DNA from: an uncultured Ignavibacteria bacterium
GTDB lineage: Bacteria > Bacteroidota > Ignavibacteria > Kapaibacteriales > Kapaibacteriaceae
Reading direction: 5' to 3'
Assembly (NCBI GenBank): GCA_937870915.1
Contig: CALMZQ010000003.1
Coordinates: forward strand, 124,001-188,000
Length of the DNA stretch: 64,000 nt
In this document: positions 1 through 64,000 of the stretch, one piece after another
Layout of the letters: each line of letters starts with the position of its first letter
Position numbering within the stretch: position 1 is the stretch's first letter
The notes under the pieces: model-generated
Databases searched by the model: none
What the model saw: only the letters and a program-made list of their open reading frames with translations
What the model was told of the DNA's origin: nothing
Program-made: the position numbers and the translations under genes

Positions 1-2
1 TT

Positions 3-1256
3 CGCACAACGGGTCAGTACTGGGTCACAGTGACAGATGATAACGGTTGTTCGAACAGCTCGGATACGATCCAAGTGAACGTATTCCCAAGCTCGCTTCC
101 AATCATCGCTATCAATGCTCCAACAACGTTCTGTGAAGGTGGAAGCGTAACTCTTACTGCTCCTGCAGGCTTCAATGCATACCTCTGGTCAAACGGCGCA
201 ACAACGCAATCGATCGTGGTAACGCAGTCTGGCTCGTATACAGTAACAGTTGCTGATAACAACGGCTGCACGGGTACATCAACGGAAGTTGATGTGGTCG
301 TCAACCCAACACCAGCTCCAGTTCTTACACTCATTGGTTCGGCGAACCTCTGCTCAGGTGACAGCGTTGAAGTACGCGCACCGGCTGGCTTCGTATCGTA
401 CTCATGGGTATCTACTTCAGGCACGAATTACGGCACATCCCGCTCGATCATCATCCGTCAAACGGATACGGTCTATTGCCAAGTTGTTGACGTGAATGGT
501 TGCGTCGGTTCGTCCGATACCGTTGGTATCGCAGTCGCTCCGGTTGCTCCACCGGCAATCACAGCAAATGGTCCTACCACGTTCTGCGAAGGTGGTGCTG
601 TAACTCTTACTGCTCCTGCTGGCTACGCTTCCTACATCTGGTCGAACGGAGCAACTGGCCGCTCGATCACTGTTGAAAACGGTGGCGAGTTCTGGGTTAC
701 TGTCACGAACAACACGTCGTGCCCTGCTAACTCAACAAAGACAGTGGTAACGGTTAACAGCTTGCCTGTTGTCCCTACGATCTCCCGCATGGGTGATGTT
801 CTCACCGCGAACTCAGCAGTTGCTCAGTCGTGGCAGTGGTTCCGCAACGGAACAATGATCGCTGGTGCTACGGCCAAGACGTACACAGTGGCTCTGCCAG
901 GCTCGTACCGTGTTGAGATTGCAGACAACAACACCTGCGCTTCAACCTCTGAAGCATTCGATGTTATCCTTACGGATGTTGAAGAAGATGTAGTAGCCGG
1001 CCGTCAAGCCGAACTCCGCGTCTTCCCGAACCCATCGAATGGTCAGTTCTCTATCGAAACAACGATCACACAAGCTGGTCCGGTTCGCATTGAACTTGTC
1101 AATGCAGTCGGTGAGCTAGTGATGACACTCAATGAGACTGCAAACGGCGGTGCATTCCGCTCTTCAGTCGACATGGGTATCCTCGCAAACGGCGTCTACA
1201 ACGTGGTTGTAACCACTGGTAGCGAACGTTGGGTGGTCCGTCTGGTCCGTCGTTAA
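3..1256 (+). CDS. T9SS type A sorting domain protein with Ig/PKD-like repeats, 5' truncated by window edge
   Basis: Frame is open to the window start; repeated 'PTTFCEGG.VTLTAPAG...WSNGAT' modules; C-terminal 'LRVFPNPSNGQFSIE...GVYNVVVTTG' sorting domain. Confidence 0.85.
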   Translation, partial: RTTGQYWVTVTDDNGCSNSSDTIQVNVFPSSLPIIAINAPTTFCEGGSVTLTAPAGFNAYLWSNGATTQSIVVTQSGSYTVTVADNNGCTGTSTEVDVVVNPTPAPVLTLIGSANLCSGDSVEVRAPAGFVSYSWVSTSGTNYGTSRSIIIRQTDTVYCQVVDVNGCVGSSDTVGIAVAPVAPPAITANGPTTFCEGGAVTLTAPAGYASYIWSNGATGRSITVENGGEFWVTVTNNTSCPANSTKTVVTVNSLPVVPTISRMGDVLTANSAVAQSWQWFRNGTMIAGATAKTYTVALPGSYRVEIADNNTCASTSEAFDVILTDVEEDVVAGRQAELRVFPNPSNGQFSIETTITQAGPVRIELVNAVGELVMTLNETANGGAFRSSVDMGILANGVYNVVVTTGSERWVVRLVRR

Positions 1257-1279
1257 TCCGACATCCAGCATCAGATTTC

Positions 1280-1318
1280 AGCGGGGACGCACGTCAGTGC
1301 GTCCCCGCTTTTTATTTT
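1280..1318 (+). terminator. Rho-independent terminator-like hairpin
   Basis: AGCGGGGACGCAC-GTCA-GTGCGTCCCCGCT followed by TTTTATTTT, just downstream of the CDS ending at 1256. Confidence 0.8.
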
Positions 1319-1411
1319 GGGTACATGCCGTAACACATAGCCCCCTTCGGATATCATACTCACGAACAACGATTTTCACATACTACGTTTCACCACGCCA
1401 GGATCGATCGA

Positions 1412-2245
1412 ATGCGACTTCTTGCCCTCTTCGTTTCCATGTTCATCGTAACATCAAGCCTTTTTGCCAGTAGTTCCGGCCAGGCGGGTCGGACCGCTTC
1501 CACATCGCCTGGCTGCAGTGGCTCTGGATGCCATGGTGCTGCCTCCACGGCTAATCCTGCAACGAGTCTTCGCGTTGTTCAGGCCGTAGATGGAAGGGTA
1601 TCCGCCGTAGTAGGAGAGACAATAACACTTACGGTGATCGTGTCTCACGAGTCGCGTGTTGCTTCCGGTGTAGGAATTGCCGTCAAAACAACAGAAACCG
1701 GAACAGCCAATGCCGGTACGATCGGTCTTGTTGCTGGTCAAGGACTTAGGTTGTCTGCGGGAGAACTCACTCACTCCTCGCCAAAACAGTTTGTAGATAA
1801 TGAGGCTTCTTTCTCCTTTACCTGGACAGCCCCTTCTCAGGCTGGGACGTATTTTCTACGAGCCATTGCAAACGCTGTAAATGGTGATGGCACGGCCAGT
1901 ACGCTTGACCAATGGAACCGCATGCCGGTTGTTGAGGTTGTAGTTGCACTCCCGAACTCGGTTGAGGAGTATTCACATGTGGACGTTACGGTATCTCCCG
2001 TTCCTGCACATGAGAATGTTTCTGTTACCGTTCCTACGCTGCCCAATGAACAACTCCAGATCTCCGTCCTTGACCATCTGGGTGCAGTTGTTGCAACAGA
2101 CAACGCCACTGCATCGGGAGAGTCGTTTAGATACGTGTGGAACGGAAGACGGAATGATGGTTCACTCGTTCCTCAAGGGGCGTATGTTGTTGCGATACTC
2201 TCTGACCGAAAACTGATGAAAGGACGCGCAATCATCGTTCGATGA
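1412..2245 (+). CDS. Secreted protein with choice-of-anchor-V-like region and T9SS/FlgD-like C-terminal domain
   Basis: Signal peptide; Cys/His motif 'PGCSGSGCHGA'; C-terminal 'VSPVPAHENVSVTVP...YVWNGRRNDGSLVPQGAYVV'. Confidence 0.65.
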   Translation: MRLLALFVSMFIVTSSLFASSSGQAGRTASTSPGCSGSGCHGAASTANPATSLRVVQAVDGRVSAVVGETITLTVIVSHESRVASGVGIAVKTTETGTANAGTIGLVAGQGLRLSAGELTHSSPKQFVDNEASFSFTWTAPSQAGTYFLRAIANAVNGDGTASTLDQWNRMPVVEVVVALPNSVEEYSHVDVTVSPVPAHENVSVTVPTLPNEQLQISVLDHLGAVVATDNATASGESFRYVWNGRRNDGSLVPQGAYVVAILSDRKLMKGRAIIVR

Positions 2246-4548
2246 ACCGATATCTAGGCCATATCGCCAGTTTGATCTTCGCCTGTTGCTACCTCGCATC
2301 TCCATTGCGAGCACAGTGGAAAGAAGTGCAATTGCCCGCCCCCTACACCGGCGGATATTATCTGGATGTCTTCTTTTTGCCAGGTGACCCCAATCTTGGA
2401 TGGGTCTGTGGAAGAAACGGCGAGGTGATTCGGACAACGGATGGAGGGGAAACATGGCGAGGTGTTACTATCCCGAACGCCTTCTTAGAATACGTGCAGT
2501 TTCTGACTCCAAAGATTGGCTATGTATCTGGTCACGCGGGAGTGTATCGTAGTGACGATGGCGGTATCTCTTGGCGAGATATCACTCCGCTAGATCCCAA
2601 TTACGAAAAGGGATGGGGCTCTTACTGGATCAATCAGAACGAAGGTGTCTACTTTGTTGGTGGTTGCGCGTCCGGTATACAGGCGTTCTACCGAACTACA
2701 AATGCAGGACAGAATTGGACCGTTTCGTTTGGAACGGAGCCAATGAGTGGTTTGAGTGACGGGTTGATCTTCCGCAACGGGAGTGGGTATGCTGTCAGCA
2801 GCGGAGTCCTCTGGCAAACAACAGATTTCGGTAGGACCTGGCGGATATTCTCACGTACTGGCAGTAAGGTATGGTCAGAAGAACTTGCCATCTTTGGCAA
2901 TGCAATGCTCATTCCCACGGCAGGGAATAATTGCGATGGCAATACCAGTGGCGTTGGTTCGATGCGTTATAGTGGTGATGGGGGTAGAACGTGGGCTGAA
3001 TATCAAACCGGTACCAACATGTTCGGTAGCTTCCTCCTAGATGAACGCAGGGGATGGGGTGTAGGTAATGACAGAACGGTACTCTATACCGATGATGCCG
3101 GTGAATCCTGGACCAATCGAAATTGTGGGATCAGGGGCCATATAGACGATATCTTCTTTATTAGCGACACCCTTGGATGGGCAGTAGGTGAAGGCGTCTA
3201 CAGAAGCAACTTCAACGCACCGGGACCCAAGGTCTCCATTTTCCCAACTGACGATGTGGTCTATATCTGCAAGGGCGATAGCGCATTCGTAGAGGCCGTG
3301 TCCGCCGTAGATAGATACTCGTGGAGTGATGGTGTAAAGGCACCGGGCAGATATCTCACGGAACCGGGACGTTATATCGTATCGGTTTATGATGCAACTA
3401 CGTGCGCTGAATCCAAGGATACTATCCGTGTTATCCTCAAGAGTACGTTCGAGCCTCGTATCACTTCTGTGCCGAAAACGGTATGTGAGGGCGACTCTAT
3501 CACCCTGAGTATTGATGGTCCGATCGAAACATGGTGGTGGTCCAATGGTGACCGAACGCAGACAACGGTAGTGAAGACGGGTGGAAAGTACACGTGTGTT
3601 ACTCTCGATTCTAGTGGCTGCGTTTGGACCTCTGAAATCAACGTTACCATCAACCCCAGACCAAAACCAACGATTCAAGCGAATCGTTCACTTACTATCT
3701 GTCTCGATGATGTGATCACCCTTTCGGCTTCTCCTGGTTACAAGAGCTACAGTTGGAATAATGGAGAAACAAGCCGATCCTTTACTACGGACCAGGGCAG
3801 AGCCTATGTTGTGACTGTAGTAGATGCTAATGGTTGCGTTGGTAGCTCGGACACAATTCGCGTGGTCAAGCTCGATACACGCAACAAGGCAAGCGTAATG
3901 CTCAGCCCGGGAGATGGTGGTGTGATTATCGTCAATGACCACAACGTGGGAACCCTCACATGTCGCACTGTCCGGGTTCAAAACATATCGCTGGACGAAC
4001 CCTATGTGATTTCCAAACCCTTCTTTGTTGGCAACGTTTATTTCTCCCTTCCTCAAGCACAATTCCCCATTGTCATCGCTCCGGGTGGCATCGGTGAGTT
4101 AACCCTATGTTCCTCTGCAATCGATTCGGGAATGGTGGAGGATACGTTAGCTCTGCCGGACACCTGCTCCGTTGGAAAGGTCCCAGTTCGAAGTAGGGGG
4201 CTTGCCATTGCCTTCACCGGGTCATCTCGCTGCGATGTGAATGTGGCCGCTCTCGTGATCAGCGCAGGCACCTCTTGGCGACTCTCAGCCCCTTTTCCTG
4301 TGCCTGCCTCTACGAACCTGACGATAACCGCAAAACACGTGCAGGGCCCTCATGCAGAGCTCACAGCGGTATTGCGGGACGTTACCGGTAGGCTCATTAC
4401 CTCTGCATCCGCCCAAAGTGCGATTGGATCCGAAACAGACATATCTCTCAACGTAAACGGACTACCCACCGGACCGTATGTGTTGTCGGTCATAGCAAAT
4501 GGAGAGGTGCTGGGAAGTAGCTATCAGGTGATGATTACTAATTACTAG
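2242..4548 (+). CDS. YCF48/BNR-type beta-propeller protein with Ig-like repeats and T9SS-type C-terminus
   Basis: Repeated 'TTDGGETWRG', 'SDDGGISWRD', 'TTDFGRTWRI' Asp-box motifs; 'GDSITLS.DG....WWWSNG' modules; stop codon lies in a heptamer array. Confidence 0.75.
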   Translation: MNRYLGHIASLIFACCYLASPLRAQWKEVQLPAPYTGGYYLDVFFLPGDPNLGWVCGRNGEVIRTTDGGETWRGVTIPNAFLEYVQFLTPKIGYVSGHAGVYRSDDGGISWRDITPLDPNYEKGWGSYWINQNEGVYFVGGCASGIQAFYRTTNAGQNWTVSFGTEPMSGLSDGLIFRNGSGYAVSSGVLWQTTDFGRTWRIFSRTGSKVWSEELAIFGNAMLIPTAGNNCDGNTSGVGSMRYSGDGGRTWAEYQTGTNMFGSFLLDERRGWGVGNDRTVLYTDDAGESWTNRNCGIRGHIDDIFFISDTLGWAVGEGVYRSNFNAPGPKVSIFPTDDVVYICKGDSAFVEAVSAVDRYSWSDGVKAPGRYLTEPGRYIVSVYDATTCAESKDTIRVILKSTFEPRITSVPKTVCEGDSITLSIDGPIETWWWSNGDRTQTTVVKTGGKYTCVTLDSSGCVWTSEINVTINPRPKPTIQANRSLTICLDDVITLSASPGYKSYSWNNGETSRSFTTDQGRAYVVTVVDANGCVGSSDTIRVVKLDTRNKASVMLSPGDGGVIIVNDHNVGTLTCRTVRVQNISLDEPYVISKPFFVGNVYFSLPQAQFPIVIAPGGIGELTLCSSAIDSGMVEDTLALPDTCSVGKVPVRSRGLAIAFTGSSRCDVNVAALVISAGTSWRLSAPFPVPASTNLTITAKHVQGPHAELTAVLRDVTGRLITSASAQSAIGSETDISLNVNGLPTGPYVLSVIANGEVLGSSYQVMITNY

Positions 4549-4610
4549 TTACTAGTTACGAGTTACTAGTTACTAGTTACTAGTTACTAATTACGAGTTA
4601 CTAGTTACGA
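4534..4610. repeat. Heptamer tandem array, unit (G/A)TTACTA or GTTACGA, about 11 copies
   Basis: Direct reading: attacta attacta gttacta gttacga gttacta ... gttacga. Confidence 0.95.
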
Positions 4611-4635
4611 GTGATTGGTTGGGTGTTACTTTGAT

Positions 4636-4691
4636 AAGTCATAACGTCATAACGTCATAACGTCATAATGTCATACCGTCATAACGTCATA
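4636..4691. repeat. Octamer tandem array, unit ACGTCATA, 7 copies
   Basis: aagtcata acgtcata acgtcata acgtcata atgtcata ccgtcata acgtcata. Confidence 0.95.
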
Positions 4692-4750
4692 ATCCGCTTC
4701 CGGGTCTTAATAAGGACAGACAGGGCTGAAAAGTTTGTAATTTTGCCCCT

Positions 4751-5146
4751 ATGGCGACGATCATATCCCTCGACCCGCGTGTTACGCGGATGCAGATCGA
4801 TCCGGAGCGGAAGGACCCGCTGGAACCAAAACCGGAGCTCGATCAGTTTCAGACCTTTGAGGTCTTCCACCAAGGCAAGAGTGGTGCACACCACATGCAT
4901 GTTGGATGCGTTCATGCACCCAACCACGAGCTTGCACTGCTTCTTGCGAAGGAGCAATATGCTCGGCGCGGGCAAACGGTGAATCTATGGGTGGTGAACA
5001 CGCGCGACGTGTTCACGATGTCTGCAGAAGACACCGATGTGTTTGCTACCACACCCGAGAAAAAATATCGGGAGGTTTCGGCCTATATGGTTCGCAACAA
5101 GGTGGAGGCCTTTAAGAAACAGAATACGGAAGGCTCTACCGAATGA
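4751..5146 (+). CDS. paaB: 1,2-phenylacetyl-CoA epoxidase subunit PaaB
   Basis: 'FQTFEVFHQGKSGAHHMHVGCVHAPNHELALLLAKEQYARRGQTVNLWVV' is PaaB-like; followed by paaC and paaD. Confidence 0.88.
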   Translation: MATIISLDPRVTRMQIDPERKDPLEPKPELDQFQTFEVFHQGKSGAHHMHVGCVHAPNHELALLLAKEQYARRGQTVNLWVVNTRDVFTMSAEDTDVFATTPEKKYREVSAYMVRNKVEAFKKQNTEGSTE

Positions 5147-5898
5147 ATACCCACGCACTGACCGACCTTTGTTACCGCATGGCGGATGACGAACTGATCT
5201 TGGCTCACCGGCATTCAGAGTGGACCGGACTTGGTCCGCTCCTGGAAGAAGACATTGCATTCTCTTCCATCGCCCAAGACAAACTTGGTCACGCCCAGGC
5301 ACTTTTCACCATCATGCACGATCTAGGTGGGGAGCCTGATGCAGATACGGCAGCATTCATGCGCGATGAACTCAAGATGCGGTGCTCGCATTTTGTGGAA
5401 CTGCCTAACGGTGAGTATGATTTCTCTCTTGTGAGACACTTTCTTTTTGATGTTGCGGAGTATGTTCGATGGACCGCACTTGTGCAAAGTTCCGTTGAGC
5501 CCCTTGCCAATCTTGCACGGAAGATCCATGGCGAATTGAAGTATCATCTCTACCATGCTCAAACATGGATGGTGCAGCTTGGTGCCAATGGCAACGAAGA
5601 GTCACATGCTCGTATGCAATCTGCACTCAATGAGGCCTGGCCTTACGCCCTGGGTATGTTTGAACCGGGCGAGTTTGAAGACGCGCTTATTGCAGACGGA
5701 ATATTCATCGGCGAAGCAGTAGCTCAACAACGGTGGTTAGAGCTCGTAACCGAACTCCTTCAATCATCAACGTTGATGATCCCAACACAGGTTGAGCCGA
5801 TCTATGGTGGACGAAAAGGGCATCACACGGAACATCTCAAACCACTGCTCGATGAGATGACCGAGGTCTATCGCATAGACCCGTCTGCGGAGTGGTGA
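5143..5898 (+). CDS. paaC: 1,2-phenylacetyl-CoA epoxidase structural subunit PaaC
   Basis: 'ADDELILAHRHSEWTGLGPLLEEDIAFSSIAQDKLGHAQ' ferritin-like PaaC signature; overlaps paaB by 4 bp. Confidence 0.9.
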   Translation: MNTHALTDLCYRMADDELILAHRHSEWTGLGPLLEEDIAFSSIAQDKLGHAQALFTIMHDLGGEPDADTAAFMRDELKMRCSHFVELPNGEYDFSLVRHFLFDVAEYVRWTALVQSSVEPLANLARKIHGELKYHLYHAQTWMVQLGANGNEESHARMQSALNEAWPYALGMFEPGEFEDALIADGIFIGEAVAQQRWLELVTELLQSSTLMIPTQVEPIYGGRKGHHTEHLKPLLDEMTEVYRIDPSAEW

Positions 5899-5899
5899 G

Positions 5900-6382
5900 A
5901 TGACGCAACAAGACGTATATGATGCACTCCTCAACGTGCACGATCCAGAGATTCCAACAATCTCTCTCGTGGATATGGGGATCATCACCAACGTTGACGT
6001 GCGAAGTGATGATGAGGTTCATGTGACCATGACGCCAACATTTGTTGGATGTCCAGCCATTGATGTGATGCGCAAGGACGTAGAAACTGCGGTTAGGGGG
6101 CTTGGTGTTACCAACGTTACCGTGAGCGTAACGTTCGATCAGCCGTGGACAACCAACCGTCTTACGGAAGCAGGCAAGGCCGCACTGTTGAAACATGGTC
6201 TTGCTCCGCCTGAACCCTTTGATACACTCTCGCTGAAGCTCGACGTGCTAAACAACGTTGCATGCCCCTTCTGTGGTTCTCGGGATACAACTCTCAAAAG
6301 CCCCTTCGGTCCAACTCTGTGCCGCTCCCTGCACTACTGTAACGTGTGCCTTCAGGCGTTTGAAGGGTTTAAGCCGGTATAG
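5900..6382 (+). CDS. paaD: Phenylacetate-CoA oxygenase assembly protein PaaD (MIP18/DUF59 family)
   Basis: 'LLNVHDPEIPTISLVDMGII...VTMTPTFVGCPAIDVM' DUF59 motif and C-terminal Cys-rich 'CPFCGSRDTTLKSPFGPTLCRSLHYCNVCLQAFEGFKPV'. Confidence 0.9.
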   Translation: MTQQDVYDALLNVHDPEIPTISLVDMGIITNVDVRSDDEVHVTMTPTFVGCPAIDVMRKDVETAVRGLGVTNVTVSVTFDQPWTTNRLTEAGKAALLKHGLAPPEPFDTLSLKLDVLNNVACPFCGSRDTTLKSPFGPTLCRSLHYCNVCLQAFEGFKPV

Positions 6383-6386
6383 GATA

Positions 6387-6483
6387 GCTACGAGTTACAA
6401 GTTACTAGTTACTAGTTACTAGTTACGAAGTTGCTCAATGACAGGAAGCTGTGTAACTAGTAACTGCGTAACTAGTAACTAGA
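6387..6483. repeat. Inverted pair of GTTACTA/AGTAACT heptamer arrays between convergent genes
   Basis: gttacaa gttacta gttacta gttacta gttacga ... gtgtaactagtaactgcgtaactagtaactag. Confidence 0.9.
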
Positions 6484-8596
6484 AACTCAGGCTTCCTTGC
6501 ACATAGACCTGACGTCCAACCAAGCCGGGGACAAGCGTTGGATGAAACTCATCGAGCAGGTTATTGATACCGGCGCCGATGAGCAGACGCTGTTCGTTGA
6601 ATGTGAATGAGCGCGTGATTGCAAGGTTTACAACAACATACCCTGAAACAAACTCATCAGTTCGATCGAGAACCTTGCGGGGTGGATCAGAGATCACGAT
6701 GCCGTTTTTATCGAGCGATTCATCACCATACCGACCGATGAATTGGAATCGTATGTTGGTACTCCATGCGTGGTCCGGAGAGTCATACTGAATGCGTAGC
6801 GAGCCACTGTTCTGAGACCTACCCCATAGCCCATAGTAATTGTCGCGGGTGAGGAGTCCGTCGATCGTGCCGGCTTCTCCCTTGTCGATCGCCTCGAGAA
6901 CTTGTACATCCTTGGCGTCGAGGAATTGATATCCACCTAATGCACTAAAGACGCCAACGTTGTCGATAGCAAGTGCAAGACGGAGACTGAGTTCAAAGCC
7001 TTGCGTGAACGCCTGTGCGATGTTACGGTAGGAGTAGACGTCTCTGTCGTCGATGGTCTGCACGTAGTAATATTCGATAAGGTTGCGCAGGTCATTCCGG
7101 AATGCGCGGATCTCCGCGCTATACAGGAGAGAGAGATCGTCGGTTAGTTGACGCTGACCGTCCTCATAGCGAATACCAAGGTCGTACGAAACGCTGCGTT
7201 CAGGCTCGAGAGTGTTACCCAGACGCTCGGCACCGATGAGGTCATATCCGGCACCGGCAAGCCTGTTTGAGAACGTTACGTAGAGTTGACGGAAGTCAGG
7301 CGCTTTGAATCCAGTACCGATCGACCCGGACGCACGGAAATTCTCACCTGGCTTCCACAACACGGATAGTCGTGGACTGAGTGCGGAACCAAAGGCACTA
7401 TTGCCATCGAATCGACCACTTACAACATAGGATATCCAATCTGTGGGCATACCTTCCCATTGAGCAAAGCCCACATAGGTTCGGTAGAATGGATGAGAAC
7501 CGGTTGAGTCTCTGTAACGCGAGCCATCTATATCATCGTAGAGAAATTCTCCGCCCATGGTTAGCCGATTTGCTGCACCAAGCTGCACATCGTATTGTGC
7601 ATAGAGTCTGCCGATCCGTCGCAACAGATCATCTATTGAACCGGCAGCCCCCTGAGAAGAGTCAAAGTTATACCGTTCGTTATACGATGAGCCATAGGCA
7701 TTCATGGTCAGACGGGCTCGTCCTGATTGATATTCAGCACCAACTGTACCGGATGCATCCCATTGCTGAACGGATCCGGTGTTCTGTGCAATCTGTCCGG
7801 CTACACTTTCGATGAAAGAACCGCGCGTTTCAGATCCAAAGAGTCGGAGTGAAGCACGCGTTGTCCACCCCTTTGCAAACTTCCATTGCAATTTGCCATG
7901 CAAGGTTCCATCCTGAAATCCGGCATAGGGAATTGAGATTGAATCGAGTGGCAGGGAAAACTGAGGCTGGTTCTTGTAGTCTATAAATCCTGAGATCTCT
8001 AGAGAGTCGCTGCCCCATCCACCTTCAATCCGGGTTTCGAGAGGGCCCTTTGTTACGCCTTGTACCATCACGGTACCATTGAAGCCATTAGCCGGACGTT
8101 TCGTGATGATGTTCACAACACCGGCAAGAGCGTCGCTGCCGTACATACTACTCATTGGCCCCTTTACAACTTCAACTCGCTCTACGTTACCAACAGAAAT
8201 ACGAGAGAGATCCACAACACCAGCCACGCGACCAACCACAGGTTGACCATCGATGAGAATGAGCGTATAGTCTGGACCAAGGCCGTTCATCTGGATACCG
8301 TTGCGTACCGCACCAGTGATTACGATGCCCGCCTGTTCTCTGAGAAGATCGCCGATGTCCGTCATAGCCGTTGTGGAGATCCGTTCCTTGCCGATCACCT
8401 CTACACGGACGGGAGAATCTTTGAGACGCACTTCGTTACGCGTCCCGGTCACAACAACTTGTGACTTGAGATACGTCCGTAGACTGTCTGTGAGCTGGCG
8501 TGTTCGAAGCGTGTCGCGCTGCACTGCCTGAGCGCTTACGATCGTCGTCGCAATGAAAAAAGCCCACATCACGTGGGCAAATCGTCCGTCCATCAT
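6479..8596 (-). CDS. TonB-dependent receptor
   Basis: Plug domain 'VVVTGTRNEVRLKDSPVRVEVIGKERI...DIGDLLREQAGIVI..NGIQMNGLGPDYTLILIDGQPVVGR'; signal peptide starts at MMDGRFAHVMW, so the start is placed at 8596 rather than the ORF start 8674. Confidence 0.9.
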   Translation of the reverse strand: MMDGRFAHVMWAFFIATTIVSAQAVQRDTLRTRQLTDSLRTYLKSQVVVTGTRNEVRLKDSPVRVEVIGKERISTTAMTDIGDLLREQAGIVITGAVRNGIQMNGLGPDYTLILIDGQPVVGRVAGVVDLSRISVGNVERVEVVKGPMSSMYGSDALAGVVNIITKRPANGFNGTVMVQGVTKGPLETRIEGGWGSDSLEISGFIDYKNQPQFSLPLDSISIPYAGFQDGTLHGKLQWKFAKGWTTRASLRLFGSETRGSFIESVAGQIAQNTGSVQQWDASGTVGAEYQSGRARLTMNAYGSSYNERYNFDSSQGAAGSIDDLLRRIGRLYAQYDVQLGAANRLTMGGEFLYDDIDGSRYRDSTGSHPFYRTYVGFAQWEGMPTDWISYVVSGRFDGNSAFGSALSPRLSVLWKPGENFRASGSIGTGFKAPDFRQLYVTFSNRLAGAGYDLIGAERLGNTLEPERSVSYDLGIRYEDGQRQLTDDLSLLYSAEIRAFRNDLRNLIEYYYVQTIDDRDVYSYRNIAQAFTQGFELSLRLALAIDNVGVFSALGGYQFLDAKDVQVLEAIDKGEAGTIDGLLTRDNYYGLWGRSQNSGSLRIQYDSPDHAWSTNIRFQFIGRYGDESLDKNGIVISDPPRKVLDRTDEFVSGYVVVNLAITRSFTFNEQRLLIGAGINNLLDEFHPTLVPGLVGRQVYVQGSLSF

Positions 8597-8621
8597 GCAA
8601 AAATACCGTTTGTGCTGCGAT

Positions 8622-11600
8622 TTATCGGATCCATACGAACGGAATGGTCTCCGAGTTCGCCGGCATCGCAACATGTAACGTATAAAGCCCCGTACTCACC
8701 TTGGACATATCGATCGTTAAGGGGGCTGCACCGAGATCTTGGTCAGTGCGGATAACTGAAGTTGACCATATCACTCTGCCGTCAAGATCCACGAGACGGA
8801 GATGATAAGGACCGGGCATGTTGGCTTTAAGGTCAACGTCTACCACATCCTGCGATGGCATTGGACGAATGGAAACCATCGATGGAAGGAAATTGCGTAA
8901 CGCCCGCCCTGTGAGATTGCAACCAGAAATGTATAATAAGCCACTTGTTGAGCGAATAGTTGGGCAGACTTCACCTTTCCATGACACGTCTTCCCAAGTA
9001 AGCGGTGCGGTTTCAATCGTTCCCGCTAAGACTAGGCCGCGTACTTCGGTGATCTTCTGTCTGGTTGAAATCACTAAGAGGTCCTCAACAAAGAGATAAG
9101 AGAGCCAATCGTCGCCTCGGCGGCTTGGTCTTAATGCACCTCTATCAGTGGAGTCGGGGATAAACGTTGATACGTTATTTACAAGCGTAGCACGCAACAC
9201 CGTGATCTTTAGCGGCAACAACGATGCAGGAACTTCAACGAAGATCGGTATACCAACATTTTCTGAACCCGCAGCAGCCGTAACGCTTCCTGCTATGAGT
9301 CTGATCGAAGCTGTATCTCGCACCGAAACTGTCACATTTCGAGTTTGTTCACATCCTAGCTGATCAAATCCGCGAACCGTATAAAGCGTGGTTGTCTGTG
9401 GACTAGCAAGGGGCTGATCACTTGTTGGATCACTGAGGCCGGTTGGTGGTGACCACTCATATCGGACAGCACCTGATGCACGCAGGGTGGTGAATTCGCC
9501 GCGACAGATCGTGGTGTCTGGGGAAATGCCGACATTAAGCGACGAGACAAAAACCGTGACTGTGTCGAAACTCTCGCACGTGCCTGTTAATGCTCTGAGT
9601 ACATAGGTTGTTGTTTGCGTAGGGGAGGCGATGGGAGAAGTAGCAGTAGGATCACTAAGTCCTGTTACGGGCGACCATTCAACGCGATCGGCAGACCCAC
9701 GAGCAGTAATCTGTACAGAGCCTCCAAGACAGATCGACGTGTCGGGGCTGGCCATTACGTCAGGCCGAGGCAAGACCACAACAGTTATCGTATCGAGGTT
9801 GACACAACCAGAATCGCCCCTTGCAGATGCGATGTATTGGGTAGTGGTTGATGGTCGACAAATAACTGTTTTACCGGTTGTCCGATCAAGTCCTTCCGCC
9901 GGAGTCCACACAACATCAAGGGCTCCTGTTTGCGCGGTGAGCACAGTGGATTCACCAAGGCAGACACGTTGGTCGGGTCCGAGCTCAAGAGGTGGACCCA
10001 ACACGGGCTGTACCATTAGCGAATCAAATGCAAGGCAATCTCCGCTTCGAGCAATGAGCCTGATCATCGTAGGTGTTTTGCCCATTACGACACGAGCTAC
10101 CGTTGCTGTGGTATCAACGATTCCAATGCCAGACCATGCGTGGGATGTACCGGCTGAAGGAGAGAGAATTAGTGTATCACCAATACACGTTCTGTCGGGC
10201 CCCGCGATGTTCACGCTGAAGGAGTCTACAACGGTAACAACCACCGTGTCCCGTACAATGCACTGTCCACGTTGCATGGTAACAATGTATTGTGTTGTGC
10301 GAGGAGGGAATGCTACCGGTTCGGCAGCCCGAGGATCAGAGAGCCCGTCAACAGGCATCCATGAATACGTCTCTGCGCCTTGTGCTGAGATTTGGGCAAA
10401 GGCACCTACACAGATAGACACGTCCTTGCTTGCGGACATGTCTGTTACGCGGACAAGAACCGTGGCGGTATCCTTACATCCATACGAATTTGTTCCGATC
10501 ACGGTATACCGTGTTGTTGAGCGAGGCCGAACCACGGGATCGGAACGGAACGGATCACTCACAAGTTGTGGTGGTGACCACACGTATGAGTCTGCTCCTG
10601 TAGCGCGTAACTGAACTGGAGTACCTGGGCAGATCTCAGCAACGCTATCGATCCGAATGATTGGTCTTGGCATAACGGAGATGAAGCTGTACGCTGTATC
10701 AGTACCATAGCCATTCGACACTACGAGTCTGATCGAATACACACCTGATCGATCGTAGCAAATCTTCTGAGGGTTACGTTCGATGGAAGACGATGGTGAG
10801 CCCCCTTCGAAATACCATTGCCATGAGTCGATCGACCCTGTACTCTCATCGCGGATCGATACACACCTCTCTTCGCAGATGTCTGCCGGGAATGCGAAGG
10901 ATGCACGCGGAAGGCTACATGCAGTGAGGCGGAGTGACGGATCGATAAGAGATGAACCGATCAGGTTTGGAAGTCCAAATCTGCACACACCAGTGAGACG
11001 CACCGCAGTATCTCGGAGAGCTGCGAGCGAGCTGTCGGCATTCGGAGACTCGATCATAGCAAGCCACGGTTGCCCGGATCTGCCGATGTATATGCGACCA
11101 TCCGGTGCGAGCTGCATCGGCGTCCAGTTATACGTTCCTGGAAGCTCCCCAAGTATATACTTGGAATCGGTGACGGCTGTGGCGTCTTTTACACCGATAG
11201 AGAATTGGTAAATGCGGGTAGGCGTTATCGGGCCTTCGTTTGCCACTGATATATAGAGCTTCTTGCTGTCTGACGAGAATGCTGCGCCATAATGCGAACC
11301 AAACACCTCGGTCTTGAAAAGATTGATGCCATTGATGACTTTGCCAGTCTGGGCATCAAAGTCATAGAGCTGGGAGTTTCCTGTTGCAGAAGTGATCACG
11401 AGCTGACGGCTATCTGGTGAGATATGCATTTGGCCCGCATCTCGAACGATCAAGGTGGGATTGCCACCATCGGAAACAACAGGTAACGCGGTCAACTGGT
11501 CACGTATAAGATGTAGGCTGTAAAAGTGTCTCGTTGTTCTACTGCGTACAACTATCCATACTCCGTCGCCACTGCAGTCTGCAGTGGCCGTTAGATGTTC

Positions 11601-12149
11601 TGTAATGTCATTGAGTACGAGTTCGTTCTTCTTTACTACATCACCAAAACCGGCGTCTGCGCGCATATCGATGATGCTGTAGTAGAGACAAAGACATCGC
11701 GATCCAACAGATGACGATGTTACGGGTGCTGGATTGAAGACGTAATAAATGTATGGCCTACCTGGAGCCGGTATGATGAGTGCGCTCTGACTTGTAGATG
11801 GATCACCGAACAACCCCATGCCATTGGGCATGATCTCGTGGATCCGATTCCACACCGTAATTCCATCGGTGTAGAAGAGTAGTTCTCCTGTTGTGGGATC
11901 TGAAATCGAAGCACAACCTTCACTGGTGTTAAGCTGACCATCAGCAACCGCCTCGATGGTCCCACTTCGAAACGTGACTCCTGCACGTTGCCCGAAGTAC
12001 CAGTTCACCGTGGAAAGGGGCTGAGCAGTTGCAACAATCGTCGGTAAAACAACACAGACCAATGCCATCGCGGCATACACAATTGTGCTGCCAACGTGCG
12101 ATCTCCCCCCGGAGCCGTATAGTGGTTGTTTGGACATATGGTGGTCCAC
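8622..12149 (-). CDS. Large T9SS-exported PKD/Ig-repeat protein with N-terminal propeller-like region
   Basis: N-terminal 'NWYFGQRAGVTF..GTIEAV', PKD 'ESTGSIDSWQWYFEGGSPSSS', then repeated 'GA..Y.W.P..GLSDP....P.A.P..TT.Y.V' modules; T9SS-like C-terminus. Confidence 0.75.
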   Translation of the reverse strand: MDHHMSKQPLYGSGGRSHVGSTIVYAAMALVCVVLPTIVATAQPLSTVNWYFGQRAGVTFRSGTIEAVADGQLNTSEGCASISDPTTGELLFYTDGITVWNRIHEIMPNGMGLFGDPSTSQSALIIPAPGRPYIYYVFNPAPVTSSSVGSRCLCLYYSIIDMRADAGFGDVVKKNELVLNDITEHLTATADCSGDGVWIVVRSRTTRHFYSLHLIRDQLTALPVVSDGGNPTLIVRDAGQMHISPDSRQLVITSATGNSQLYDFDAQTGKVINGINLFKTEVFGSHYGAAFSSDSKKLYISVANEGPITPTRIYQFSIGVKDATAVTDSKYILGELPGTYNWTPMQLAPDGRIYIGRSGQPWLAMIESPNADSSLAALRDTAVRLTGVCRFGLPNLIGSSLIDPSLRLTACSLPRASFAFPADICEERCVSIRDESTGSIDSWQWYFEGGSPSSSIERNPQKICYDRSGVYSIRLVVSNGYGTDTAYSFISVMPRPIIRIDSVAEICPGTPVQLRATGADSYVWSPPQLVSDPFRSDPVVRPRSTTRYTVIGTNSYGCKDTATVLVRVTDMSASKDVSICVGAFAQISAQGAETYSWMPVDGLSDPRAAEPVAFPPRTTQYIVTMQRGQCIVRDTVVVTVVDSFSVNIAGPDRTCIGDTLILSPSAGTSHAWSGIGIVDTTATVARVVMGKTPTMIRLIARSGDCLAFDSLMVQPVLGPPLELGPDQRVCLGESTVLTAQTGALDVVWTPAEGLDRTTGKTVICRPSTTTQYIASARGDSGCVNLDTITVVVLPRPDVMASPDTSICLGGSVQITARGSADRVEWSPVTGLSDPTATSPIASPTQTTTYVLRALTGTCESFDTVTVFVSSLNVGISPDTTICRGEFTTLRASGAVRYEWSPPTGLSDPTSDQPLASPQTTTLYTVRGFDQLGCEQTRNVTVSVRDTASIRLIAGSVTAAAGSENVGIPIFVEVPASLLPLKITVLRATLVNNVSTFIPDSTDRGALRPSRRGDDWLSYLFVEDLLVISTRQKITEVRGLVLAGTIETAPLTWEDVSWKGEVCPTIRSTSGLLYISGCNLTGRALRNFLPSMVSIRPMPSQDVVDVDLKANMPGPYHLRLVDLDGRVIWSTSVIRTDQDLGAAPLTIDMSKVSTGLYTLHVAMPANSETIPFVWIR

Positions 12150-12241
12150 GTGAAAGATAGTGAAGGATGCCCCTTCTACTACCCAGTGACGTTACCTGAT
12201 TTTAACCTTCTCGTAAGGTGCTAAGGGGGTAAGTTTGCCTT

Positions 12242-12943
12242 ATGGAAAAGAAGATCCTGGTAGTGGATGACGAGCAGGACATTGTAGACCTGATCTCCTA
12301 TAACCTCAGCAAGGAGGGCTATAAGGTCTTTACGGCCTCCAATGGCACCCAGGCTGTGGAGGTTGCTACTACTGTGCGACCGGACCTTGTGATCCTGGAC
12401 ATCATGATGCCGGGCATGGACGGCTTTGAGGTTTGCCGAAGTCTCCGCCAGGATACGACGCTTGCCACAACCGCAATTATGTTTCTGACCGCCAAGTCAA
12501 GTGAGATCGACCAGATCCTTGGACTTGAACTTGGTGCGGATGACTACATTCAAAAGCCGATCTCGCCTCGAGTGCTTCTTGCTCGGGTAAAGACCATCAT
12601 CCGTCGTGGTCAAGAAAAGGTTCGAACTGAGACCATTGCCGCCCCCGAGATCCTACGGTTGGGCGCGCTTGAAGTGAACCGCCAGAACTACACCGTTCGG
12701 GTTGACGGCAAGGAAATCTTCTTCCCGAAGAAGGAGTTTGAACTGCTTGCCTTCCTTGCATCTAATCGGGGTAAGGTCTTTTCCCGTGAGGTGCTACTTC
12801 GCCGCATATGGGGAGAGAGCGTCTACGTTATCGATCGAACCGTAGACGTACACGTGAGCAAGGTACGCGAGAAGCTAGGCACATACGGTGCTTGGATAGA
12901 AACGGTTAAGGGCGTTGGCTACCGTTTCTCCGAACAGGTCTAA
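12242..12943 (+). CDS. OmpR/PhoB-family response regulator
   Basis: 'KILVVDDEQDIVDLISYNL...PDLVILDIMMPGMDGFEVCR' receiver and winged-helix 'IWGESVYVIDRTVDVHVSKVREKLG'. Confidence 0.93.
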   Translation: MEKKILVVDDEQDIVDLISYNLSKEGYKVFTASNGTQAVEVATTVRPDLVILDIMMPGMDGFEVCRSLRQDTTLATTAIMFLTAKSSEIDQILGLELGADDYIQKPISPRVLLARVKTIIRRGQEKVRTETIAAPEILRLGALEVNRQNYTVRVDGKEIFFPKKEFELLAFLASNRGKVFSREVLLRRIWGESVYVIDRTVDVHVSKVREKLGTYGAWIETVKGVGYRFSEQV

Positions 12944-12952
12944 CTTGCGCTC

Positions 12953-14023
12953 ATGGCGCCCACGTCTATTCGACCTACGATCTCTCGGTTTTCGGTGTTC
13001 TGGCTGACCCTTTCGTTGGTCGGCGTGAACCTCGCAGCTCTTCTTGCCTTGATACTCACCGGAACTGATGTGTCCGGATTGGGTGTACCGCGGATCCTCC
13101 TCTACATTCTCCTTGTTTCGGGAGGGGGCTTTGCATGTGTGTGGATTTTCCTTCGACTTCAACGCAAGAGGATCATTGAGCCCCTTGAACGAATCATCGA
13201 GATAACGCATGCCATCACAGATGGTGCCGTGAGTGGTAGAATCGAACTCAGCAAGACAGCTCTTCTCGATGTAGTCCGCGTTGCTGATGCGATCAACAGA
13301 CTCGCTCACAAAGCAGCGAAGGACATCGACGAAATGCGCCGACTCGAGCGCGTCCGATCAGAGTTTGTTGCCAATGTGTCTCACGAGCTTCGTACCCCGA
13401 TCTTCAGTGTACAAGGGTATCTCGAGACGCTTCTCGATGGAGCAATGGACGATCCACAAGTATCGCTGCAGTTCCTCGAAAAAGCATACAACAATGCGCT
13501 TAGGCTCAACGCACTTTTGAGCGACCTTATCGATATCTCACGGATCGAAAGCGGTGAGCTGAAGTTCTCCTTCCGCTATTTCGACATCGGAGATCTTCTT
13601 CGGGATCTTGTCCATGCTACGGAAATTCGAGCCGCACAGAGGAAGGTTACGGTGCATTGTGATATCGCTGAAAACTCATCGGTCTATGGCGATAAAGAAC
13701 GGCTCACGCAGGTAATGACAAATCTCATCGAGAATGCTATCAAGTACAATGTTGACGGCGGTGATGTGTTCATTAACACGCAACACATTGACAATCATCT
13801 TCACATCAGCGTACGAGATACCGGTATTGGCATTCCCGAAGAGTCACTCCCGCGCATCTTTGAACGGTTCTATCGCGTGGATAAGGACCGATCGCGAGCA
13901 GTAGGTGGCACTGGGTTAGGCCTTGCAATCGTAAAACACATTCTTGAGGCACATCATGCGCCAATCACGGTGAAAAGCAAACCGGGGGTTGGAACAACGA
14001 TTGAATTCGTGCTAGAGGGGTAG
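12953..14023 (+). CDS. PhoR-like sensor histidine kinase
   Basis: 'FVANVSHELRTPIFSVQGYLETLLDGA' H box, 'NLIENAIKYN' N box, 'VRDTGIGIPEESLPRIFERFYRVDKDRSRAVGGTGLGLAIVKHI' G boxes. Confidence 0.93.
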   Translation: MAPTSIRPTISRFSVFWLTLSLVGVNLAALLALILTGTDVSGLGVPRILLYILLVSGGGFACVWIFLRLQRKRIIEPLERIIEITHAITDGAVSGRIELSKTALLDVVRVADAINRLAHKAAKDIDEMRRLERVRSEFVANVSHELRTPIFSVQGYLETLLDGAMDDPQVSLQFLEKAYNNALRLNALLSDLIDISRIESGELKFSFRYFDIGDLLRDLVHATEIRAAQRKVTVHCDIAENSSVYGDKERLTQVMTNLIENAIKYNVDGGDVFINTQHIDNHLHISVRDTGIGIPEESLPRIFERFYRVDKDRSRAVGGTGLGLAIVKHILEAHHAPITVKSKPGVGTTIEFVLEG

Positions 14024-14112
14024 AGTTAGAGTGCTAGAGTGCTAGAATTCTAGAGTGCTAGAATTCTAGAGTGCTAGAATGCTAGAGTGCTAGAATGGTA
14101 GAGGGTTAGCGG
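14011..14112. repeat. Octamer tandem array GCTAGAGT/GCTAGAAT between convergent genes
   Basis: gctagagt gctagaat tctagagt gctagaat tctagagt gctagaat gctagagt gctagaat ggtagagg. Confidence 0.95.
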
Positions 14113-16982
14113 ATGATGAGGAATCGGGAGTGGGACGTAGACGATTGACGATCAATAGTGATCGTGTAGACACCTTGGGGAAGGTGTTGAACGTTAGCGA
14201 CGAGAGAGGAGCCCGACTGATACCACGAAATGTTGTGGGTTGTGCCTTGTGCGTCTACAACCACACATCTGTTGATAGGTGCATCACTTTGCAGTGTTGC
14301 ATTTACAAATGCCGATGTTGGATTTGGGGATACTCCGGTGACGACATCATCGGATTCGTCTACGCCCATGGCGATATCGAAAGAGACGTCGTCGATGTAG
14401 AACCCGTCGGACTGACGCGATGCGTTGCTTCGGAAACGAAGGCGCATGTGCATCGTGTCGTCGCTTTGGTAGGAGCGTAGCGGGATGAACTGTGCACGCC
14501 AAGCGTCGTCGCCCTTTGTGGTGTCAGTCCACCGTGCGTCGCGCGAGGCGTTCCACCATTCCACAGTTTCCCACGGTCCCGCGAGTCCGTTCATCGAGGT
14601 TTCGAGAAAGACTGTGTCACTGGGATCAATAAAAGCAGCCACGTGACAACGTAAGACGAGCCCATAGCCTTCCACGAGGGGCATGGATACGGCTACCGGC
14701 GGCAGGATCACGGTGTCGCGCCGGTTCGGTTGATATGGACCATTGGAGCTGTGCGTATAACTCGCCGGCGGTGTCCGGTAGAAGTGGGCGGCGCGGTCCC
14801 AAGCGCCTATGACGCGATGGTAGCGGGGGTCGTCGTCGTAGGATTCCACGCGGGGTTCGCCGCCGGTTTCGTTCCCAATGCCAACGTCGCCGGTGAAGAC
14901 CCATGCCGTATCAGAGTAGTCGCTTATGTTGCCTTCGGTGTCCATGACCCGTGAGCGGACGCGGTACCAGCCACGCTCGGGTGCGGCGAACGTGTGGCGA
15001 ATGATCGCTCCGGTGTCAGTGGGTGACAGATCAAGGGCTTGACGAACCTCCGATGCCTCGGAGGACAACGAGTCGAGATTGACGATGGCCGTCGTTCCAT
15101 CGGCGCGCACGGTGGGGATCCTCACGTCGAGGACGATCATGGCAGAATCCGTGCCATGTGCCTGCACGAGGACTGGTGCTGCGAGGGCTCGAGCGCCACC
15201 GGCATAGGCCTCGGCGGTGCGCTCAGCGCTTCGCAAATTATTGGCCTCGGCAACGAGCATGTATCGGTAGAGGCGATATGTTTCGAGTGCGCGGTCCGTA
15301 TACGCAAGCGTTGCGATCGGCAATGTGTCGATCGGCGTTCCGTCGCGATGGAGGATCCATGTGCTCCCTGACGGCAACGGTTGCTCGAAGGACAACGTGG
15401 AGATGGCGGACCACGAAAGATCTATCTCCGTTGGTCGGTCGGGGAGTGTTCGCGCTGCGAACGACTGCGTTGCCGATGGAGCACGCGTGGACACGATTGC
15501 AGTAAACACATCGTTGTCGGCCGGATTTACATAGGTGTTACGCATATCCACCCATGACGGATAGACGATGCCGTTGTAGAAGTCACATCCGGAATAGTCA
15601 CCCGCAAAGGTGTTGCCTTGGAATGGGTTGCGACGTAGGTCATTCACGTCATCTCCGATGCGACGGTCGATCCATGTTGTGCCACCGTCTGATGACCAAC
15701 TCACATAGGTGTTCACGAGGATGTTGTCTACGTCATCGCGACTGTCACTATACATGATGGCGATCTCACCGGATGTTGGGTCGAGGGATATCCATGACCA
15801 GAACTGGTCGTTGGTGGTATCGCTGTGAACGATTCGTGCCGGCGACCATGTAGTACCGTTATCTGTTGAACGTGAGAAGTAGACATTGGGATAATTGTCT
15901 GCGGCCCATGTTAGGTACAACCATCCATTGCGAGTTCCGCCGGTGTTGTCAACGGTAAGTGTTGGATAACACTCGGCACGTACTATACCCTTCACACGAG
16001 AGTTGGTTTGACCATTGATCGTGCTCTTTGTACCAAAAGGTTTGTAGGTGTGAATGATGCGAGGCGCTGACCATGTTGTTCCGCCGTCCATCGATCGAGC
16101 ATATCGCAGTGCGTCTTCGGTACCGCTGTTCCACACAAGATGTACTGAACCATCGGGACCAGTGCGCGCAAGAGGGAAGCTCTGTCCGAATGTTGTGTCT
16201 TCTGATGTACGTGGGAATCTATCGCTAACGTACGTGGGGGCGGACCATGTAGCCCCTTCATCAGTACTTTTCGAGATCACGATCTGGGTTGAGGAATCGC
16301 GGTTGACAACACGTTTCCACGGTATATAGAGATGACCACGATATGGTGACGTAGCAGCGGTATCGGCGTGGATGTAGTACTTGTCTTCAAAGGTAGAGTC
16401 TGCGGTCTGCTGTCCTGTGTGAATGATCACGGCCGTGTGTTTCATTCCCCACGTTTTACCTCCATCTGTTGTGGAGCTGATGAAGATGCCGTTTTCACCG
16501 AACTGCACATTGCCTTCGCGTTTAAAGCCACCATAGACAAGGTATCCCTTGCCGTTGTGATCAAAACAAACAGATGGGTCATTGCTTGATGTCCATCCGA
16601 TACGAGCAGTACCGAGTGTGAGATTCTCCCACGTTGCGCCGGCGTCTGTAGAATAGTAGGCCCATGTTGAAGAGTTAAGTCGGTAGTCTACTGCCGAACC
16701 GATCAACTGACGTGGGTTGCGAGGGTTGACGGCAATAGATGACTCGTTCTGTGCCGGAAGAGGATCCGTCTCTTCAACGATCATATTCACGTTGAGAAAG
16801 AGACTTGGATAGACCTTCTCCGTGAGCATCGGAACCATGTAGGTGAGTCCGTCATACTTTGGTTGCAACAATGGCGTAGGATGCGCGCGTTCCATATGTC
16901 GTATATGCGGATTATCTCCTTGAGACATCGCAGAAGCAACAAGGAGAAACACGGCGCAGAGAAGCGTCAGGGGGCGAATCAT
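14106..16982 (-). CDS. Sialidase/BNR-repeat-like secreted protein with T9SS sorting domain
   Basis: 'YYSTDAGATWENL', 'STTDGGKTWGM', 'SKSTDEGATWSAP', 'RSMDGGTTWSAP' Asp-boxes; C-terminal 'VSPNPTSAFVNATL...GVYTITID'. Confidence 0.82.
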   Translation of the reverse strand: MIRPLTLLCAVFLLVASAMSQGDNPHIRHMERAHPTPLLQPKYDGLTYMVPMLTEKVYPSLFLNVNMIVEETDPLPAQNESSIAVNPRNPRQLIGSAVDYRLNSSTWAYYSTDAGATWENLTLGTARIGWTSSNDPSVCFDHNGKGYLVYGGFKREGNVQFGENGIFISSTTDGGKTWGMKHTAVIIHTGQQTADSTFEDKYYIHADTAATSPYRGHLYIPWKRVVNRDSSTQIVISKSTDEGATWSAPTYVSDRFPRTSEDTTFGQSFPLARTGPDGSVHLVWNSGTEDALRYARSMDGGTTWSAPRIIHTYKPFGTKSTINGQTNSRVKGIVRAECYPTLTVDNTGGTRNGWLYLTWAADNYPNVYFSRSTDNGTTWSPARIVHSDTTNDQFWSWISLDPTSGEIAIMYSDSRDDVDNILVNTYVSWSSDGGTTWIDRRIGDDVNDLRRNPFQGNTFAGDYSGCDFYNGIVYPSWVDMRNTYVNPADNDVFTAIVSTRAPSATQSFAARTLPDRPTEIDLSWSAISTLSFEQPLPSGSTWILHRDGTPIDTLPIATLAYTDRALETYRLYRYMLVAEANNLRSAERTAEAYAGGARALAAPVLVQAHGTDSAMIVLDVRIPTVRADGTTAIVNLDSLSSEASEVRQALDLSPTDTGAIIRHTFAAPERGWYRVRSRVMDTEGNISDYSDTAWVFTGDVGIGNETGGEPRVESYDDDPRYHRVIGAWDRAAHFYRTPPASYTHSSNGPYQPNRRDTVILPPVAVSMPLVEGYGLVLRCHVAAFIDPSDTVFLETSMNGLAGPWETVEWWNASRDARWTDTTKGDDAWRAQFIPLRSYQSDDTMHMRLRFRSNASRQSDGFYIDDVSFDIAMGVDESDDVVTGVSPNPTSAFVNATLQSDAPINRCVVVDAQGTTHNISWYQSGSSLVANVQHLPQGVYTITIDRQSSTSHSRFLIIR

Positions 16983-17003
16983 AGAAAACTCAAAAAATGT
17001 CGT

Positions 17004-18995
17004 TCAAAGGCCGAGGTCAGCACGTACACCTGGCCACCCATGCACAGATGCCAGACGTCGCACAGTGTGTTCATAGCGATCAACGGATCGATCATTAGCT
17101 GCACGCAGATGCAGGATGATATTCCCAAGTGTCATCACGCGCACATTCACGGGAAGATTCTCCGCCAGGTGCGCTGCTTCATGGAAACATGCAGAAGCAT
17201 CGGCACTGTTCCCACGGGCGAGTGCGATAGCCCCCTCCACATTCTTCATGTAGCAATGATCTGACGGTGAGATGTCTGCAAGTGATGAAATGGATCTCAT
17301 GAATGTATCGGCATCGTCGAGCATTCCTAAGTCCACACATGCACGAGCTGCAAGACACGTTAAGAGCACGCGCTCATGACGAGAGAGTCCACCATGCGTC
17401 TCAAGTGTGCGTATGGCGGCTGTGCGTGCCTCGTTCGCTCTACCCTGCACGATAGCATCAGAGATCTCTCGTACAACAACGGGAAGAGGTTGACCGGTAG
17501 AATAGGCAGAACCCTCACTTTCAATGTCTGCATCAGAGGTTCTACCGTCGGCAACTGCTACGGTGTTGCCCATCAGACCAGAATACGGTGGCAACACTTC
17601 GTTGTGGATATACGATGCTATATCGTGTGAGCCGGAGCGTTCGGCTTCGTCCGCCATCACGGTGAGCATACGCTCTACCATATTGTTGTCTTCAGCTTCA
17701 GCGCCATGAGCAGCAATGTGTGCTGCTAGCTGTCCTCGCAACTCATCGAGGTGGGTTGTTGCGTATTCGCGCGAGAGAATCTCGGCAATACGTTGATGAA
17801 TGTTTTTGCGTTCTTCGTATTCCGGACGATGCAAGAAGTACGTGTACGGGAAACTCTGCACGAATTCATACGCTGTGGTTTTTACACCGTAGCGCGTTCG
17901 AGTACCAACACTGCGGATGAGTCCGGTAGATCGCTGCAATCGACGAAGAGTGCGGATCATCGAGAGCACATCTGTATTCGAAAGAGCAGCTTGAAGGAAC
18001 GCAGTGAATTCTTGCCCTTCTGCTGAGCAGAGAGAAAGTAGAACAGCATCTTCTTCTGAGATGTCCTTGAGAATCACATCTGTTGCCGGATGGTCCGAGC
18101 TATCGATCTTGATAGAATCAAACGCGTGTTCGTCAATACTGCCATCCGGACGGATATGGCCAGCCCCCTGCAAGAATCGAGCATATTCCGCAACGATGCC
18201 GGGGTTGCCCCCTGATCGATCTGAAATAGTGGTGAGCACCGCGTCTGGGATTTGAGCCGTTGGTAGGATCTGACGCACTACAGATGCAACATGATCGGGT
18301 CCGATTGGATCGAGGCTGATGGTTGCTGCACGCATGTCATCTGAACGCAACAACATGGAGAGCGGCAGGTTGGACCGCTGCGCCATGGAAGGAGACACGC
18401 ACCACACGATAAGGAGCGGTGTAGATCCCAGGGTATTCACAAGCTGACGAATAACCTCCACACTCTGTGAATCCGACCATTGAGCTTCGTCCACCAAGAG
18501 TATGAACGGAGTCTTTTCGGCAATGGTTCGTAGAGTAGTGACGCATTCCGCAACGGCCGACCGTTTCTTCTCCTGCATTGCAGCCGTCTCGCGCTTGTAT
18601 TCGTTCACATCCTGCGAGATGGCCTTTACCGCGTAGAACAGATCGCCGGCGATGGGGATAGAAGCGAGCACACTCATGCCGATGTTCACGGCAAGACGTT
18701 TGCGTGCTGCCTGACCCGATTGCAGGTACAGTTTTTCGATGGCAGCCCCAAATGGTTGAAGGGGCTGTATAGCGCTTGTATTGATGGCACCTATAGGTGG
18801 ACGGCAATCTACGCGGACAACAACGCCCGGATGATCAATAGCAAGAGTGGACTCCATCCAATCAAGCAACGTAGTCTTTCCCATGCCCGGTTCTGCTGAG
18901 ATCACCACAACGCCCCCTGTACCGGAGCGCCATGCTTCGATACGTTTAGAAAGAGCAGAAGCTACGCTCTCTCGTCCGGCAGGAATGGCGATCAC
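17004..18995 (-). CDS. AAA/STAND-type ATPase with helical C-terminal repeat region
   Basis: Walker A 'ISAEPGMGKTTLLDW', Walker B 'FILLVDEAQWSD'; C-terminal TPR-like helices 'ARGNSADASACFHEAAHLAENL'. Confidence 0.75.
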   Translation of the reverse strand: MIAIPAGRESVASALSKRIEAWRSGTGGVVVISAEPGMGKTTLLDWMESTLAIDHPGVVVRVDCRPPIGAINTSAIQPLQPFGAAIEKLYLQSGQAARKRLAVNIGMSVLASIPIAGDLFYAVKAISQDVNEYKRETAAMQEKKRSAVAECVTTLRTIAEKTPFILLVDEAQWSDSQSVEVIRQLVNTLGSTPLLIVWCVSPSMAQRSNLPLSMLLRSDDMRAATISLDPIGPDHVASVVRQILPTAQIPDAVLTTISDRSGGNPGIVAEYARFLQGAGHIRPDGSIDEHAFDSIKIDSSDHPATDVILKDISEEDAVLLSLCSAEGQEFTAFLQAALSNTDVLSMIRTLRRLQRSTGLIRSVGTRTRYGVKTTAYEFVQSFPYTYFLHRPEYEERKNIHQRIAEILSREYATTHLDELRGQLAAHIAAHGAEAEDNNMVERMLTVMADEAERSGSHDIASYIHNEVLPPYSGLMGNTVAVADGRTSDADIESEGSAYSTGQPLPVVVREISDAIVQGRANEARTAAIRTLETHGGLSRHERVLLTCLAARACVDLGMLDDADTFMRSISSLADISPSDHCYMKNVEGAIALARGNSADASACFHEAAHLAENLPVNVRVMTLGNIILHLRAANDRSVDRYEHTVRRLASVHGWPGVRADLGL

Positions 18996-20020
18996 TTTCG
19001 ATCTCCTTCGTCCTGCGTCGAACGAGGCACGGCCAAGAACGCTCGAAGCAGGTGTTCGGCATCGGCATCTGTTGCACTACCATGACCACGTGAGTCGCGA
19101 TGTGCATCGGCTACATCTTCTTCCGTCCTACCATACATCAACACCATAGCATAGGTGATGAGCAACATGAATTCTAAACCAAGCGCACCAAGTACAACAG
19201 ACGGGTCCGTTGCCGGCAGGAACTTCAAACCCCGAATGCCGATAACGATGATGAGGATGGCTGCTCCGATGTAGACAAGGCCGAGCACGGCATTGCTATA
19301 TCGATCAGTGAAGTACTCACGCATGTAGAACTTGATAGCGTCGTGTGTGCGCATCATGCGTGTGAGACCCTTTGAGTCTCGCCACCGAAGTGCATTACGC
19401 AAGAGTTCGAGATCGAAGAACGGCATCTCATACGAGTCAGCCAGATCATGCAGCCTACGTAGATCGGCATTCAGAATATCCCGCGTGATGGACTTGATCT
19501 CTTCCGGTGTATGGTCTCCGTATTGACTGATCGCAAGTCGGTCCATTGCGTTCAATACCTCGCGCTCGATCTTTTGACGGACAAATCCGGCAAGTCCCGA
19601 AAACAAGGTTGTAAGCAATGCAGAGAACACAAAACCACCAACAATCACCAAGGGTGCTAAGGCAACAGCCGGTGTAAAGACGTACTCAGCATGATAACGA
19701 GCTGTTGAGGTGCCTTCTGGCACCGAGGCTCTAGCCGCATCTATGGTCTTGCGCTCTCGCGGGTCTACCAGTGCCCACGTAGAGAACGTTCCCGTTGTCA
19801 CCACCTCATCATCTCTGTTTTCAGCTATTCGATACGTCACCTGAGACCCATCGCGGATGACATCACTGCGCAAAAACGCGGCAAAAAATGCGTCCATTGC
19901 CGGCGCGGCAACGAACATGAACAGGACAACGGAACAGGTGATGGACATTAGTCCAAAGAGCATCACCTGTGCAGGTGTATGCTCGGAAAGCTCAACAACG
20001 CGCGTCCGGGTAGTAGCCAT
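18992..20020 (-). CDS. Predicted multi-pass membrane protein, unknown function, overlaps the ATPase start by 4 bp
   Basis: About four hydrophobic segments ('MLFGLMSITCSVVLFMFVAAP', 'ALAPLVIVGGFVFSALLTTLF', 'NAVLGLVYIGAAILIIVIGI', 'VVLGALGLEFMLLITYAMVLM'); no family recognised. Confidence 0.65.
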   Translation of the reverse strand: MATTRTRVVELSEHTPAQVMLFGLMSITCSVVLFMFVAAPAMDAFFAAFLRSDVIRDGSQVTYRIAENRDDEVVTTGTFSTWALVDPRERKTIDAARASVPEGTSTARYHAEYVFTPAVALAPLVIVGGFVFSALLTTLFSGLAGFVRQKIEREVLNAMDRLAISQYGDHTPEEIKSITRDILNADLRRLHDLADSYEMPFFDLELLRNALRWRDSKGLTRMMRTHDAIKFYMREYFTDRYSNAVLGLVYIGAAILIIVIGIRGLKFLPATDPSVVLGALGLEFMLLITYAMVLMYGRTEEDVADAHRDSRGHGSATDADAEHLLRAFLAVPRSTQDEGDRK

Positions 20021-20030
20021 ACGTTAAGAT

Positions 20031-20106
20031 AATGACGGAATGACGTAATGACTAATGACGTCGGGCTTTAGCCCGATGCGTGGTGACGTCGGGCTTTAGC
20101 CCGATG
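20031..20106. repeat. AATGACGN octamers followed by two REP-like hairpins TGACGTCGGGCTTTAGCCCGATG
   Basis: Direct copies at 20056-20078 and 20084-20106; CGGGCT-TT-AGCCCG stem. Confidence 0.9.
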
Positions 20107-20144
20107 TTATGGGGATACGGAGATACGATGTTACGGAGTTACGG

Positions 20145-20264
20145 CGTAGGGGCGAGGCCCCGCCTCGTTCGGTGTTGGGATGTGGCGGAGTTACGGAGAT
20201 ACGTCGTAGGGGCGAGGCCCCGCCTCGCCCGGTGTTGAGATGTGGCGGAGTTGGGATGTGGCGG
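20145..20264. repeat. Two tandem copies of about 60 bp containing the palindrome GTAGGGGCGAGGCCCCGCCTCG
   Basis: cgtaggggcgaggccccgcctcgttcggtgttgggatgtggcggagttacggagatacgt repeated with few changes. Confidence 0.85.
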
Positions 20265-20282
20265 GGATACGGAGATACATGG

Positions 20283-22316
20283 TTACGGGGTTATGCAGAT
20301 TCGGGAGGAGGTGTGGCCGATGACTGGACCGAAGACGGAGAGGTGGTATACGCCTGACGGAAGAGTGGAGGTATCAAGTCTTGCTTCCGGACCGTTAGGA
20401 GATTGAGAAAGCACAAGAGTGCCAATCGATGAATACACCTGTATCGATGTGATCTCTGTGCCGTCCGTGGACCGTATAACACACTGGTCTTTAGCTGGGT
20501 TAGGGAAGACGGACAATGTTGACTGTATAGAAGTTGATTCAGCAACTCCTACGGGGATGGCGTATTGCCGAAGTCCGACTTCGGCGTCGTTTGAGATTCC
20601 AAAGACCCATCCATGTTCTTCGTGGATCCGAGGGATGATGGTTGCTACATTGAGTTGCGGTCCTGTGCCCAATCTGGTTGTGAGACTATCTGCGAATCGG
20701 ACCATGTGGTCTGTGAACTGCTCGTTCGACCCTGGATCTGTGAAGTTCTCAATGGAAAGACTGGTCCATTCAGAACCGTCTACGGCCTGAACCACACAAC
20801 CAGAAGCCCCATTCCTCGAGATCATGTATTGTGATGCTTCGGTATTGGGAAGGCTGGCAACAAGTGTGCCTTTGGGAGATATCGAATCCGATGAGCGGAT
20901 CTCAAGTCCGGCAGTTGCCGTGCGCCAGAGACTGAGTTGTGTTTCGTTCAGAAGTGGCGTAAAGGCAAGTAGTCCATCATAGGTGGAATCTGCCGTCCAC
21001 GTTGCTCCTGCGTCATGGGTTACATGCGCCCCTTCCTCACCCTTGATGATCGCTGTTACAGAATCGACTACCCAACATGAGAGAAGGGGGCTTGTTGGTA
21101 GCGTCCATTCTGTGTAGGTGGAACCAGAGCGTTGTTTGGTAAGGAGTAGCCCGTTACTGAACCAAATCCAGGACGTTGTGCTGTCTGCACCTGGGTCAAA
21201 GGCTATACAGGAGTCGAGTGAGTGGTTCCAAGTATAGAGTGTGTCCGTTACGGACACGTTCTGCCCCACGATGGAGTACTCAATCGAGCCACCGTATTCA
21301 GCTTCTTGAATCTCACACAATGATTCCACGATGCGTGTACCATCTGTATCTGTAACAAATCTGACGCCTGCAGCATTGCGAACAGAGGCAATGCCGGACC
21401 TATATGGAATGGCATTAGTGTGGACCGGCGCTGTTGCAGGAGTGTATCTCCGCCAGGTGAGACCAAGATCAGAAGAGATGTAATGATACATCTCGGTTAG
21501 CTTTTCCGGCACAAACTGCACATAGATATCCGTGCCTCTCACTTCTACGCTGCGAAACGAACGATAGGTGATCTCCTCGGCCGGCAATGATGGATCGATA
21601 TCCGTTGTTCTGTAGTGGTGCCATGTACGGCCGCGGTCGCGGGAGATCAACAGGTTCGAATTCCAGACTGCGATCACGGAATCCGACAGTACAGCACATG
21701 TCGAGTATAGATTGGTAGACAGATCAACAGGTTCTACATCACCTACAGACCACTGTACGGTTGCCGTTGTAGGCCCCAACCCCCATGATGCAGATCTCTT
21801 CCCATCTGCACTAACAGACCAATAGTCATTGGTCTCCGGATGTTCAATGGAATCACTCGGTTCTGAAGCGTATCCGTGATGTACATAGACCTTGCCCCCT
21901 CTTCTCAACGCAAAGCCATGATCGATAGCTTTCACGAACCTGCTGCCTAAATCAACGGTCATGATGCGAGTACGGGGCTCATCAGATCCAATTGGCAGAA
22001 GCCACAGACCGCCACAATCCAAGGCAAGGAGCGTGTCTGTATCCGGTACGAAGACCGAGGCATTTGTAGAGAGTAACGTTCGTTGAATCCGAGCACCTGT
22101 CGGACCGGAGAGAATAGTCCCATCCTCGTAAAGCCCAAAGATGAACGTACTGTCGACAAATGCAAAGTTCATCCACACCTTCTCAATTCGAAAATCATAT
22201 GGAAAAACTCGGTAACCGTTTAAGTAAACCAAAGTATCATTCGTCTGTGCGCCAAGAGTGATCATCCCAAGAACGAATGCACAAGCACAAATCACCAACC
22301 GTACCGACTGTTTCAT
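20283..22316 (-). CDS. Secreted YCF48/BNR-type protein with T9SS sorting domain
   Basis: Signal peptide; 'ISRDRGRTWHHY', 'SSDLGLTWRRY', 'THDAGATWTADS'; 'LSVFPNPAKDQCVIRS...GVYHLSVFG'. Confidence 0.75.
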   Translation of the reverse strand: MKQSVRLVICACAFVLGMITLGAQTNDTLVYLNGYRVFPYDFRIEKVWMNFAFVDSTFIFGLYEDGTILSGPTGARIQRTLLSTNASVFVPDTDTLLALDCGGLWLLPIGSDEPRTRIMTVDLGSRFVKAIDHGFALRRGGKVYVHHGYASEPSDSIEHPETNDYWSVSADGKRSASWGLGPTTATVQWSVGDVEPVDLSTNLYSTCAVLSDSVIAVWNSNLLISRDRGRTWHHYRTTDIDPSLPAEEITYRSFRSVEVRGTDIYVQFVPEKLTEMYHYISSDLGLTWRRYTPATAPVHTNAIPYRSGIASVRNAAGVRFVTDTDGTRIVESLCEIQEAEYGGSIEYSIVGQNVSVTDTLYTWNHSLDSCIAFDPGADSTTSWIWFSNGLLLTKQRSGSTYTEWTLPTSPLLSCWVVDSVTAIIKGEEGAHVTHDAGATWTADSTYDGLLAFTPLLNETQLSLWRTATAGLEIRSSDSISPKGTLVASLPNTEASQYMISRNGASGCVVQAVDGSEWTSLSIENFTDPGSNEQFTDHMVRFADSLTTRLGTGPQLNVATIIPRIHEEHGWVFGISNDAEVGLRQYAIPVGVAESTSIQSTLSVFPNPAKDQCVIRSTDGTEITSIQVYSSIGTLVLSQSPNGPEARLDTSTLPSGVYHLSVFGPVIGHTSSRICITP

Positions 22317-22400
22317 ATCATTGCCAAGTGAGTGTGAATAGATGTTGCTGCATGAACATCGGGGGTAGGAAACTCAAATTCACCTTGACAAAAACTTAAC

Positions 22401-22456
22401 AGAGTTACAGAGTTACGGGGTTACAGGGTTACAGGGTTACGGGGTTGCATGGTTAC
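22401..22456. repeat. Octamer tandem array AGGGTTAC-type, 7 units
   Basis: agagttac agagttac ggggttac agggttac agggttac ggggttgc atggttac. Confidence 0.9.
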
Positions 22457-22576
22457 GCAACTGTGTGAGTCATGGGTGATGAAAAAAAAGCCTGTGCCGG
22501 ATCTCTCCAACACAGGCTCCCTAGAATTTGCTATTCGCTAATCAGCGTTCGCTGTTCTGCGTTCGCTGTTCGCAGT

Positions 22577-24481
22577 TCACTTCTCATCCACGATCGTATA
22601 ATCCGCGTCTTCCACCTTGTTGCCATCGGCGGAGCTGGTGGCATCGCCTGCTGGTTGCTCACCGGTAGGCGGTGTGGCTTGTGATGCTTGCTCGTACATC
22701 TTTGAGGAGGCTTCGCTCCAGATTTGATTGAGGGCATCCATGGCTGGACGGATGTCGGACGGATTGTTCTTTGCAGCATCAGCTAGACGATCTTTGGCCT
22801 TGGTGATGTTCTCCTTCGTCTCGGCGTCGAGTTTATCGTCAAGATCCTTCAGTTGCTTTTCCGTGCTATACACGAGTGCATCTGCCTGATTGCGATTCTC
22901 GATCTCTTCCTTGCGCTTCTTGTCTTCAGCAGCGTGGTCCTGAGCGTCGCGCTTCATGCTCTCAACTTCATTCTTATCCAGACCGCTTGAGCCCGTGATG
23001 CGGATGTTCTGTTCCTTGTTCGTTGCCTTGTCCTTAGCAGTTACGCTGAGGATGCCGTTAGCGTCGATGTCGAAGGTCACTTCTACTTGTGGGACGCCGC
23101 GTGGTGCAGGAGGAATTCCGTCGAGGTGGAACTTGCCAAGCGTCTTGTTGTCGGCAGCCATGGCGCGTTCGCCCTGCAGGATGTGGATCTCTACCGACGG
23201 TTGGTTGTCCGAAGCCGTGGAGAAGGTCTCTGTCTTGCGGTGAGGGATGGTGGTGTTTGACTGGATCATCGGCGTCATCACGCCACCCATTGTTTCAATT
23301 CCGAGCGAGAGTGGTGTTACGTCGAGAAGAAGCACGTCCTTCACATCGCCGGAGAGTACACCACCTTGGATGGCAGCACCCACAGCAACCACTTCATCAG
23401 GGTTCACACCCTTGTTTGGTTCCTTGCCAAAGAAGTTCTTGACGAGTTCCTGGATTTTCGGGATGCGTGTTGAGCCCCCTACCAAGATCACTTCATCGAT
23501 CTGCGATGGCGTGAGTTTGGCATCCTTGAGTGCACCTTCACATGGCTTGAGCGAACGGTCGAAGAGATCAACACACATTTGCTCAAAACGTGCGCGTGTG
23601 ATGTTGATGTTGAGGTGCTTTGGACCATCTGCTGTTGCTGTGATGAACGGGAGGTTCACGTCTGTCTGCAACATCTGTGAGAGTTCGATCTTTGCCTTTT
23701 CTGCAGCTTCACGTAGACGTTGAAGAGCCATCGGGTCTTTGCGGAGATCGATGCTTTCTTGCTTTTGGAATTCATCTGCAAGGAAGTCGATGATGCGTTG
23801 ATCAAAGTTGTCGCCTCCAAGGTGTGTATCACCATTGGTGGACTTTACTTCAAACACGCCGTCGCCGATCTCAAGAATGGAGATGTCGAACGTACCGCCA
23901 CCGAGGTCATAGACTGCTACAACTTGGTTCTGACCCTTTTTGTCGAGACCATAGGCAAGTGCAGCGGCTGTTGGTTCGTTGATGATACGTCGGACGGTAA
24001 GTCCTGCGATCTCACCTGCGTCCTTTGTTGCCTGACGTTGTGCATCGTTGAAGTAGGCGGGCACGGTGATGACCGCTTCCGTGATCTTTTCGCCGAGATA
24101 GTCCTCTGCTGTCTGCTTCATTTTCTGAAGTGTCATAGCAGAGATCTCAGGGGGCGAATAGAGTCGTCCATCGATATCTACGCGAGCTGTATTGTTGTCG
24201 CCGGCTACAACGGCATACGGAACACTCTTGGCTTCGTCTGACACTTCGGACATTTCACGTCCCATGAAGCGCTTGATCGAATACACGGTGTTCTTCGGAT
24301 TCGTAACGCTCTGACGTTTGGCCGACTGGCCAACGAGGCGTTCACCGCTTTTTGTAAAGGCAACAACCGATGGTGTAGTGCGCATACCTTCTACGTTTGC
24401 GATCACAACCGGTGTTGTACCTTCCATCACGGCTACGCACGAATTCGTTGTGCCGAGGTCAATTCCAATGATCTTACCCAT
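22577..24481 (-). CDS. dnaK: Molecular chaperone DnaK (Hsp70)
   Basis: '[20 protein letters not shown]', '[15 protein letters not shown]', '[16 protein letters not shown]'. Confidence 0.98.
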
Positions 24482-24514
24482 TGAGGTTCCTTGTGAAGTC
24501 TATTGTGTTGTTCA

Positions 24515-24955
24515 TTATTGAATGTTTATCTCTTGCTCTTGCGGAGCAACAGGTTCTGCTTTTGGGATCGTAATCGTGAGCACGCCGTTCTCGAAGCTTG
24601 CATTCACGGAGTCTGTTCGCATGCCATCAGGCAATGTGAACGAACGAGCAAATGATCCAAAGCTGCGTTCAACGCGCATGAAGTTCTTTTCGTCGTGTTT
24701 TTCTTCGCGTTTCTTCTCACCACGTATGGTGAGAACGTTGCCGTCGGTGATTGTGATTTTTACGTCGCCCTTTTCCATGCCCGGAAGTTCGGCGTGGATC
24801 GTAAGGCCAGTTGCGTCGTTGGACACATCAACACGTGGGTTGAATTCGCCAACTTCAAATCGAATACCGCCGCGCTGAATGTCATCAAAAACATCGCCCA
24901 TACGGCGGACTACGGTGTCAAAACCGCGAAACGGGTCAACCTTGATCATCGTCAT
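24515..24955 (-). CDS. Hsp20/alpha-crystallin small heat-shock protein
   Basis: 'FNPRVDVSNDATGLTIHAELPGMEKGDVKITITDGNVLTIRGEKK..FGSFARSFTLPDG'; start at MTMIKVDPFRG. Confidence 0.92.
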   Translation of the reverse strand: MTMIKVDPFRGFDTVVRRMGDVFDDIQRGGIRFEVGEFNPRVDVSNDATGLTIHAELPGMEKGDVKITITDGNVLTIRGEKKREEKHDEKNFMRVERSFGSFARSFTLPDGMRTDSVNASFENGVLTITIPKAEPVAPQEQEINIQ

Positions 24956-25093
24956 TGCTGGTCTCCTGAAACGTTTGGTTGAGTACATTATCTTGTGCCT
25001 GTTGATAGGGGGCATTGTTGTGTTGCCCATCCCCACGGAAAACTGTGCCAAAGAGATTGTTCTGCCAAATCGGCGGTAAATGAGGCTAAACAT

Positions 25094-26125
25094 ATGTCAG
25101 AAATGCGGTTAGGGCCTGACAAAGCGGCAGAATGTCTGAATTGTGGGGCGGTTGGGACTGGTACCTATTGCGCGTCGTGCGGACAGGAACGCGACATTCA
25201 TGGCCAGACCTTCAAGGAATATCTTGTTGACATCTCCTATGATTTTCTTTCGATAGACGGGAAGATCTGGAGGGCATTTGTTGATCTGATGATCTACCCC
25301 GGACGGCTTACAAAGGACTATCTGGTTGGAAAACGGGCATCTCGACCTGTGCCGTCGCGCTTGTTTCTCGTGATCTGTGTTGTGGTGTTTGGTATAGCCC
25401 CCTACCTGTTTGAAAGGATGGGGATGAAAGATGCTGCAGAGAGCTCGGTGAGCATGGACGTCTTGGAATTGGTAACCTCCGTCTCTGCGAAGGTTGGGCT
25501 TCCTTTTGCAATAACACCAACGATTCGTGAGGCTCTTATCGATAGGGCTTCGTTGGCAGCATTGATCTCGGTGTTACCCCTTACCATCGTGCTCATCATA
25601 TATCGTAGACCACCACAAGCCATGTTTAACACTCACATCGCACATGCATTTCACATAACAGGTGCAACGCTCATCCTTGGAATGATCGGTTCGATCTCGA
25701 TGTGGTACATATCGCCTGCTGCCATTGCAGCGCTGTGGTATGCAGTGCAAGGGTATCGCTCCCAGAATGCACTCAATAGACGTAAGGTTCGCAAACTCGG
25801 ATATTGGTGGTTAGGGGGCTGGCTGTTCTCTATTGTCTGGATCGTCCTCGTTGTGGTCGTTCTTAGATTCACGGTTGACGGTGATTCTATGCAGGTAGAT
25901 GGCTCAACCCCAGCCGGCTTCATTGCGCTGGTTCCAATGAGTATCATGATCGCATCGATGATCTTGATCTTTGGCTTTGGAGCAGAGCTATTCTATGTAA
26001 CACGCAGCGTAATGTCACTCGCGAACGTTTCAATCTCTTCCGCCTTAGTTCAAGGCTCGGTAGCCGTTGTTGTTCTAGTGCTCGTTCGCGGAATCCTCGT
26101 CTTCGCCACAGCATATCTTCTATAG
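25094..26125 (+). CDS. DUF3667-like zinc-ribbon membrane protein
   Basis: 'ECLNCGAVGTGTYCASCGQ' ribbon, 'TFKEYLVDISYDFLSIDGKIWRAFVDLMIYPGRLTKDYLVGKR', multiple TMs; start placed at MSEMRLG. Confidence 0.75.
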   Translation: MSEMRLGPDKAAECLNCGAVGTGTYCASCGQERDIHGQTFKEYLVDISYDFLSIDGKIWRAFVDLMIYPGRLTKDYLVGKRASRPVPSRLFLVICVVVFGIAPYLFERMGMKDAAESSVSMDVLELVTSVSAKVGLPFAITPTIREALIDRASLAALISVLPLTIVLIIYRRPPQAMFNTHIAHAFHITGATLILGMIGSISMWYISPAAIAALWYAVQGYRSQNALNRRKVRKLGYWWLGGWLFSIVWIVLVVVVLRFTVDGDSMQVDGSTPAGFIALVPMSIMIASMILIFGFGAELFYVTRSVMSLANVSISSALVQGSVAVVVLVLVRGILVFATAYLL

Positions 26126-26146
26126 CCCAAGCCAATCGTATCCCTT

Positions 26147-26210
26147 TCTAGCACTCTACCACTCTACCACTCTACCACTCTAGCACTCTAGCACTCTAAC
26201 GATCTAAATA
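26147..26210. repeat. Octamer tandem array TCTACCAC/TCTAGCAC, 8 units, between convergent genes
   Basis: tctagcac tctaccac tctaccac tctaccac tctagcac tctagcac tctaacga tctaaata. Confidence 0.95.
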
Positions 26211-27887
26211 CACTCCCAGCGTCTTCTCAAGCTCTTCGCCTCTGAGGCCTTCGGAGACGGCAATGATGCGTCCGTCCGGGCCTACGAGGATTGGTTTTGG
26301 TATTCCCGATACCTCAAAGATCTCTGCGGCCTTACTGTTGAACAGGCCTGGTGAGAAAACATGTTTCCACTGCATTGGGAAACGTTTCTCACGGAACGGA
26401 GCAATGTCCTTGATATCTGCATCGAGAGAAATACTCACGATCTCAAACTTCCTACCGCCATAGAGTTTCCACACACGTTCGATGTTCGGCAATTCGGCAA
26501 TACAGGGGGCGCACCACGTTGCCCAGAGATCAATGAGGACATATTTCCCGCGCAGACTTGCGGGGGTGATGCGCGCATTCGAATCGCCAAGAACGGTGAA
26601 GTTGAACGATGGAAGTTCATGTCCTGGTTTGATCACGCTATAAGGATTGAATTTGCGCCTCACAGAGCCAGCCATATCGTGCTTAGGGTAGGCACTCATG
26701 AATCGGTCGTAGAGACGTTTGATCTGCAGAGTGTCTCCGGCAAGAGAGGCAACAAGCATCGACCTGTAGAGAATATCCGGACCTCTATCAGGATGAGCGG
26801 ATACAACACTGTCGAGGTACGCCCATAACCTTGGTAGGGCCGGTGCTGTTGCGATGATGGGCACAAGTGCCTCATCACTTACGGTCCACGCATTGGAATG
26901 TGGTGGAACGTTTGTGGCTATCCGATCTGCATAGCTGGTCTCGTCGCGGAAGGACAGAACGAGTGGGATGTATCGCAGTGAAGCGTTTGCAATTGCTACG
27001 TCGCGAAAGCGCCCTTCGGGAAGTTCAAGCGCTTTTGACAGTTCGAATGCGGCATCACCCTCGCGACCGTTGCGCCAGCGCCGTACTTCTGCCGGACCGG
27101 TGATGTTTGGGGGTAGCCCCTTGAAGGCATCAAGAGACCGCTTGTTGAACGACTCGCGAGCCGAGTCAATGCGGATATCATCTGGGGAAAGGAATTCGAA
27201 GACGGCCTCTTTGTCAGATGTGGCAGCTAGAGACGGATCCCACACAACGTTGATCTTCTTGCCCTTAGCCTTGATAATGCTTCGGAAATCTCCACCATCA
27301 TCATATTGATAGGTTGACTGCATAGTGCCGTTCACACTATGAACGTCATCTATGGGCAGTCCGGAGATGTACGGAATCACTTGGTAGACAGCGCTCCCAC
27401 CAGTGAGCTTGATGTCGGCTGCATATGTGCCATTGGGGAGTTGATTCATTCTTAACGCTCTATCGAAGCTACCATCGGAGAAGTCCGTGATGATCTTTAC
27501 GCTATCGAATACTTCGTTTCGCCTCCGATTGGTCTCCAATGCTACCTCTATCTTCACACCACGTGTCTCCGGAGTTAGGTACACGTCTCGCACGAGCATT
27601 TTATGATCAGGAGCAACAAAGGCAAGTTTGTGAACACCAGCACGCAACCGAACATCAGGATCAAATCGGAAGCTGCCTGTGCTGTCTACCTTGGCAGATA
27701 TATAAGGGGCAAAGCTTCGTGGCTCTGTTATATAGACCATGATGGCGGGCGGAATACCATCGGTGGTGCTTCGAACAAGGCCTGAGATCATTGGCGTAAG
27801 GCCGGTTGCAACTTGGTCGCTGTGTTGCGCACCTAGACGGTGTATCAATGTCGCCATGAGTAGCGCCACGAGTACTATTCTGCCCAT
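26196..27887 (-). CDS. TlpA-like thioredoxin-fold protein (AhpC/TSA-like C-terminus)
   Basis: 'LRGKYVLIDLWATWCAPCIAELPNIERVWKLY...FEVSGIPKPILVGPDGRIIA'. Confidence 0.85.
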   Translation of the reverse strand: MGRIVLVALLMATLIHRLGAQHSDQVATGLTPMISGLVRSTTDGIPPAIMVYITEPRSFAPYISAKVDSTGSFRFDPDVRLRAGVHKLAFVAPDHKMLVRDVYLTPETRGVKIEVALETNRRRNEVFDSVKIITDFSDGSFDRALRMNQLPNGTYAADIKLTGGSAVYQVIPYISGLPIDDVHSVNGTMQSTYQYDDGGDFRSIIKAKGKKINVVWDPSLAATSDKEAVFEFLSPDDIRIDSARESFNKRSLDAFKGLPPNITGPAEVRRWRNGREGDAAFELSKALELPEGRFRDVAIANASLRYIPLVLSFRDETSYADRIATNVPPHSNAWTVSDEALVPIIATAPALPRLWAYLDSVVSAHPDRGPDILYRSMLVASLAGDTLQIKRLYDRFMSAYPKHDMAGSVRRKFNPYSVIKPGHELPSFNFTVLGDSNARITPASLRGKYVLIDLWATWCAPCIAELPNIERVWKLYGGRKFEIVSISLDADIKDIAPFREKRFPMQWKHVFSPGLFNSKAAEIFEVSGIPKPILVGPDGRIIAVSEGLRGEELEKTLGVYLDR

Positions 27888-27939
27888 TTGTTCCTCACGT
27901 TGATTTCGTAACGCTTCCAGCTGCGCAATCTAGCACGGA

Positions 27940-28413
27940 TCAATTCGACACCCGACATGCCCCTACATACCGTGGAGCCCAATACGCATCGGTAAGGGGC
28001 GAGACCATCACACCACGAGATGTAGATGAGTGAATGAATGAGGTAGAGTTGAACATAATGCCAACATGGGAGATTGACGAGCCATTGGTGCGAAAGAAGA
28101 CGAGGTCTCCGGGGACGAGGGAGCCCCTTTCGATGCGGCGTCCCTGCTCATACATGGCCCGTGCCGTGCGTGGAAGTTCCACACCCAGATCCAGATAACA
28201 GTAATACACAAAACCAGAGCAGTCAAAACACTCTGGCGTTGCACCGGCGGCACAGTACGATGTACCAAGAAGGTCCTCGGCTACTGCCAACACGTGATCG
28301 ATCTTGGGTGAAACAGAGCTGCGTGTGTGCGACGAGCTGGAGCAAGCCGTCACAACAACGATACAGGCAAGGATGAATGTTGCCCTAAGAAGTTGCGTCT
28401 GGAGTATCTGCAT
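27940..28413 (-). CDS. NlpC/P60 family peptidase, lipoprotein
   Basis: Lipobox 'CIVVVTACSS'; 'CFDCSGFVYYCYLDLGVELPRTARAMYEQG', 'PGDLVFFRTNGSSISHVGIM'. Confidence 0.92.
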   Translation of the reverse strand: MQILQTQLLRATFILACIVVVTACSSSSHTRSSVSPKIDHVLAVAEDLLGTSYCAAGATPECFDCSGFVYYCYLDLGVELPRTARAMYEQGRRIERGSLVPGDLVFFRTNGSSISHVGIMFNSTSFIHSSTSRGVMVSPLTDAYWAPRYVGACRVSN

Positions 28414-29344
28414 CGTCGGTTGATTTCTCTTCCGGAAAGATGACCGATGCTAGGACGGAGATCGCAAGAACGCCGGCGATCACACCAAGTGCGATGTCGA
28501 TTGGAACCACATACCAATCGTGAATGATCATCTTCACACCGATAAATGATAGGATCACACTCAGGCCGTACTTCAAGAAATGGAAGATCCCCATCACACC
28601 AGCCACGGCAAAGAAGAGGGAGCGCAGACCCATCACAGCAAAAACGTTTGAAGTAAAAACGATGAAGGTATCGTTGGTTATGGCAAAAATGGCGGGAATG
28701 GAATCCACGGCGAAGACCAGATCCGTGAACTCTACCACGATCACCACCAAGAACAATGGCGTAAACCATCGGACTCCATCCTTCATAATGCTGAAGCGTT
28801 CTTGGTGATAGGTATCTGTGATCCTGAAGATCCTTCTGGAATATTTCACTACAGCGTTGTCTTCTAGATCTTCGGCATCCTCACTGGCAAACGCCATTCG
28901 TACCCCCGTAAAGAGTAGGAATGCTCCAAACACGTAGAAAATCCAATCGAACGCATGAATAAGCGCAGAGCCAACCGCGATCATTGATCCCCGCATCACC
29001 AACGCACCGATGATACCCCAGAAGAGGACCTTATGATGATACTGTGGGGCAACTTTGAAGTAGCGAAGAATCAGGATGATAACAAAGATGTTGTCAACCG
29101 AAAGTGACTGCTCCAAGAGGTAGCCGCCAAAGAACTCCTTGGCGGCCTCCGGTCCGCGATTGAAGTAAACAAACGTGTTAAACGCCATAGCCAGAGCCAC
29201 CCAGAACACGGTCCAGCCAAGCGCTTCGCTTACCTTAACAACGTGCGGAGTTCGGTTGAAGATCCCAAGGTCCAGTGCCAAAAGGAACAGAACTAAGAGG
29301 ATGAAGCCGGCGTAGAGGATCGGGTCGGGAATTTGGGTTATCAT
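28385..29344 (-). CDS. TerC/Alx family integral membrane protein
   Basis: 'EAAKEFFGGYLLEQSLSVDNIFVIILILRYF...VVIVVEFTDLVFAVDSIPAIFAIT'. Confidence 0.93.
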   Translation of the reverse strand: MITQIPDPILYAGFILLVLFLLALDLGIFNRTPHVVKVSEALGWTVFWVALAMAFNTFVYFNRGPEAAKEFFGGYLLEQSLSVDNIFVIILILRYFKVAPQYHHKVLFWGIIGALVMRGSMIAVGSALIHAFDWIFYVFGAFLLFTGVRMAFASEDAEDLEDNAVVKYSRRIFRITDTYHQERFSIMKDGVRWFTPLFLVVIVVEFTDLVFAVDSIPAIFAITNDTFIVFTSNVFAVMGLRSLFFAVAGVMGIFHFLKYGLSVILSFIGVKMIIHDWYVVPIDIALGVIAGVLAISVLASVIFPEEKSTDDADTPDATS

Positions 29345-29376
29345 GTGAATACGAATCTACGACCGTAGATTGTACC

Positions 29377-32193
29377 ATGCGTCCACTCATCCTCATTGAC
29401 GGTATGTCGCTGGTATTCCGCGCGTACCATGCATTGCTCCGCACCGGCATGCAGTCGCCCTCCGGCGAACCAACATTTGCCGTATTCGCCTTTGCCAACA
29501 TCCTCACATCGCTGCTCGATAAGCATAACCCGGATGCGATAGCTGTGGTCTTCGACACTCCCGAACCCACCTTTCGGCATGTCCTCTACGACCAATACAA
29601 GGCCCACCGCGATGCGTTCCCGGAGGACCTCGTACCTCAACTGCTCCGCATCAAACAATTAGTTGGGCTGATGGGCTTGGAGATGGTAGAGATGCCGGGG
29701 TTTGAGGCCGACGATATTGTGGGCACTATCTGTAAGCGAGAAGGTGATGACGGCCACGAAATCCTTTGTGTTACGTCCGACAAGGACTACTTCCAGCTCG
29801 TGAACAACAACGTAAAGATCCTTCGACCAGGAAAGGACGTTGGGCAATACGACGTGATGGATGCAGCCAGCGTCAAGGTAAAGTTCGGCGTTGGCCCGGA
29901 ACACGTGATAGATGTTCTGGCACTTATTGGAGACAGCTCAGACAATGTCCCCGGTGTTAAGGGTGTTGGCGAAAAAACGGCCATCCCGCTCATTGAGCAG
30001 TTTGGATCTCTCGAAAAACTCTACGAAAATCTTGACGCCGTTGAAAGAGCCTCTGTGAAGAAGAAGCTCGAAGAGCACAGGGAAATGGCCTTCCTCTCCA
30101 AGACACTCGTAACGATCCACACAGACGTTCCGATCGATGCCAAACGAGTTGCTTTAGTTCGTAGACCAATGGACATTACAGGACTCGATACGTTCTGCGA
30201 AGAACTCGGCTTCCATACGTTGCGAAGGAAGTTCGCCAAGTATGGTCAGGGCAATGACGAAACGACGGAAGGACGAAGTGACACTGTGACGGAAGGACGA
30301 AGTGACACAGTGACGGAAGGACGAAATGACGGTTTAAAGAAGCTCAGTGACGTTGAGCACTCGTATATCTTGGTGGATACGCCAGGTGCACTTTCGGACA
30401 TGATGAATGGGTTGAAGGGGGCTACCCTACTCTCCGTCGATCTGGAGACAACAGGCTTGGATGCAATGCGGTGTGCGATTGTGGGAATAGCCCTGAGTGC
30501 TTCAGAGGGAACGGGCTATTACATCGATGTAGACGACTCGGCCATTGATAATGCCGGTTCACTCTTTGCTGACCATACTGAGCGGCATGGACTGCCCCTT
30601 GCAGACGTACTCTCCGTTGTGAAACCAATGTTGATCGATCCATTGATCGGCAAGTGTGGTCAGAACCTGAAGTACGACATGTTGATCTTAAAGAGGTATG
30701 GTATTGATGTTGCTCCCGTAGCATTTGACACAATGCTTGCGAGCTATGTGTTGGACCCGGATAGGCTTCACAATCTTGACGCCCTTTCCGAGCGATGGCT
30801 GCACTATGCTCCCATCTCGATCACCACCCTGATCGGTGAAAAGAAAGGACAACAGAAATCCATGCGCGACGTAGATGCTGCCCTCGTAGCGGAATACGCA
30901 GCAGAAGACGCAGACCTCGCATTGAAACTGACGAATCTGATGAAACCGGCACTTGAGAATGAAGGCCTGTTGGACTTTGCGCAGAAGGTTGAGTTTGCAT
31001 CGATCCCTGTCCTTGTGACGATGGAGAATAACGGCATCTGTATTGACACAAAGGCACTGGGTGGCTTGGGTGAGTTTATGCGGTCAGAAGCTGTGCGTCT
31101 TGAGGCAGAGATATGGAAGGAAGCCGGACAAGAGTTCACGATTGGTTCTCCTAAACAACTCGCAGAGGTATTGTTCGAGAACCTGATGCTTCCGGCTTCG
31201 AAGAAAACCAAGACCGGTTATTCTACAGACTCCAGTGTCCTTACGGAGTTGGCAGAGTCCTATCCGATTGCTCAAATGGTGCTAGACTACCGTCAAGTTG
31301 AGAAACTCCGCAGTACCTACGTGGAGTCTCTTCCACGTTTGATCAACCCGAACACGGGCAGGGTACACACTACATTTAACCAGACGGTTGCTGCAACTGG
31401 CAGACTCTCCTCTACAGATCCGAATCTCCAGAATATTCCGGTGAGAACGGAACTTGGGCAACAGATCCGCAAAGCCTTTGTTCCCCAGCATGCAGACCAT
31501 GTGATCCTTTCTGCAGACTATTCACAGATCGAACTACGTATTATGGCATCCTTCTCTAAGGATCCCAACCTCATCGCCGCTTTCGCTTCGGGAGCGGACA
31601 TCCATTCAGCAACTGCTGCCATTCTCTTTGACGTGCCGATCGACACTGTAACAGGGGATCAACGCAGGGTGGCAAAGACCGTAAACTTCGGTATCATGTA
31701 TGGTCAAGGGGCGTTTGGTCTCTCACAAGGCCTAGGGATACCTCGGGGCGAAGCCCAACAGATCATCGAGAACTACTTTGTGAAATATGCGGGTATTAAG
31801 AAGTACATCGATGAAACGGTAGCTGTCACTCGTGAGCGAGGCTATGCGTCCACGTTGCTTGGTCGCCGACGGTATTTCCCAACGATCAATGCAAGCAATC
31901 GCGGACTCCGCACTGCAGCCGAGCGTGCTGCCATCAACATGCCCATACAGGGGACGGCCGCGGACATGATCAAACTGGCCATGATCCGCGTTCATCAGCG
32001 AATGCAAAACGAAGGATTACGATCGATCCTGATGCTACAGGTGCATGATGAGCTCGTCTTTGAAGCACATGTTTCGGAGGTTGATGCGCTCACAAGGATA
32101 GCAAAGGAAGAGATGGAGCAAGCCCTGCCGCTTGAGAACGTACCTGTGGTTGTAGAGACTGGCAAGGGGGCATCGTGGTATGAAGCCCATTGA
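29377..32193 (+). CDS. polA: DNA polymerase I
   Basis: 5'-nuclease start 'LILIDGMSLVFRAYHAL', 3'-5' exo-like 'LLSVDLETTGLDAM', Pol A motifs 'ILSADYSQIELRIMA', 'RRVAKTVNFGIMYG', 'LQVHDELVFE'. Confidence 0.97.
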   Translation: MRPLILIDGMSLVFRAYHALLRTGMQSPSGEPTFAVFAFANILTSLLDKHNPDAIAVVFDTPEPTFRHVLYDQYKAHRDAFPEDLVPQLLRIKQLVGLMGLEMVEMPGFEADDIVGTICKREGDDGHEILCVTSDKDYFQLVNNNVKILRPGKDVGQYDVMDAASVKVKFGVGPEHVIDVLALIGDSSDNVPGVKGVGEKTAIPLIEQFGSLEKLYENLDAVERASVKKKLEEHREMAFLSKTLVTIHTDVPIDAKRVALVRRPMDITGLDTFCEELGFHTLRRKFAKYGQGNDETTEGRSDTVTEGRSDTVTEGRNDGLKKLSDVEHSYILVDTPGALSDMMNGLKGATLLSVDLETTGLDAMRCAIVGIALSASEGTGYYIDVDDSAIDNAGSLFADHTERHGLPLADVLSVVKPMLIDPLIGKCGQNLKYDMLILKRYGIDVAPVAFDTMLASYVLDPDRLHNLDALSERWLHYAPISITTLIGEKKGQQKSMRDVDAALVAEYAAEDADLALKLTNLMKPALENEGLLDFAQKVEFASIPVLVTMENNGICIDTKALGGLGEFMRSEAVRLEAEIWKEAGQEFTIGSPKQLAEVLFENLMLPASKKTKTGYSTDSSVLTELAESYPIAQMVLDYRQVEKLRSTYVESLPRLINPNTGRVHTTFNQTVAATGRLSSTDPNLQNIPVRTELGQQIRKAFVPQHADHVILSADYSQIELRIMASFSKDPNLIAAFASGADIHSATAAILFDVPIDTVTGDQRRVAKTVNFGIMYGQGAFGLSQGLGIPRGEAQQIIENYFVKYAGIKKYIDETVAVTRERGYASTLLGRRRYFPTINASNRGLRTAAERAAINMPIQGTAADMIKLAMIRVHQRMQNEGLRSILMLQVHDELVFEAHVSEVDALTRIAKEEMEQALPLENVPVVVETGKGASWYEAH
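30253..30332. repeat. Octamer tandem array inside polA, 10 units
   Basis: aatgacga aacgacgg aaggacga agtgacac tgtgacgg aaggacga agtgacac agtgacgg aaggacga aatgacgg; encodes TEGRSDTV repeats. Confidence 0.95.
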
Positions 32194-32211
32194 TGTCGTA
32201 GTTTTGCGTAG

Positions 32212-33681
32212 ATGTCTCTCGTTACCGCGCTTGTCCTAGGTCTCATTCAGGGACTCACGGAATTTATTCCTGTATCCAGTACGGCCCACCTGACGGTGGC
32301 AGCCGCTGCGTTTGGCGTGATAGACCCTGCTCATCCTGAACAGTGGACGTCTTTCATGGCAACGATTCAACTTGGAACGTTGGCAGCCGTGATCGCCTAC
32401 TTCCGCACAGACATCATCAAGACGAGCCGTTGCTGGCTTGTAGAAAACCTCGGATCTGGTAGGAAGGCATTCCGAGAGCAGAGTGCTGACTCTAGACTCG
32501 GCTGGTTCGTTATCGTTGGTACGTTGCCCATCGTCATTGTTGGGTTGGCATTCAAGGACGTCCTCGAGGGCTCACTCACAAAGGACCTGCACCTCATCGG
32601 CATCAGTCTTATTGGTGTGGCCGTTGTACTGTGGATAGCCGAGCGTCGAGCATCATTCACGCGCACAACTTCTGATCTTACGTTTGTTGATGCCCTAGCA
32701 GTTGGTGCTGCTCAATGTCTGGCACTCATTCCGGGAAGCTCGCGCAGTGGTACTACCATCATGGCTGCTCTCTTCCGTGGGATGACGCGTGAACATGCAG
32801 CGCGGTTTTCGTTCCTGCTCTCCATCCCTGCTGTCCTTGCAGCCGGAGTGTTGGAGTTTGCTCATGAAGTGAAGAATCTTACGCTAGAAAACGGCGGACT
32901 TCAACTTGCCGTAGCAACTATTGCAGCACTGGTGAGTGGATATTGGTCAATTGCCTTCCTCCTCAAATATCTCCGCACGCACAGCCTCAACGTTTTTATC
33001 GTCTATCGCATTGCCCTTGGAAGTGTATTGCTCTTTACGGGCTGCAGTACCGAAGAAAAAGTAGCGCCAGCGGCTATTGAACAACTCAAGCCCCCTCCGA
33101 GTGCTTCTGAAAAGACCGTTGTGTCCGATACCATTCCTGAGATCGTTGTTGTTGCCACTGATACCGTACTCGTAAAAACGAATATGGGGCTTATCGCAAT
33201 CGAACTCTATGGGAACGATGCACCGGCTACCGTGACAAATTTCTTGGGGTTGGTGTCAAAGAAGTTCTACGACGGAATCCAGTTTCACCGGGTTTCTCGC
33301 GGTTTTGTGATTCAGGCCGGCGACCCCAAGACGCGGGACGGCCAGGCACGGTCAGAATGGGGTAGAGGCGGAACAACGGCGTCAGGAAAGCCCCTTAAAG
33401 ACGAACTGGACCCGCTCCTCCCTACAGCTCGCAGGGGCTACATCAAGGGTGTTGTGGCAATGGCGCGCAAGCCCGTGGCAAACAGTGCAACGAGTCAATT
33501 TTTCATTTGCCTCGATAAAGCCACTACACTTCCGTACCAATACACGATTTTTGGCAACGTCATAGACGGGATGGATGTGGTGGACAAGATTGGGAGTATG
33601 GATGTGGAACCGGGTCCGCTCGGTGAAACGGACGGAATTCCGCGTACGTCCGTCATCATCAACAGTATCAAACGCAAATAA
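32212..33681 (+). CDS. Fusion of undecaprenyl-diphosphatase (UppP/BacA) with C-terminal cyclophilin-type peptidyl-prolyl isomerase
   Basis: 'LGLIQGLTEFIPVSSTAHLTVA', 'LIPGSSRSGTTIMAALFRGM' (UppP) and 'MGLIAIELYGNDAPATVTNFLGLV..FYDGIQFHRVSRGFVIQAGDP' (cyclophilin) in one ORF, junction 'VLLFTGCSTEEK'. Confidence 0.88.
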   Translation: MSLVTALVLGLIQGLTEFIPVSSTAHLTVAAAAFGVIDPAHPEQWTSFMATIQLGTLAAVIAYFRTDIIKTSRCWLVENLGSGRKAFREQSADSRLGWFVIVGTLPIVIVGLAFKDVLEGSLTKDLHLIGISLIGVAVVLWIAERRASFTRTTSDLTFVDALAVGAAQCLALIPGSSRSGTTIMAALFRGMTREHAARFSFLLSIPAVLAAGVLEFAHEVKNLTLENGGLQLAVATIAALVSGYWSIAFLLKYLRTHSLNVFIVYRIALGSVLLFTGCSTEEKVAPAAIEQLKPPPSASEKTVVSDTIPEIVVVATDTVLVKTNMGLIAIELYGNDAPATVTNFLGLVSKKFYDGIQFHRVSRGFVIQAGDPKTRDGQARSEWGRGGTTASGKPLKDELDPLLPTARRGYIKGVVAMARKPVANSATSQFFICLDKATTLPYQYTIFGNVIDGMDVVDKIGSMDVEPGPLGETDGIPRTSVIINSIKRK

Positions 33682-33707
33682 CACCATTCGGAAAACCGGA
33701 GAAGAAT

Positions 33708-34298
33708 ATGCAGTTCCTCGCAAGTCTGACAGTTGTTGCCCTATTGATGGGCGTATTCGCCACAGCCGATGCATCGGCTCAAAAAGAAAAGAAGAAGGAA
33801 GCTAAGACCATGACGTACATCATAACCGTGAAGCAGGGAAACAAGGAACTCGGCAAGATCGAGCTCAAACTCTGGCCGGACGTTGCTCCTAAACATTGCG
33901 CGTTTTTTGATGCACGAGTTGCTGAAGGCTTCTACGATGGCCTGGCATTCCACCGCGTGATACCGAATTTCATGATCCAAGGCGGAGATCCAAACACAAA
34001 GGATCAACCACGCAACACATGGGGCAGTGGTGGATACAAGGACAAGGTTGAAGCCGAGTTCAACAGCAAGAAACACGTACGCGGAGTCCTTTCAGCCGCA
34101 CGCACGCAAGATCCGAACAGTTTCAGCGGTCAATTCTTCCTTTGTGTTGCAGACTCACCGTGGCTCGACAATCAATACACTGCCTTCGGAGAAGCAGTCA
34201 GTGGTATGGAAGTAGCAGACATCGTGGTAAACAATCCACGTGATGCCGGTGATTGTCCAATTGAGAAGATCACGTTCTCGATCACAAAGGGTAAGTGA
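33708..34298 (+). CDS. Secreted cyclophilin-type peptidyl-prolyl cis-trans isomerase
   Basis: Signal peptide; 'LKLWPDVAPKHCAFFDARVAEGFYDGLAFHRVIPNFMIQGGDPNT...SFSGQFFLCVADSPWLDNQYTAFGE'. Confidence 0.92.
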   Translation: MQFLASLTVVALLMGVFATADASAQKEKKKEAKTMTYIITVKQGNKELGKIELKLWPDVAPKHCAFFDARVAEGFYDGLAFHRVIPNFMIQGGDPNTKDQPRNTWGSGGYKDKVEAEFNSKKHVRGVLSAARTQDPNSFSGQFFLCVADSPWLDNQYTAFGEAVSGMEVADIVVNNPRDAGDCPIEKITFSITKGK

Positions 34299-35844
34299 GT
34301 TGACACACCTGCGGAAGATCCTGACGATCATCGTCGTCCTTGGCTTGGGTTTGTGCTCCCATGCATATGCCCAAGTGACGGACTCCACGTATCTGCCTCA
34401 GAACGTTGGACCCAACGTGAACGGTCAATACGATGACATCCTTCCTGTGATCTCACCGGATGGGCTTGCCTTGTACTTCTGTCGCAGCCATTCACCAGAA
34501 AACATTGGTGGCGGACGTCAGGATATTTGGCTGAGTGAGGTTCAGGCTGATGGAAGGTGGGGCCTAGCCAAGAACGTTGGTATTCCGCTTAATAATCGGG
34601 ACAACAACTATCTCTGCTCCATTACACCGGATGGCAACACCATCATCATCGGTGATGGATACAGTGCGGCTACAAACCGGCAGCGAAGTATAGCCATCTC
34701 ACATCGTACGGCCGATGGATGGTCTGTACCAAAACCAGTTGTTATCAAGAACTTCTATAATGACAACCGATTCGGTGAATATTCACTGGCAAACGATAAC
34801 CGAACACTGATTCTTGCCGTTGAACGCAAAGACTCACGTGGCGGTAAGGATCTCTACGTTTGTTTCCGTCAGGAAGACAGTTCATTCTCAGAGCCCGTGA
34901 ACATGGGCGTAACGGTTAACTCGCTCGGTCACGAAGCAACTCCGTTCATCGCCTCCGACAACTCTTCGCTCTACTTCGCTTCAGACGGTCAAGGGGGCTA
35001 TGGGGCTTTTGATGTGTTTGTCACACGTCGACTAGACTCTACCTGGACGAGCTGGACTGCACCGGAGAATCTCGGTCCAACAATCAATACGGCAGGATGG
35101 GACTTGTATTATACCATCCCTGCGGCTGGTGACTATGCCTACTACGTTTCATATAGCAACACGTTTGGTGCGGGAGATATCTTCCGTATCAAACTTCCGG
35201 AAAAGGTCCGACCGCGTCCTGTGGTGCTTATCTCTGGTCGAGTGCTGAACAAGAAGACCAACGAACCGGTAGAAGCAGACATCATCTACGAAATCCTTCC
35301 CGAAGGAAAAGAAGTTGGCCGCGCTCGTTCCACACCAACAACAGGTAACTATAAAATTGTGTTGCCTGCCGGTGGTAAGTATGGCTTCCGTGCTTCGGCA
35401 CCGAACTATCTCTCTGTGAATGACAATCTCGACCTTTCGGGACTTACACAATACACCGAGATCAAACGGGACTTGTTCTTAGTTCCGATAGAAGCAGGGA
35501 GTGTTGCGGAGCTGAACAACATCTTCTTCGACTACAAGAAGGCAACGTTACGTCCGGAGTCTTTCCCGGAGCTTAATCGCATCACAGACATGCTAACGGC
35601 AGCTCCTGCCATGACGATAGAGATTGGTGGACACACGGATGCAATTGCAAGCGACCAATACAATCAGGTTCTTTCCGAAGAGCGGGCCGAATCTGTTGTG
35701 ACATATATCGTCAAGCGTGGCAACATCGATAGGTCTCGCCTTGTGCCCAAGGGCTATGGAGAGCGCAAGCCGGTTGCAACGAATGACACTGAAGAAGGCA
35801 GACAACAGAACAGACGAGTTGAGATCACGATCCTCACAAAGTAG
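34240..35844 (+). CDS. PD40 propeller and OmpA-family peptidoglycan-binding protein; true start likely downstream of 34240 (for example TTG at 34300)
   Basis: 'VNGQYDDILPVISPDGLALYFCR' PD40; 'NNIFFDYKKATLRPESFPELNRI...IEIGGHTDAIASDQYN..LSEERAESVVTYIV' OmpA. Confidence 0.88.
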   Translation: MMPVIVQLRRSRSRSQRVSELTHLRKILTIIVVLGLGLCSHAYAQVTDSTYLPQNVGPNVNGQYDDILPVISPDGLALYFCRSHSPENIGGGRQDIWLSEVQADGRWGLAKNVGIPLNNRDNNYLCSITPDGNTIIIGDGYSAATNRQRSIAISHRTADGWSVPKPVVIKNFYNDNRFGEYSLANDNRTLILAVERKDSRGGKDLYVCFRQEDSSFSEPVNMGVTVNSLGHEATPFIASDNSSLYFASDGQGGYGAFDVFVTRRLDSTWTSWTAPENLGPTINTAGWDLYYTIPAAGDYAYYVSYSNTFGAGDIFRIKLPEKVRPRPVVLISGRVLNKKTNEPVEADIIYEILPEGKEVGRARSTPTTGNYKIVLPAGGKYGFRASAPNYLSVNDNLDLSGLTQYTEIKRDLFLVPIEAGSVAELNNIFFDYKKATLRPESFPELNRITDMLTAAPAMTIEIGGHTDAIASDQYNQVLSEERAESVVTYIVKRGNIDRSRLVPKGYGERKPVATNDTEEGRQQNRRVEITILTK

Positions 35845-37077
35845 ATGGACTCATCACAAACCGCATCACCAAGCGGCATGCTCATCGAACGTGAGCATGC
35901 CGTCGTCTTTCAGACCTACCGTCGCATTCCACTTGCCATCGATAGAGCGGTAGGAACGCGTATCATAGACCTAAACGGTCGATCATACCTTGACATGTTG
36001 GGAGGCATTGCTGTAAATGCACTCGGCCACTCCCATCCCGGGATCATCGAAGCAGTGGAACATCAGATACGTCGCTACATGCACGTATCCAATGTATTCT
36101 ACCAAGAACCCCAGGTCATGCTCGCGGAGCAACTCGTAGCCGCTTCCGGCTACCCCAGAGTTTTCTTCAGCAACTCTGGTGCAGAAGCAACTGAGGGTGC
36201 ACTCAAGATGGCTCGCCGTTTTGGCAGTGTACATTCCAAAGCCGATGTAATCGCATTTTCAGGCGGGTTCCATGGTCGTACCTACGGCGCACTTTCGCTT
36301 ATGGATAAGGCCTTATACAAAGACGGAATGGGCCCCTTCCTTCCCAATACCGTAGTGTTGCCCTTCAATGACGTACACGCGCTTGAATCTCGCGTAGATG
36401 AGCACACAACAGCCGTGATGCTTGAATTCCTTCAGGGAGAAGGGGGCATTGCAGAAGTAACTCCAGAGTTTGTAGCTGCACTCTGGCGCTTGAAAGAGAA
36501 GTTCAACTTCTTGGTTATTGCAGATGAAGTTCAGAGTGGTATCGGGAGAACAGGGGACTTCTTTGCCTTCAATCGATTTGGCGTGAAGCCAGACATCGTT
36601 ACCATTGCAAAGGCAGTGGGCGGCGGGCTGCCATTGGGTGCGATTCTCGCTACGAACGAAGCAGCTGCACTCTTTGAACGTGGGATGCATGGCACTACCT
36701 ATGGTGGCAATCCCGTTGCATGCGCTGCAGGCAGTGTGGTGTTACGAGAAGTGATGTCCGGCCTCATAGACAACGTTCGTGAGATTGGCAACTACCTTAC
36801 TACCCAACTGCATGTTCTTCACAAACAATTCCCAAACCTCATTCACGAGGTGCGTGGCCGTGGCTGTATGCAGGGCCTTGTACTCTCCGTTGAATCAGCC
36901 CCCTTCATTCCGAACCTTCTAGAACATGGTGTGATCGCCAATGCAACGGCCGGGAATGTAATCCGTTTTGTGCCGCCGTTCATTATAACACGCAATGACG
37001 TTGACGAATTGTGTGAGGCCCTTCGCGCTGTGTTCCACAAATCCGAGCTGGAAACAGTCCAGTCCTCCCATGGCTGA
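35845..37077 (+). CDS. Class III aminotransferase, acetylornithine aminotransferase-like
   Basis: 'YLDMLGGIAVNALGHSHPGI', 'FFSNSGAEATEGALKMAR', 'VIADEVQSGIGRTGDFFAF', 'TIAKAVGGGLPLGAI'. Confidence 0.9.
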   Translation: MDSSQTASPSGMLIEREHAVVFQTYRRIPLAIDRAVGTRIIDLNGRSYLDMLGGIAVNALGHSHPGIIEAVEHQIRRYMHVSNVFYQEPQVMLAEQLVAASGYPRVFFSNSGAEATEGALKMARRFGSVHSKADVIAFSGGFHGRTYGALSLMDKALYKDGMGPFLPNTVVLPFNDVHALESRVDEHTTAVMLEFLQGEGGIAEVTPEFVAALWRLKEKFNFLVIADEVQSGIGRTGDFFAFNRFGVKPDIVTIAKAVGGGLPLGAILATNEAAALFERGMHGTTYGGNPVACAAGSVVLREVMSGLIDNVREIGNYLTTQLHVLHKQFPNLIHEVRGRGCMQGLVLSVESAPFIPNLLEHGVIANATAGNVIRFVPPFIITRNDVDELCEALRAVFHKSELETVQSSHG

Positions 37078-38293
37078 TATGCTGACCACAACGTCCACCA
37101 TTCTCTGCACGTGTGCACGGAACATTCCCCCCATCCTTCGTCTTGAGCTGGAAGCTTTAGGCTATGTAGTAAAAGCTGAGTATCCGTCGGGCGTAGAGAT
37201 CGAAGGCACACTTGACGACTGTCTTCGCCTTAACCTTTGGCTTCGAACAGCACACCGTGTGTTGTTCCGCCTGGGTGCATGGGAAGCAAACACGGCCGAT
37301 GAAATGTACGAAGCAGTGAACAGTGTGGAGTGGGATCAGTGGATCCCGGCAAAGGGTTATGTGAGTGTGATCGGAAGTGTTGATACCAAAAGCATTGATA
37401 ACGTGATGTATGCCAACATGCGTTGCAAGGATGCCGTTGTAGATCGCATTCGAACGGTCCGTGGAATTCGTCCCGATTCAGGTCCCGATACGTCCATGTC
37501 TGTTGTGTTTCTCTACTGGCACGACGAGTCTTTGATGATCTATGTTGACACGTCGGGCACGCCCCTTTCCGACAGAGGATATCGCATTAGTTCCGGCAAG
37601 GCACCAATGCGTGAGTCATTAGCTGCAGCCGTTGTGTTGTCCACGAAATGGGCACCGCACCTTCCATTTGTCAATCCAATGACGGGAAGCGGAACACTAG
37701 GTATCGAAGCCGCCCTCATAGGACGCAAGATCCCACCTGGCTCCATGCGCGACGGATTCGGTTTTATGCACCTTTTGCCTGTAGATCCTCGAGTTTGGCA
37801 GACGATGCGAAAGGAAGCCATTGCACAAGTAGATGCCAAGATCGACCTCAAAATCCTGTGTTCGGACAACGATATCCGTGTTATCCGTCAAGCACGTGAG
37901 AATGCAAAACGTGCCGGTGTAGCTGTGTCATTCACCGTGGCCGATTTCAGAGAGGTCACCCCACCCGCATTCGCTCAATCCCACACGCAAGAGTCAGATA
38001 ACGAACACACACCAGTTGTGATCATGAACCCTGAGTTCGGTATTCGCCTCGGAGACGAACGCGCACTTCGCACCACCTATCGCGAGATCGGCGATCTCTA
38101 CAAGCAGAAATTCCGCGGATACACCGGTTACGTCTTTACCGGCAACTTCTCCCTTGCAAAGGAGATTGGCCTTCGCTCGAAACGCCGAATCACATTCTGG
38201 AGCGCAGACCTGGAGTGCAGACTCCTTGAGTTTGAGCTGTACGAAGGGTCAAGGATACAGTACCCAGAGCGAAGCGGTGACATAACTCCGTAA
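37070..38293 (+). CDS. THUMP-domain class I SAM-dependent RNA methyltransferase (RlmL/TrmN-like)
   Basis: 'CARNIPPILRLELEALGY', 'FVNPMTGSGTLGIEAALIGRKIPPG', 'VVIMNPEFGIRLG'; start at MADMLTT. Confidence 0.85.
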   Translation: MADMLTTTSTILCTCARNIPPILRLELEALGYVVKAEYPSGVEIEGTLDDCLRLNLWLRTAHRVLFRLGAWEANTADEMYEAVNSVEWDQWIPAKGYVSVIGSVDTKSIDNVMYANMRCKDAVVDRIRTVRGIRPDSGPDTSMSVVFLYWHDESLMIYVDTSGTPLSDRGYRISSGKAPMRESLAAAVVLSTKWAPHLPFVNPMTGSGTLGIEAALIGRKIPPGSMRDGFGFMHLLPVDPRVWQTMRKEAIAQVDAKIDLKILCSDNDIRVIRQARENAKRAGVAVSFTVADFREVTPPAFAQSHTQESDNEHTPVVIMNPEFGIRLGDERALRTTYREIGDLYKQKFRGYTGYVFTGNFSLAKEIGLRSKRRITFWSADLECRLLEFELYEGSRIQYPERSGDITP

Positions 38294-38326
38294 CTCTGTA
38301 ACTGAGTAACTCCGTAATTTCGCCTC
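38279..38326. repeat. Octamer array TCCGTAAC-type filling the gap between methyltransferase stop and thrS start
   Basis: gacataac tccgtaac tctgtaac tgagtaac tccgtaat ttcgcctc|ATG. Confidence 0.9.
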
Positions 38327-40264
38327 ATGATCAATATCACCCTTCCGAATGGCGACGTGCGGCAGTACCCTGTGGGTGCAAGCGGTATGGATATCGCCAA
38401 GAGCATTTCCGATGGCCTGGCCCGCGTGGCTGTTGGTATCTACGTCAACAACAAGCCTTATGACCTAACGCGTCCTATCACAATGGACGCAACAATCCGC
38501 ATTGTTACCTTCGACAATGACGAGGGTAAGGAGATCTTCTGGCACTCCACGGCCCACTTGATGGCCGAAGCCCTGGAGAGTATGTATCCCGGCGTGAAGT
38601 TTGGGATCGGTCCTCCCATAGAAGCAGGATTCTATTACGATGTTGATCTGCCTGGTGATGTGAAGCTCAGTGTTGCAGACCTACCGAAGATCGAAGCAAA
38701 GATGATGGAACTCGTTAAGCGCGATGTTCCGTACGAACGTGTTGAGATGACGTGGGGAGATGCCGTTGCCTATTTCACGGAGAAGGGTGACGAATACAAA
38801 CTCGAACTGCTCGATGGGCTCAAGGACAGTGAAATCACGTTCTATCGTCAGGGCAATTTCACAGATCTCTGTAGGGGTACTCACGTTCCTTCAACCGGAT
38901 TGATCAAGTATCCAAAACTTCTCTCGGTTGCAGGTGCCTACTGGCGCGGCGATGAGAAGCGCAAGCAACTCACACGCATCTACGGCATTGCCTTTCCAAA
39001 GAAGGCACAGTTAGACGAATACATTACACAGCGAGAAGAAGCAGAACGCAGAGATCACCGCAAGCTTGGCAAGGAACTCGAGATCTACATGATCACGCCA
39101 ATGGTGGGAGGGGGCTTGCCGGTATGGCTTCCCAACGGTACCATCCTGCGCAGACGTCTGGAAGCATTCCTCAGAGAAGAACAAGTGAAGCGTGGGTATC
39201 AGGAAGTGATCACGCCCCATATCGGTAACCTTGAACTCTACAAGACGTCCGGACACTATCCGTACTATGCTGATTCGCAGTTCGACCCGATCACGGTAGA
39301 AGACGAGCAGTACTTGCTCAAGCCAATGAACTGCCCACATCATCACCAGATCTATTCCTCTAAGCCACGCTCATACAGAGACCTGCCGGTGCGTTTGGCC
39401 GAATTCGGCACAGTGTATCGTTATGAGCAATCCGGTGAACTCAACGGACTCTCGCGTGTACGAGGCTTTACGCAGGATGACGCTCACATCTACTGTACAC
39501 ACGAACAGCTCAAGGACGAGATCAAGAGCGTTGTAGAACTCACACAACTCGTCTTCAAAACATTCGGGATGGAAGTAAGCACACGGCTCTCATTCCGTGA
39601 TGATAATGAAGCGAAGTATGGCGGTGATCTTGAGAACTGGGAACGTGCACAGGCAGAGATCAAGGCCGTTGCCGATGAAATGAATCTCGAGTATTTCATT
39701 GGTGAGGGCGAAGCTGCATTTTATGGTCCAAAGATCGACTTTATCGTGCGCGACGCTATTGGTCGCAAATGGCAGCTCGGAACAGTGCAGGTAGATTACG
39801 TGATGCCCGATCGATTCAATCTGGAATACGTGGGTGCAGACAACACAAAACATCGTCCGGTAATCATCCACAGAGCTCCCTTCGGCTCAATGGAAAGATT
39901 CATTTCCATCCTCATAGAGCATTATGCCGGCAACTTCCCGTTCTGGCTTGCACCTACTCAAGTGAGTATTCTTCCCATCGCAGATGCACATCACACGTTT
40001 GCACAAGACCTAACCGCTGAGTTCGAATCAATGGGGCTCCGCGTTCATTGTGACCTACGCAATGAAAAGATCAACCGAAAGGTTGCCGAAAGCGAACAGA
40101 AAAAGATCCCATTTGCGCTTGTTGTTGGTAGCAAGGAGATCGAGAACGACTCTGCAGCTGTGCGCATTCATGGAGAAGGCGATAAGGGAATGATGAAGAT
40201 CAGCGAGATCAAGACGCTATTCGCAACATTGAATGTTCCGGGAACGCATGCCCCTGGTAGTTGA
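38327..40264 (+). CDS. thrS: Threonyl-tRNA synthetase
   Basis: TGS domain, 'YRQGNFTDLCRGTHVPSTG', 'KPMNCPHHHQIY', 'RVRGFTQDDAHIYC', 'IHRAPFGSMERFISILIEHYAG'. Confidence 0.97.
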   Translation: MINITLPNGDVRQYPVGASGMDIAKSISDGLARVAVGIYVNNKPYDLTRPITMDATIRIVTFDNDEGKEIFWHSTAHLMAEALESMYPGVKFGIGPPIEAGFYYDVDLPGDVKLSVADLPKIEAKMMELVKRDVPYERVEMTWGDAVAYFTEKGDEYKLELLDGLKDSEITFYRQGNFTDLCRGTHVPSTGLIKYPKLLSVAGAYWRGDEKRKQLTRIYGIAFPKKAQLDEYITQREEAERRDHRKLGKELEIYMITPMVGGGLPVWLPNGTILRRRLEAFLREEQVKRGYQEVITPHIGNLELYKTSGHYPYYADSQFDPITVEDEQYLLKPMNCPHHHQIYSSKPRSYRDLPVRLAEFGTVYRYEQSGELNGLSRVRGFTQDDAHIYCTHEQLKDEIKSVVELTQLVFKTFGMEVSTRLSFRDDNEAKYGGDLENWERAQAEIKAVADEMNLEYFIGEGEAAFYGPKIDFIVRDAIGRKWQLGTVQVDYVMPDRFNLEYVGADNTKHRPVIIHRAPFGSMERFISILIEHYAGNFPFWLAPTQVSILPIADAHHTFAQDLTAEFESMGLRVHCDLRNEKINRKVAESEQKKIPFALVVGSKEIENDSAAVRIHGEGDKGMMKISEIKTLFATLNVPGTHAPGS

Positions 40265-40357
40265 TACATTGGGAAGGGTTGGGGAATTGCATTTCAAAGC
40301 ATGTTCTACGTAATTTCTCCACTCATCATCACCAATATCAATCTTTAGGAGTGTGTT

Positions 40358-40909
40358 GTGACTATTCGAGTTGTACTAGCGCTTTGTGCCGTTGTGCTTA
40401 CTGTTTTTGTAGGGTGTTCATCAGATTCCACGTCCCCAACGAACACAGACCCAGCGATCTCCGGACAGTCTTTCCTACGAGCAGATGTAAACGGATTTGC
40501 GTTCAAATGCAACGCAACTTCAAACATGAGTACGGAGATTGCGCCTACCGTTACTGTCACAGCGTTGGAGGGTGGCAAGTATGAGCTCTCGATTTCGGGT
40601 GAATCCTACTCCATGAGTGGAATTGTTACTCTTAACGTATCCGCTGTTGTTACCGGTTCAACCGGAACGTACGATATTGGTGGCTCCGGTTCTCCCGCAG
40701 ATATCACTTCGACCTATAACACAGGCTCAGTTGCAACTGCTGGATTTTATAGTTCAGAAGGTGCGGAAAAGGGCACGCTTACGATCACAAGTTTCAATAC
40801 ATCAAAGCGTCGCATTGCGGGTACATTTACTGCAAAACTCTCTCGTTTGCTCACTAGTAGCCCAGCAACTCTTGATGTCAAAAGCGGAACATTCGAAATC
40901 GGATATTGA
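40358..40909 (+). CDS. Hypothetical lipoprotein
   Basis: Lipoprotein signal 'VVLTVFVGCSSDSTSP'; no recognised family. Confidence 0.65.
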   Translation: MTIRVVLALCAVVLTVFVGCSSDSTSPTNTDPAISGQSFLRADVNGFAFKCNATSNMSTEIAPTVTVTALEGGKYELSISGESYSMSGIVTLNVSAVVTGSTGTYDIGGSGSPADITSTYNTGSVATAGFYSSEGAEKGTLTITSFNTSKRRIAGTFTAKLSRLLTSSPATLDVKSGTFEIGY

Positions 40910-40938
40910 AGTAGATTTCGGATTGTAGAAGACTAAAC

Positions 40939-40978
40939 AGGGGTTCCATGAGAATTGGAACTCCTGTGTTTTTTTTTA
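40939..40978 (+). terminator. Rho-independent terminator
   Basis: AGGGGTTCC-atgagaatt-GGAACTCCT followed by gtgTTTTTTTTT. Confidence 0.85.
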
Positions 40979-41012
40979 CTCATAGCGCAAGATTCTAGAT
41001 CACATGGCTAAT

Positions 41013-41044
41013 GCGTAACCTCGTAACCCCGTAACTTGGCAACA
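41013..41044. repeat. Short octamer array GCGTAACC-type running into an ATG
   Basis: gcgtaacc tcgtaacc ccgtaact tggcaac|ATG. Confidence 0.75.
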
Positions 41045-42108
41045 TGCTAGGTCTTACTTCACTCCAGTGGTTGATCCTTGCCTCGCTTGTGGTTGGGGGT
41101 TCTATCGTGGCCTCCTTGCTTCGGAGGTTGATTGGTGCTGTTGCAAAATGGTTGTTGAAGCGTGTTCATGTTGATGCAGATGCCGGACTTGTAAAGGCTG
41201 TAGCGCGGGGTCTTGCGTTAAGTATAGTTGCAGAGACTGGTAAGCTACTATTGCCACTGGTAGGGTTAGAAGCTCAAACAGCGGCGAAGATCTCAACCTG
41301 GGTGGATGCACTTGCCATCACGTTCCTTGTGATAGCGGCATATCGATTTGTCGATCTTGTTTGCCTTCGAATCATGGATCATGTGCTTCGGCATAGAGAA
41401 AATGGTCGGGGTGCGGCAACAACATTGGCCCCCTTGATCGCATCTGCATTGAAAGTGATTGTCATTGCCATTGGCATCACACTCGTTCTCGGTTTCCTCG
41501 GCGTGAATGTTGCCGCCATCCTTACCGGACTGTCCATTGGTGGTGTGGCCCTTGCTCTTGCGGCACAGGACACCATCAAGAATCTGTTTGGCTCTGTGAT
41601 GATCGTTGCCGATCAACCATTTGCCGTTGGTGATTGGATCATCGTGCAAGGGGCTGAAGGGATCGTAGAAGAGATCGGATTCAGAAGTACACGAATCAGA
41701 ACGTTTGCAGATAGTCTTGTTTCCATTCCAAATGGCCGGATGGCGGACATGACCATTGACAATCTTGAGTTGCGCAAACTCCGCAGGTATCGTACGCTGG
41801 TTGTGATTGAACAAACAACTACGGTAGAACAAACGCAGGCATTTGTAGATGCCGTAAGATCCATGGCCATGAGCCATCCGCTCACTGTGAAAGAACCTGG
41901 GAAGATCTCCGTTGCCCTTACCGAATTGTCGCCTGTTGGACTTACGATTACGGTAACAATTTTCGCTGATGCTTCCACTCTACCCGATGAAGCGTTGTTC
42001 AAACACGAGATCAACATTGGCATCCTCACAGCTGCAGACGCCCTTGGCATCCGGCTGGCACGTCATGGAGAAGCCCCCTCATCACCTCCTGCTACTGCCA
42101 ACACATGA
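41044..42108 (+). CDS. MscS-family mechanosensitive ion channel
   Basis: 'LGFLGVNVAAILTGLSIGGVALALAAQDTIKNLFGSVMIVADQPFAVGDWIIVQGAEGIVEEIGFRSTRIRTFADSLVSIPNG'. Confidence 0.95.
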   Translation: MLGLTSLQWLILASLVVGGSIVASLLRRLIGAVAKWLLKRVHVDADAGLVKAVARGLALSIVAETGKLLLPLVGLEAQTAAKISTWVDALAITFLVIAAYRFVDLVCLRIMDHVLRHRENGRGAATTLAPLIASALKVIVIAIGITLVLGFLGVNVAAILTGLSIGGVALALAAQDTIKNLFGSVMIVADQPFAVGDWIIVQGAEGIVEEIGFRSTRIRTFADSLVSIPNGRMADMTIDNLELRKLRRYRTLVVIEQTTTVEQTQAFVDAVRSMAMSHPLTVKEPGKISVALTELSPVGLTITVTIFADASTLPDEALFKHEINIGILTAADALGIRLARHGEAPSSPPATANT

Positions 42109-42458
42109 GTTCCGTAGTAATCGGTCTGCTCCTTGTATTGCTCGGTGCCGGTGGCTTTGCACTAACCAGATCCATAACGGCCTTTGTGCCGCTACTGACT
42201 GGTGGCGTTCTGGCACTCTTGGGCCGTTCCATAATGCGTTTTGAGGCGAACAAGAGAATCTTGGCGGCATCCTTGGCAGTGAGTGCTGTAGCTATGATCT
42301 TTACGGCCTCGGCTATGCCCCGATTAGCCAGAATGCTCCTTGGTGCCGTAGTTGACCGTCCAGGAGATATTTTTGTGATTGGCTCAACTGCCGTGCTCTG
42401 TCTCATTCATGTGACGATCACTGTCAGGACATTCCTTCGCTCACGATCCACATCTTAA
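42105..42458 (+). CDS. Small integral membrane protein
   Basis: Several hydrophobic segments, Gly-rich 'LLVLLGAGGFALTRS'; overlaps mscS by 4 bp. Confidence 0.6.
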   Translation: MSSVVIGLLLVLLGAGGFALTRSITAFVPLLTGGVLALLGRSIMRFEANKRILAASLAVSAVAMIFTASAMPRLARMLLGAVVDRPGDIFVIGSTAVLCLIHVTITVRTFLRSRSTS

Positions 42459-42465
42459 ATATTCT

Positions 42466-43107
42466 ATGATCCGAATCCTTGTTGTTCTACTGACAGTTGG
42501 CGCTATTGATGCAGCCGCCTGTATCCATTGCGCCTATACTGCTTCGATCGTTGGAGCGAATGCCATTGCCGGCAATGTTTTTCTACCTGCACCTGCGGGC
42601 GAAAAGTTTGTGAAGAGCAAGTCTGCAACTGCAGTGTACCAACTAAAGAACTCCACGTTCTATATGGATCCTAAGCAGTGGACGGCATTAAAGGACTCGG
42701 TTCCTAATCCTGCCATTGATCATCAGTTTGAACATGCCGACGGCAACATGCGAGGGATGCTCTTGTCCTTCAAGGAATTTATGCCGATGGACGAGTTCAT
42801 CGAGGGATTCTTGAACGGTATGAAGGAAGATGCGCCGAATGCACAGGTTGTTGAGAGACGCAACGTAACGGTGAACGGTATGCCGATGGTTGAGATCGTG
42901 ATCGAGCTTCCAACACCGAATGCAACCATCATGTATTACGGCTATATCTATTCGGGCTCTAAGGGAGTGTGCGTGGCTCTTGGGATGTGTCAACGCGAAC
43001 TCTACATGGAAGTGAAGCCAACACTAGGCGCATTCGCAGCAGGACTTGTCGTTGAGTCGGCAGTTAAGCCTACGTCGACTACGTCTACATCAAAGAAGAA
43101 AAAGTGA
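42466..43107 (+). CDS. Hypothetical secreted protein
   Basis: Signal peptide; 4-bp overlap with downstream ferredoxin-like gene. Confidence 0.65.
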   Translation: MIRILVVLLTVGAIDAAACIHCAYTASIVGANAIAGNVFLPAPAGEKFVKSKSATAVYQLKNSTFYMDPKQWTALKDSVPNPAIDHQFEHADGNMRGMLLSFKEFMPMDEFIEGFLNGMKEDAPNAQVVERRNVTVNGMPMVEIVIELPTPNATIMYYGYIYSGSKGVCVALGMCQRELYMEVKPTLGAFAAGLVVESAVKPTSTTSTSKKKK

Positions 43108-43457
43108 AACCTTCAGATAAACTGGTTGAGAAGTCCAAGGACCTTGGGATTGGCAGCCATTCCAAACACATTTTCTTGTGTGCCGACCAATCCAAGCCAA
43201 AGTGTTGTAGTGAGGAGAAGGGGCTTGAGGCTTGGGACTATCTCAAGGGTCGACTTAAAGAACTGGACCTCGATGGTCCCGGTCAGGTCTTTCGAACAAA
43301 GGCAAATTGTCTGCGCATCTGTGTTATGGGTCCTATAGCCGTTATCCAGCCCGATAATGTCTGGTATCACTCCTGCACGCCAAAGGTCCTCGAACGTATC
43401 ATCCAAGAACATATCATTGGTGGTGTCCCTGTAGAGGACTACCGTATCACTGTGTGA
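43104..43457 (+). CDS. Thioredoxin-like (2Fe-2S) ferredoxin domain protein
   Basis: 'HIFLCADQSKPKCCSEEKGLEAWDYLK...VFRTKANCLRICVMGPIAVIQPDNVWYHSCTP'. Confidence 0.85.
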   Translation: MKPSDKLVEKSKDLGIGSHSKHIFLCADQSKPKCCSEEKGLEAWDYLKGRLKELDLDGPGQVFRTKANCLRICVMGPIAVIQPDNVWYHSCTPKVLERIIQEHIIGGVPVEDYRITV

Positions 43458-44091
43458 TATAGATGTGTACGGCGATGTAGGCAAGTCCGGCAGGAATGAT
43501 GATAGCCATCCAGCCCCCTACTGTGCGAAGCTTTGGAATAGAAGAGGGAGGCAATCTCTTGAACGAAAAGAGTGCACTTTTGATTCCGTGACGCAGATGA
43601 AAGCCAAGTGCGGCCATTGACGCCACATAGAAGAGCATGTACCAAATATTCGCAAATGCGATGTGGGCCTGTGCGTAGAGGTCGAATGTTTCTGGTCTTG
43701 TGATTCTGTTTGGGACAAAGAATCGTGCAAGGTGGATGACGAGAAAGATCAGGATCACAATGCCCGTGTAACCTACTGTGCGTGTGGCAAAGTTGGTGAC
43801 CTTTGGAATACGCGGATTCATCTTTCTAATTCGACGTTGATGCAGGCGCATCTTCAATCCCAGTCCGATATGGATGAAGAAAAGGGCAAAAAGCCCTACC
43901 TCCATGATGCGGATGAGCAATGACCTACCAAGGCTTTCAGTATACCACTGATACGGAGTTGGGTCTGGCCACAAAAGAAAGAGATTGGCGGCCAAATGTT
44001 CTGCACAGAACAACAAGAGAAGCGTTCCCGTGACCGCCTCCGTGTTCTTTCTACCCATCGGAGTTGTAAAGGGGCGAAGCAGATTCCTCAT
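43447..44091 (-). CDS. Succinate dehydrogenase/fumarate reductase cytochrome b subunit-like membrane protein
   Basis: 'TGTLLLLFCAEHLAANLF', 'FFIHIGLGLKMRLHQRRIRKMNPR', 'IFLVIHLARFFVPNRI' SdhC b558-type pattern; start at MRNLLRP. Confidence 0.75.
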   Translation of the reverse strand: MRNLLRPFTTPMGRKNTEAVTGTLLLLFCAEHLAANLFLLWPDPTPYQWYTESLGRSLLIRIMEVGLFALFFIHIGLGLKMRLHQRRIRKMNPRIPKVTNFATRTVGYTGIVILIFLVIHLARFFVPNRITRPETFDLYAQAHIAFANIWYMLFYVASMAALGFHLRHGIKSALFSFKRLPPSSIPKLRTVGGWMAIIIPAGLAYIAVHIYITQ

Positions 44092-44104
44092 GATCGCGCC
44101 AAAG

Positions 44105-44419
44105 CTACGAGAGATGCCACAGATCTTCTGTGACCGAGCGCACGGCAATTATCGCCGACCCAAACATTTCTGTGTGGTGCGCCTGTAGTGCCGGTGCATG
44201 TTCGCGACGATATCTTTCGAGGTCTTCTGTTGATCTGCAGGCATAACGGACACGAAAAACCGTGACATTCTCTGAGACGGGGTCAACTACCCGAATAAGA
44301 TGGGCCGTGAGAAAGAGCCCCGTATTCACAACATCGGCAATATGTTGTTGCGTCATGTACTCCACCCATTGTTCTACAAGGTGGCTTGGAACGGTCACTT
44401 CAACCTGATAGGTGATCAT
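44105..44419 (-). CDS. DUF4286 family protein
   Basis: 'MITYQVEVTVPSHLVEQWVEYMTQQHIADVVNTGLF' pattern. Confidence 0.75.
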   Translation of the reverse strand: MITYQVEVTVPSHLVEQWVEYMTQQHIADVVNTGLFLTAHLIRVVDPVSENVTVFRVRYACRSTEDLERYRREHAPALQAHHTEMFGSAIIAVRSVTEDLWHLS

Positions 44420-45744
44420 GTGCGTAGTGGCTTCGGAAGAGTGGAACGAAGTACCAGCGAACCAACGATCGCGCTAATCGTAGATCCAACGATGATACTG
44501 AGTTTTGCGATGTCGAGGTGACGTGGATCGAGAAAGGCGAGATGGGCCACAAACAGTGCCATGGTGAAACCGATGCCACACAGGAGTGATACGCCGTACA
44601 TCTGCACCATGGAAACTCCACTGGGGAGCACAGCGATCTTCAACCTCACGGAGACCCACACTGCAAACGTGATGCCCAGCTGCTTCCCGATAAAAAGTCC
44701 GAGGATTATGCCAATGGACACGGGGCTCATCAATGACGTGATCAGCGAAGGGTCGATGATAACACCGGCGTTGACCAAGGCGAACAAAGGCATGATACCG
44801 AACGATACCGCACGACCGAGCCCATGTTCTATGCGGTGGAGTGGAGACTGAACCTGTTCAGAAAGTTTCTCAAGTGCATGAATTGCATCGTATTGAGCCC
44901 CCTCATCTTCTGCTGACTTTTTCTGACGCGAGATTTTGTCGAGGAGTTCCCGTGCACTTGTGAAGAACGACACTCTGTCTATGCGGGCATCTGCCGGAAT
45001 GCACAATGCAAGGACAACACCAGCGATGGTTGCATGAATGCCACTGAAGAGCACCGTTACCCACAAGGCAAGACCGAGTAGGCCATAGAACCAGATGGTG
45101 TTGATGCGAAGTTTGTTGCCGAGGAACAAGATCGATGTAATGATACCTGCAGTAAGCAACATCTCTATGTTCAGAGACGCAGTATAGAAGATCGCAATTA
45201 CAAGTACTGCAAGGAGATCATCAACGATGGCTAGGGCGGCTAGAAAGACCTTGAGGCCAAGAGGAACACGATCACCAAGCAAGGCGAGGATACCGAGAGC
45301 AAAGGCAATGTCTGTTGCAACGGGCACTCCCCATCCTCGAGCAGAGTTGGTGTTGGCATTGAAGAGCAGGTAGATTGTAGCCGGACCAACCATGCCCATC
45401 ACAGCGGCGATCATCGGCAAGAGTGCTTTCTTTCTCGATGACAGTTCGCCCACTAACATCTCGCGCTTGATCTCGAGCCCCACAAGCAAGAAGAACAGGG
45501 CCATGAGACCGTCGTTTACAAAGTGCTCAAACGTGAAATTGAGTTTCAGTTGTGCAAAGACGATCTCAAGGGGTTGGTGTAGCAGCGTTGAGTAGGAAAG
45601 CTGCCACGGGGAGTTAGACCATAGAAGAGCGATGGCCGTAACAACCAGGATCGAGATTCCGGTAGAGGTAGAACGTTGGAAAAACTCGTTGAAACTGCCC
45701 TTAATGACGCTGGTGAACGTCCGTAGTTGACGTGTTGTTGTCAT
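44416..45744 (-). CDS. nhaA: Na+/H+ antiporter NhaA
   Basis: 'FVNDGLMALFFLLVGLEIKREMLVGELS', 'GWGVPVATDIAFALGILALLGDRVPLGLKVFLAALAIVDDLLAVLVIA'. Confidence 0.96.
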   Translation of the reverse strand: MTTTRQLRTFTSVIKGSFNEFFQRSTSTGISILVVTAIALLWSNSPWQLSYSTLLHQPLEIVFAQLKLNFTFEHFVNDGLMALFFLLVGLEIKREMLVGELSSRKKALLPMIAAVMGMVGPATIYLLFNANTNSARGWGVPVATDIAFALGILALLGDRVPLGLKVFLAALAIVDDLLAVLVIAIFYTASLNIEMLLTAGIITSILFLGNKLRINTIWFYGLLGLALWVTVLFSGIHATIAGVVLALCIPADARIDRVSFFTSARELLDKISRQKKSAEDEGAQYDAIHALEKLSEQVQSPLHRIEHGLGRAVSFGIMPLFALVNAGVIIDPSLITSLMSPVSIGIILGLFIGKQLGITFAVWVSVRLKIAVLPSGVSMVQMYGVSLLCGIGFTMALFVAHLAFLDPRHLDIAKLSIIVGSTISAIVGSLVLRSTLPKPLRT

Positions 45745-46613
45745 AGGGATGTAAGGAGGCTCTCACAATAACTCCGGTAGCTGGAAGCCGGAAGCTGAGC
45801 AACGCTCCGTTGATACTCACTTGCTGTGAGAAAACCCTGATGGAGGGCAACTTCTTCTAAACACCCGATCTTCAATCCCTGGCGCTTTTCAATCGCATGG
45901 ATGAACGTGCTTGCGTCCAGTAGACTCTCGGGCGTTCCGGTATCAAGCCAGGCTATTCCCCTGCCCAGTTGTTGAACGTGCAAGCGGTTTTGTTCGTGGT
46001 AGATCCGGTGCACATCGGTTATCTCCAGCTCACCACGAGGTCCCGGAGTAAGTGATGTGGCGATGTCTGTAACACTACCGTCATAAACATACAGTCCCGG
46101 TATAGCCAGATCAGAACGGGGCTCCTTAGGTTTTTCTTCGATTGAAACGATTTGACCTTCGGAACCGATCTCTACAACGCCATAGCGTTCCGGATCAGAG
46201 ACGCGGTAGCCAAAAATCGTTGCACCTTTGTTGGCAGAAATCGCCGTACGAAGGAAGTCTAGCTTACCATAGAAGATGTTGTCACCGAGTATGAGGCAAA
46301 CCGGTGAGCCCCCTACAAATTCCTTTCCCACACGAAAGGCATCGGCTATGCCGAGGGGCTGATCCTGCACTGCATAGGAGATGGAAATACCATAACGAGA
46401 ACCGTCACCTAACAACCGCTCAAACACCGGTGTGTCCGCGGGAGTAGAAATGATCAGAACCTCTCGGATCCCTGCCATCATCAACGTTGACAAAGGATAG
46501 AAGATCATCGGTTTATCGTAGACCGGTTGCAGCTGCTTCGAAAACGCTGCCGTAAGTGGATACAGACGTGTCCCACTACCGCCGGCAAGAATGATCCCGC
46601 GTGTTTCCATCAA
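45741..46613 (-). CDS. rmlA: Glucose-1-phosphate thymidylyltransferase
   Basis: 'RGIILAGGSGTRLYPLTAAFSKQLQPVYDKPMIFYPLSTLMMAGIREVLIIST'. Confidence 0.95.
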   Translation of the reverse strand: MMETRGIILAGGSGTRLYPLTAAFSKQLQPVYDKPMIFYPLSTLMMAGIREVLIISTPADTPVFERLLGDGSRYGISISYAVQDQPLGIADAFRVGKEFVGGSPVCLILGDNIFYGKLDFLRTAISANKGATIFGYRVSDPERYGVVEIGSEGQIVSIEEKPKEPRSDLAIPGLYVYDGSVTDIATSLTPGPRGELEITDVHRIYHEQNRLHVQQLGRGIAWLDTGTPESLLDASTFIHAIEKRQGLKIGCLEEVALHQGFLTASEYQRSVAQLPASSYRSYCESLLTSL

Positions 46614-46629
46614 GGAAATTACGGATATC

Positions 46630-46775
46630 TAGTTACTCAGTTACTAGTTACTAGTTACTCGGTTACTAGTTACTCGGTTACTCGGTTACTAGTTACTCAG
46701 ATACTCAGTTACAGTAACTAGTAACTAGTAACCAGTAACTAGTAACTAGTAACTAGTAATTAGTCACTAGTCATT
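46630..46775. repeat. Mixed 7/8-mer array: AGTTACT(C) direct arm followed by inverted AGTAACT arm
   Basis: agttactc agttact agttact agttactc ggttact ... agtaact agtaact agtaacc agtaact agtaact agtaact agtaatt. Confidence 0.95.
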
Positions 46776-47450
46776 ACTCCCAAGTCCTTCGTCGTTCACC
46801 GAACGGTGACGTACAAGTTTGGCCTCGGCGAGGAAGATAACGTTCTCGGCGATGTTGGTGGCATGATCGGCCATACGTTCGAGGTTGTAGAGGCCAAGGA
46901 GGAGTTGGGCCCCATCTGCCACGAGTGTGCTATCTGCGATCATGATCTCGATGAGTTCATTGCGCAGGGTATCGTAGAGCTGGTCCACCGTAAAGTCTGA
47001 AGGGAGGACGTGGGCAGCAAGTTCGGGATCGTTATTGATGAAGGCATCGAGGCTTGATTTCAGCATGGTATATGCTGCATTGGCGATGCGATTCATATCG
47101 ATCTGATTGGCCAGCTGTACAGCGTTCGGTGAGACCACAACGATCGATGCAATATTCGTTGCCATATCGCCGATACGTTCAAGCTCGTTGTTGATCTTCA
47201 TCGCTGCGAGGAGCAGACGAAGATCCGTAGCAACGGGCTGATTGAGCGCAAAGATGCGCTGACATTGTTTGTCGATCTTGAGATCGAGTTTGTCCACCTT
47301 GTCATCACGATCGATCACGATCAGTGCCAATTCTTGATTGCCTTCGCGAAGGGCGCGAAAAGCAAATTCTACCTGCTCTTCAACGAGCGAACCCATGCGG
47401 ATGAGTCGCGTGCGGAGTTTGTCGAGATCTTCTTCAAATGTGCGGTTCAT
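46767..47450 (-). CDS. phoU: Phosphate signalling complex protein PhoU
   Basis: 'FEEDLDKLRTRLIRMGSLVEEQVEFAFRAL', 'NNELERIGDMATNIA', 'NLERMADHATNIAENVIFL'. Confidence 0.95.
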   Translation of the reverse strand: MNRTFEEDLDKLRTRLIRMGSLVEEQVEFAFRALREGNQELALIVIDRDDKVDKLDLKIDKQCQRIFALNQPVATDLRLLLAAMKINNELERIGDMATNIASIVVVSPNAVQLANQIDMNRIANAAYTMLKSSLDAFINNDPELAAHVLPSDFTVDQLYDTLRNELIEIMIADSTLVADGAQLLLGLYNLERMADHATNIAENVIFLAEAKLVRHRSVNDEGLGSND

Positions 47451-47453
47451 GGT

Positions 47454-48221
47454 TTATCCGAAACGGCCTGTGATATAATCCTCTGTTTCCTTCTTGGCCG
47501 GACTCGTGAAGATCGTGCGTGTTCGATCGAATTCAATGAGTGAGCCCATGAGGAAGAAACCTGTGAAGTCTGAGACGCGTCCGGCCTGTTGCATGTTGTG
47601 TGTCACAAGCACAATGGTGTACGTGTCTTTCAATTCCGTAATGAGTTCTTCTACCTTGCCAGTGGAGATTGGGTCGAGTGCAGAACACGGCTCGTCCATT
47701 AAGAGGATCTCTGGGTTGATGGCAACAGCACGTGCAATGCATAGGCGTTGCTGCTGGCCCCCTGACAGACCGAGTGCGGAATGGTGGAGCCTGTCCTTTA
47801 CTTCTTCCCACAAGGCAGATTTGCGAAGACTGGTTTCAACAACCTCTTCCAGGTCGGTCTTTGAGATCTTTTCATTGAGAGTGAGGCCGTAGGTGATGTT
47901 TTCGAAGATCGACTTCGGGAATGGGATGGACTTCTGAAACACCATGCCTATTCTTCGCCGAAGCGTGACCACATCCACCTCTTTATCATACACGTCTGTA
48001 CCATCCACCATCATATGGCCGTCTACGCGCGTTCCATCGATGAGGTCGTTCATACGGTTGATGGAACGGAGGAAGGTGGACTTCCCACATCCTGACGGAC
48101 CGATGAATGCCGTTACCCTGCGCTCAGGGATTCTCAGCGTGATATTGAACAGCGCCTGCTTCGCACCATAGTGGAAGTTGAAGTCGTGCGCCTCGATCTT
48201 TACGGGATGTTCCTTGGCCAT
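47454..48221 (-). CDS. pstB: Phosphate ABC transporter ATP-binding protein PstB
   Basis: '[14 protein letters not shown]', '[22 protein letters not shown]', '[36 protein letters not shown]'. Confidence 0.97.
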
Positions 48222-48236
48222 TGTTCAGGGGGCTTC

Positions 48237-49148
48237 TCAGCGCTTGCGAAGTCGCGAGCGAATGAGGATCGCAGTGAGGTTCAGAAGAAAAGTAAGTCCA
48301 AGCAGGACAATGGTTGTGGCGTATTGTAAGGGAAGGGTCTTGTCTACGTCCGGAGACTGTGTAGATAGGACGAACAAGTGATACCCTAGGTGCATGAATT
48401 TCTCCGTAACAGCATTTGGCAATACTTCCGAAGAGTACGTCACTCCAACAAAGAGTATGGCCGCAACCTCGCCTGCACCACGTCCTACTGCGAGGATGGA
48501 GCCCGTGAGGATGCCGGTAACGGAGTTTGGTAAAACAACCTTTGTGATGGTCTGCCAACGAGTTGCACCGAGAGCAAGTGATGCCTCGCGTAGGTCACGA
48601 GGAACTGCCTTGAGAGACTCTTCAACAGCAACGATCACAACAGGAAGGGTGAGTACAGCAAGTGTGGCAGCGGACCAGAGAAGCGATCCATCGCCGAACG
48701 ATGATGTGCCTAGGGCTCCATCGATATTCGTTCCCATGAACTGGATAAAGAAGCCAACGCCGAAGAGCCCGAACACGATGGACGGAACGCCGGCAAGGGT
48801 GTTCACGGCAAACCGAACGCTACGTGCAAACCACGAATCCTGTTTTGCAAACTCCGTGAGATAGATCGCCGTTGCCGTCCCGATGGGCACACCGAGGATG
48901 GTCATGAGCAAGACGAGAAAAGTTGTGCCCGCAAGAGCCGGGAAGATGCCACCTTCAGTGTTGCTATTCTTCGGAAACTCCGTGAGAAACGTCCACGTAA
49001 CACCGGTCCCACCGTTAAAGAGGAAGGTTCCGAACATTCCAAGGATGATGCCTACAACGGAAAGTGCTGCCGTTGTTGCAAGAAGCACGGCAAAGAAGCC
49101 AAGCAAACGCTTGTTCAGAGACACAGTGGATGTGAAATTCCTGATCAC
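48237..49148 (-). CDS. pstA: Phosphate ABC transporter permease PstA
   Basis: 'FALLTE'-type PstA context: 'GVPIGTATAIYLTEFA...NTLAGVPSIVFGLFGVGFF...LREASLALGATRWQTITKVVLP'. Confidence 0.94.
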   Translation of the reverse strand: MIRNFTSTVSLNKRLLGFFAVLLATTAALSVVGIILGMFGTFLFNGGTGVTWTFLTEFPKNSNTEGGIFPALAGTTFLVLLMTILGVPIGTATAIYLTEFAKQDSWFARSVRFAVNTLAGVPSIVFGLFGVGFFIQFMGTNIDGALGTSSFGDGSLLWSAATLAVLTLPVVIVAVEESLKAVPRDLREASLALGATRWQTITKVVLPNSVTGILTGSILAVGRGAGEVAAILFVGVTYSSEVLPNAVTEKFMHLGYHLFVLSTQSPDVDKTLPLQYATTIVLLGLTFLLNLTAILIRSRLRKR

Positions 49149-49149
49149 G

Positions 49150-50337
49150 TCATTGGCCCTGGAAGCGTTTAATAAGTCGCTTCTTCACATACAGCTCAGT
49201 GATTGCATTTAAACTGAAGGAAACCACAAAGAGCAACACGCCTAGGAAGAATAACACACCATAGTGTTCGGACCCCCAGACAACCTCGCCCATTTCACTA
49301 CCAATGGTTGCAGCCACGGTTCGGGCCGGCTCTATCGGAGACCATGTGGAAAGGGGCGCATTACCTGTGGCCATGATGGCGATCATCGTTTCACCAAAGG
49401 CACGTCCGATACCAAGCAGGACGGCAGCAAAAACGCCGGGCGCAGCTGCAGGCAACATCACGCGATAGGCTGTTTGCCATTCCGTGGAACCGAGGGCAAG
49501 GGAGGCCTCATGGAGTGAGCGGGGTACTGCGCTGAGAGCATCTTCGGCGATAGAGAACACGATAGGAATCACTGCTAGCGAGAGTCCAATACCACCAACT
49601 ATGGCGTTGAGTCGGTACGGAATGCCCGTTACGTCCTGCAGGAACGAGGCCACCGTTACCAAGCAGAAGAATCCGATCACTACGGACGGAAAGCCGGCCA
49701 AGAGTTCGATCCCAGGCTTTACGATCTCACGCACCCACCGTTTGGCAAAGAATGCTACATAGAGTGCAGCAAGGATGCCGAGGGGAGCGCCAATGAGAAT
49801 AGCAATCAGAGTTGTCTTCGCTGTGCCTATGAGCAGTGGAACGATTCCAAACTTTGGGACCTCTCCAACCGGCTGCCACGTAGTGCTTGTAAGATTCGAG
49901 AACAACTCGCGCTGTTCCGGTTCTGTTTCTGCAATGTGGTCTTCGGGAAGCTCATCGATATCTGCCGGGAGCAATCCCGATGCAGGATTATAGATCTCCG
50001 GGTACTTCGGATTCTTGGGCTTGTAGATGAACTGTCCGGGAGCCCCTTCTTCGCCACTTTCTGCGGCTGCAGCGGTTGGCTCTTCTACATCGGCATTATA
50101 GACATCTGGTTCACCGCCATACGATTCCGGAACCATCTCAGAAACGGGTTGACCGTTTGAAGATGTTGAGGGGGCTGGTGTTTCATTCTGTGACGTAAAC
50201 AGCGAGGAAGCCTCGCGGAAGACGAAGACAAAGATCAGGAAGATCACAAGGATCGAAGCAGATGCAATGAGGCGAATGGACCACTCGGCGATCCATTCAC
50301 CTGGATGTCGGTTCTGTTTTCGAAACGGATTGCTCAC
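49150..50337 (-). CDS. pstC: Phosphate ABC transporter permease PstC with extended acidic/Pro-rich segment after TM1
   Basis: 'PLGILAALYVAFFAKRWVREIVKPGIELLAGFPSVVIGFFCLV...LHEASLALGSTEWQTAYRVMLPAA'; GTG start at 50337 inferred. Confidence 0.92.
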   Translation of the reverse strand: MSNPFRKQNRHPGEWIAEWSIRLIASASILVIFLIFVFVFREASSLFTSQNETPAPSTSSNGQPVSEMVPESYGGEPDVYNADVEEPTAAAAESGEEGAPGQFIYKPKNPKYPEIYNPASGLLPADIDELPEDHIAETEPEQRELFSNLTSTTWQPVGEVPKFGIVPLLIGTAKTTLIAILIGAPLGILAALYVAFFAKRWVREIVKPGIELLAGFPSVVIGFFCLVTVASFLQDVTGIPYRLNAIVGGIGLSLAVIPIVFSIAEDALSAVPRSLHEASLALGSTEWQTAYRVMLPAAAPGVFAAVLLGIGRAFGETMIAIMATGNAPLSTWSPIEPARTVAATIGSEMGEVVWGSEHYGVLFFLGVLLFVVSFSLNAITELYVKKRLIKRFQGQ

Positions 50338-50363
50338 AGTGCTCCTGCTATCATCCTTCAAAG

Positions 50364-51206
50364 TTACTTGCGCTTGATCGGATAATAGCCCACTTCTGTT
50401 ACGATCTTTTGTCCGGCAGGGGAAATGACCCAATCAATGAACTTTTTCACGTTCCCGGCCGGCTTCTGATTCAGGTAGAAATAGAGGAAACGCGAGATAG
50501 GGTATTCTCCTGAGTGGATCGTTGCGTCGTTTGGTGTAACGCCTTTTGACGATGCGTCCTTGGCAACGGAGATGGCCTTCACATTCTTTGCATAGGCAGC
50601 GCCGCCAAAGCCGATGCTATTTGGGTCCTTGGAGACGGCATTGATCAGGGCAGCGGTTCCGGCCATGTGCTGGGCATTGGAGGCAAAGTCTTGCTTGAGG
50701 AGCACATGTTCCTTAAAGAACTCATAGGTGCCGGAGTTATTCTCACGTGAATAGAGGAGGATGGGCTTGTTTGCACCGCCAACATCCTTCCAGTTGGTGA
50801 TCTTGCCTGTGAAGATGTCCTTGATCTGTGCTAAGGTGAGTTGTTTTACGGGGTTGTTCTTGTGGACGTAGACAGCAAGGCCGTCCATCGCAACACGAAT
50901 CTCAAGCCCCTTATACCCAAACTTCTTTTCGAGCTGAGCTACTTCGTCCTTTTTGATGGGACGCGAAGACGCGCAGATATCCGTAGTGCCGTTAATGAGG
51001 GCTGCAATGCCCGTTCCAGACCCACCGCCCGTTACCTGGAACTCTGTATTGGATTTATCCGGATAGAGTTCTGACCAGCGTTGAACAAGGATCACCATGG
51101 TATCCGAGCCCTTGATCGTGATCCGTTGTTTTGGCATAGCCAGAGCAACAATCGTGAGCAAGAGGAAGGTAGCAACGTAGGGGGCTATAAGGCGAATGGT
51201 TTTCAT
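50364..51206 (-). CDS. pstS: Phosphate-binding protein PstS
   Basis: 'ITIKGSDTMVILVQRWSELYPDKSNTEFQVTGGGSGTGIAALINGTTDICASSR'. Confidence 0.95.
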   Translation of the reverse strand: MKTIRLIAPYVATFLLLTIVALAMPKQRITIKGSDTMVILVQRWSELYPDKSNTEFQVTGGGSGTGIAALINGTTDICASSRPIKKDEVAQLEKKFGYKGLEIRVAMDGLAVYVHKNNPVKQLTLAQIKDIFTGKITNWKDVGGANKPILLYSRENNSGTYEFFKEHVLLKQDFASNAQHMAGTAALINAVSKDPNSIGFGGAAYAKNVKAISVAKDASSKGVTPNDATIHSGEYPISRFLYFYLNQKPAGNVKKFIDWVISPAGQKIVTEVGYYPIKRK

Positions 51207-51306
51207 GGTCGGTTAGGAGAGGTGAACAGAACGTGCTGCAATTTACTGGTCTTCAGAGGAGCCACGGCTGGGATAACGAGAGTGTTACGTGTTGGTAACG
51301 TATCGC

Positions 51307-52548
51307 TCAGATGCCGAGCTCCATGTTGAAGCGGGTATAGTAGTTGAAGGTAACGAGGCTGTTGTTGTTGTACAGTGTGTTGCGGTTTGTGCCGAATTCG
51401 AGATTGAGTTTGATACGGTGCCTGTTGACATAGTATCCAACATTTGCCGCGATGTTCACCTGTTGCTGGTACTCGGCAAGCCCCTTTAGCTGATCTCCTG
51501 CGTCGACCAAGGCATATCGAGCTGCCACGCTCCACATGGACGGAAAGATATATGACGCCTGCATCATGTAGCCCGAGCCAACGAAGATGGCTGCATAGTC
51601 CTTCTTTGTTGTGTCTTTATAGGTGATCGGGTTGTTTGACGTTCGTTGTGCGTACTCGCCGTAGAGGGATAGACCGCTGTATTTGAACAACACATCTCCA
51701 TAGATCACATTGGCTGTGCGTTGTTGGTAGAGAGTTTTTCCCAAGGAGCCCCGTGTTTTGGTCTGATTCTCATTGTGTTGGGCAGAGAGACCGATACTAA
51801 GCTTTGGCGACTGTTCGCGGGAGATGTCTCCTTCGAAATAGTCACCACCATTGGTGAACGCACCCAAGGGGAGGTATTCCACGCGGGCGGTATAGGCAAG
51901 GCCACCGCCAGAGATTGCCGGTTGATTACGACCATCGCCGCTAGAGACTGCAGCGCGGATGTTCACGATCTGGTCACCTGTTATTGGGCGCCAGAATGCT
52001 TGAAAACCAAAATCTCGGTCAAGATTGAAAGCGCCGTTCACAATTGAACGGTCGGCGATCTCAAGGTCAGCCGACGAGATCACACGTTGGCGGTTGCCGG
52101 GGAGCTTTGTTTGACCAAATCCCACCTGGAGATTTGGGTTAAAGTTCCAGAAGATCATAGCGTCTCGGATCACGTTAGGGAACTGCGTATCGGCCCAGTC
52201 CATATCAGAACGAGAGAAAGACAACTGAAGGTTAAAACTCAACCGTGGGTCAACGAGAGACCCACCGAATCGAAGGCGAAGACGGCGAACAGCGAACTCA
52301 GTGGTACCAGCTGAGAGATCTAGGTCATCATCTTCATCCATGGTCTTCGTGGTATAGATGGCCCAGTTTTGCATACGGAAGCGCATCACAACTCGGGTTG
52401 CAGAGTCGGCCGACTGAAAAACAACACCATCGGCGTTAAAATCGAAGCTTCCATGCGATTGTGTTGTGGCCTGAGAAACCGCCTCAGCTGAGATCACGGC
52501 AAAAAGCGAGGCAAGGATCAGAAAGGAGCGGAGTACCGAACCGGTCAT
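51307..52548 (-). CDS. OprO/OprP-like porin (putative phosphate-selective)
   Basis: Signal peptide; 'GVVFQSADSATRVVMRFRMQNWAIY...TTEFAVRRLRLRFGGSLVDPRLSFNLQLSFSRSDMDW'; upstream of pstS. Confidence 0.82.
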   Translation of the reverse strand: MTGSVLRSFLILASLFAVISAEAVSQATTQSHGSFDFNADGVVFQSADSATRVVMRFRMQNWAIYTTKTMDEDDDLDLSAGTTEFAVRRLRLRFGGSLVDPRLSFNLQLSFSRSDMDWADTQFPNVIRDAMIFWNFNPNLQVGFGQTKLPGNRQRVISSADLEIADRSIVNGAFNLDRDFGFQAFWRPITGDQIVNIRAAVSSGDGRNQPAISGGGLAYTARVEYLPLGAFTNGGDYFEGDISREQSPKLSIGLSAQHNENQTKTRGSLGKTLYQQRTANVIYGDVLFKYSGLSLYGEYAQRTSNNPITYKDTTKKDYAAIFVGSGYMMQASYIFPSMWSVAARYALVDAGDQLKGLAEYQQQVNIAANVGYYVNRHRIKLNLEFGTNRNTLYNNNSLVTFNYYTRFNMELGI

Positions 52549-52648
52549 GAGAATGTCCGTCGATTGTTATGGGAACATTAGCAGATTGTTACGTCGCGAA
52601 ACTATGGGGCGGTTTCTTCACATCCCCGTTACCTTTCGGTAACATTGG

Positions 52649-52725
52649 CTCCGGGAGAGTAAGGCTCCCGACGTCACTCCGGGAGAGTAAGGCTCCCGAC
52701 GTCACTCCGGGAGTGGTTCTCCCGC
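52649..52725. repeat. 28-bp tandem hairpin repeat, about 2.6 copies, upstream of pfkA
   Basis: CTCCGGGAGAGTAAGGCTCCCGACGTCA at 52649-52676 and 52677-52704, partial third copy. Confidence 0.93.
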
Positions 52726-52749
52726 CGGGGCAATGTATCTTCGCACCTC

Positions 52750-53709
52750 ATGAAACGCATTGCAGTCTTTACCAGCGGGGGCGATGCTCCCGGTATGAAC
52801 GCCCACATCCGTGCTGTTGAGCGCACGGGTGAGAAGCGTGGCCTTGAAGTGATCGGTATCATCGGGGGATACTCGGGAATGATGCTGGGTCATTTTGAGG
52901 TGCTTGATCGGATTCGGACGGCAAACATTATCGACCGAGGGGGCACGATCCTTAAAACGTCTCGGTGTCCGGAATTCGAAGAGGTGGAGGGTCGTATTAA
53001 GGCCGCAGAAGAGTTGCGCAAACACGGTATCGACGGCGTGGTTGCCTGCGGTGGTGATGGAACGTTTCATGGTGCACATTATCTCTGGCAAGAACACGGG
53101 ATTCCCATCGTTGGTACACCGGGCACGATCGACAATGATCTTTCCGGTACAGACTATACGATTGGTTACGATACCGCAATCAATACGGCTGCCCAGGCCA
53201 TTGATAAGATCAGGGATACGGCGGATAGTCACGGCCGACTCTTCTTCATCGAAGTCATGGGACGCCACGCGGGCTTCATAGCCATGGATGTTGGTATCGC
53301 GTGTGGCGCTGAATATGTTGCCGTGCCCGAAACGCTCACAGACATCGACGAAATGTATCAACGCATCCTCGCCCAAGGCCTGGATAAACGCACGGTGGTT
53401 ATCGTGGGTGAAGGCGACGAACTCGGCGGTGCCCTCGGCATCAGTAAAAAACTTGAAGAACGCTACGGAATCTCATCCAAGATCTCCATCCTCGGACATA
53501 TTCAGAGAGGGGGCTCACCAACTGTACGAGATCGTGTGCTTGCCTCACGCCTCGGCGCAGCTGCCGTAGATGCTCTCCTCGAAGGTCGGTCCGATGTGAT
53601 GGTGGGCGAAATGTCGGGACAGATCACGTCTGTCCCACTCGAACAAACGTGGGAAGAGCGCAAACTTGTCCCACCATACCTCACTGAATTAGCATACCTA
53701 CTCGTATGA
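52750..53709 (+). CDS. pfkA: 6-phosphofructokinase
   Basis: 'KRIAVFTSGGDAPGMNAHIRAV', 'ACGGDGTFHGAHYLW', 'GTPGTIDNDLSGTDYTIGYDTAINTA'. Confidence 0.96.
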   Translation: MKRIAVFTSGGDAPGMNAHIRAVERTGEKRGLEVIGIIGGYSGMMLGHFEVLDRIRTANIIDRGGTILKTSRCPEFEEVEGRIKAAEELRKHGIDGVVACGGDGTFHGAHYLWQEHGIPIVGTPGTIDNDLSGTDYTIGYDTAINTAAQAIDKIRDTADSHGRLFFIEVMGRHAGFIAMDVGIACGAEYVAVPETLTDIDEMYQRILAQGLDKRTVVIVGEGDELGGALGISKKLEERYGISSKISILGHIQRGGSPTVRDRVLASRLGAAAVDALLEGRSDVMVGEMSGQITSVPLEQTWEERKLVPPYLTELAYLLV

Positions 53710-53984
53710 AACCAACATTTCTTACCGTCATTCAAGTCTTTCAGATCGAAGGCATGGTTGCTCTCGGAAAGATGCTCAACCCTGCAACAAATGAAATCAC
53801 AAAGAGCATCGAACATGCTCGCTATGTGATCGATGTGCTCGATATCCTTCATGAAAAAACGAAGGGTAACCTTGAAAGCGATGAAGCGCGATTCTTGGAT
53901 CAAACGTTGAGCACTCTCAAACTGAACTTTGTAGATGAATTCGGAAACCCAAGCACGCCCTTCGTCTCCGGCGAACTAGCCTGA
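53706..53984 (+). CDS. DUF1844 domain protein
   Basis: 'ALGKMLNPATNEITKSIEHARYVIDVLDILHEKTKGNLESDEARFLDQTLSTLKLNFVD'. Confidence 0.82.
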   Translation: MKPTFLTVIQVFQIEGMVALGKMLNPATNEITKSIEHARYVIDVLDILHEKTKGNLESDEARFLDQTLSTLKLNFVDEFGNPSTPFVSGELA

Positions 53985-54850
53985 TGCATCGCATAGCCAT
54001 CTTGGCCTATACGGCACGTCCGGCAGCGATCACGTGGGCAACCTATGCTATCAACCGACTCTTCGAAGAAGGCGTCGAGGTAATCGTAGATGCAATCCTT
54101 GCCGATGCGCTTGATTCGGACCTTGCATCAAAGTGTGAAGTGCGCTCGGCAACAGAATTCGAAAAACGCGCTGATATGGTGATGACCTTCGGCGGCGATG
54201 GCACTCTCTTGGCCACTGCACGATTGCTCATGGGCTCTGATGTTCCGATCATGGGCGTAAACGTTGGAAAGCTTGGCTTCCTGGCTGAATTCCCGGTGAC
54301 GGAGCTTGATGACGCGATCATGGATGTGATCAAGGGTAATTACCGGATTGTTGACCGCACGACGCTAATGGTTGAGTTCAATGGAATTACGTCCCATGCT
54401 CTGAATGAAGTGCTTATCGAGCGCGCATCAGAAGCAAAGATGATAGCCGTTCGCGCCTTCGTGAATGAACACCACGTGGCCGACTATCGCGCCGATGGTG
54501 TCATCATTTGTACGCCAACGGGATCAACGGCATACTCCCTTGCAGCCGGCGGCCCAATCATTGCCCCCTCAGCAAATGCACTTTGTATTACTCCTATCGC
54601 GCCCCATACGCTCACACTTCGCCCCCTGATCGTTAATGACAGCAGTGAAATCCGCTTTGAACCGCTTAGCGAACATGCAGACTCACATGTTGTTGCCGAT
54701 GGAAAGATCCTCGGCTCGGTTGGAAAGGGTGATGTGGTTACGATCCGCAAGAGCGATCATTTGGTGAAGCTGGTGAAACGCGCCGATAGTACGTATTACG
54801 ATCTGCTGCGCGACAAACTTCTTTGGTCTGCAGACGCGACAAAGAAATAA
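53984..54850 (+). CDS. nadK: NAD kinase
   Basis: 'MTFGGDGTLLATARLL', 'GVNVGKLGFLAEF', 'DGVIICTPTGSTAYSLAAGGPI'. Confidence 0.94.
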   Translation: MHRIAILAYTARPAAITWATYAINRLFEEGVEVIVDAILADALDSDLASKCEVRSATEFEKRADMVMTFGGDGTLLATARLLMGSDVPIMGVNVGKLGFLAEFPVTELDDAIMDVIKGNYRIVDRTTLMVEFNGITSHALNEVLIERASEAKMIAVRAFVNEHHVADYRADGVIICTPTGSTAYSLAAGGPIIAPSANALCITPIAPHTLTLRPLIVNDSSEIRFEPLSEHADSHVVADGKILGSVGKGDVVTIRKSDHLVKLVKRADSTYYDLLRDKLLWSADATKK

Positions 54851-54855
54851 CGCTC

Positions 54856-56202
54856 ATGCTTAAGCGCGAACTGTCCTTTGTTCAAGCCACGGCGATCAAT
54901 ATGATCGACATGGTGGGCATCGGCCCGTTTGTCACAACAGCCCTTGTTGCTGCCACAATGGGTTCAGCTCCAATGGCCCTCCTTGCTTGGTGCGTTGGAA
55001 TGTCTCTTGCCTTGGTTGATGCCTCGGTTTGGAGTGAACTCGGTGCCAAGATGCCGGAAGCAGGGGGCTCCTACGCCTTCCTACGTGAGACGTATGGCAA
55101 GGACTCGTGGGGTAGACTCATGGCGTTCTTGTTTGTTTGGCAAACGTCTTTCCAGGCTCCGTTAGTAGTTGCCTCCGGTGCTTTGGGCTTTGCCAAATAC
55201 ATTACGTTTCTTACGGGTCCACTTGATCATTTCACTGGGAAACTTGTTGGCGTAGTCCTCATCGTTGCACTCGTTGTATTACTGTACAGACGTATCGGTG
55301 ACGTTGGTCGCATCTCCGTTGTCCTCTGGGGATGTGTCATCGCCGCTCTGTTTTGGATCATCGGCACTGGAATTGTGTACGGCAACTTCGATCAGATCAT
55401 GAGTGGCAACGTGGTAGAGGGGGCTCTAGGCAACGACGCTATTTGGGCCGCTCTTGGTATTGCAACCATCCCAACCATCTATTCCTACCTTGGCTACTAT
55501 AATGTGTGTCACCTCGGAGCTGAAGTACGGGATCCCGTCCGAGTTATTCCGAAGAGTATGTACATCTCGATTCTTGGTATCGGCGCACTCTATCTTGCAA
55601 TGCAAACGGCCATTTATGCCGTCCTTCCGGTGGCCGATGTTGCTGCCTCACCGTTTGTTGTTAGCACACTCATCAACACTGTGCAGGGTCCGGTAGCTGC
55701 GCAGATCGTTACGGCGCTTGTGTTAATCGTTGCAGTTGCGTCTCTCTTCAGCGTCATCCTTGGGTACACACGTATTCCGTATGCGGCAGCCAAGGACGGT
55801 CTATTCTTCCGAGTCTTTGGCCGCGAACACCCAACAAAGAACTTCCCGCACATCTCTCTCCTAGTGCTTGGTGGTGTTGCCATTGTTTTTGCAATGACAC
55901 TGGAATTGGGTGATACCATCAAGGCGATCATCACCATGAGGGTGTTCACGCAGTTTGTTGCACAGGCAGTTGGACTTATTGTCCTTCGCAGACGTATCGG
56001 TGCTGGTGCCATGCCATGGAGAATGTGGCTGTATCCAATCCCTGTAGTACTCACAATCATTGGCTGGATCTGGATATTTTCCAGTGCCAAGCCCCTTCAA
56101 CAGCAACTTGGTGTAGCTGCACCGTTAGTAGGTGTAGTTGTATATCTCGCACTTGCACGGAGAAACAGAACGTGGCCGTTCAGAATACCATCGATGGATT
56201 GA
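54856..56202 (+). CDS. APC-family amino acid permease
   Basis: 'ATAINMIDMVGIGPFVTTALVAATMGSAPMALLAWCVGMSLALVDASVWSELGAKMPEAGGSYAFLRETYG'. Confidence 0.9.
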   Translation: MLKRELSFVQATAINMIDMVGIGPFVTTALVAATMGSAPMALLAWCVGMSLALVDASVWSELGAKMPEAGGSYAFLRETYGKDSWGRLMAFLFVWQTSFQAPLVVASGALGFAKYITFLTGPLDHFTGKLVGVVLIVALVVLLYRRIGDVGRISVVLWGCVIAALFWIIGTGIVYGNFDQIMSGNVVEGALGNDAIWAALGIATIPTIYSYLGYYNVCHLGAEVRDPVRVIPKSMYISILGIGALYLAMQTAIYAVLPVADVAASPFVVSTLINTVQGPVAAQIVTALVLIVAVASLFSVILGYTRIPYAAAKDGLFFRVFGREHPTKNFPHISLLVLGGVAIVFAMTLELGDTIKAIITMRVFTQFVAQAVGLIVLRRRIGAGAMPWRMWLYPIPVVLTIIGWIWIFSSAKPLQQQLGVAAPLVGVVVYLALARRNRTWPFRIPSMD

Positions 56203-57779
56203 TCGTTGATCTCCAACAGCGTAGGACATATCCGGGCATTGTTGAGTTTGTTGATGGTGTGATCACTGCGGTACGAGAAGATCCGAATGCTCGCACTGAT
56301 CGATATATCATGCCGGGATTTGTAGATGCACACGTGCATGTGGAGTCGAGCATGCTCATCCCAAGCGAGTTTGCACGTCTCGCAGTAGTCCATGGAACCG
56401 TTGCCACAGTCAGTGATCCGCATGAGATCGGCAATGTGTGTGGGGTAAAAGGTGTGCGGTATATGCTCGACAATGGGGCTCGTGTTCCATTCACGTTTGC
56501 ATTTGGAGCCCCTTCTTGTGTTCCGGCAACAACATTTGAAACGGCCGGTGCAGAGATCACGGCGTCGGACATCCGCGAGCTGTTCAACGACGAGCGCATT
56601 CGGTATCTGAGTGAGATGATGAATTGGCCGGGTGTGTTGCATAGCGACCCGGTGGTGATGGAGAAGTTGGCCGTTGCAAAGGAATGCGGAAGGGTGATCG
56701 ATGGTCACGCCCCTGGCCTTCGTGGCGAACAAGCTGCTTCGTATGCTTCCCATGGGATTTCAACAGACCACGAGTGTTTTACGCTGGAAGAGGCGTTGGA
56801 CAAGGTTTCAGCGGGAATGAAGATCCTCATTCGGGAAGGCAGTGCTGCGCGGAACTACGAAGCACTCCATCCGATCATCGGACTCCATCCCGATCGAGTG
56901 ATGTTCTGCTCGGATGATATGCATCCGGACTCGCTTGTGCTTGGACACATCAACCTCCTGGTTTCCCGCTCTGTTGCACTTGGCTACAACGTCTTTGATG
57001 TATTGCGTGCGGCCTGCGTGCATCCTGTTGAACATTATGGGCTTCCGGTTGGTCTGCTTCGAGTTGGAGATCCCGCCGACATGATCGTTGTTGAGGATCT
57101 GACTTCGTTCGCCGTTCAACAAACATGGATCAAGGGGCGGTGTGTTGCGAACAATGGAACCACGGGAATCGACCATGTTGTAGAACGTGTCATCAATCAG
57201 TTCGCCAGTGATCCCATCACCACAGAACAGATCGCAGCAGACCATATCGGCAAGAACGTCCGTGTGATCGTTGCCCATGATGGTCAGCTCGTAACATCAG
57301 AAGAGCACCACATCCTCCCATCGAATGATGTTCTGAAGATTGTTGTTGTGAATCGCTATTCCAATGCGCCCCCTGCCATCGCCTACATCAAGAACATTGG
57401 GCTCAAGACCGGCGCGATAGCCAGCAGCGTTGCACACGACTCACATAACATCGTGGCCGTTGGTTGTTCCGATGTCGAGATCGTGGAAGCAGTGAACGCA
57501 ATCATTTCTGCGCGTGGCGGTGTGTGTGTTACGGCGGATGGTCAGACCGATCTGCTTCCACTGCCCGTGGCCGGCCTTATGTCCAATCTCGACGGATATG
57601 ACGTTGCTCGCACCTACGCAGCGCTTGATGCACGAGCCAAAGCACTTGGCTCCCAACTCCGTGCCCCTTTCATGACGATATCCTTTATGGCACTTCTCGT
57701 TATCCCTCAATTGAAGTTGAGTGATAAGGGGCTGTTTGATGGAAGCAGGTTTGAGTTCGTTAGATTGCTAGAGTGTTAG
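56172..57779 (+). CDS. ade: Adenine deaminase
   Basis: 'YIMPGFVDAHVHVESSMLIPSEFARLAVVHGTVATVSDPHEIGNVCG', 'MFCSDDMHPDSL'; GTG start at 56172 inferred; C-terminal RLLEC and stop fall in an octamer array. Confidence 0.92.
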   Translation: MAVQNTIDGLIVDLQQRRTYPGIVEFVDGVITAVREDPNARTDRYIMPGFVDAHVHVESSMLIPSEFARLAVVHGTVATVSDPHEIGNVCGVKGVRYMLDNGARVPFTFAFGAPSCVPATTFETAGAEITASDIRELFNDERIRYLSEMMNWPGVLHSDPVVMEKLAVAKECGRVIDGHAPGLRGEQAASYASHGISTDHECFTLEEALDKVSAGMKILIREGSAARNYEALHPIIGLHPDRVMFCSDDMHPDSLVLGHINLLVSRSVALGYNVFDVLRAACVHPVEHYGLPVGLLRVGDPADMIVVEDLTSFAVQQTWIKGRCVANNGTTGIDHVVERVINQFASDPITTEQIAADHIGKNVRVIVAHDGQLVTSEEHHILPSNDVLKIVVVNRYSNAPPAIAYIKNIGLKTGAIASSVAHDSHNIVAVGCSDVEIVEAVNAIISARGGVCVTADGQTDLLPLPVAGLMSNLDGYDVARTYAALDARAKALGSQLRAPFMTISFMALLVIPQLKLSDKGLFDGSRFEFVRLLEC

Positions 57780-57888
57780 ATTGGTAGAGTGTTAGATTGC
57801 TAGAGTGTTAGATTGCTAGAGTGTTAGATTGCTAGATGAAGAGTTGAAACTCTAACATTCTAGCACTCTAACAATCTAACACTCTAAC
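57759..57888. repeat. Octamer arrays: GTTAGATT/GCTAGAGT (10 units) then inverted ACTCTAAC/AATCTAAC (5 units)
   Basis: Direct reading; second arm ends immediately before the ATG at 57889. Confidence 0.95.
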
Positions 57889-58749
57889 ATGCTCCCCCTA
57901 GACTCCTCCCTCATCCGTCTCATTCAGTTTGCGATCCGTGAGGATCTCGGTACGGGGGATATCACGAGTGACCTGAGTATTCCGCGTGATGCAACAGCTG
58001 CTGCGCGATTCTTGATGAAGCAAGATGGAGTGGTATGTGGCTTGCCGATGCTTCAGCTTGTGTTTCGCGAGTTCTCCTCTGATGTAGATATCGAACTCAA
58101 GGTGAACGAAGGGGATCGTATCAAGAGTGGAACAGTGATCGCACTCGTGGAAGGGCCTGCACATGCACTTTTGGCTGGTGAACGAACTGCATTGAATTTC
58201 ATTCAACGTATGAGTGGTGTTGCCACCAAGTCTCGTCAGTATGTTGATCAGATAGTCGGCACCAAGGCTCGTGTTCTCGATACACGCAAGACCATTCCTG
58301 GTTGGAGATTGTTGGACAAATACGCAACTACAGTCGGTGGAGCATTCAATCATCGCCTTGGACTTTACGACATGGTGATGATCAAGGATAATCACATCAC
58401 GGCATGTGGTGGTATTCGCGAGGCGGTTAGTACCATCGTTGCGGATCTGCACGATAGACCGATGATAAAGGTAGAGGTAGAGGCCCGTTCACTCGATGAT
58501 GTGTTGGAAATCCTTCAATGTAAAGGCGTACATCGTGTGATGTTCGACAACTTTACACCAGAGGCTGTTGCCGAAGGTGTTCGTTTGGTTGATGGCCGAC
58601 TCGAAACGGAAGCTTCTGGTGGAATCAGCTTCGAAAATATTCGCGACTATGCCGAAGCGGGTGTCGATTTCATTAGCGTGGGCGCAATTACACATAGCGC
58701 AACTGCTCTCGACATTTCCATGAAGTTGTTTGTCCCCAAACAGGGTTGA
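57889..58749 (+). CDS. nadC: Nicotinate-nucleotide diphosphorylase (quinolinate phosphoribosyltransferase)
   Basis: 'LIQFAIREDLGTGDITSD', 'GERTALNFIQRMSGVAT', 'DTRKTIPGWRLLDKYATTVGGAFNHRLGLYDMVMIKDNHI'. Confidence 0.96.
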   Translation: MLPLDSSLIRLIQFAIREDLGTGDITSDLSIPRDATAAARFLMKQDGVVCGLPMLQLVFREFSSDVDIELKVNEGDRIKSGTVIALVEGPAHALLAGERTALNFIQRMSGVATKSRQYVDQIVGTKARVLDTRKTIPGWRLLDKYATTVGGAFNHRLGLYDMVMIKDNHITACGGIREAVSTIVADLHDRPMIKVEVEARSLDDVLEILQCKGVHRVMFDNFTPEAVAEGVRLVDGRLETEASGGISFENIRDYAEAGVDFISVGAITHSATALDISMKLFVPKQG

Positions 58750-58752
58750 CAC

Positions 58753-59169
58753 CTACGGCTCAGGTAGTTTATCTGGCGGTGCAAGAAGTGATGGCAATGG
58801 ACCATCCAACACATAGGACTTCCTGCCGTAGTGATAGGACATCGGCACATGCAACGTGTTGATGAGATAGTCCAAATCACGCGCAACCGTACGCTCGCTT
58901 ACTTCGAGATCCTTCGCCATCAAATTTGCCGTAACCCGTTCACCACGCGACAGCCGCATCAGGATGGCCTGAAGGCGGTAGAGCGTGGGACGCATGGCAG
59001 ATTTCATTGGCGCAGATTCCGGTTCACGAAGTATCTGCGAGGGTACGCCACTCACTCTGCCATCTACTGTCATAGTGGCGATTACAAGCCACTGATAGAT
59101 GTTACGCTCCTCAGAATCGGTGAGTAACCAGGGCAAAAGGGGGGTGGAAAACGACGAAAGGGGCTTCAT
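58753..59169 (-). CDS. HTH transcriptional regulator fragment-like protein (DeoR/WYL-type HTH); start uncertain
   Basis: 'RLQAILMRLSRGERVTANLMAKDLEVSERTVARDLDYLI' HTH. Confidence 0.7.
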   Translation of the reverse strand: MKPLSSFSTPLLPWLLTDSEERNIYQWLVIATMTVDGRVSGVPSQILREPESAPMKSAMRPTLYRLQAILMRLSRGERVTANLMAKDLEVSERTVARDLDYLINTLHVPMSYHYGRKSYVLDGPLPSLLAPPDKLPEP

Positions 59170-59226
59170 GCCCCTTTGTGGTGTTTACAGATCCAAACGT
59201 GACGCGGGTGTGATTTTGACCGCGTG

Positions 59227-60852
59227 TTATAGTTCCCTACGCAATCTCGCTACTGGAATCCGGAGCTGTTCTCGGTATTTGGCTACGGTTCTCCGAGCCA
59301 CATTATATCCCAACTTCTTGAGGTCCTTGCCGAGCTTGTCATCACTTAGTGGTTTACTCTTGGACTCTGCTTCGATGAGCTCCTTGATCTTCTGCTTGAT
59401 CACACGTGTAGAGATCTCTTCGCCATCATCACTCAGCAGCGCTTCACTAAAGAAATACTTCAGCTCAAACGTTCCAAAGGTGGTGAGAACATACTTGCCG
59501 TTCACAATGCGACAGATCGTTGAGATGTCAAGCCCCGTAATCTCAGAAACATCACGATAGATAAGGGGCTTAAGATGCTCCGGACCATACTGGAAGAACT
59601 CCTTCTGCAATCCGATGATTGCCGTCATTACACGAAGCATCGTGCTCTTGCGCTGACGTATCGCTTGCATGAGAAACTTTGCGTCCTCATACTTCTTGCG
59701 CAACCACTCGCGCGTCTCCTTGTTGAACTTGTGGAACCGCGCCTCTTTCTTGAGCTTCTCATACGCATTGCTCACACGCAGAGTTGGCAGTCGTGAGTCG
59801 TTTACCGTGATAAGGAAGTCTGTTCCGTCCTCTGTGGGTTCTACCGTGAAGTCCGGTGTTACAGTGTTCACCTCTGGACCAATGGTTCCTCCGCCCGGTC
59901 GAGGTGTGAGGTGTCGGATCACATCAATGGCTTCACGAAGGTAATCCTCGGTTACGTCTAACTGACGTTCAATGATGTGGTAGTGCTTCATGGCAAAGGC
60001 CTCGTAGGTCTTTGTCAGGATGAGTACAGCAAGTTTCTGCGCTGCATTGGGCTTCTCAACTGCTCGCAATTGCGCAAGTAGGCACTCCTGTACACTGCGA
60101 GAAGCAATGCCCGGAGGTTCGAGCGATTGCACCTTGCGAAGGACAGATTCTGCCTGTTTCATCGTGATTGGATTGAGCGGACGTGTAACGTCCTCTATCA
60201 GGTCTTGAAGGTAGTTCTGTGACCGCCCGGGCATTGTGGAAGTATGCATCGCAAGGTTGTGTTCTGCGAAACGGTCGTTCACTTCCTGCATCAATTCATC
60301 GAGCGTCCGGCGCAGATAGCCGTCATCATCTACATTGCCAATGATGTATTCGCCGAAGAGCCGATCTTCCAGTGATACCTGCAGGTACTTCATCTGCTCA
60401 AGGAGATCATCTTCAAGCGTTTGCACTTCCCTGAACTGGAACACTGGTTCATCGTCATCGTCTTCGCCCATGCGCGTGTCGCTCGAACTCCCACTCGTTG
60501 GATCTTCACCCCAAATGAGTTTGTAGAATTCAAATGCATCCTTTGGGTCGAATTCTGTGGCTGCTTCTATAGACTCCGTGCGTTTTTCCGGACCGATGGA
60601 TTCTGTTCCAGGGACGGGGGAGTCATACGCAGTGCTTTCTGCCGGACCTTCCGTGTCTCCTGTAACCCGATCCTCACCGGCTGCCTGCGGTTCGTACTCA
60701 GGACTCTCTTCCAACATCGGATTGTTCTCAAGTTCCGCGCGCACGTGCTGCTCAAGTTGCAACAGTGGCAACTGCAGCATCTTGAGATACTGGATCTGCT
60801 GGGGCGTAAGGGACTGCTGAAGAGCGGTCTGAAGGTTGAGGCCTAGCTTCAT
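59227..60852 (-). CDS. rpoN: RNA polymerase sigma-54 factor
   Basis: N-terminal Q/L-rich 'LQQSLTPQQIQYLKMLQLPLLQLEQHV', 'YRDVSEITGLDISTICRIVNGKYVLTTFGTFELKYFFS', RpoN box 'VARRTVAKYREQLRI'. Confidence 0.96.
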   Translation of the reverse strand: MKLGLNLQTALQQSLTPQQIQYLKMLQLPLLQLEQHVRAELENNPMLEESPEYEPQAAGEDRVTGDTEGPAESTAYDSPVPGTESIGPEKRTESIEAATEFDPKDAFEFYKLIWGEDPTSGSSSDTRMGEDDDDEPVFQFREVQTLEDDLLEQMKYLQVSLEDRLFGEYIIGNVDDDGYLRRTLDELMQEVNDRFAEHNLAMHTSTMPGRSQNYLQDLIEDVTRPLNPITMKQAESVLRKVQSLEPPGIASRSVQECLLAQLRAVEKPNAAQKLAVLILTKTYEAFAMKHYHIIERQLDVTEDYLREAIDVIRHLTPRPGGGTIGPEVNTVTPDFTVEPTEDGTDFLITVNDSRLPTLRVSNAYEKLKKEARFHKFNKETREWLRKKYEDAKFLMQAIRQRKSTMLRVMTAIIGLQKEFFQYGPEHLKPLIYRDVSEITGLDISTICRIVNGKYVLTTFGTFELKYFFSEALLSDDGEEISTRVIKQKIKELIEAESKSKPLSDDKLGKDLKKLGYNVARRTVAKYREQLRIPVARLRREL

Positions 60853-61421
60853 TCGTCTCCCTCATCTTCTCCGCGCGATACGGCCAGCATTCGCGCATAC
60901 GCCTTCTCTCCAAATGCTCGGATCAATGAATCCTTGAGCGCTTCCACCATCGGAATTCCTAGACGGGCTCCAAGTTCACGTCCGGGCTCACATTCTTCGA
61001 TCTTTTCGTAATGCAGATATGGTCCGCCAAAATCTGCGATACGGATAGGGAAGAGGTGACAAGAAAGGGGCTTGCGGAAGTCACTCTCCCCATTGTGAAA
61101 TGCCTTCTCAATAGCGCATTTTGCCACATCCTTGTCGTAGTACACAAAGATGCAGTCTGCGTCATCCAAACACGCTACAGATCGCTCCCCAACATGCCCT
61201 TCTACCGGATCGTTCTCGGCCAGCCATTGTGTGGACCGTTCGCCGAGATACGGTAGAGCTGCCTGCACGGCTAGCTGCAGTGGCTTAACCTCGTTCTCCA
61301 AGAGTGGGGCTCCTGCTCCTCCACTCAGGGTACAACATGCCCCCTTACAGCGCTGAAGATCACACGCGAATGTGGCCGTCAACACCTGCTCTTGAATGAG
61401 AAGATCGTCGAGTAGGATCAT
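60849..61421 (-). CDS. DUF3109 family protein
   Basis: 'FACDLQRCKGACCTLSGGAGAPLLENEV...KPLSCHLFPIRI'. Confidence 0.88.
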   Translation of the reverse strand: MILLDDLLIQEQVLTATFACDLQRCKGACCTLSGGAGAPLLENEVKPLQLAVQAALPYLGERSTQWLAENDPVEGHVGERSVACLDDADCIFVYYDKDVAKCAIEKAFHNGESDFRKPLSCHLFPIRIADFGGPYLHYEKIEECEPGRELGARLGIPMVEALKDSLIRAFGEKAYARMLAVSRGEDEGDE

Positions 61422-61465
61422 GCTGTCGGAAAAATAGCACGATTCTTGCTAGTCAGAAACATTCC

Positions 61466-63706
61466 TTATCGAGAGATGCGCAATCTGAGTGCATTTGACA
61501 CAACGGTTACCGAGCTCAGAGCCATGGCCCCGGCGGCGATCATTGGCGAGAGGGCCATTCCGGTAAGGGGTATAAGTAAGCCGGCAGCCAAGGGGATCCC
61601 AAGTACGTTATAGACGAATGCCAGGAAGAGATTCTGCCGAATCGTGCGCATTGTTGCCCGGGAGACATCAATCGCCTCGAGTACCGTATGGAGATCCGAG
61701 CGCAGGAGAGTAACGTCTGCCGTGGATTTCGCAACGTCCGTACCCGACCCCATAGCGATTCCCACATCTGCCTGCGCAAGACCCGGCGCGTCATTGATCC
61801 CATCTCCGACCATTGCCACCACTGCTCCCTGTGCCTGAAGTCTTTCAATAGCGCTCGCCTTCCCACTTGGAGAAACTGAATGCAACACCTCATCGATTCC
61901 TGCATCATGGGCGATGGCCTCAGCGGCCGCTTCTGAATCTCCCGTGAGCATCACAACGCGTAAACCTCGCGTGCGCATGCGTGCAACAGCATCAACACTT
62001 GATTCCCGAAGTGCGTCAGCCACGGCGATAGCAGAGACGACTTTCCCATTGATGCTTGCAAAAAGTGTTGACCACCCGCGAAGAGCGTGATTCTCAGCAG
62101 CAGCTCGAAGAGGCGCAGGCACAATCAACATCGCGTCATGCATGAACTCAACGTTGCCTATGCGGATGCGGGCACCAGCAACCACGCCATAGGTTCCCTT
62201 GCCAGGAACTGTTTGCGCCGAGGTTGGATGAAGTCGGTCGTTGGGTGGAACGGCAGCCCATGCTACAAGTGCTTTTGCCATTGGATGTTCAGAGCCCGAC
62301 TCCAACGCATCAATGTACAGTGCTAAGTTTGTTGCCTCGATGGAATGGTCGCTCTTGACCTCTCCGTCAACAACAACATCCTGGACCGTTGGTGCTCCAA
62401 GTGTAAGTGTGCCTGTCTTATCGAGTACGATCGTATCAACATTGTGAAGATGTTCTAAGGCAGTGGCGTGAGCAAAGAGCACGCCGTGTTTAGCCCCTTT
62501 CCCAGATCCAACGATGATGGCGGTTGGTGTTGCAAGACCAAGGGCGCATGGGCAGGCGATGATCAGAACGGCGATAGCAGAAGTTAATGCTTGGGTAAAA
62601 GCCACGTCTGAGGGGGCTAGGATCATCCAGCCGATGAAGGTGATCGTTGCAATACCGAGAACGATTGGCACAAAGACATTGCTAATCTTGTCGGCCAACC
62701 GTTGGATAGGAGCCTTACTCTGCTGCGCCCGTTCAACCGAACGGATGATTCCCGCAAGGACCGTGTTTGCCCCAACTGCGGTGGCTCGCACAAGAACTGA
62801 GCCTGTGGTATTCAAAGACCCTCCGATGACCACACCCCCCTCGCTGCGTTCAACGGGCAAACTTTCTCCCGTGATCATCGACTCGTCAAGGCTTGTAGAG
62901 CCACTGATGATGTATCCGTCTGTTGGAATACGTTCCCCCGGGCGTACCACAACGGTCTCGCCGGTGACAATGTCTTTGGCAGGTACGTCAATGTCTATCC
63001 CATCCCGCCGAACACGCACCACCGTTGGATGCAACTCCAAGAGCGAGCGAAGTGCATCTGCCGTCTTCCCTTTTGCTCGAGCCTCCAGCCATTTGCCAAG
63101 CAGGACCAACGTGATGATTGTTGCCGATGAATCGAAGTATGCTCCGGAGTGGTGTGCAATCGATGGCAGTAGGGAGGGGGCGAATGTTGCTATCGAGCTC
63201 GCGATAAAGGCTGCCGCAGTTCCAATGGAGACGAGCGAATCCATTGTTGCCGAGCCGTGACGAGCGGCACGCATGGCACCAACAAAGAATGAACGTCCGG
63301 CCCAGAGCACCGGAAGAGTGAACGCGAATAACACGGGATTCACCCATCGCTGGTGGTCGGCGAACATGGCCCACATTCCGATGAGCATTACAACGGAGGC
63401 GAACGGGACTGCCAAGAATAACGCAACCCTGAATTCGTGTACGGGGGCATCGATCCTGTCAGCAAGAGACGTAGCATCATTAACTGTCTGCTCGCCATAG
63501 ATGGCCTCAACACGATATCCGGCTGAGATCACGGCAGAGGTGAGGGCTTGGTCGCTCACATCGGAATCGTACTCAACAAGCGCACGGTTGGTTACGAGGT
63601 TGACGTTGACGGATGTAACGCCGGTAACACGCCGCAGCTCTGATTCAACACGCCCTACACAGGCTGCACAGTGCATCCCGGCAACGTCTATCGTTTTTGT
63701 GTTCAT
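61466..63706 (-). CDS. Copper-type heavy-metal P1B ATPase
   Basis: 'IDVAGMHCAACVGRVESEL' HMA, 'IIACPCALGLATPTAI' CPC, 'VLDKTGTLTLG', 'AMVGDGINDAPGLAQADVGIAMGSGTDVAKSTADVTLL'. Confidence 0.95.
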   Translation of the reverse strand: MNTKTIDVAGMHCAACVGRVESELRRVTGVTSVNVNLVTNRALVEYDSDVSDQALTSAVISAGYRVEAIYGEQTVNDATSLADRIDAPVHEFRVALFLAVPFASVVMLIGMWAMFADHQRWVNPVLFAFTLPVLWAGRSFFVGAMRAARHGSATMDSLVSIGTAAAFIASSIATFAPSLLPSIAHHSGAYFDSSATIITLVLLGKWLEARAKGKTADALRSLLELHPTVVRVRRDGIDIDVPAKDIVTGETVVVRPGERIPTDGYIISGSTSLDESMITGESLPVERSEGGVVIGGSLNTTGSVLVRATAVGANTVLAGIIRSVERAQQSKAPIQRLADKISNVFVPIVLGIATITFIGWMILAPSDVAFTQALTSAIAVLIIACPCALGLATPTAIIVGSGKGAKHGVLFAHATALEHLHNVDTIVLDKTGTLTLGAPTVQDVVVDGEVKSDHSIEATNLALYIDALESGSEHPMAKALVAWAAVPPNDRLHPTSAQTVPGKGTYGVVAGARIRIGNVEFMHDAMLIVPAPLRAAAENHALRGWSTLFASINGKVVSAIAVADALRESSVDAVARMRTRGLRVVMLTGDSEAAAEAIAHDAGIDEVLHSVSPSGKASAIERLQAQGAVVAMVGDGINDAPGLAQADVGIAMGSGTDVAKSTADVTLLRSDLHTVLEAIDVSRATMRTIRQNLFLAFVYNVLGIPLAAGLLIPLTGMALSPMIAAGAMALSSVTVVSNALRLRISR

Positions 63707-63957
63707 GAAAGGCCTGCTTTGAGGCTGCGCTTCTCCGCCGGCGTGATGCTCTGCCAGTGTCGGTTCTGTAGCCCCATCTCCATCGCCCACAACATTACCG
63801 TGTTGAATTTCTTTCCATGCATCTTGAGCATCACGTAGGCTTCAACCGATCCAATTCTACGTAGATCGCCGATGGTGCAAATTCCTATCTCCCGCAGACT
63901 ACGTGAAGATATTGGTCCGAGGTTCTTGAGGGACTCAATGGGGTCTGCATCAGTCAT
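63703..63957 (-). CDS. TfoX C-terminal-domain protein
   Basis: 'SLKNLGPISSRSLREIGICTIGDLRRIGSVEAYVMLK' TfoX_C-like pattern; overlaps the ATPase start by 4 bp. Confidence 0.75.
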   Translation of the reverse strand: MTDADPIESLKNLGPISSRSLREIGICTIGDLRRIGSVEAYVMLKMHGKKFNTVMLWAMEMGLQNRHWQSITPAEKRSLKAGLS

Positions 63958-64000
63958 TTAGATTCGGAGCGCATCTTATCCTTGAACTGCTTCATGAACT
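63954..64000 (-). CDS. 3' end of an unidentified CDS (...FMKQFKDKMRSESK*) running off the window
   Basis: Open minus-strand frame ending in TGA overlapping the ATG at 63957. Confidence 0.5.
   Translation of the reverse strand, partial: FMKQFKDKMRSESK

Follow-up and report, generated by a model that had tools for sequence, protein, structure and literature searches.

An octamer array of the genome's intergenic repeat family in a stop-free register within the DNA polymerase I gene of a Kapaibacteriaceae bacterium

Described intergenic repeats and the array in polA

The STRR heptamers of heterocystous cyanobacteria form degenerate short tandem arrays between genes and have been reported inside some functional RNA genes; no STRR array that codes for protein and has its stop register removed is known to us. 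In Beggiatoaceae, Cyanobacteria and some Bacteroidetes, direct repeats of the heptamer TAACTGA likewise form mostly intergenic short tandem 7-nt arrays (MacGregor 2015, PMC4679880). In the orientation that carries stops in all three frames they are found only at ORF ends, and in the open reverse orientation they can encode protein, usually its ends (PMC4679880). Rickettsia palindromic elements (RPEs), repeats of 100-150 bp, sit in frame inside housekeeping ORFs, including that of DNA polymerase III alpha, and ATGAC is characteristic of RPE-4/6/7 at ~16-34 per kb (PMC3767692). Intergenic repeats with a stop in every frame would be expected in their stop-bearing orientation only at gene ends, and the array described here, inside the gene for DNA polymerase I, is a clean exception. 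Short tandem repeats are a known kind; what is unusual here is to find one within a core gene in its stop-bearing orientation. A search of the accessible literature returned nothing relevant on polA linker repeats with in-frame stop loss and no precedent for a stop-bearing array, placed mid-gene in a core gene, that has a stop-free cycle specific to the frame.

The window analyzed is a 64,000-nucleotide stretch of the genome of an uncultured Ignavibacteria bacterium. Its polA gene (29377..32193, + strand) encodes a DNA polymerase I of 938 aa with Pfam matches above the cut-off to 5_3_exonuc_N, 5_3_exonuc, DNA_pol_A_exo1 and DNA_pol_A, and the 5'-nuclease, 3'-5' exonuclease-like and polymerase domains place the protein in family A. 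Orthologues were found in 61/61 genomes, the named neighbors being Candidatus Kapaibacterium and Ignavibacteria MAGs. The array (30253..30332, + strand; 24-nt period, 2.8 copies, 95%) consists of ten units, in order AATGACGA AACGACGG AAGGACGA AGTGACAC TGTGACGG AAGGACGA AGTGACAC AGTGACGG AAGGACGA AATGACGG, and encodes residues 293-319 with the peptide NDETTEGRSDTVTEGRSDTVTEGRNDG. The sequence-only reading had described ten contiguous octamers in the polA frame between the 5'-nuclease and 3'-5' exonuclease-like regions. The description proved accurate when the units were reread, and the Pfam boundaries agree with it, as 5_3_exonuc ends at residue 266 and DNA_pol_A_exo1 starts at residue 330.

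Array statistics were taken from 1.17 Mb of stretches, partly picked for array-bearing contigs, with gene calls of our own, and pattern searches covered the entire genome. Period-7 and period-8 tandem arrays are a genome-wide feature and avoid genes, with ~7-10% of array bases inside called genes compared to ~89% of the sequence being coding (0.83 Mb; the array-base totals include a ~2.1 kb run of N). Several motif families coexist, of the TGAC, GTTAC, GTGCTAGA and GAATAGC types. When TGAC octamer arrays of at least five units were counted, the 1.17 Mb sample contained 35, comprising 30 noncoding arrays, four antisense arrays at gene starts, read on the stop-free strand, and one sense array, that of polA, which is the sole one of the 35 read in the stop-bearing direction. 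A search for other coding octamer arrays, suggested by the sequence-only reading, yielded just these four antisense cases in the sample. A position matrix of our own, built from the noncoding octamer units of the genome, scored the polA stretch at +81 bits, compared to -52 for the highest-scoring coding window in 894 called genes once the five coding arrays were set aside. All ten contiguous units follow the period-8 NRTGACNN pattern, with the T, and thereby the TGAC core, lost in 4/10. On the basis of this score and the census, we assign the polA array to the intergenic octamer family of the genome, for which a noncoding location, not shared by the polA array, is typical and not required.

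Two noncoding arrays of the window serve for comparison. One is an intergenic array of seven units of the TGAC octamer family (4636..4691, - strand). The other, noted earlier near 20031, is real and consists of four short intergenic units of the AATGACGG type (20030..20061, + strand); beside it, at 20130-20252, a 60-bp unit is repeated twice at 92%. Adjoining period-7 and period-8 arrays, some of them inverted pairs, occupy intergenic regions of the window at 4527-4695, 46629-46781 and 57759-57893, and elsewhere at L063:13451-13572, L087:2285-2505 and L098:15868-15995. A gene 3' end is touched by 46/80 array regions and a 5' end by 28/80, and 17/80 lie between convergent genes.

Frame-specific loss of TGA and the 24-nt register

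Because 8 is coprime to 3, the TGA of the octamer comes into frame once in three units. Codon position 1 coincides with the third base of a unit at 30271, 30295 and 30319 alone, in units 3 (30269..30276), 6 (30293..30300) and 9 (30317..30324), all on the + strand and all AAGGACGA, and this base is G in 3/3, giving GGA at the position of the in-frame TGA. An out-of-frame TGA is retained in 6/7 of the remaining units, the exception being unit 2 with CGA. The pattern is exactly as the sequence-only reading had reported, and the array is stop-free only through changes in the polA frame. The absence of in-frame stops is required of any ORF; the informative part is the TGA retained off frame. Recoding or read-through of TGA was considered and dropped, as the array has no in-frame TGA and needs neither.

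The first base of TGAC in noncoding units is T in 216/225 and G in 1/225. Among four-unit windows genome-wide, 209 start with T (four of them in polA) and nine with another base (three in polA); outside polA this leaves 205 and six, none of which starts with GGAC. The V-T-T-V-T pattern, corresponding to two stop-free cycles, had no match except polA in 12 congeneric genomes. Ten-unit arrays resampled from the family were stop-free in the polA frame with a probability of ~5e-5, the antisense strand was open in ~60% of redrawn arrays, and 0/48 sense frames were open among the real noncoding arrays.

The array also carries a 24-nt register. Units 3-5 (30269..30292) and 6-8 (30293..30316), both on the + strand, form two near-identical 24-mers that differ at 1/24 bases, a putative frame-preserving duplication unit, and unit 9 opens a third, more diverged copy. 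Identity within the array is 0.82 at lag 24, 0.64 at lag 8 and 0.62 at lag 16, an excess at lag 24 of 0.18, compared to at most 0.01 in 16 noncoding arrays. The excess stays when the T/G column is masked (0.82 versus 0.70 and 0.68). Additionally, the three GGA units are identical, and neither AAGGACGA nor AGTGACAC occurs in any of the 260 other units (0/260 for each). The sequence-only reading had proposed that the array was purged of in-frame stops; three separate purges are not borne out: because the 24-mers are near-identical, the AAGGACGA units are the same, and AAGGACGA and AGTGACAC are absent elsewhere, one change plus 24-bp duplication is simpler. Judged from the unit sequences, the simplest history would be a single T-to-G change copied by 24-bp three-unit duplications, for which a stop-bearing ancestor within the gene would be unnecessary.

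A 24-nt register is possible for any coding repeat, hydrophilic linkers are common, and the PolA linkers of relatives all differ from one another. The array could on these grounds be an ordinary low-complexity protein linker, with TEGRSDTV produced by local duplication of 24 nt of codons and its likeness to the octamer coincidental. We consider this unlikely, as all ten units fit the octamer, including units 1, 2 and 10 outside the 24-mers, the matrix separates the array from the best non-array coding window by the scores given above, and a peptide makes no demand for the TGA kept off frame in 6/7 units. A phase-variation (contingency) locus, in which gain or loss of 8-nt units would shift the frame into TGA and switch off the polymerase part of PolA, is less probable still. 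As 8 is not divisible by 3 and the neighboring frames contain TGA, gain or loss of a unit would end PolA ahead of its polymerase domain. However, successive units match imperfectly (0.64 at lag 8), which disfavors 8-nt slippage, and the 24-nt register points to frame-keeping steps. Contingency loci are also usually surface or modification genes.

PolA linkers of relatives and repeats in other genes

The linkers of related PolA proteins share no sequence with the array-encoded linker, congeners included, and range from 27 to 54 aa at 38 other loci, compared to 41 aa here. The array peptide is private to this genome among the compared linkers. Between species, linker lengths do not show differences in multiples of 24 nt, the pattern that the sequence-only reading had suggested looking for, and the closest relative (84% identity) has a linker equally 41 aa long. 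For the earlier proposal that an intergenic-type repeat entered polA or expanded within it, membership of the family and privacy among the 38 other loci stand; insertion is unsupported, given the equal length of the closest relative's linker. The length being the same, the array would therefore have replaced or overgrown the old linker, and this equality is odd for insertion followed by growth.

An AlphaFold2 model of PolA (34-sequence alignment) had a mean pLDDT of 87.6, and the sole segment below 50, residues 293-318, is array-coded. This predicted disorder fits a hinge whose sequence may be free to drift. Neutral filling of the hinge is the most likely role of the array. One could instead suppose that a repeat-binding protein recognizes the octamers as DNA or RNA and that the polA copy is kept as a site, not for its peptide. 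In agreement, noncoding arrays conserve GAC at 99-100%, in part an outcome of a search that demanded GAC, TGA is kept off frame in 6/7 polA units, and a role as regulator sites has been proposed for similar heptamers (PMC4679880). The TGAC core is nevertheless gone from 4/10 polA units, RNA folding of the array is unremarkable (z -2.1), and no protein binding such octamers is known here, so that we regard a retained site as very improbable.

Octamer-like sequence was also seen in the congeners. The polA linker of the sister species G003 contains a short and weak octamer-like stretch, GATACGGAGATACAGA, of GATACGGA-like character (L003, reverse complement, ~2400-2450), with a lag-8 identity of 0.66, compared to at most 0.62 in the other relatives; it is perhaps a similar seed. 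A period-8 run of 273 in the polA locus of G009 was rejected, as it is a run of N. Octamer arrays of the TACGGANN type are numerous in G010, G005 and G009 (frequent in G010 and G005), compared to TGAC here; the dominant octamer motif differs from species to species at an unchanged period of 8.

A second core gene of the same genome, ftsK (L087:14169-17000, - strand, G000:C209), encodes a protein with Pfam FtsK_4TM, alpha, SpoIIIE and gamma domains and has two linkers built of 9-nt RTGAC units (AAT GAC GGT and alike), coding for NDG/NDS-type repeats. TGA is out of frame throughout these period-9 arrays, which are not present in the aligned congeners. They form a parallel case to the polA array. 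Few period-9 TGAC arrays occur outside this genome, which has 24 matches compared to three in eleven congeners. Some of them lie between genes, so that period 9 by itself is no adaptation to coding. The possibility that period 9 is a coding-only adaptation is weakened by three period-9 TGAC places (C46, C169, C177) without convincing ORFs.

Arrays in the stop-free orientation encode an N-terminal part resembling a signal peptide in three proteins, an M28 peptidase, a VWA/OmpA lipoprotein-like protein and a cytochrome c (L061:17742-17809; L091:9173-9242; L079:14760-14816). For the M28 peptidase, the matches of relatives begin after, or late within, the array-coded N-terminal part. Antisense TGAC arrays also directly precede LepA and UvrA or extend their N-termini (L098:8864-8944; L087:12332-12386), and the true starts of both are probably downstream of the arrays.

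Origin of the array and comparison with known repeats

We propose, with a probability of roughly three in four, that the polA array represents the genome's own family of intergenic octamers (NRTGACNN, period 8) in a stop-free register, grown by 24 nt in a disordered hinge of PolA. An octamer array would have originated in, or been brought into, the disordered and hypervariable hinge that joins the 5'-nuclease to the 3'-5' exonuclease-like and polymerase parts. Only a form in which the frame-meeting unit had changed, once, from T to G could have persisted, and growth by three-unit (24 nt) duplications would then have kept both the frame and the stop-free register. The product would be a hydrophilic TEGRSDTV spacer, its sequence probably of no consequence; the neutrality of the spacer is suggested by the variable linkers of relatives and the predicted disorder. 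The growth steps are read from one allele, that of the single genome covered for this species, in which slippage or unequal recombination may have been the mechanism, and the order of events given here is the one that we infer. A donor array with a matching 24-mer was not found, the closest other arrays being 76-78% identical over 78-88 bp, and for this reason origin by copying is inseparable from local growth of a short seed. That the array was collapsed or mis-joined during assembly or binning is barely credible: the draft assembly has 233 contigs and repeats are error-prone in such assemblies, but the frame is intact through the array, GGA occurs in frame only, and the contig of 188.5 kb carries conserved polA sequence on both sides.

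More broadly, and only tentatively, the process that makes these arrays may also work in core genes, with frame selection shaping the product: a 24-nt cycle with one stop-free unit in PolA and two linkers of 9-nt RTGACGGT-type units in FtsK. On this view, DNA-maintenance proteins might more than once have gained hinges from intergenic repeats, which on the stop-free strand might also have given rise to signal peptides. The polA array shows how reading-frame selection filters repeat growth and how a core gene tolerates such repeats, and it makes the growth unit (8 or 24 nt) directly testable by strain comparison.

Among described systems, RPEs share with the polA array a position in frame inside housekeeping ORFs, but they are not described as octamer tandem arrays, and their ATGAC density is far below one TGAC per 8 nt. 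They are larger, palindromic elements of ~100-150 bp and of a different build, unlike this 80-bp tandem array with a folding z-score of only -2.1, which is not classed with them. The four antisense arrays resemble the open orientation of TAACTGA, which can be coding (PMC4679880). In contrast to TAACTGA heptamers, the units here measure 8 nt, with 7 and 9 nt also present, several motif families occur together, and a core gene carries in its middle part one array that has the stop-bearing orientation but replacements at its in-frame stops. STRR repeats have tandem degenerate intergenic arrays in common with this family, whereas their unit is of 7 nt and their motifs are unrelated to the polA array. 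Having an 8-nt unit and the NRTGACNN motif in place of a 7-nt unit and a published motif, the polA array works like the STRR and TAACTGA repeats, yet is classed as neither.

Follow-up and report, generated by a model that had tools for sequence, protein, structure and literature searches.

A uppP-cyclophilin gene fusion in Kapaibacteria with a possible lipoprotein signal peptide in the last UppP helix

Signal peptidases, polytopic precursors and the topology of UppP

The cytochrome b/c1 precursor FbcH of Bradyrhizobium joins a polytopic protein to a second protein and is split at an internal signal peptide, differing from the fusion described here in that signal peptidase I acts on a separate internal signal peptide and not on a shared catalytic helix. 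LtaS, a polytopic enzyme, is a substrate of signal peptidase I (SpsB), which cuts it beyond the transmembrane part (PMC11898559). The fusion resembles LtaS in that a signal peptidase cut, here predicted, follows the membrane helices of a polytopic enzyme with release of an outer domain, but in LtaS the peptidase is of type I, a single enzyme is processed rather than two unrelated proteins and there is no lipidation.

In both papers reporting crystal structures of E. coli BacA the C-terminus is periplasmic (PMC5852022, PMC5861054), with the arginine of the last helix (H10) lining the substrate pocket (PMC5852022). In keeping with this a beta-lactamase fusion made at the last residue of BacA was periplasmic, the hybrid being active and able to complement, whereas one placed at R251, ahead of the last helix, was cytoplasmic (PMC4641660). 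With its C-terminus in the periplasm the last helix of BacA runs from inside to outside and is thus oriented like a signal peptide. UppP/BacA is an undecaprenyl-diphosphatase, which recycles a lipid used in making the cell wall. The fused protein shares with the E. coli enzyme (5OON, 6CB2) the whole fold, the catalytic residues, the periplasmic C-terminus and the pocket-lining H10 arginine, but while stand-alone UppP/BacA proteins end after H10, in the fused protein H10 ends in a lipobox and the chain continues into a cyclophilin. With the separate lipoprotein cyclophilins of its relatives it has in common the cyclophilin domain, the lipobox cysteine, a flexible linker and the place adjoining uppP; unlike them, the fused cyclophilin has no signal peptide of its own and uses the last UppP helix instead. 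A search of the literature did not find a UppP-cyclophilin fusion described.

The fused reading frame and its distribution

The fused ORF lies on the forward strand at positions 32212-33681 of the window, the stretch of 64,000 nucleotides that was analysed, and is open from ATG to TAA over 489 aa, confirming the uninterrupted frame that had been called from the letters alone. It likewise holds up that one ORF carries UppP and a complete cyclophilin domain, with both Pfam domains far above their cut-offs. The BacA domain spans residues 6-271 (E 1.4e-77; PF02673 score 261 bits against a cut-off of 33.4; TIGR00753 score 220.8 against a cut-off of 217.5) and Pro_isomerase (PF00160) residues 319-483 (E 2.5e-40, 138.7 bits), corresponding to positions 33166-33660. 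The UppP/BacA part, taken up to the predicted cleavage site (residues 1-277, 32212-33042), is supported by the Pfam match, by alignment to 5oon and 6cb2 and by fold, and no second BacA gene was found in the genome.

The motifs EFIPVSSTAH and PGSSRSGTT are present as the sequence-only reading described them, within Q13xxxE17, P20VSST24, H26 and P174GSSRSGTT182. Across 20 aligned fused proteins Q13, E17, S23, H26, R178 and R266 are invariant, R266 aligning with R261, the H10 arginine of E. coli UppP, as are R360 and Q368 of the cyclophilin half, which we take to be the counterparts of the catalytic R55 and Q63 of CypA. In an AlphaFold2 model of the fused protein (mean pLDDT 77.9) the UppP half matched 5oon (Foldseek TM-score by target 0.83) and the cyclophilin half E. 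coli cyclophilin 1j2a (TM-score by target 0.77), with a match also to 2nul. By the Pfam and TIGR models together with its motifs the first half belongs to UppP/BacA, with C55-PP phosphatase activity predicted, while domain, fold and catalytic residues place the second half among the cyclophilin PPIases.

The gene upstream, polA (29377-32193, forward strand), ends 18 bases 5′ of the uppP start codon and is conserved in that position in most of the family loci fetched. It contains in frame a 24-bp tandem repeat of 2.8 copies, GACGGAAGGACGAAGTGACACAGT, at 30264-30330, the stretch of polA bearing it reading NDETTEGRSDTVTEGRSDTVTEGRND; copies with 2 mismatches recur at other places on this contig and on three further contigs, suggesting that this may be a dispersed short repeat that entered polA. 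Downstream on the same strand is cyp2 (33708-34298), the second, secreted cyclophilin of the sequence-only reading, now borne out as a separate gene by its Pro_isomerase match (E 3.4e-40). The cyp2 gene follows the fusion in most family loci, with the same gene order at many split loci too, and is duplicated in tandem in one genome (G005, locus L187). Directly 3′ of cyp2 is a gene for an OmpA and PD40 beta-propeller protein (34240-35844), whose listed GTG start overlaps cyp2 and whose true start is probably a TTG near 34300, ahead of the signal peptide.

A full-length fusion was found in 20 of 23 genomes of the same family, that is, in 19 besides the window's own, with both Pfam domains in every one, the proteins being 55-75% identical to that of the window. 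Fused members with named public records are Candidatus Kapaibacterium sp. ZLKRG19 and three Ignavibacteria MAGs, which places the window in the same lineage of uncultured bacteria (Bacteroidota, Kapaibacteria). The window comes from a draft assembly of 233 contigs, so that an assembly or sequencing error erasing a stop codon or frameshift between two genes has to be considered. The same junction is, however, present in 20 species-level genomes, one of which (G014) is a single contig; since independent genomes share the fusion, a sequencing or indel error is ruled out. Nor do all relatives have two separate genes, the outcome that the sequence-only reading had named as refuting the fusion. Among the 100 remaining genomes of the order no UppP open frame was long enough for the fusion, the longest among those listed being 383 aa, so that the fusion is specific to the family as far as sampled. 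In a sample of 396 genomes of the phylum the UppP frames listed from outside the family were likewise short with one exception (G144, 505 aa open), which was rejected as a fusion because its extra length is an upstream extension and its UppP end is normal.

A lipobox at the end of the last UppP helix

In the AlphaFold2 model a helix at residues 260-278 (32989-33045) stops at C278 (33043-33045) and is followed by a stretch of low confidence at residues 279-310 (pLDDT below 50) and then by the cyclophilin fold. This helix is H10, and the junction that it forms, YRIALGSVLLFTG followed by the cysteine, is as the sequence-only reading gave it. A lipobox, [LFVA][TAV][GAS]C, closes the last UppP helix in all 20 fused proteins, and a PROSITE-type lipobox pattern matches each of them exactly once, always at the end of H10. 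Lysine or arginine occurs at positions 255 and 266 in every fused protein, on the cytoplasmic side of the hydrophobic segment. A chance match was considered and rejected: among 51 ORFs of the window the pattern occurs once in each of 8, and just one other lies deep inside a protein, a copper P-type ATPase.

Between G270 and T323 the 20 fused proteins share no invariant column other than C278. When substitutions were mapped on a tree built without the junction, the C278 codon showed 4 silent changes and no amino-acid change, compared with a median of 9.5 changes in the columns of the predicted disordered, hypervariable tether (residues 279-312, 33046-33147). Glycine, alanine and serine are the residues that a lipobox allows at -1, and the 7 changes at this position were confined to these three. 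On these counts the lipobox is under selection. The function of UppP fails to explain the conservation of C278, because the stand-alone UppPs of the order, which have the usual UppP tail, carry other residues and no cysteine at the corresponding place. It is to be expected that a cysteine would be there at first if the fusion derives from a lipoprotein gene, and C278 might thus be a mere relic of the fusion event that is no longer lipidated or processed; this is highly improbable given a family that has diverged down to 55% identity while the cysteine took silent changes alone and -1 held to its three residues.

The signal peptide that a lipoprotein precursor normally has at its N-terminus is lacking, the lipobox being internal at residue 278, so that the fused protein, which seems to function as a lipoprotein precursor would, is not a standard one. 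Lipobox variants are known, and at position -3 the 20 proteins have leucine or valine in 12, phenylalanine in 6 and alanine in 2. The strict consensus at -3 is [LV] (PMC8048626), and the eight deviating proteins count against cleavage. Also counting against it is that LspA must reach a helix packed inside a polytopic enzyme. To our knowledge no case has been described in which LspA cleaves a polytopic protein beyond its final helix; a search of the literature for internal lipoboxes yielded no relevant paper, which is weak evidence given the limited collection searched.

An alternative is that the protein stays whole as a bifunctional membrane enzyme, UppP with a tethered periplasmic cyclophilin that is perhaps lipidated at C278 and left uncut. 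Such an enzyme would be in keeping with the functional C-terminal periplasmic fusions that E. coli BacA tolerates (PMC4641660), with the catalytic residues kept in both domains and with the wide adjacency of UppP and cyclophilin genes in the order. By itself, however, it has no need for glycine, alanine or serine followed by cysteine in 20 of 20 proteins beside a hypervariable linker, and we regard it as rather unlikely. Of the two possibilities originally raised, a bifunctional enzyme and a composite cleaved at the cysteine, the second is clearly favoured by the universal lipobox and by the homology of C278 to the lipobox cysteine of the separate cyclophilins adjoining uppP in three family members, with cleavage itself being inferred.

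The cyclophilin lipoprotein could also be made, in addition or mainly, from a start codon inside uppP, with the full-length fusion as a by-product. An ATG lies 18-21 residues before the cysteine in 12 of the 20 fused genes, from which a stand-alone signal peptide could be read. Position 259 is however methionine in 11, leucine in 8 and valine in 1, a mixture showing that no start is kept across the family, and neither the window ORF nor one other locus (L016) has an ATG, GTG or TTG anywhere from 10 to 32 residues ahead of the cysteine, making an internal start very unlikely.

Origin of the fusion and the proposed processing

In the three unfused family members (G012, G015 and G016) the TGA of uppP overlaps the ATG of the cyclophilin gene as ATGA, and the cyclophilin has its own signal peptide and lipobox (MRSRFGIVLVLATIAVMCG, MKHPMNYLYRSAIVAVAMVLCA and MKARTLVFALFLCTTIVA respectively, each followed by the cysteine). 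Of 37 loci examined in other families of the order, 18 have a related cyclophilin gene immediately after uppP, which is about half of the genomes sampled. The linker after the cysteine carries similar motifs whether or not the genes are fused, such as LKEMTPP and LREMSAPEP. On the strength of the overlapping gene pair and the similar linkers, and judging from the lengths, the fusion looks like a deletion of about 27 codons. A translationally coupled gene pair would thereby have been merged, the first part of H10 being joined to the end of the signal peptide. That unfused UppPs retain the usual tail argues that the unfused state is the older.

In a tree of UppP and cyclophilin 18 fused rows form one group while the other two (G017 and G013) adjoin the unfused G015 and G016, with a p-AU of 0.04 for one clade; in a tree of rpoB and polA a single fused clade was not rejected (p-AU 0.16). 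The fusion may have arisen once and been split again later, may have arisen two to three times in parallel, or may have been transferred. At five unfused loci (L046, L057, L059, L061 and L062) uppP and the cyclophilin gene share a frame and are separated by a single uppP stop codon, such that losing this stop would be enough to produce a fusion in which both helices are complete; an open version was seen at none of these loci.

The reading that we prefer, with a probability of roughly 0.8, is that the fused ORF encodes a precursor of two proteins, in which Lgt lipidates C278 and LspA cuts the chain so that UppP stays in the membrane and a lipoprotein PPIase is freed. A single lgt gene and a single lspA gene are present in the genome. 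Of the helical elements of UppP, the first nine would insert normally, and the tenth and last would cross from cytoplasm to periplasm and terminate at the lipobox. C278 would then receive diacylglycerol from Lgt, after which signal peptidase II (LspA) would cut between G277 and C278. UppP would keep H10 whole, with the pocket arginine in it, and end about where E. coli UppP does, at 11 residues past R266 compared with 12 past R261 in E. coli. The cyclophilin would become a periplasmic PPIase of the usual kind, lipidated at its N-terminus and carried on a flexible tether, and the two products would be equimolar. An aspartate at +2 occurs in none of the 20 fused proteins and by the E. coli sorting rule, which may not apply to Kapaibacteria, the lipoprotein would go to the outer membrane, thus parting from UppP.

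It is probable, a little less so than the cleavage scheme, that a single helix both takes part in substrate binding by UppP and acts as a type II signal peptide, one that is retained as an essential part of the working enzyme instead of being discarded, with LspA acting as a polyprotein-processing protease. If the precursor is cleaved, LspA would be able to process the end of a polytopic enzyme and a signal peptide could double as a functional catalytic helix. Fused ORFs of this kind would then be polyproteins rather than bifunctional enzymes, a warning for their annotation, and predictors that scan N-termini alone would miss lipoproteins such as the fused cyclophilin.
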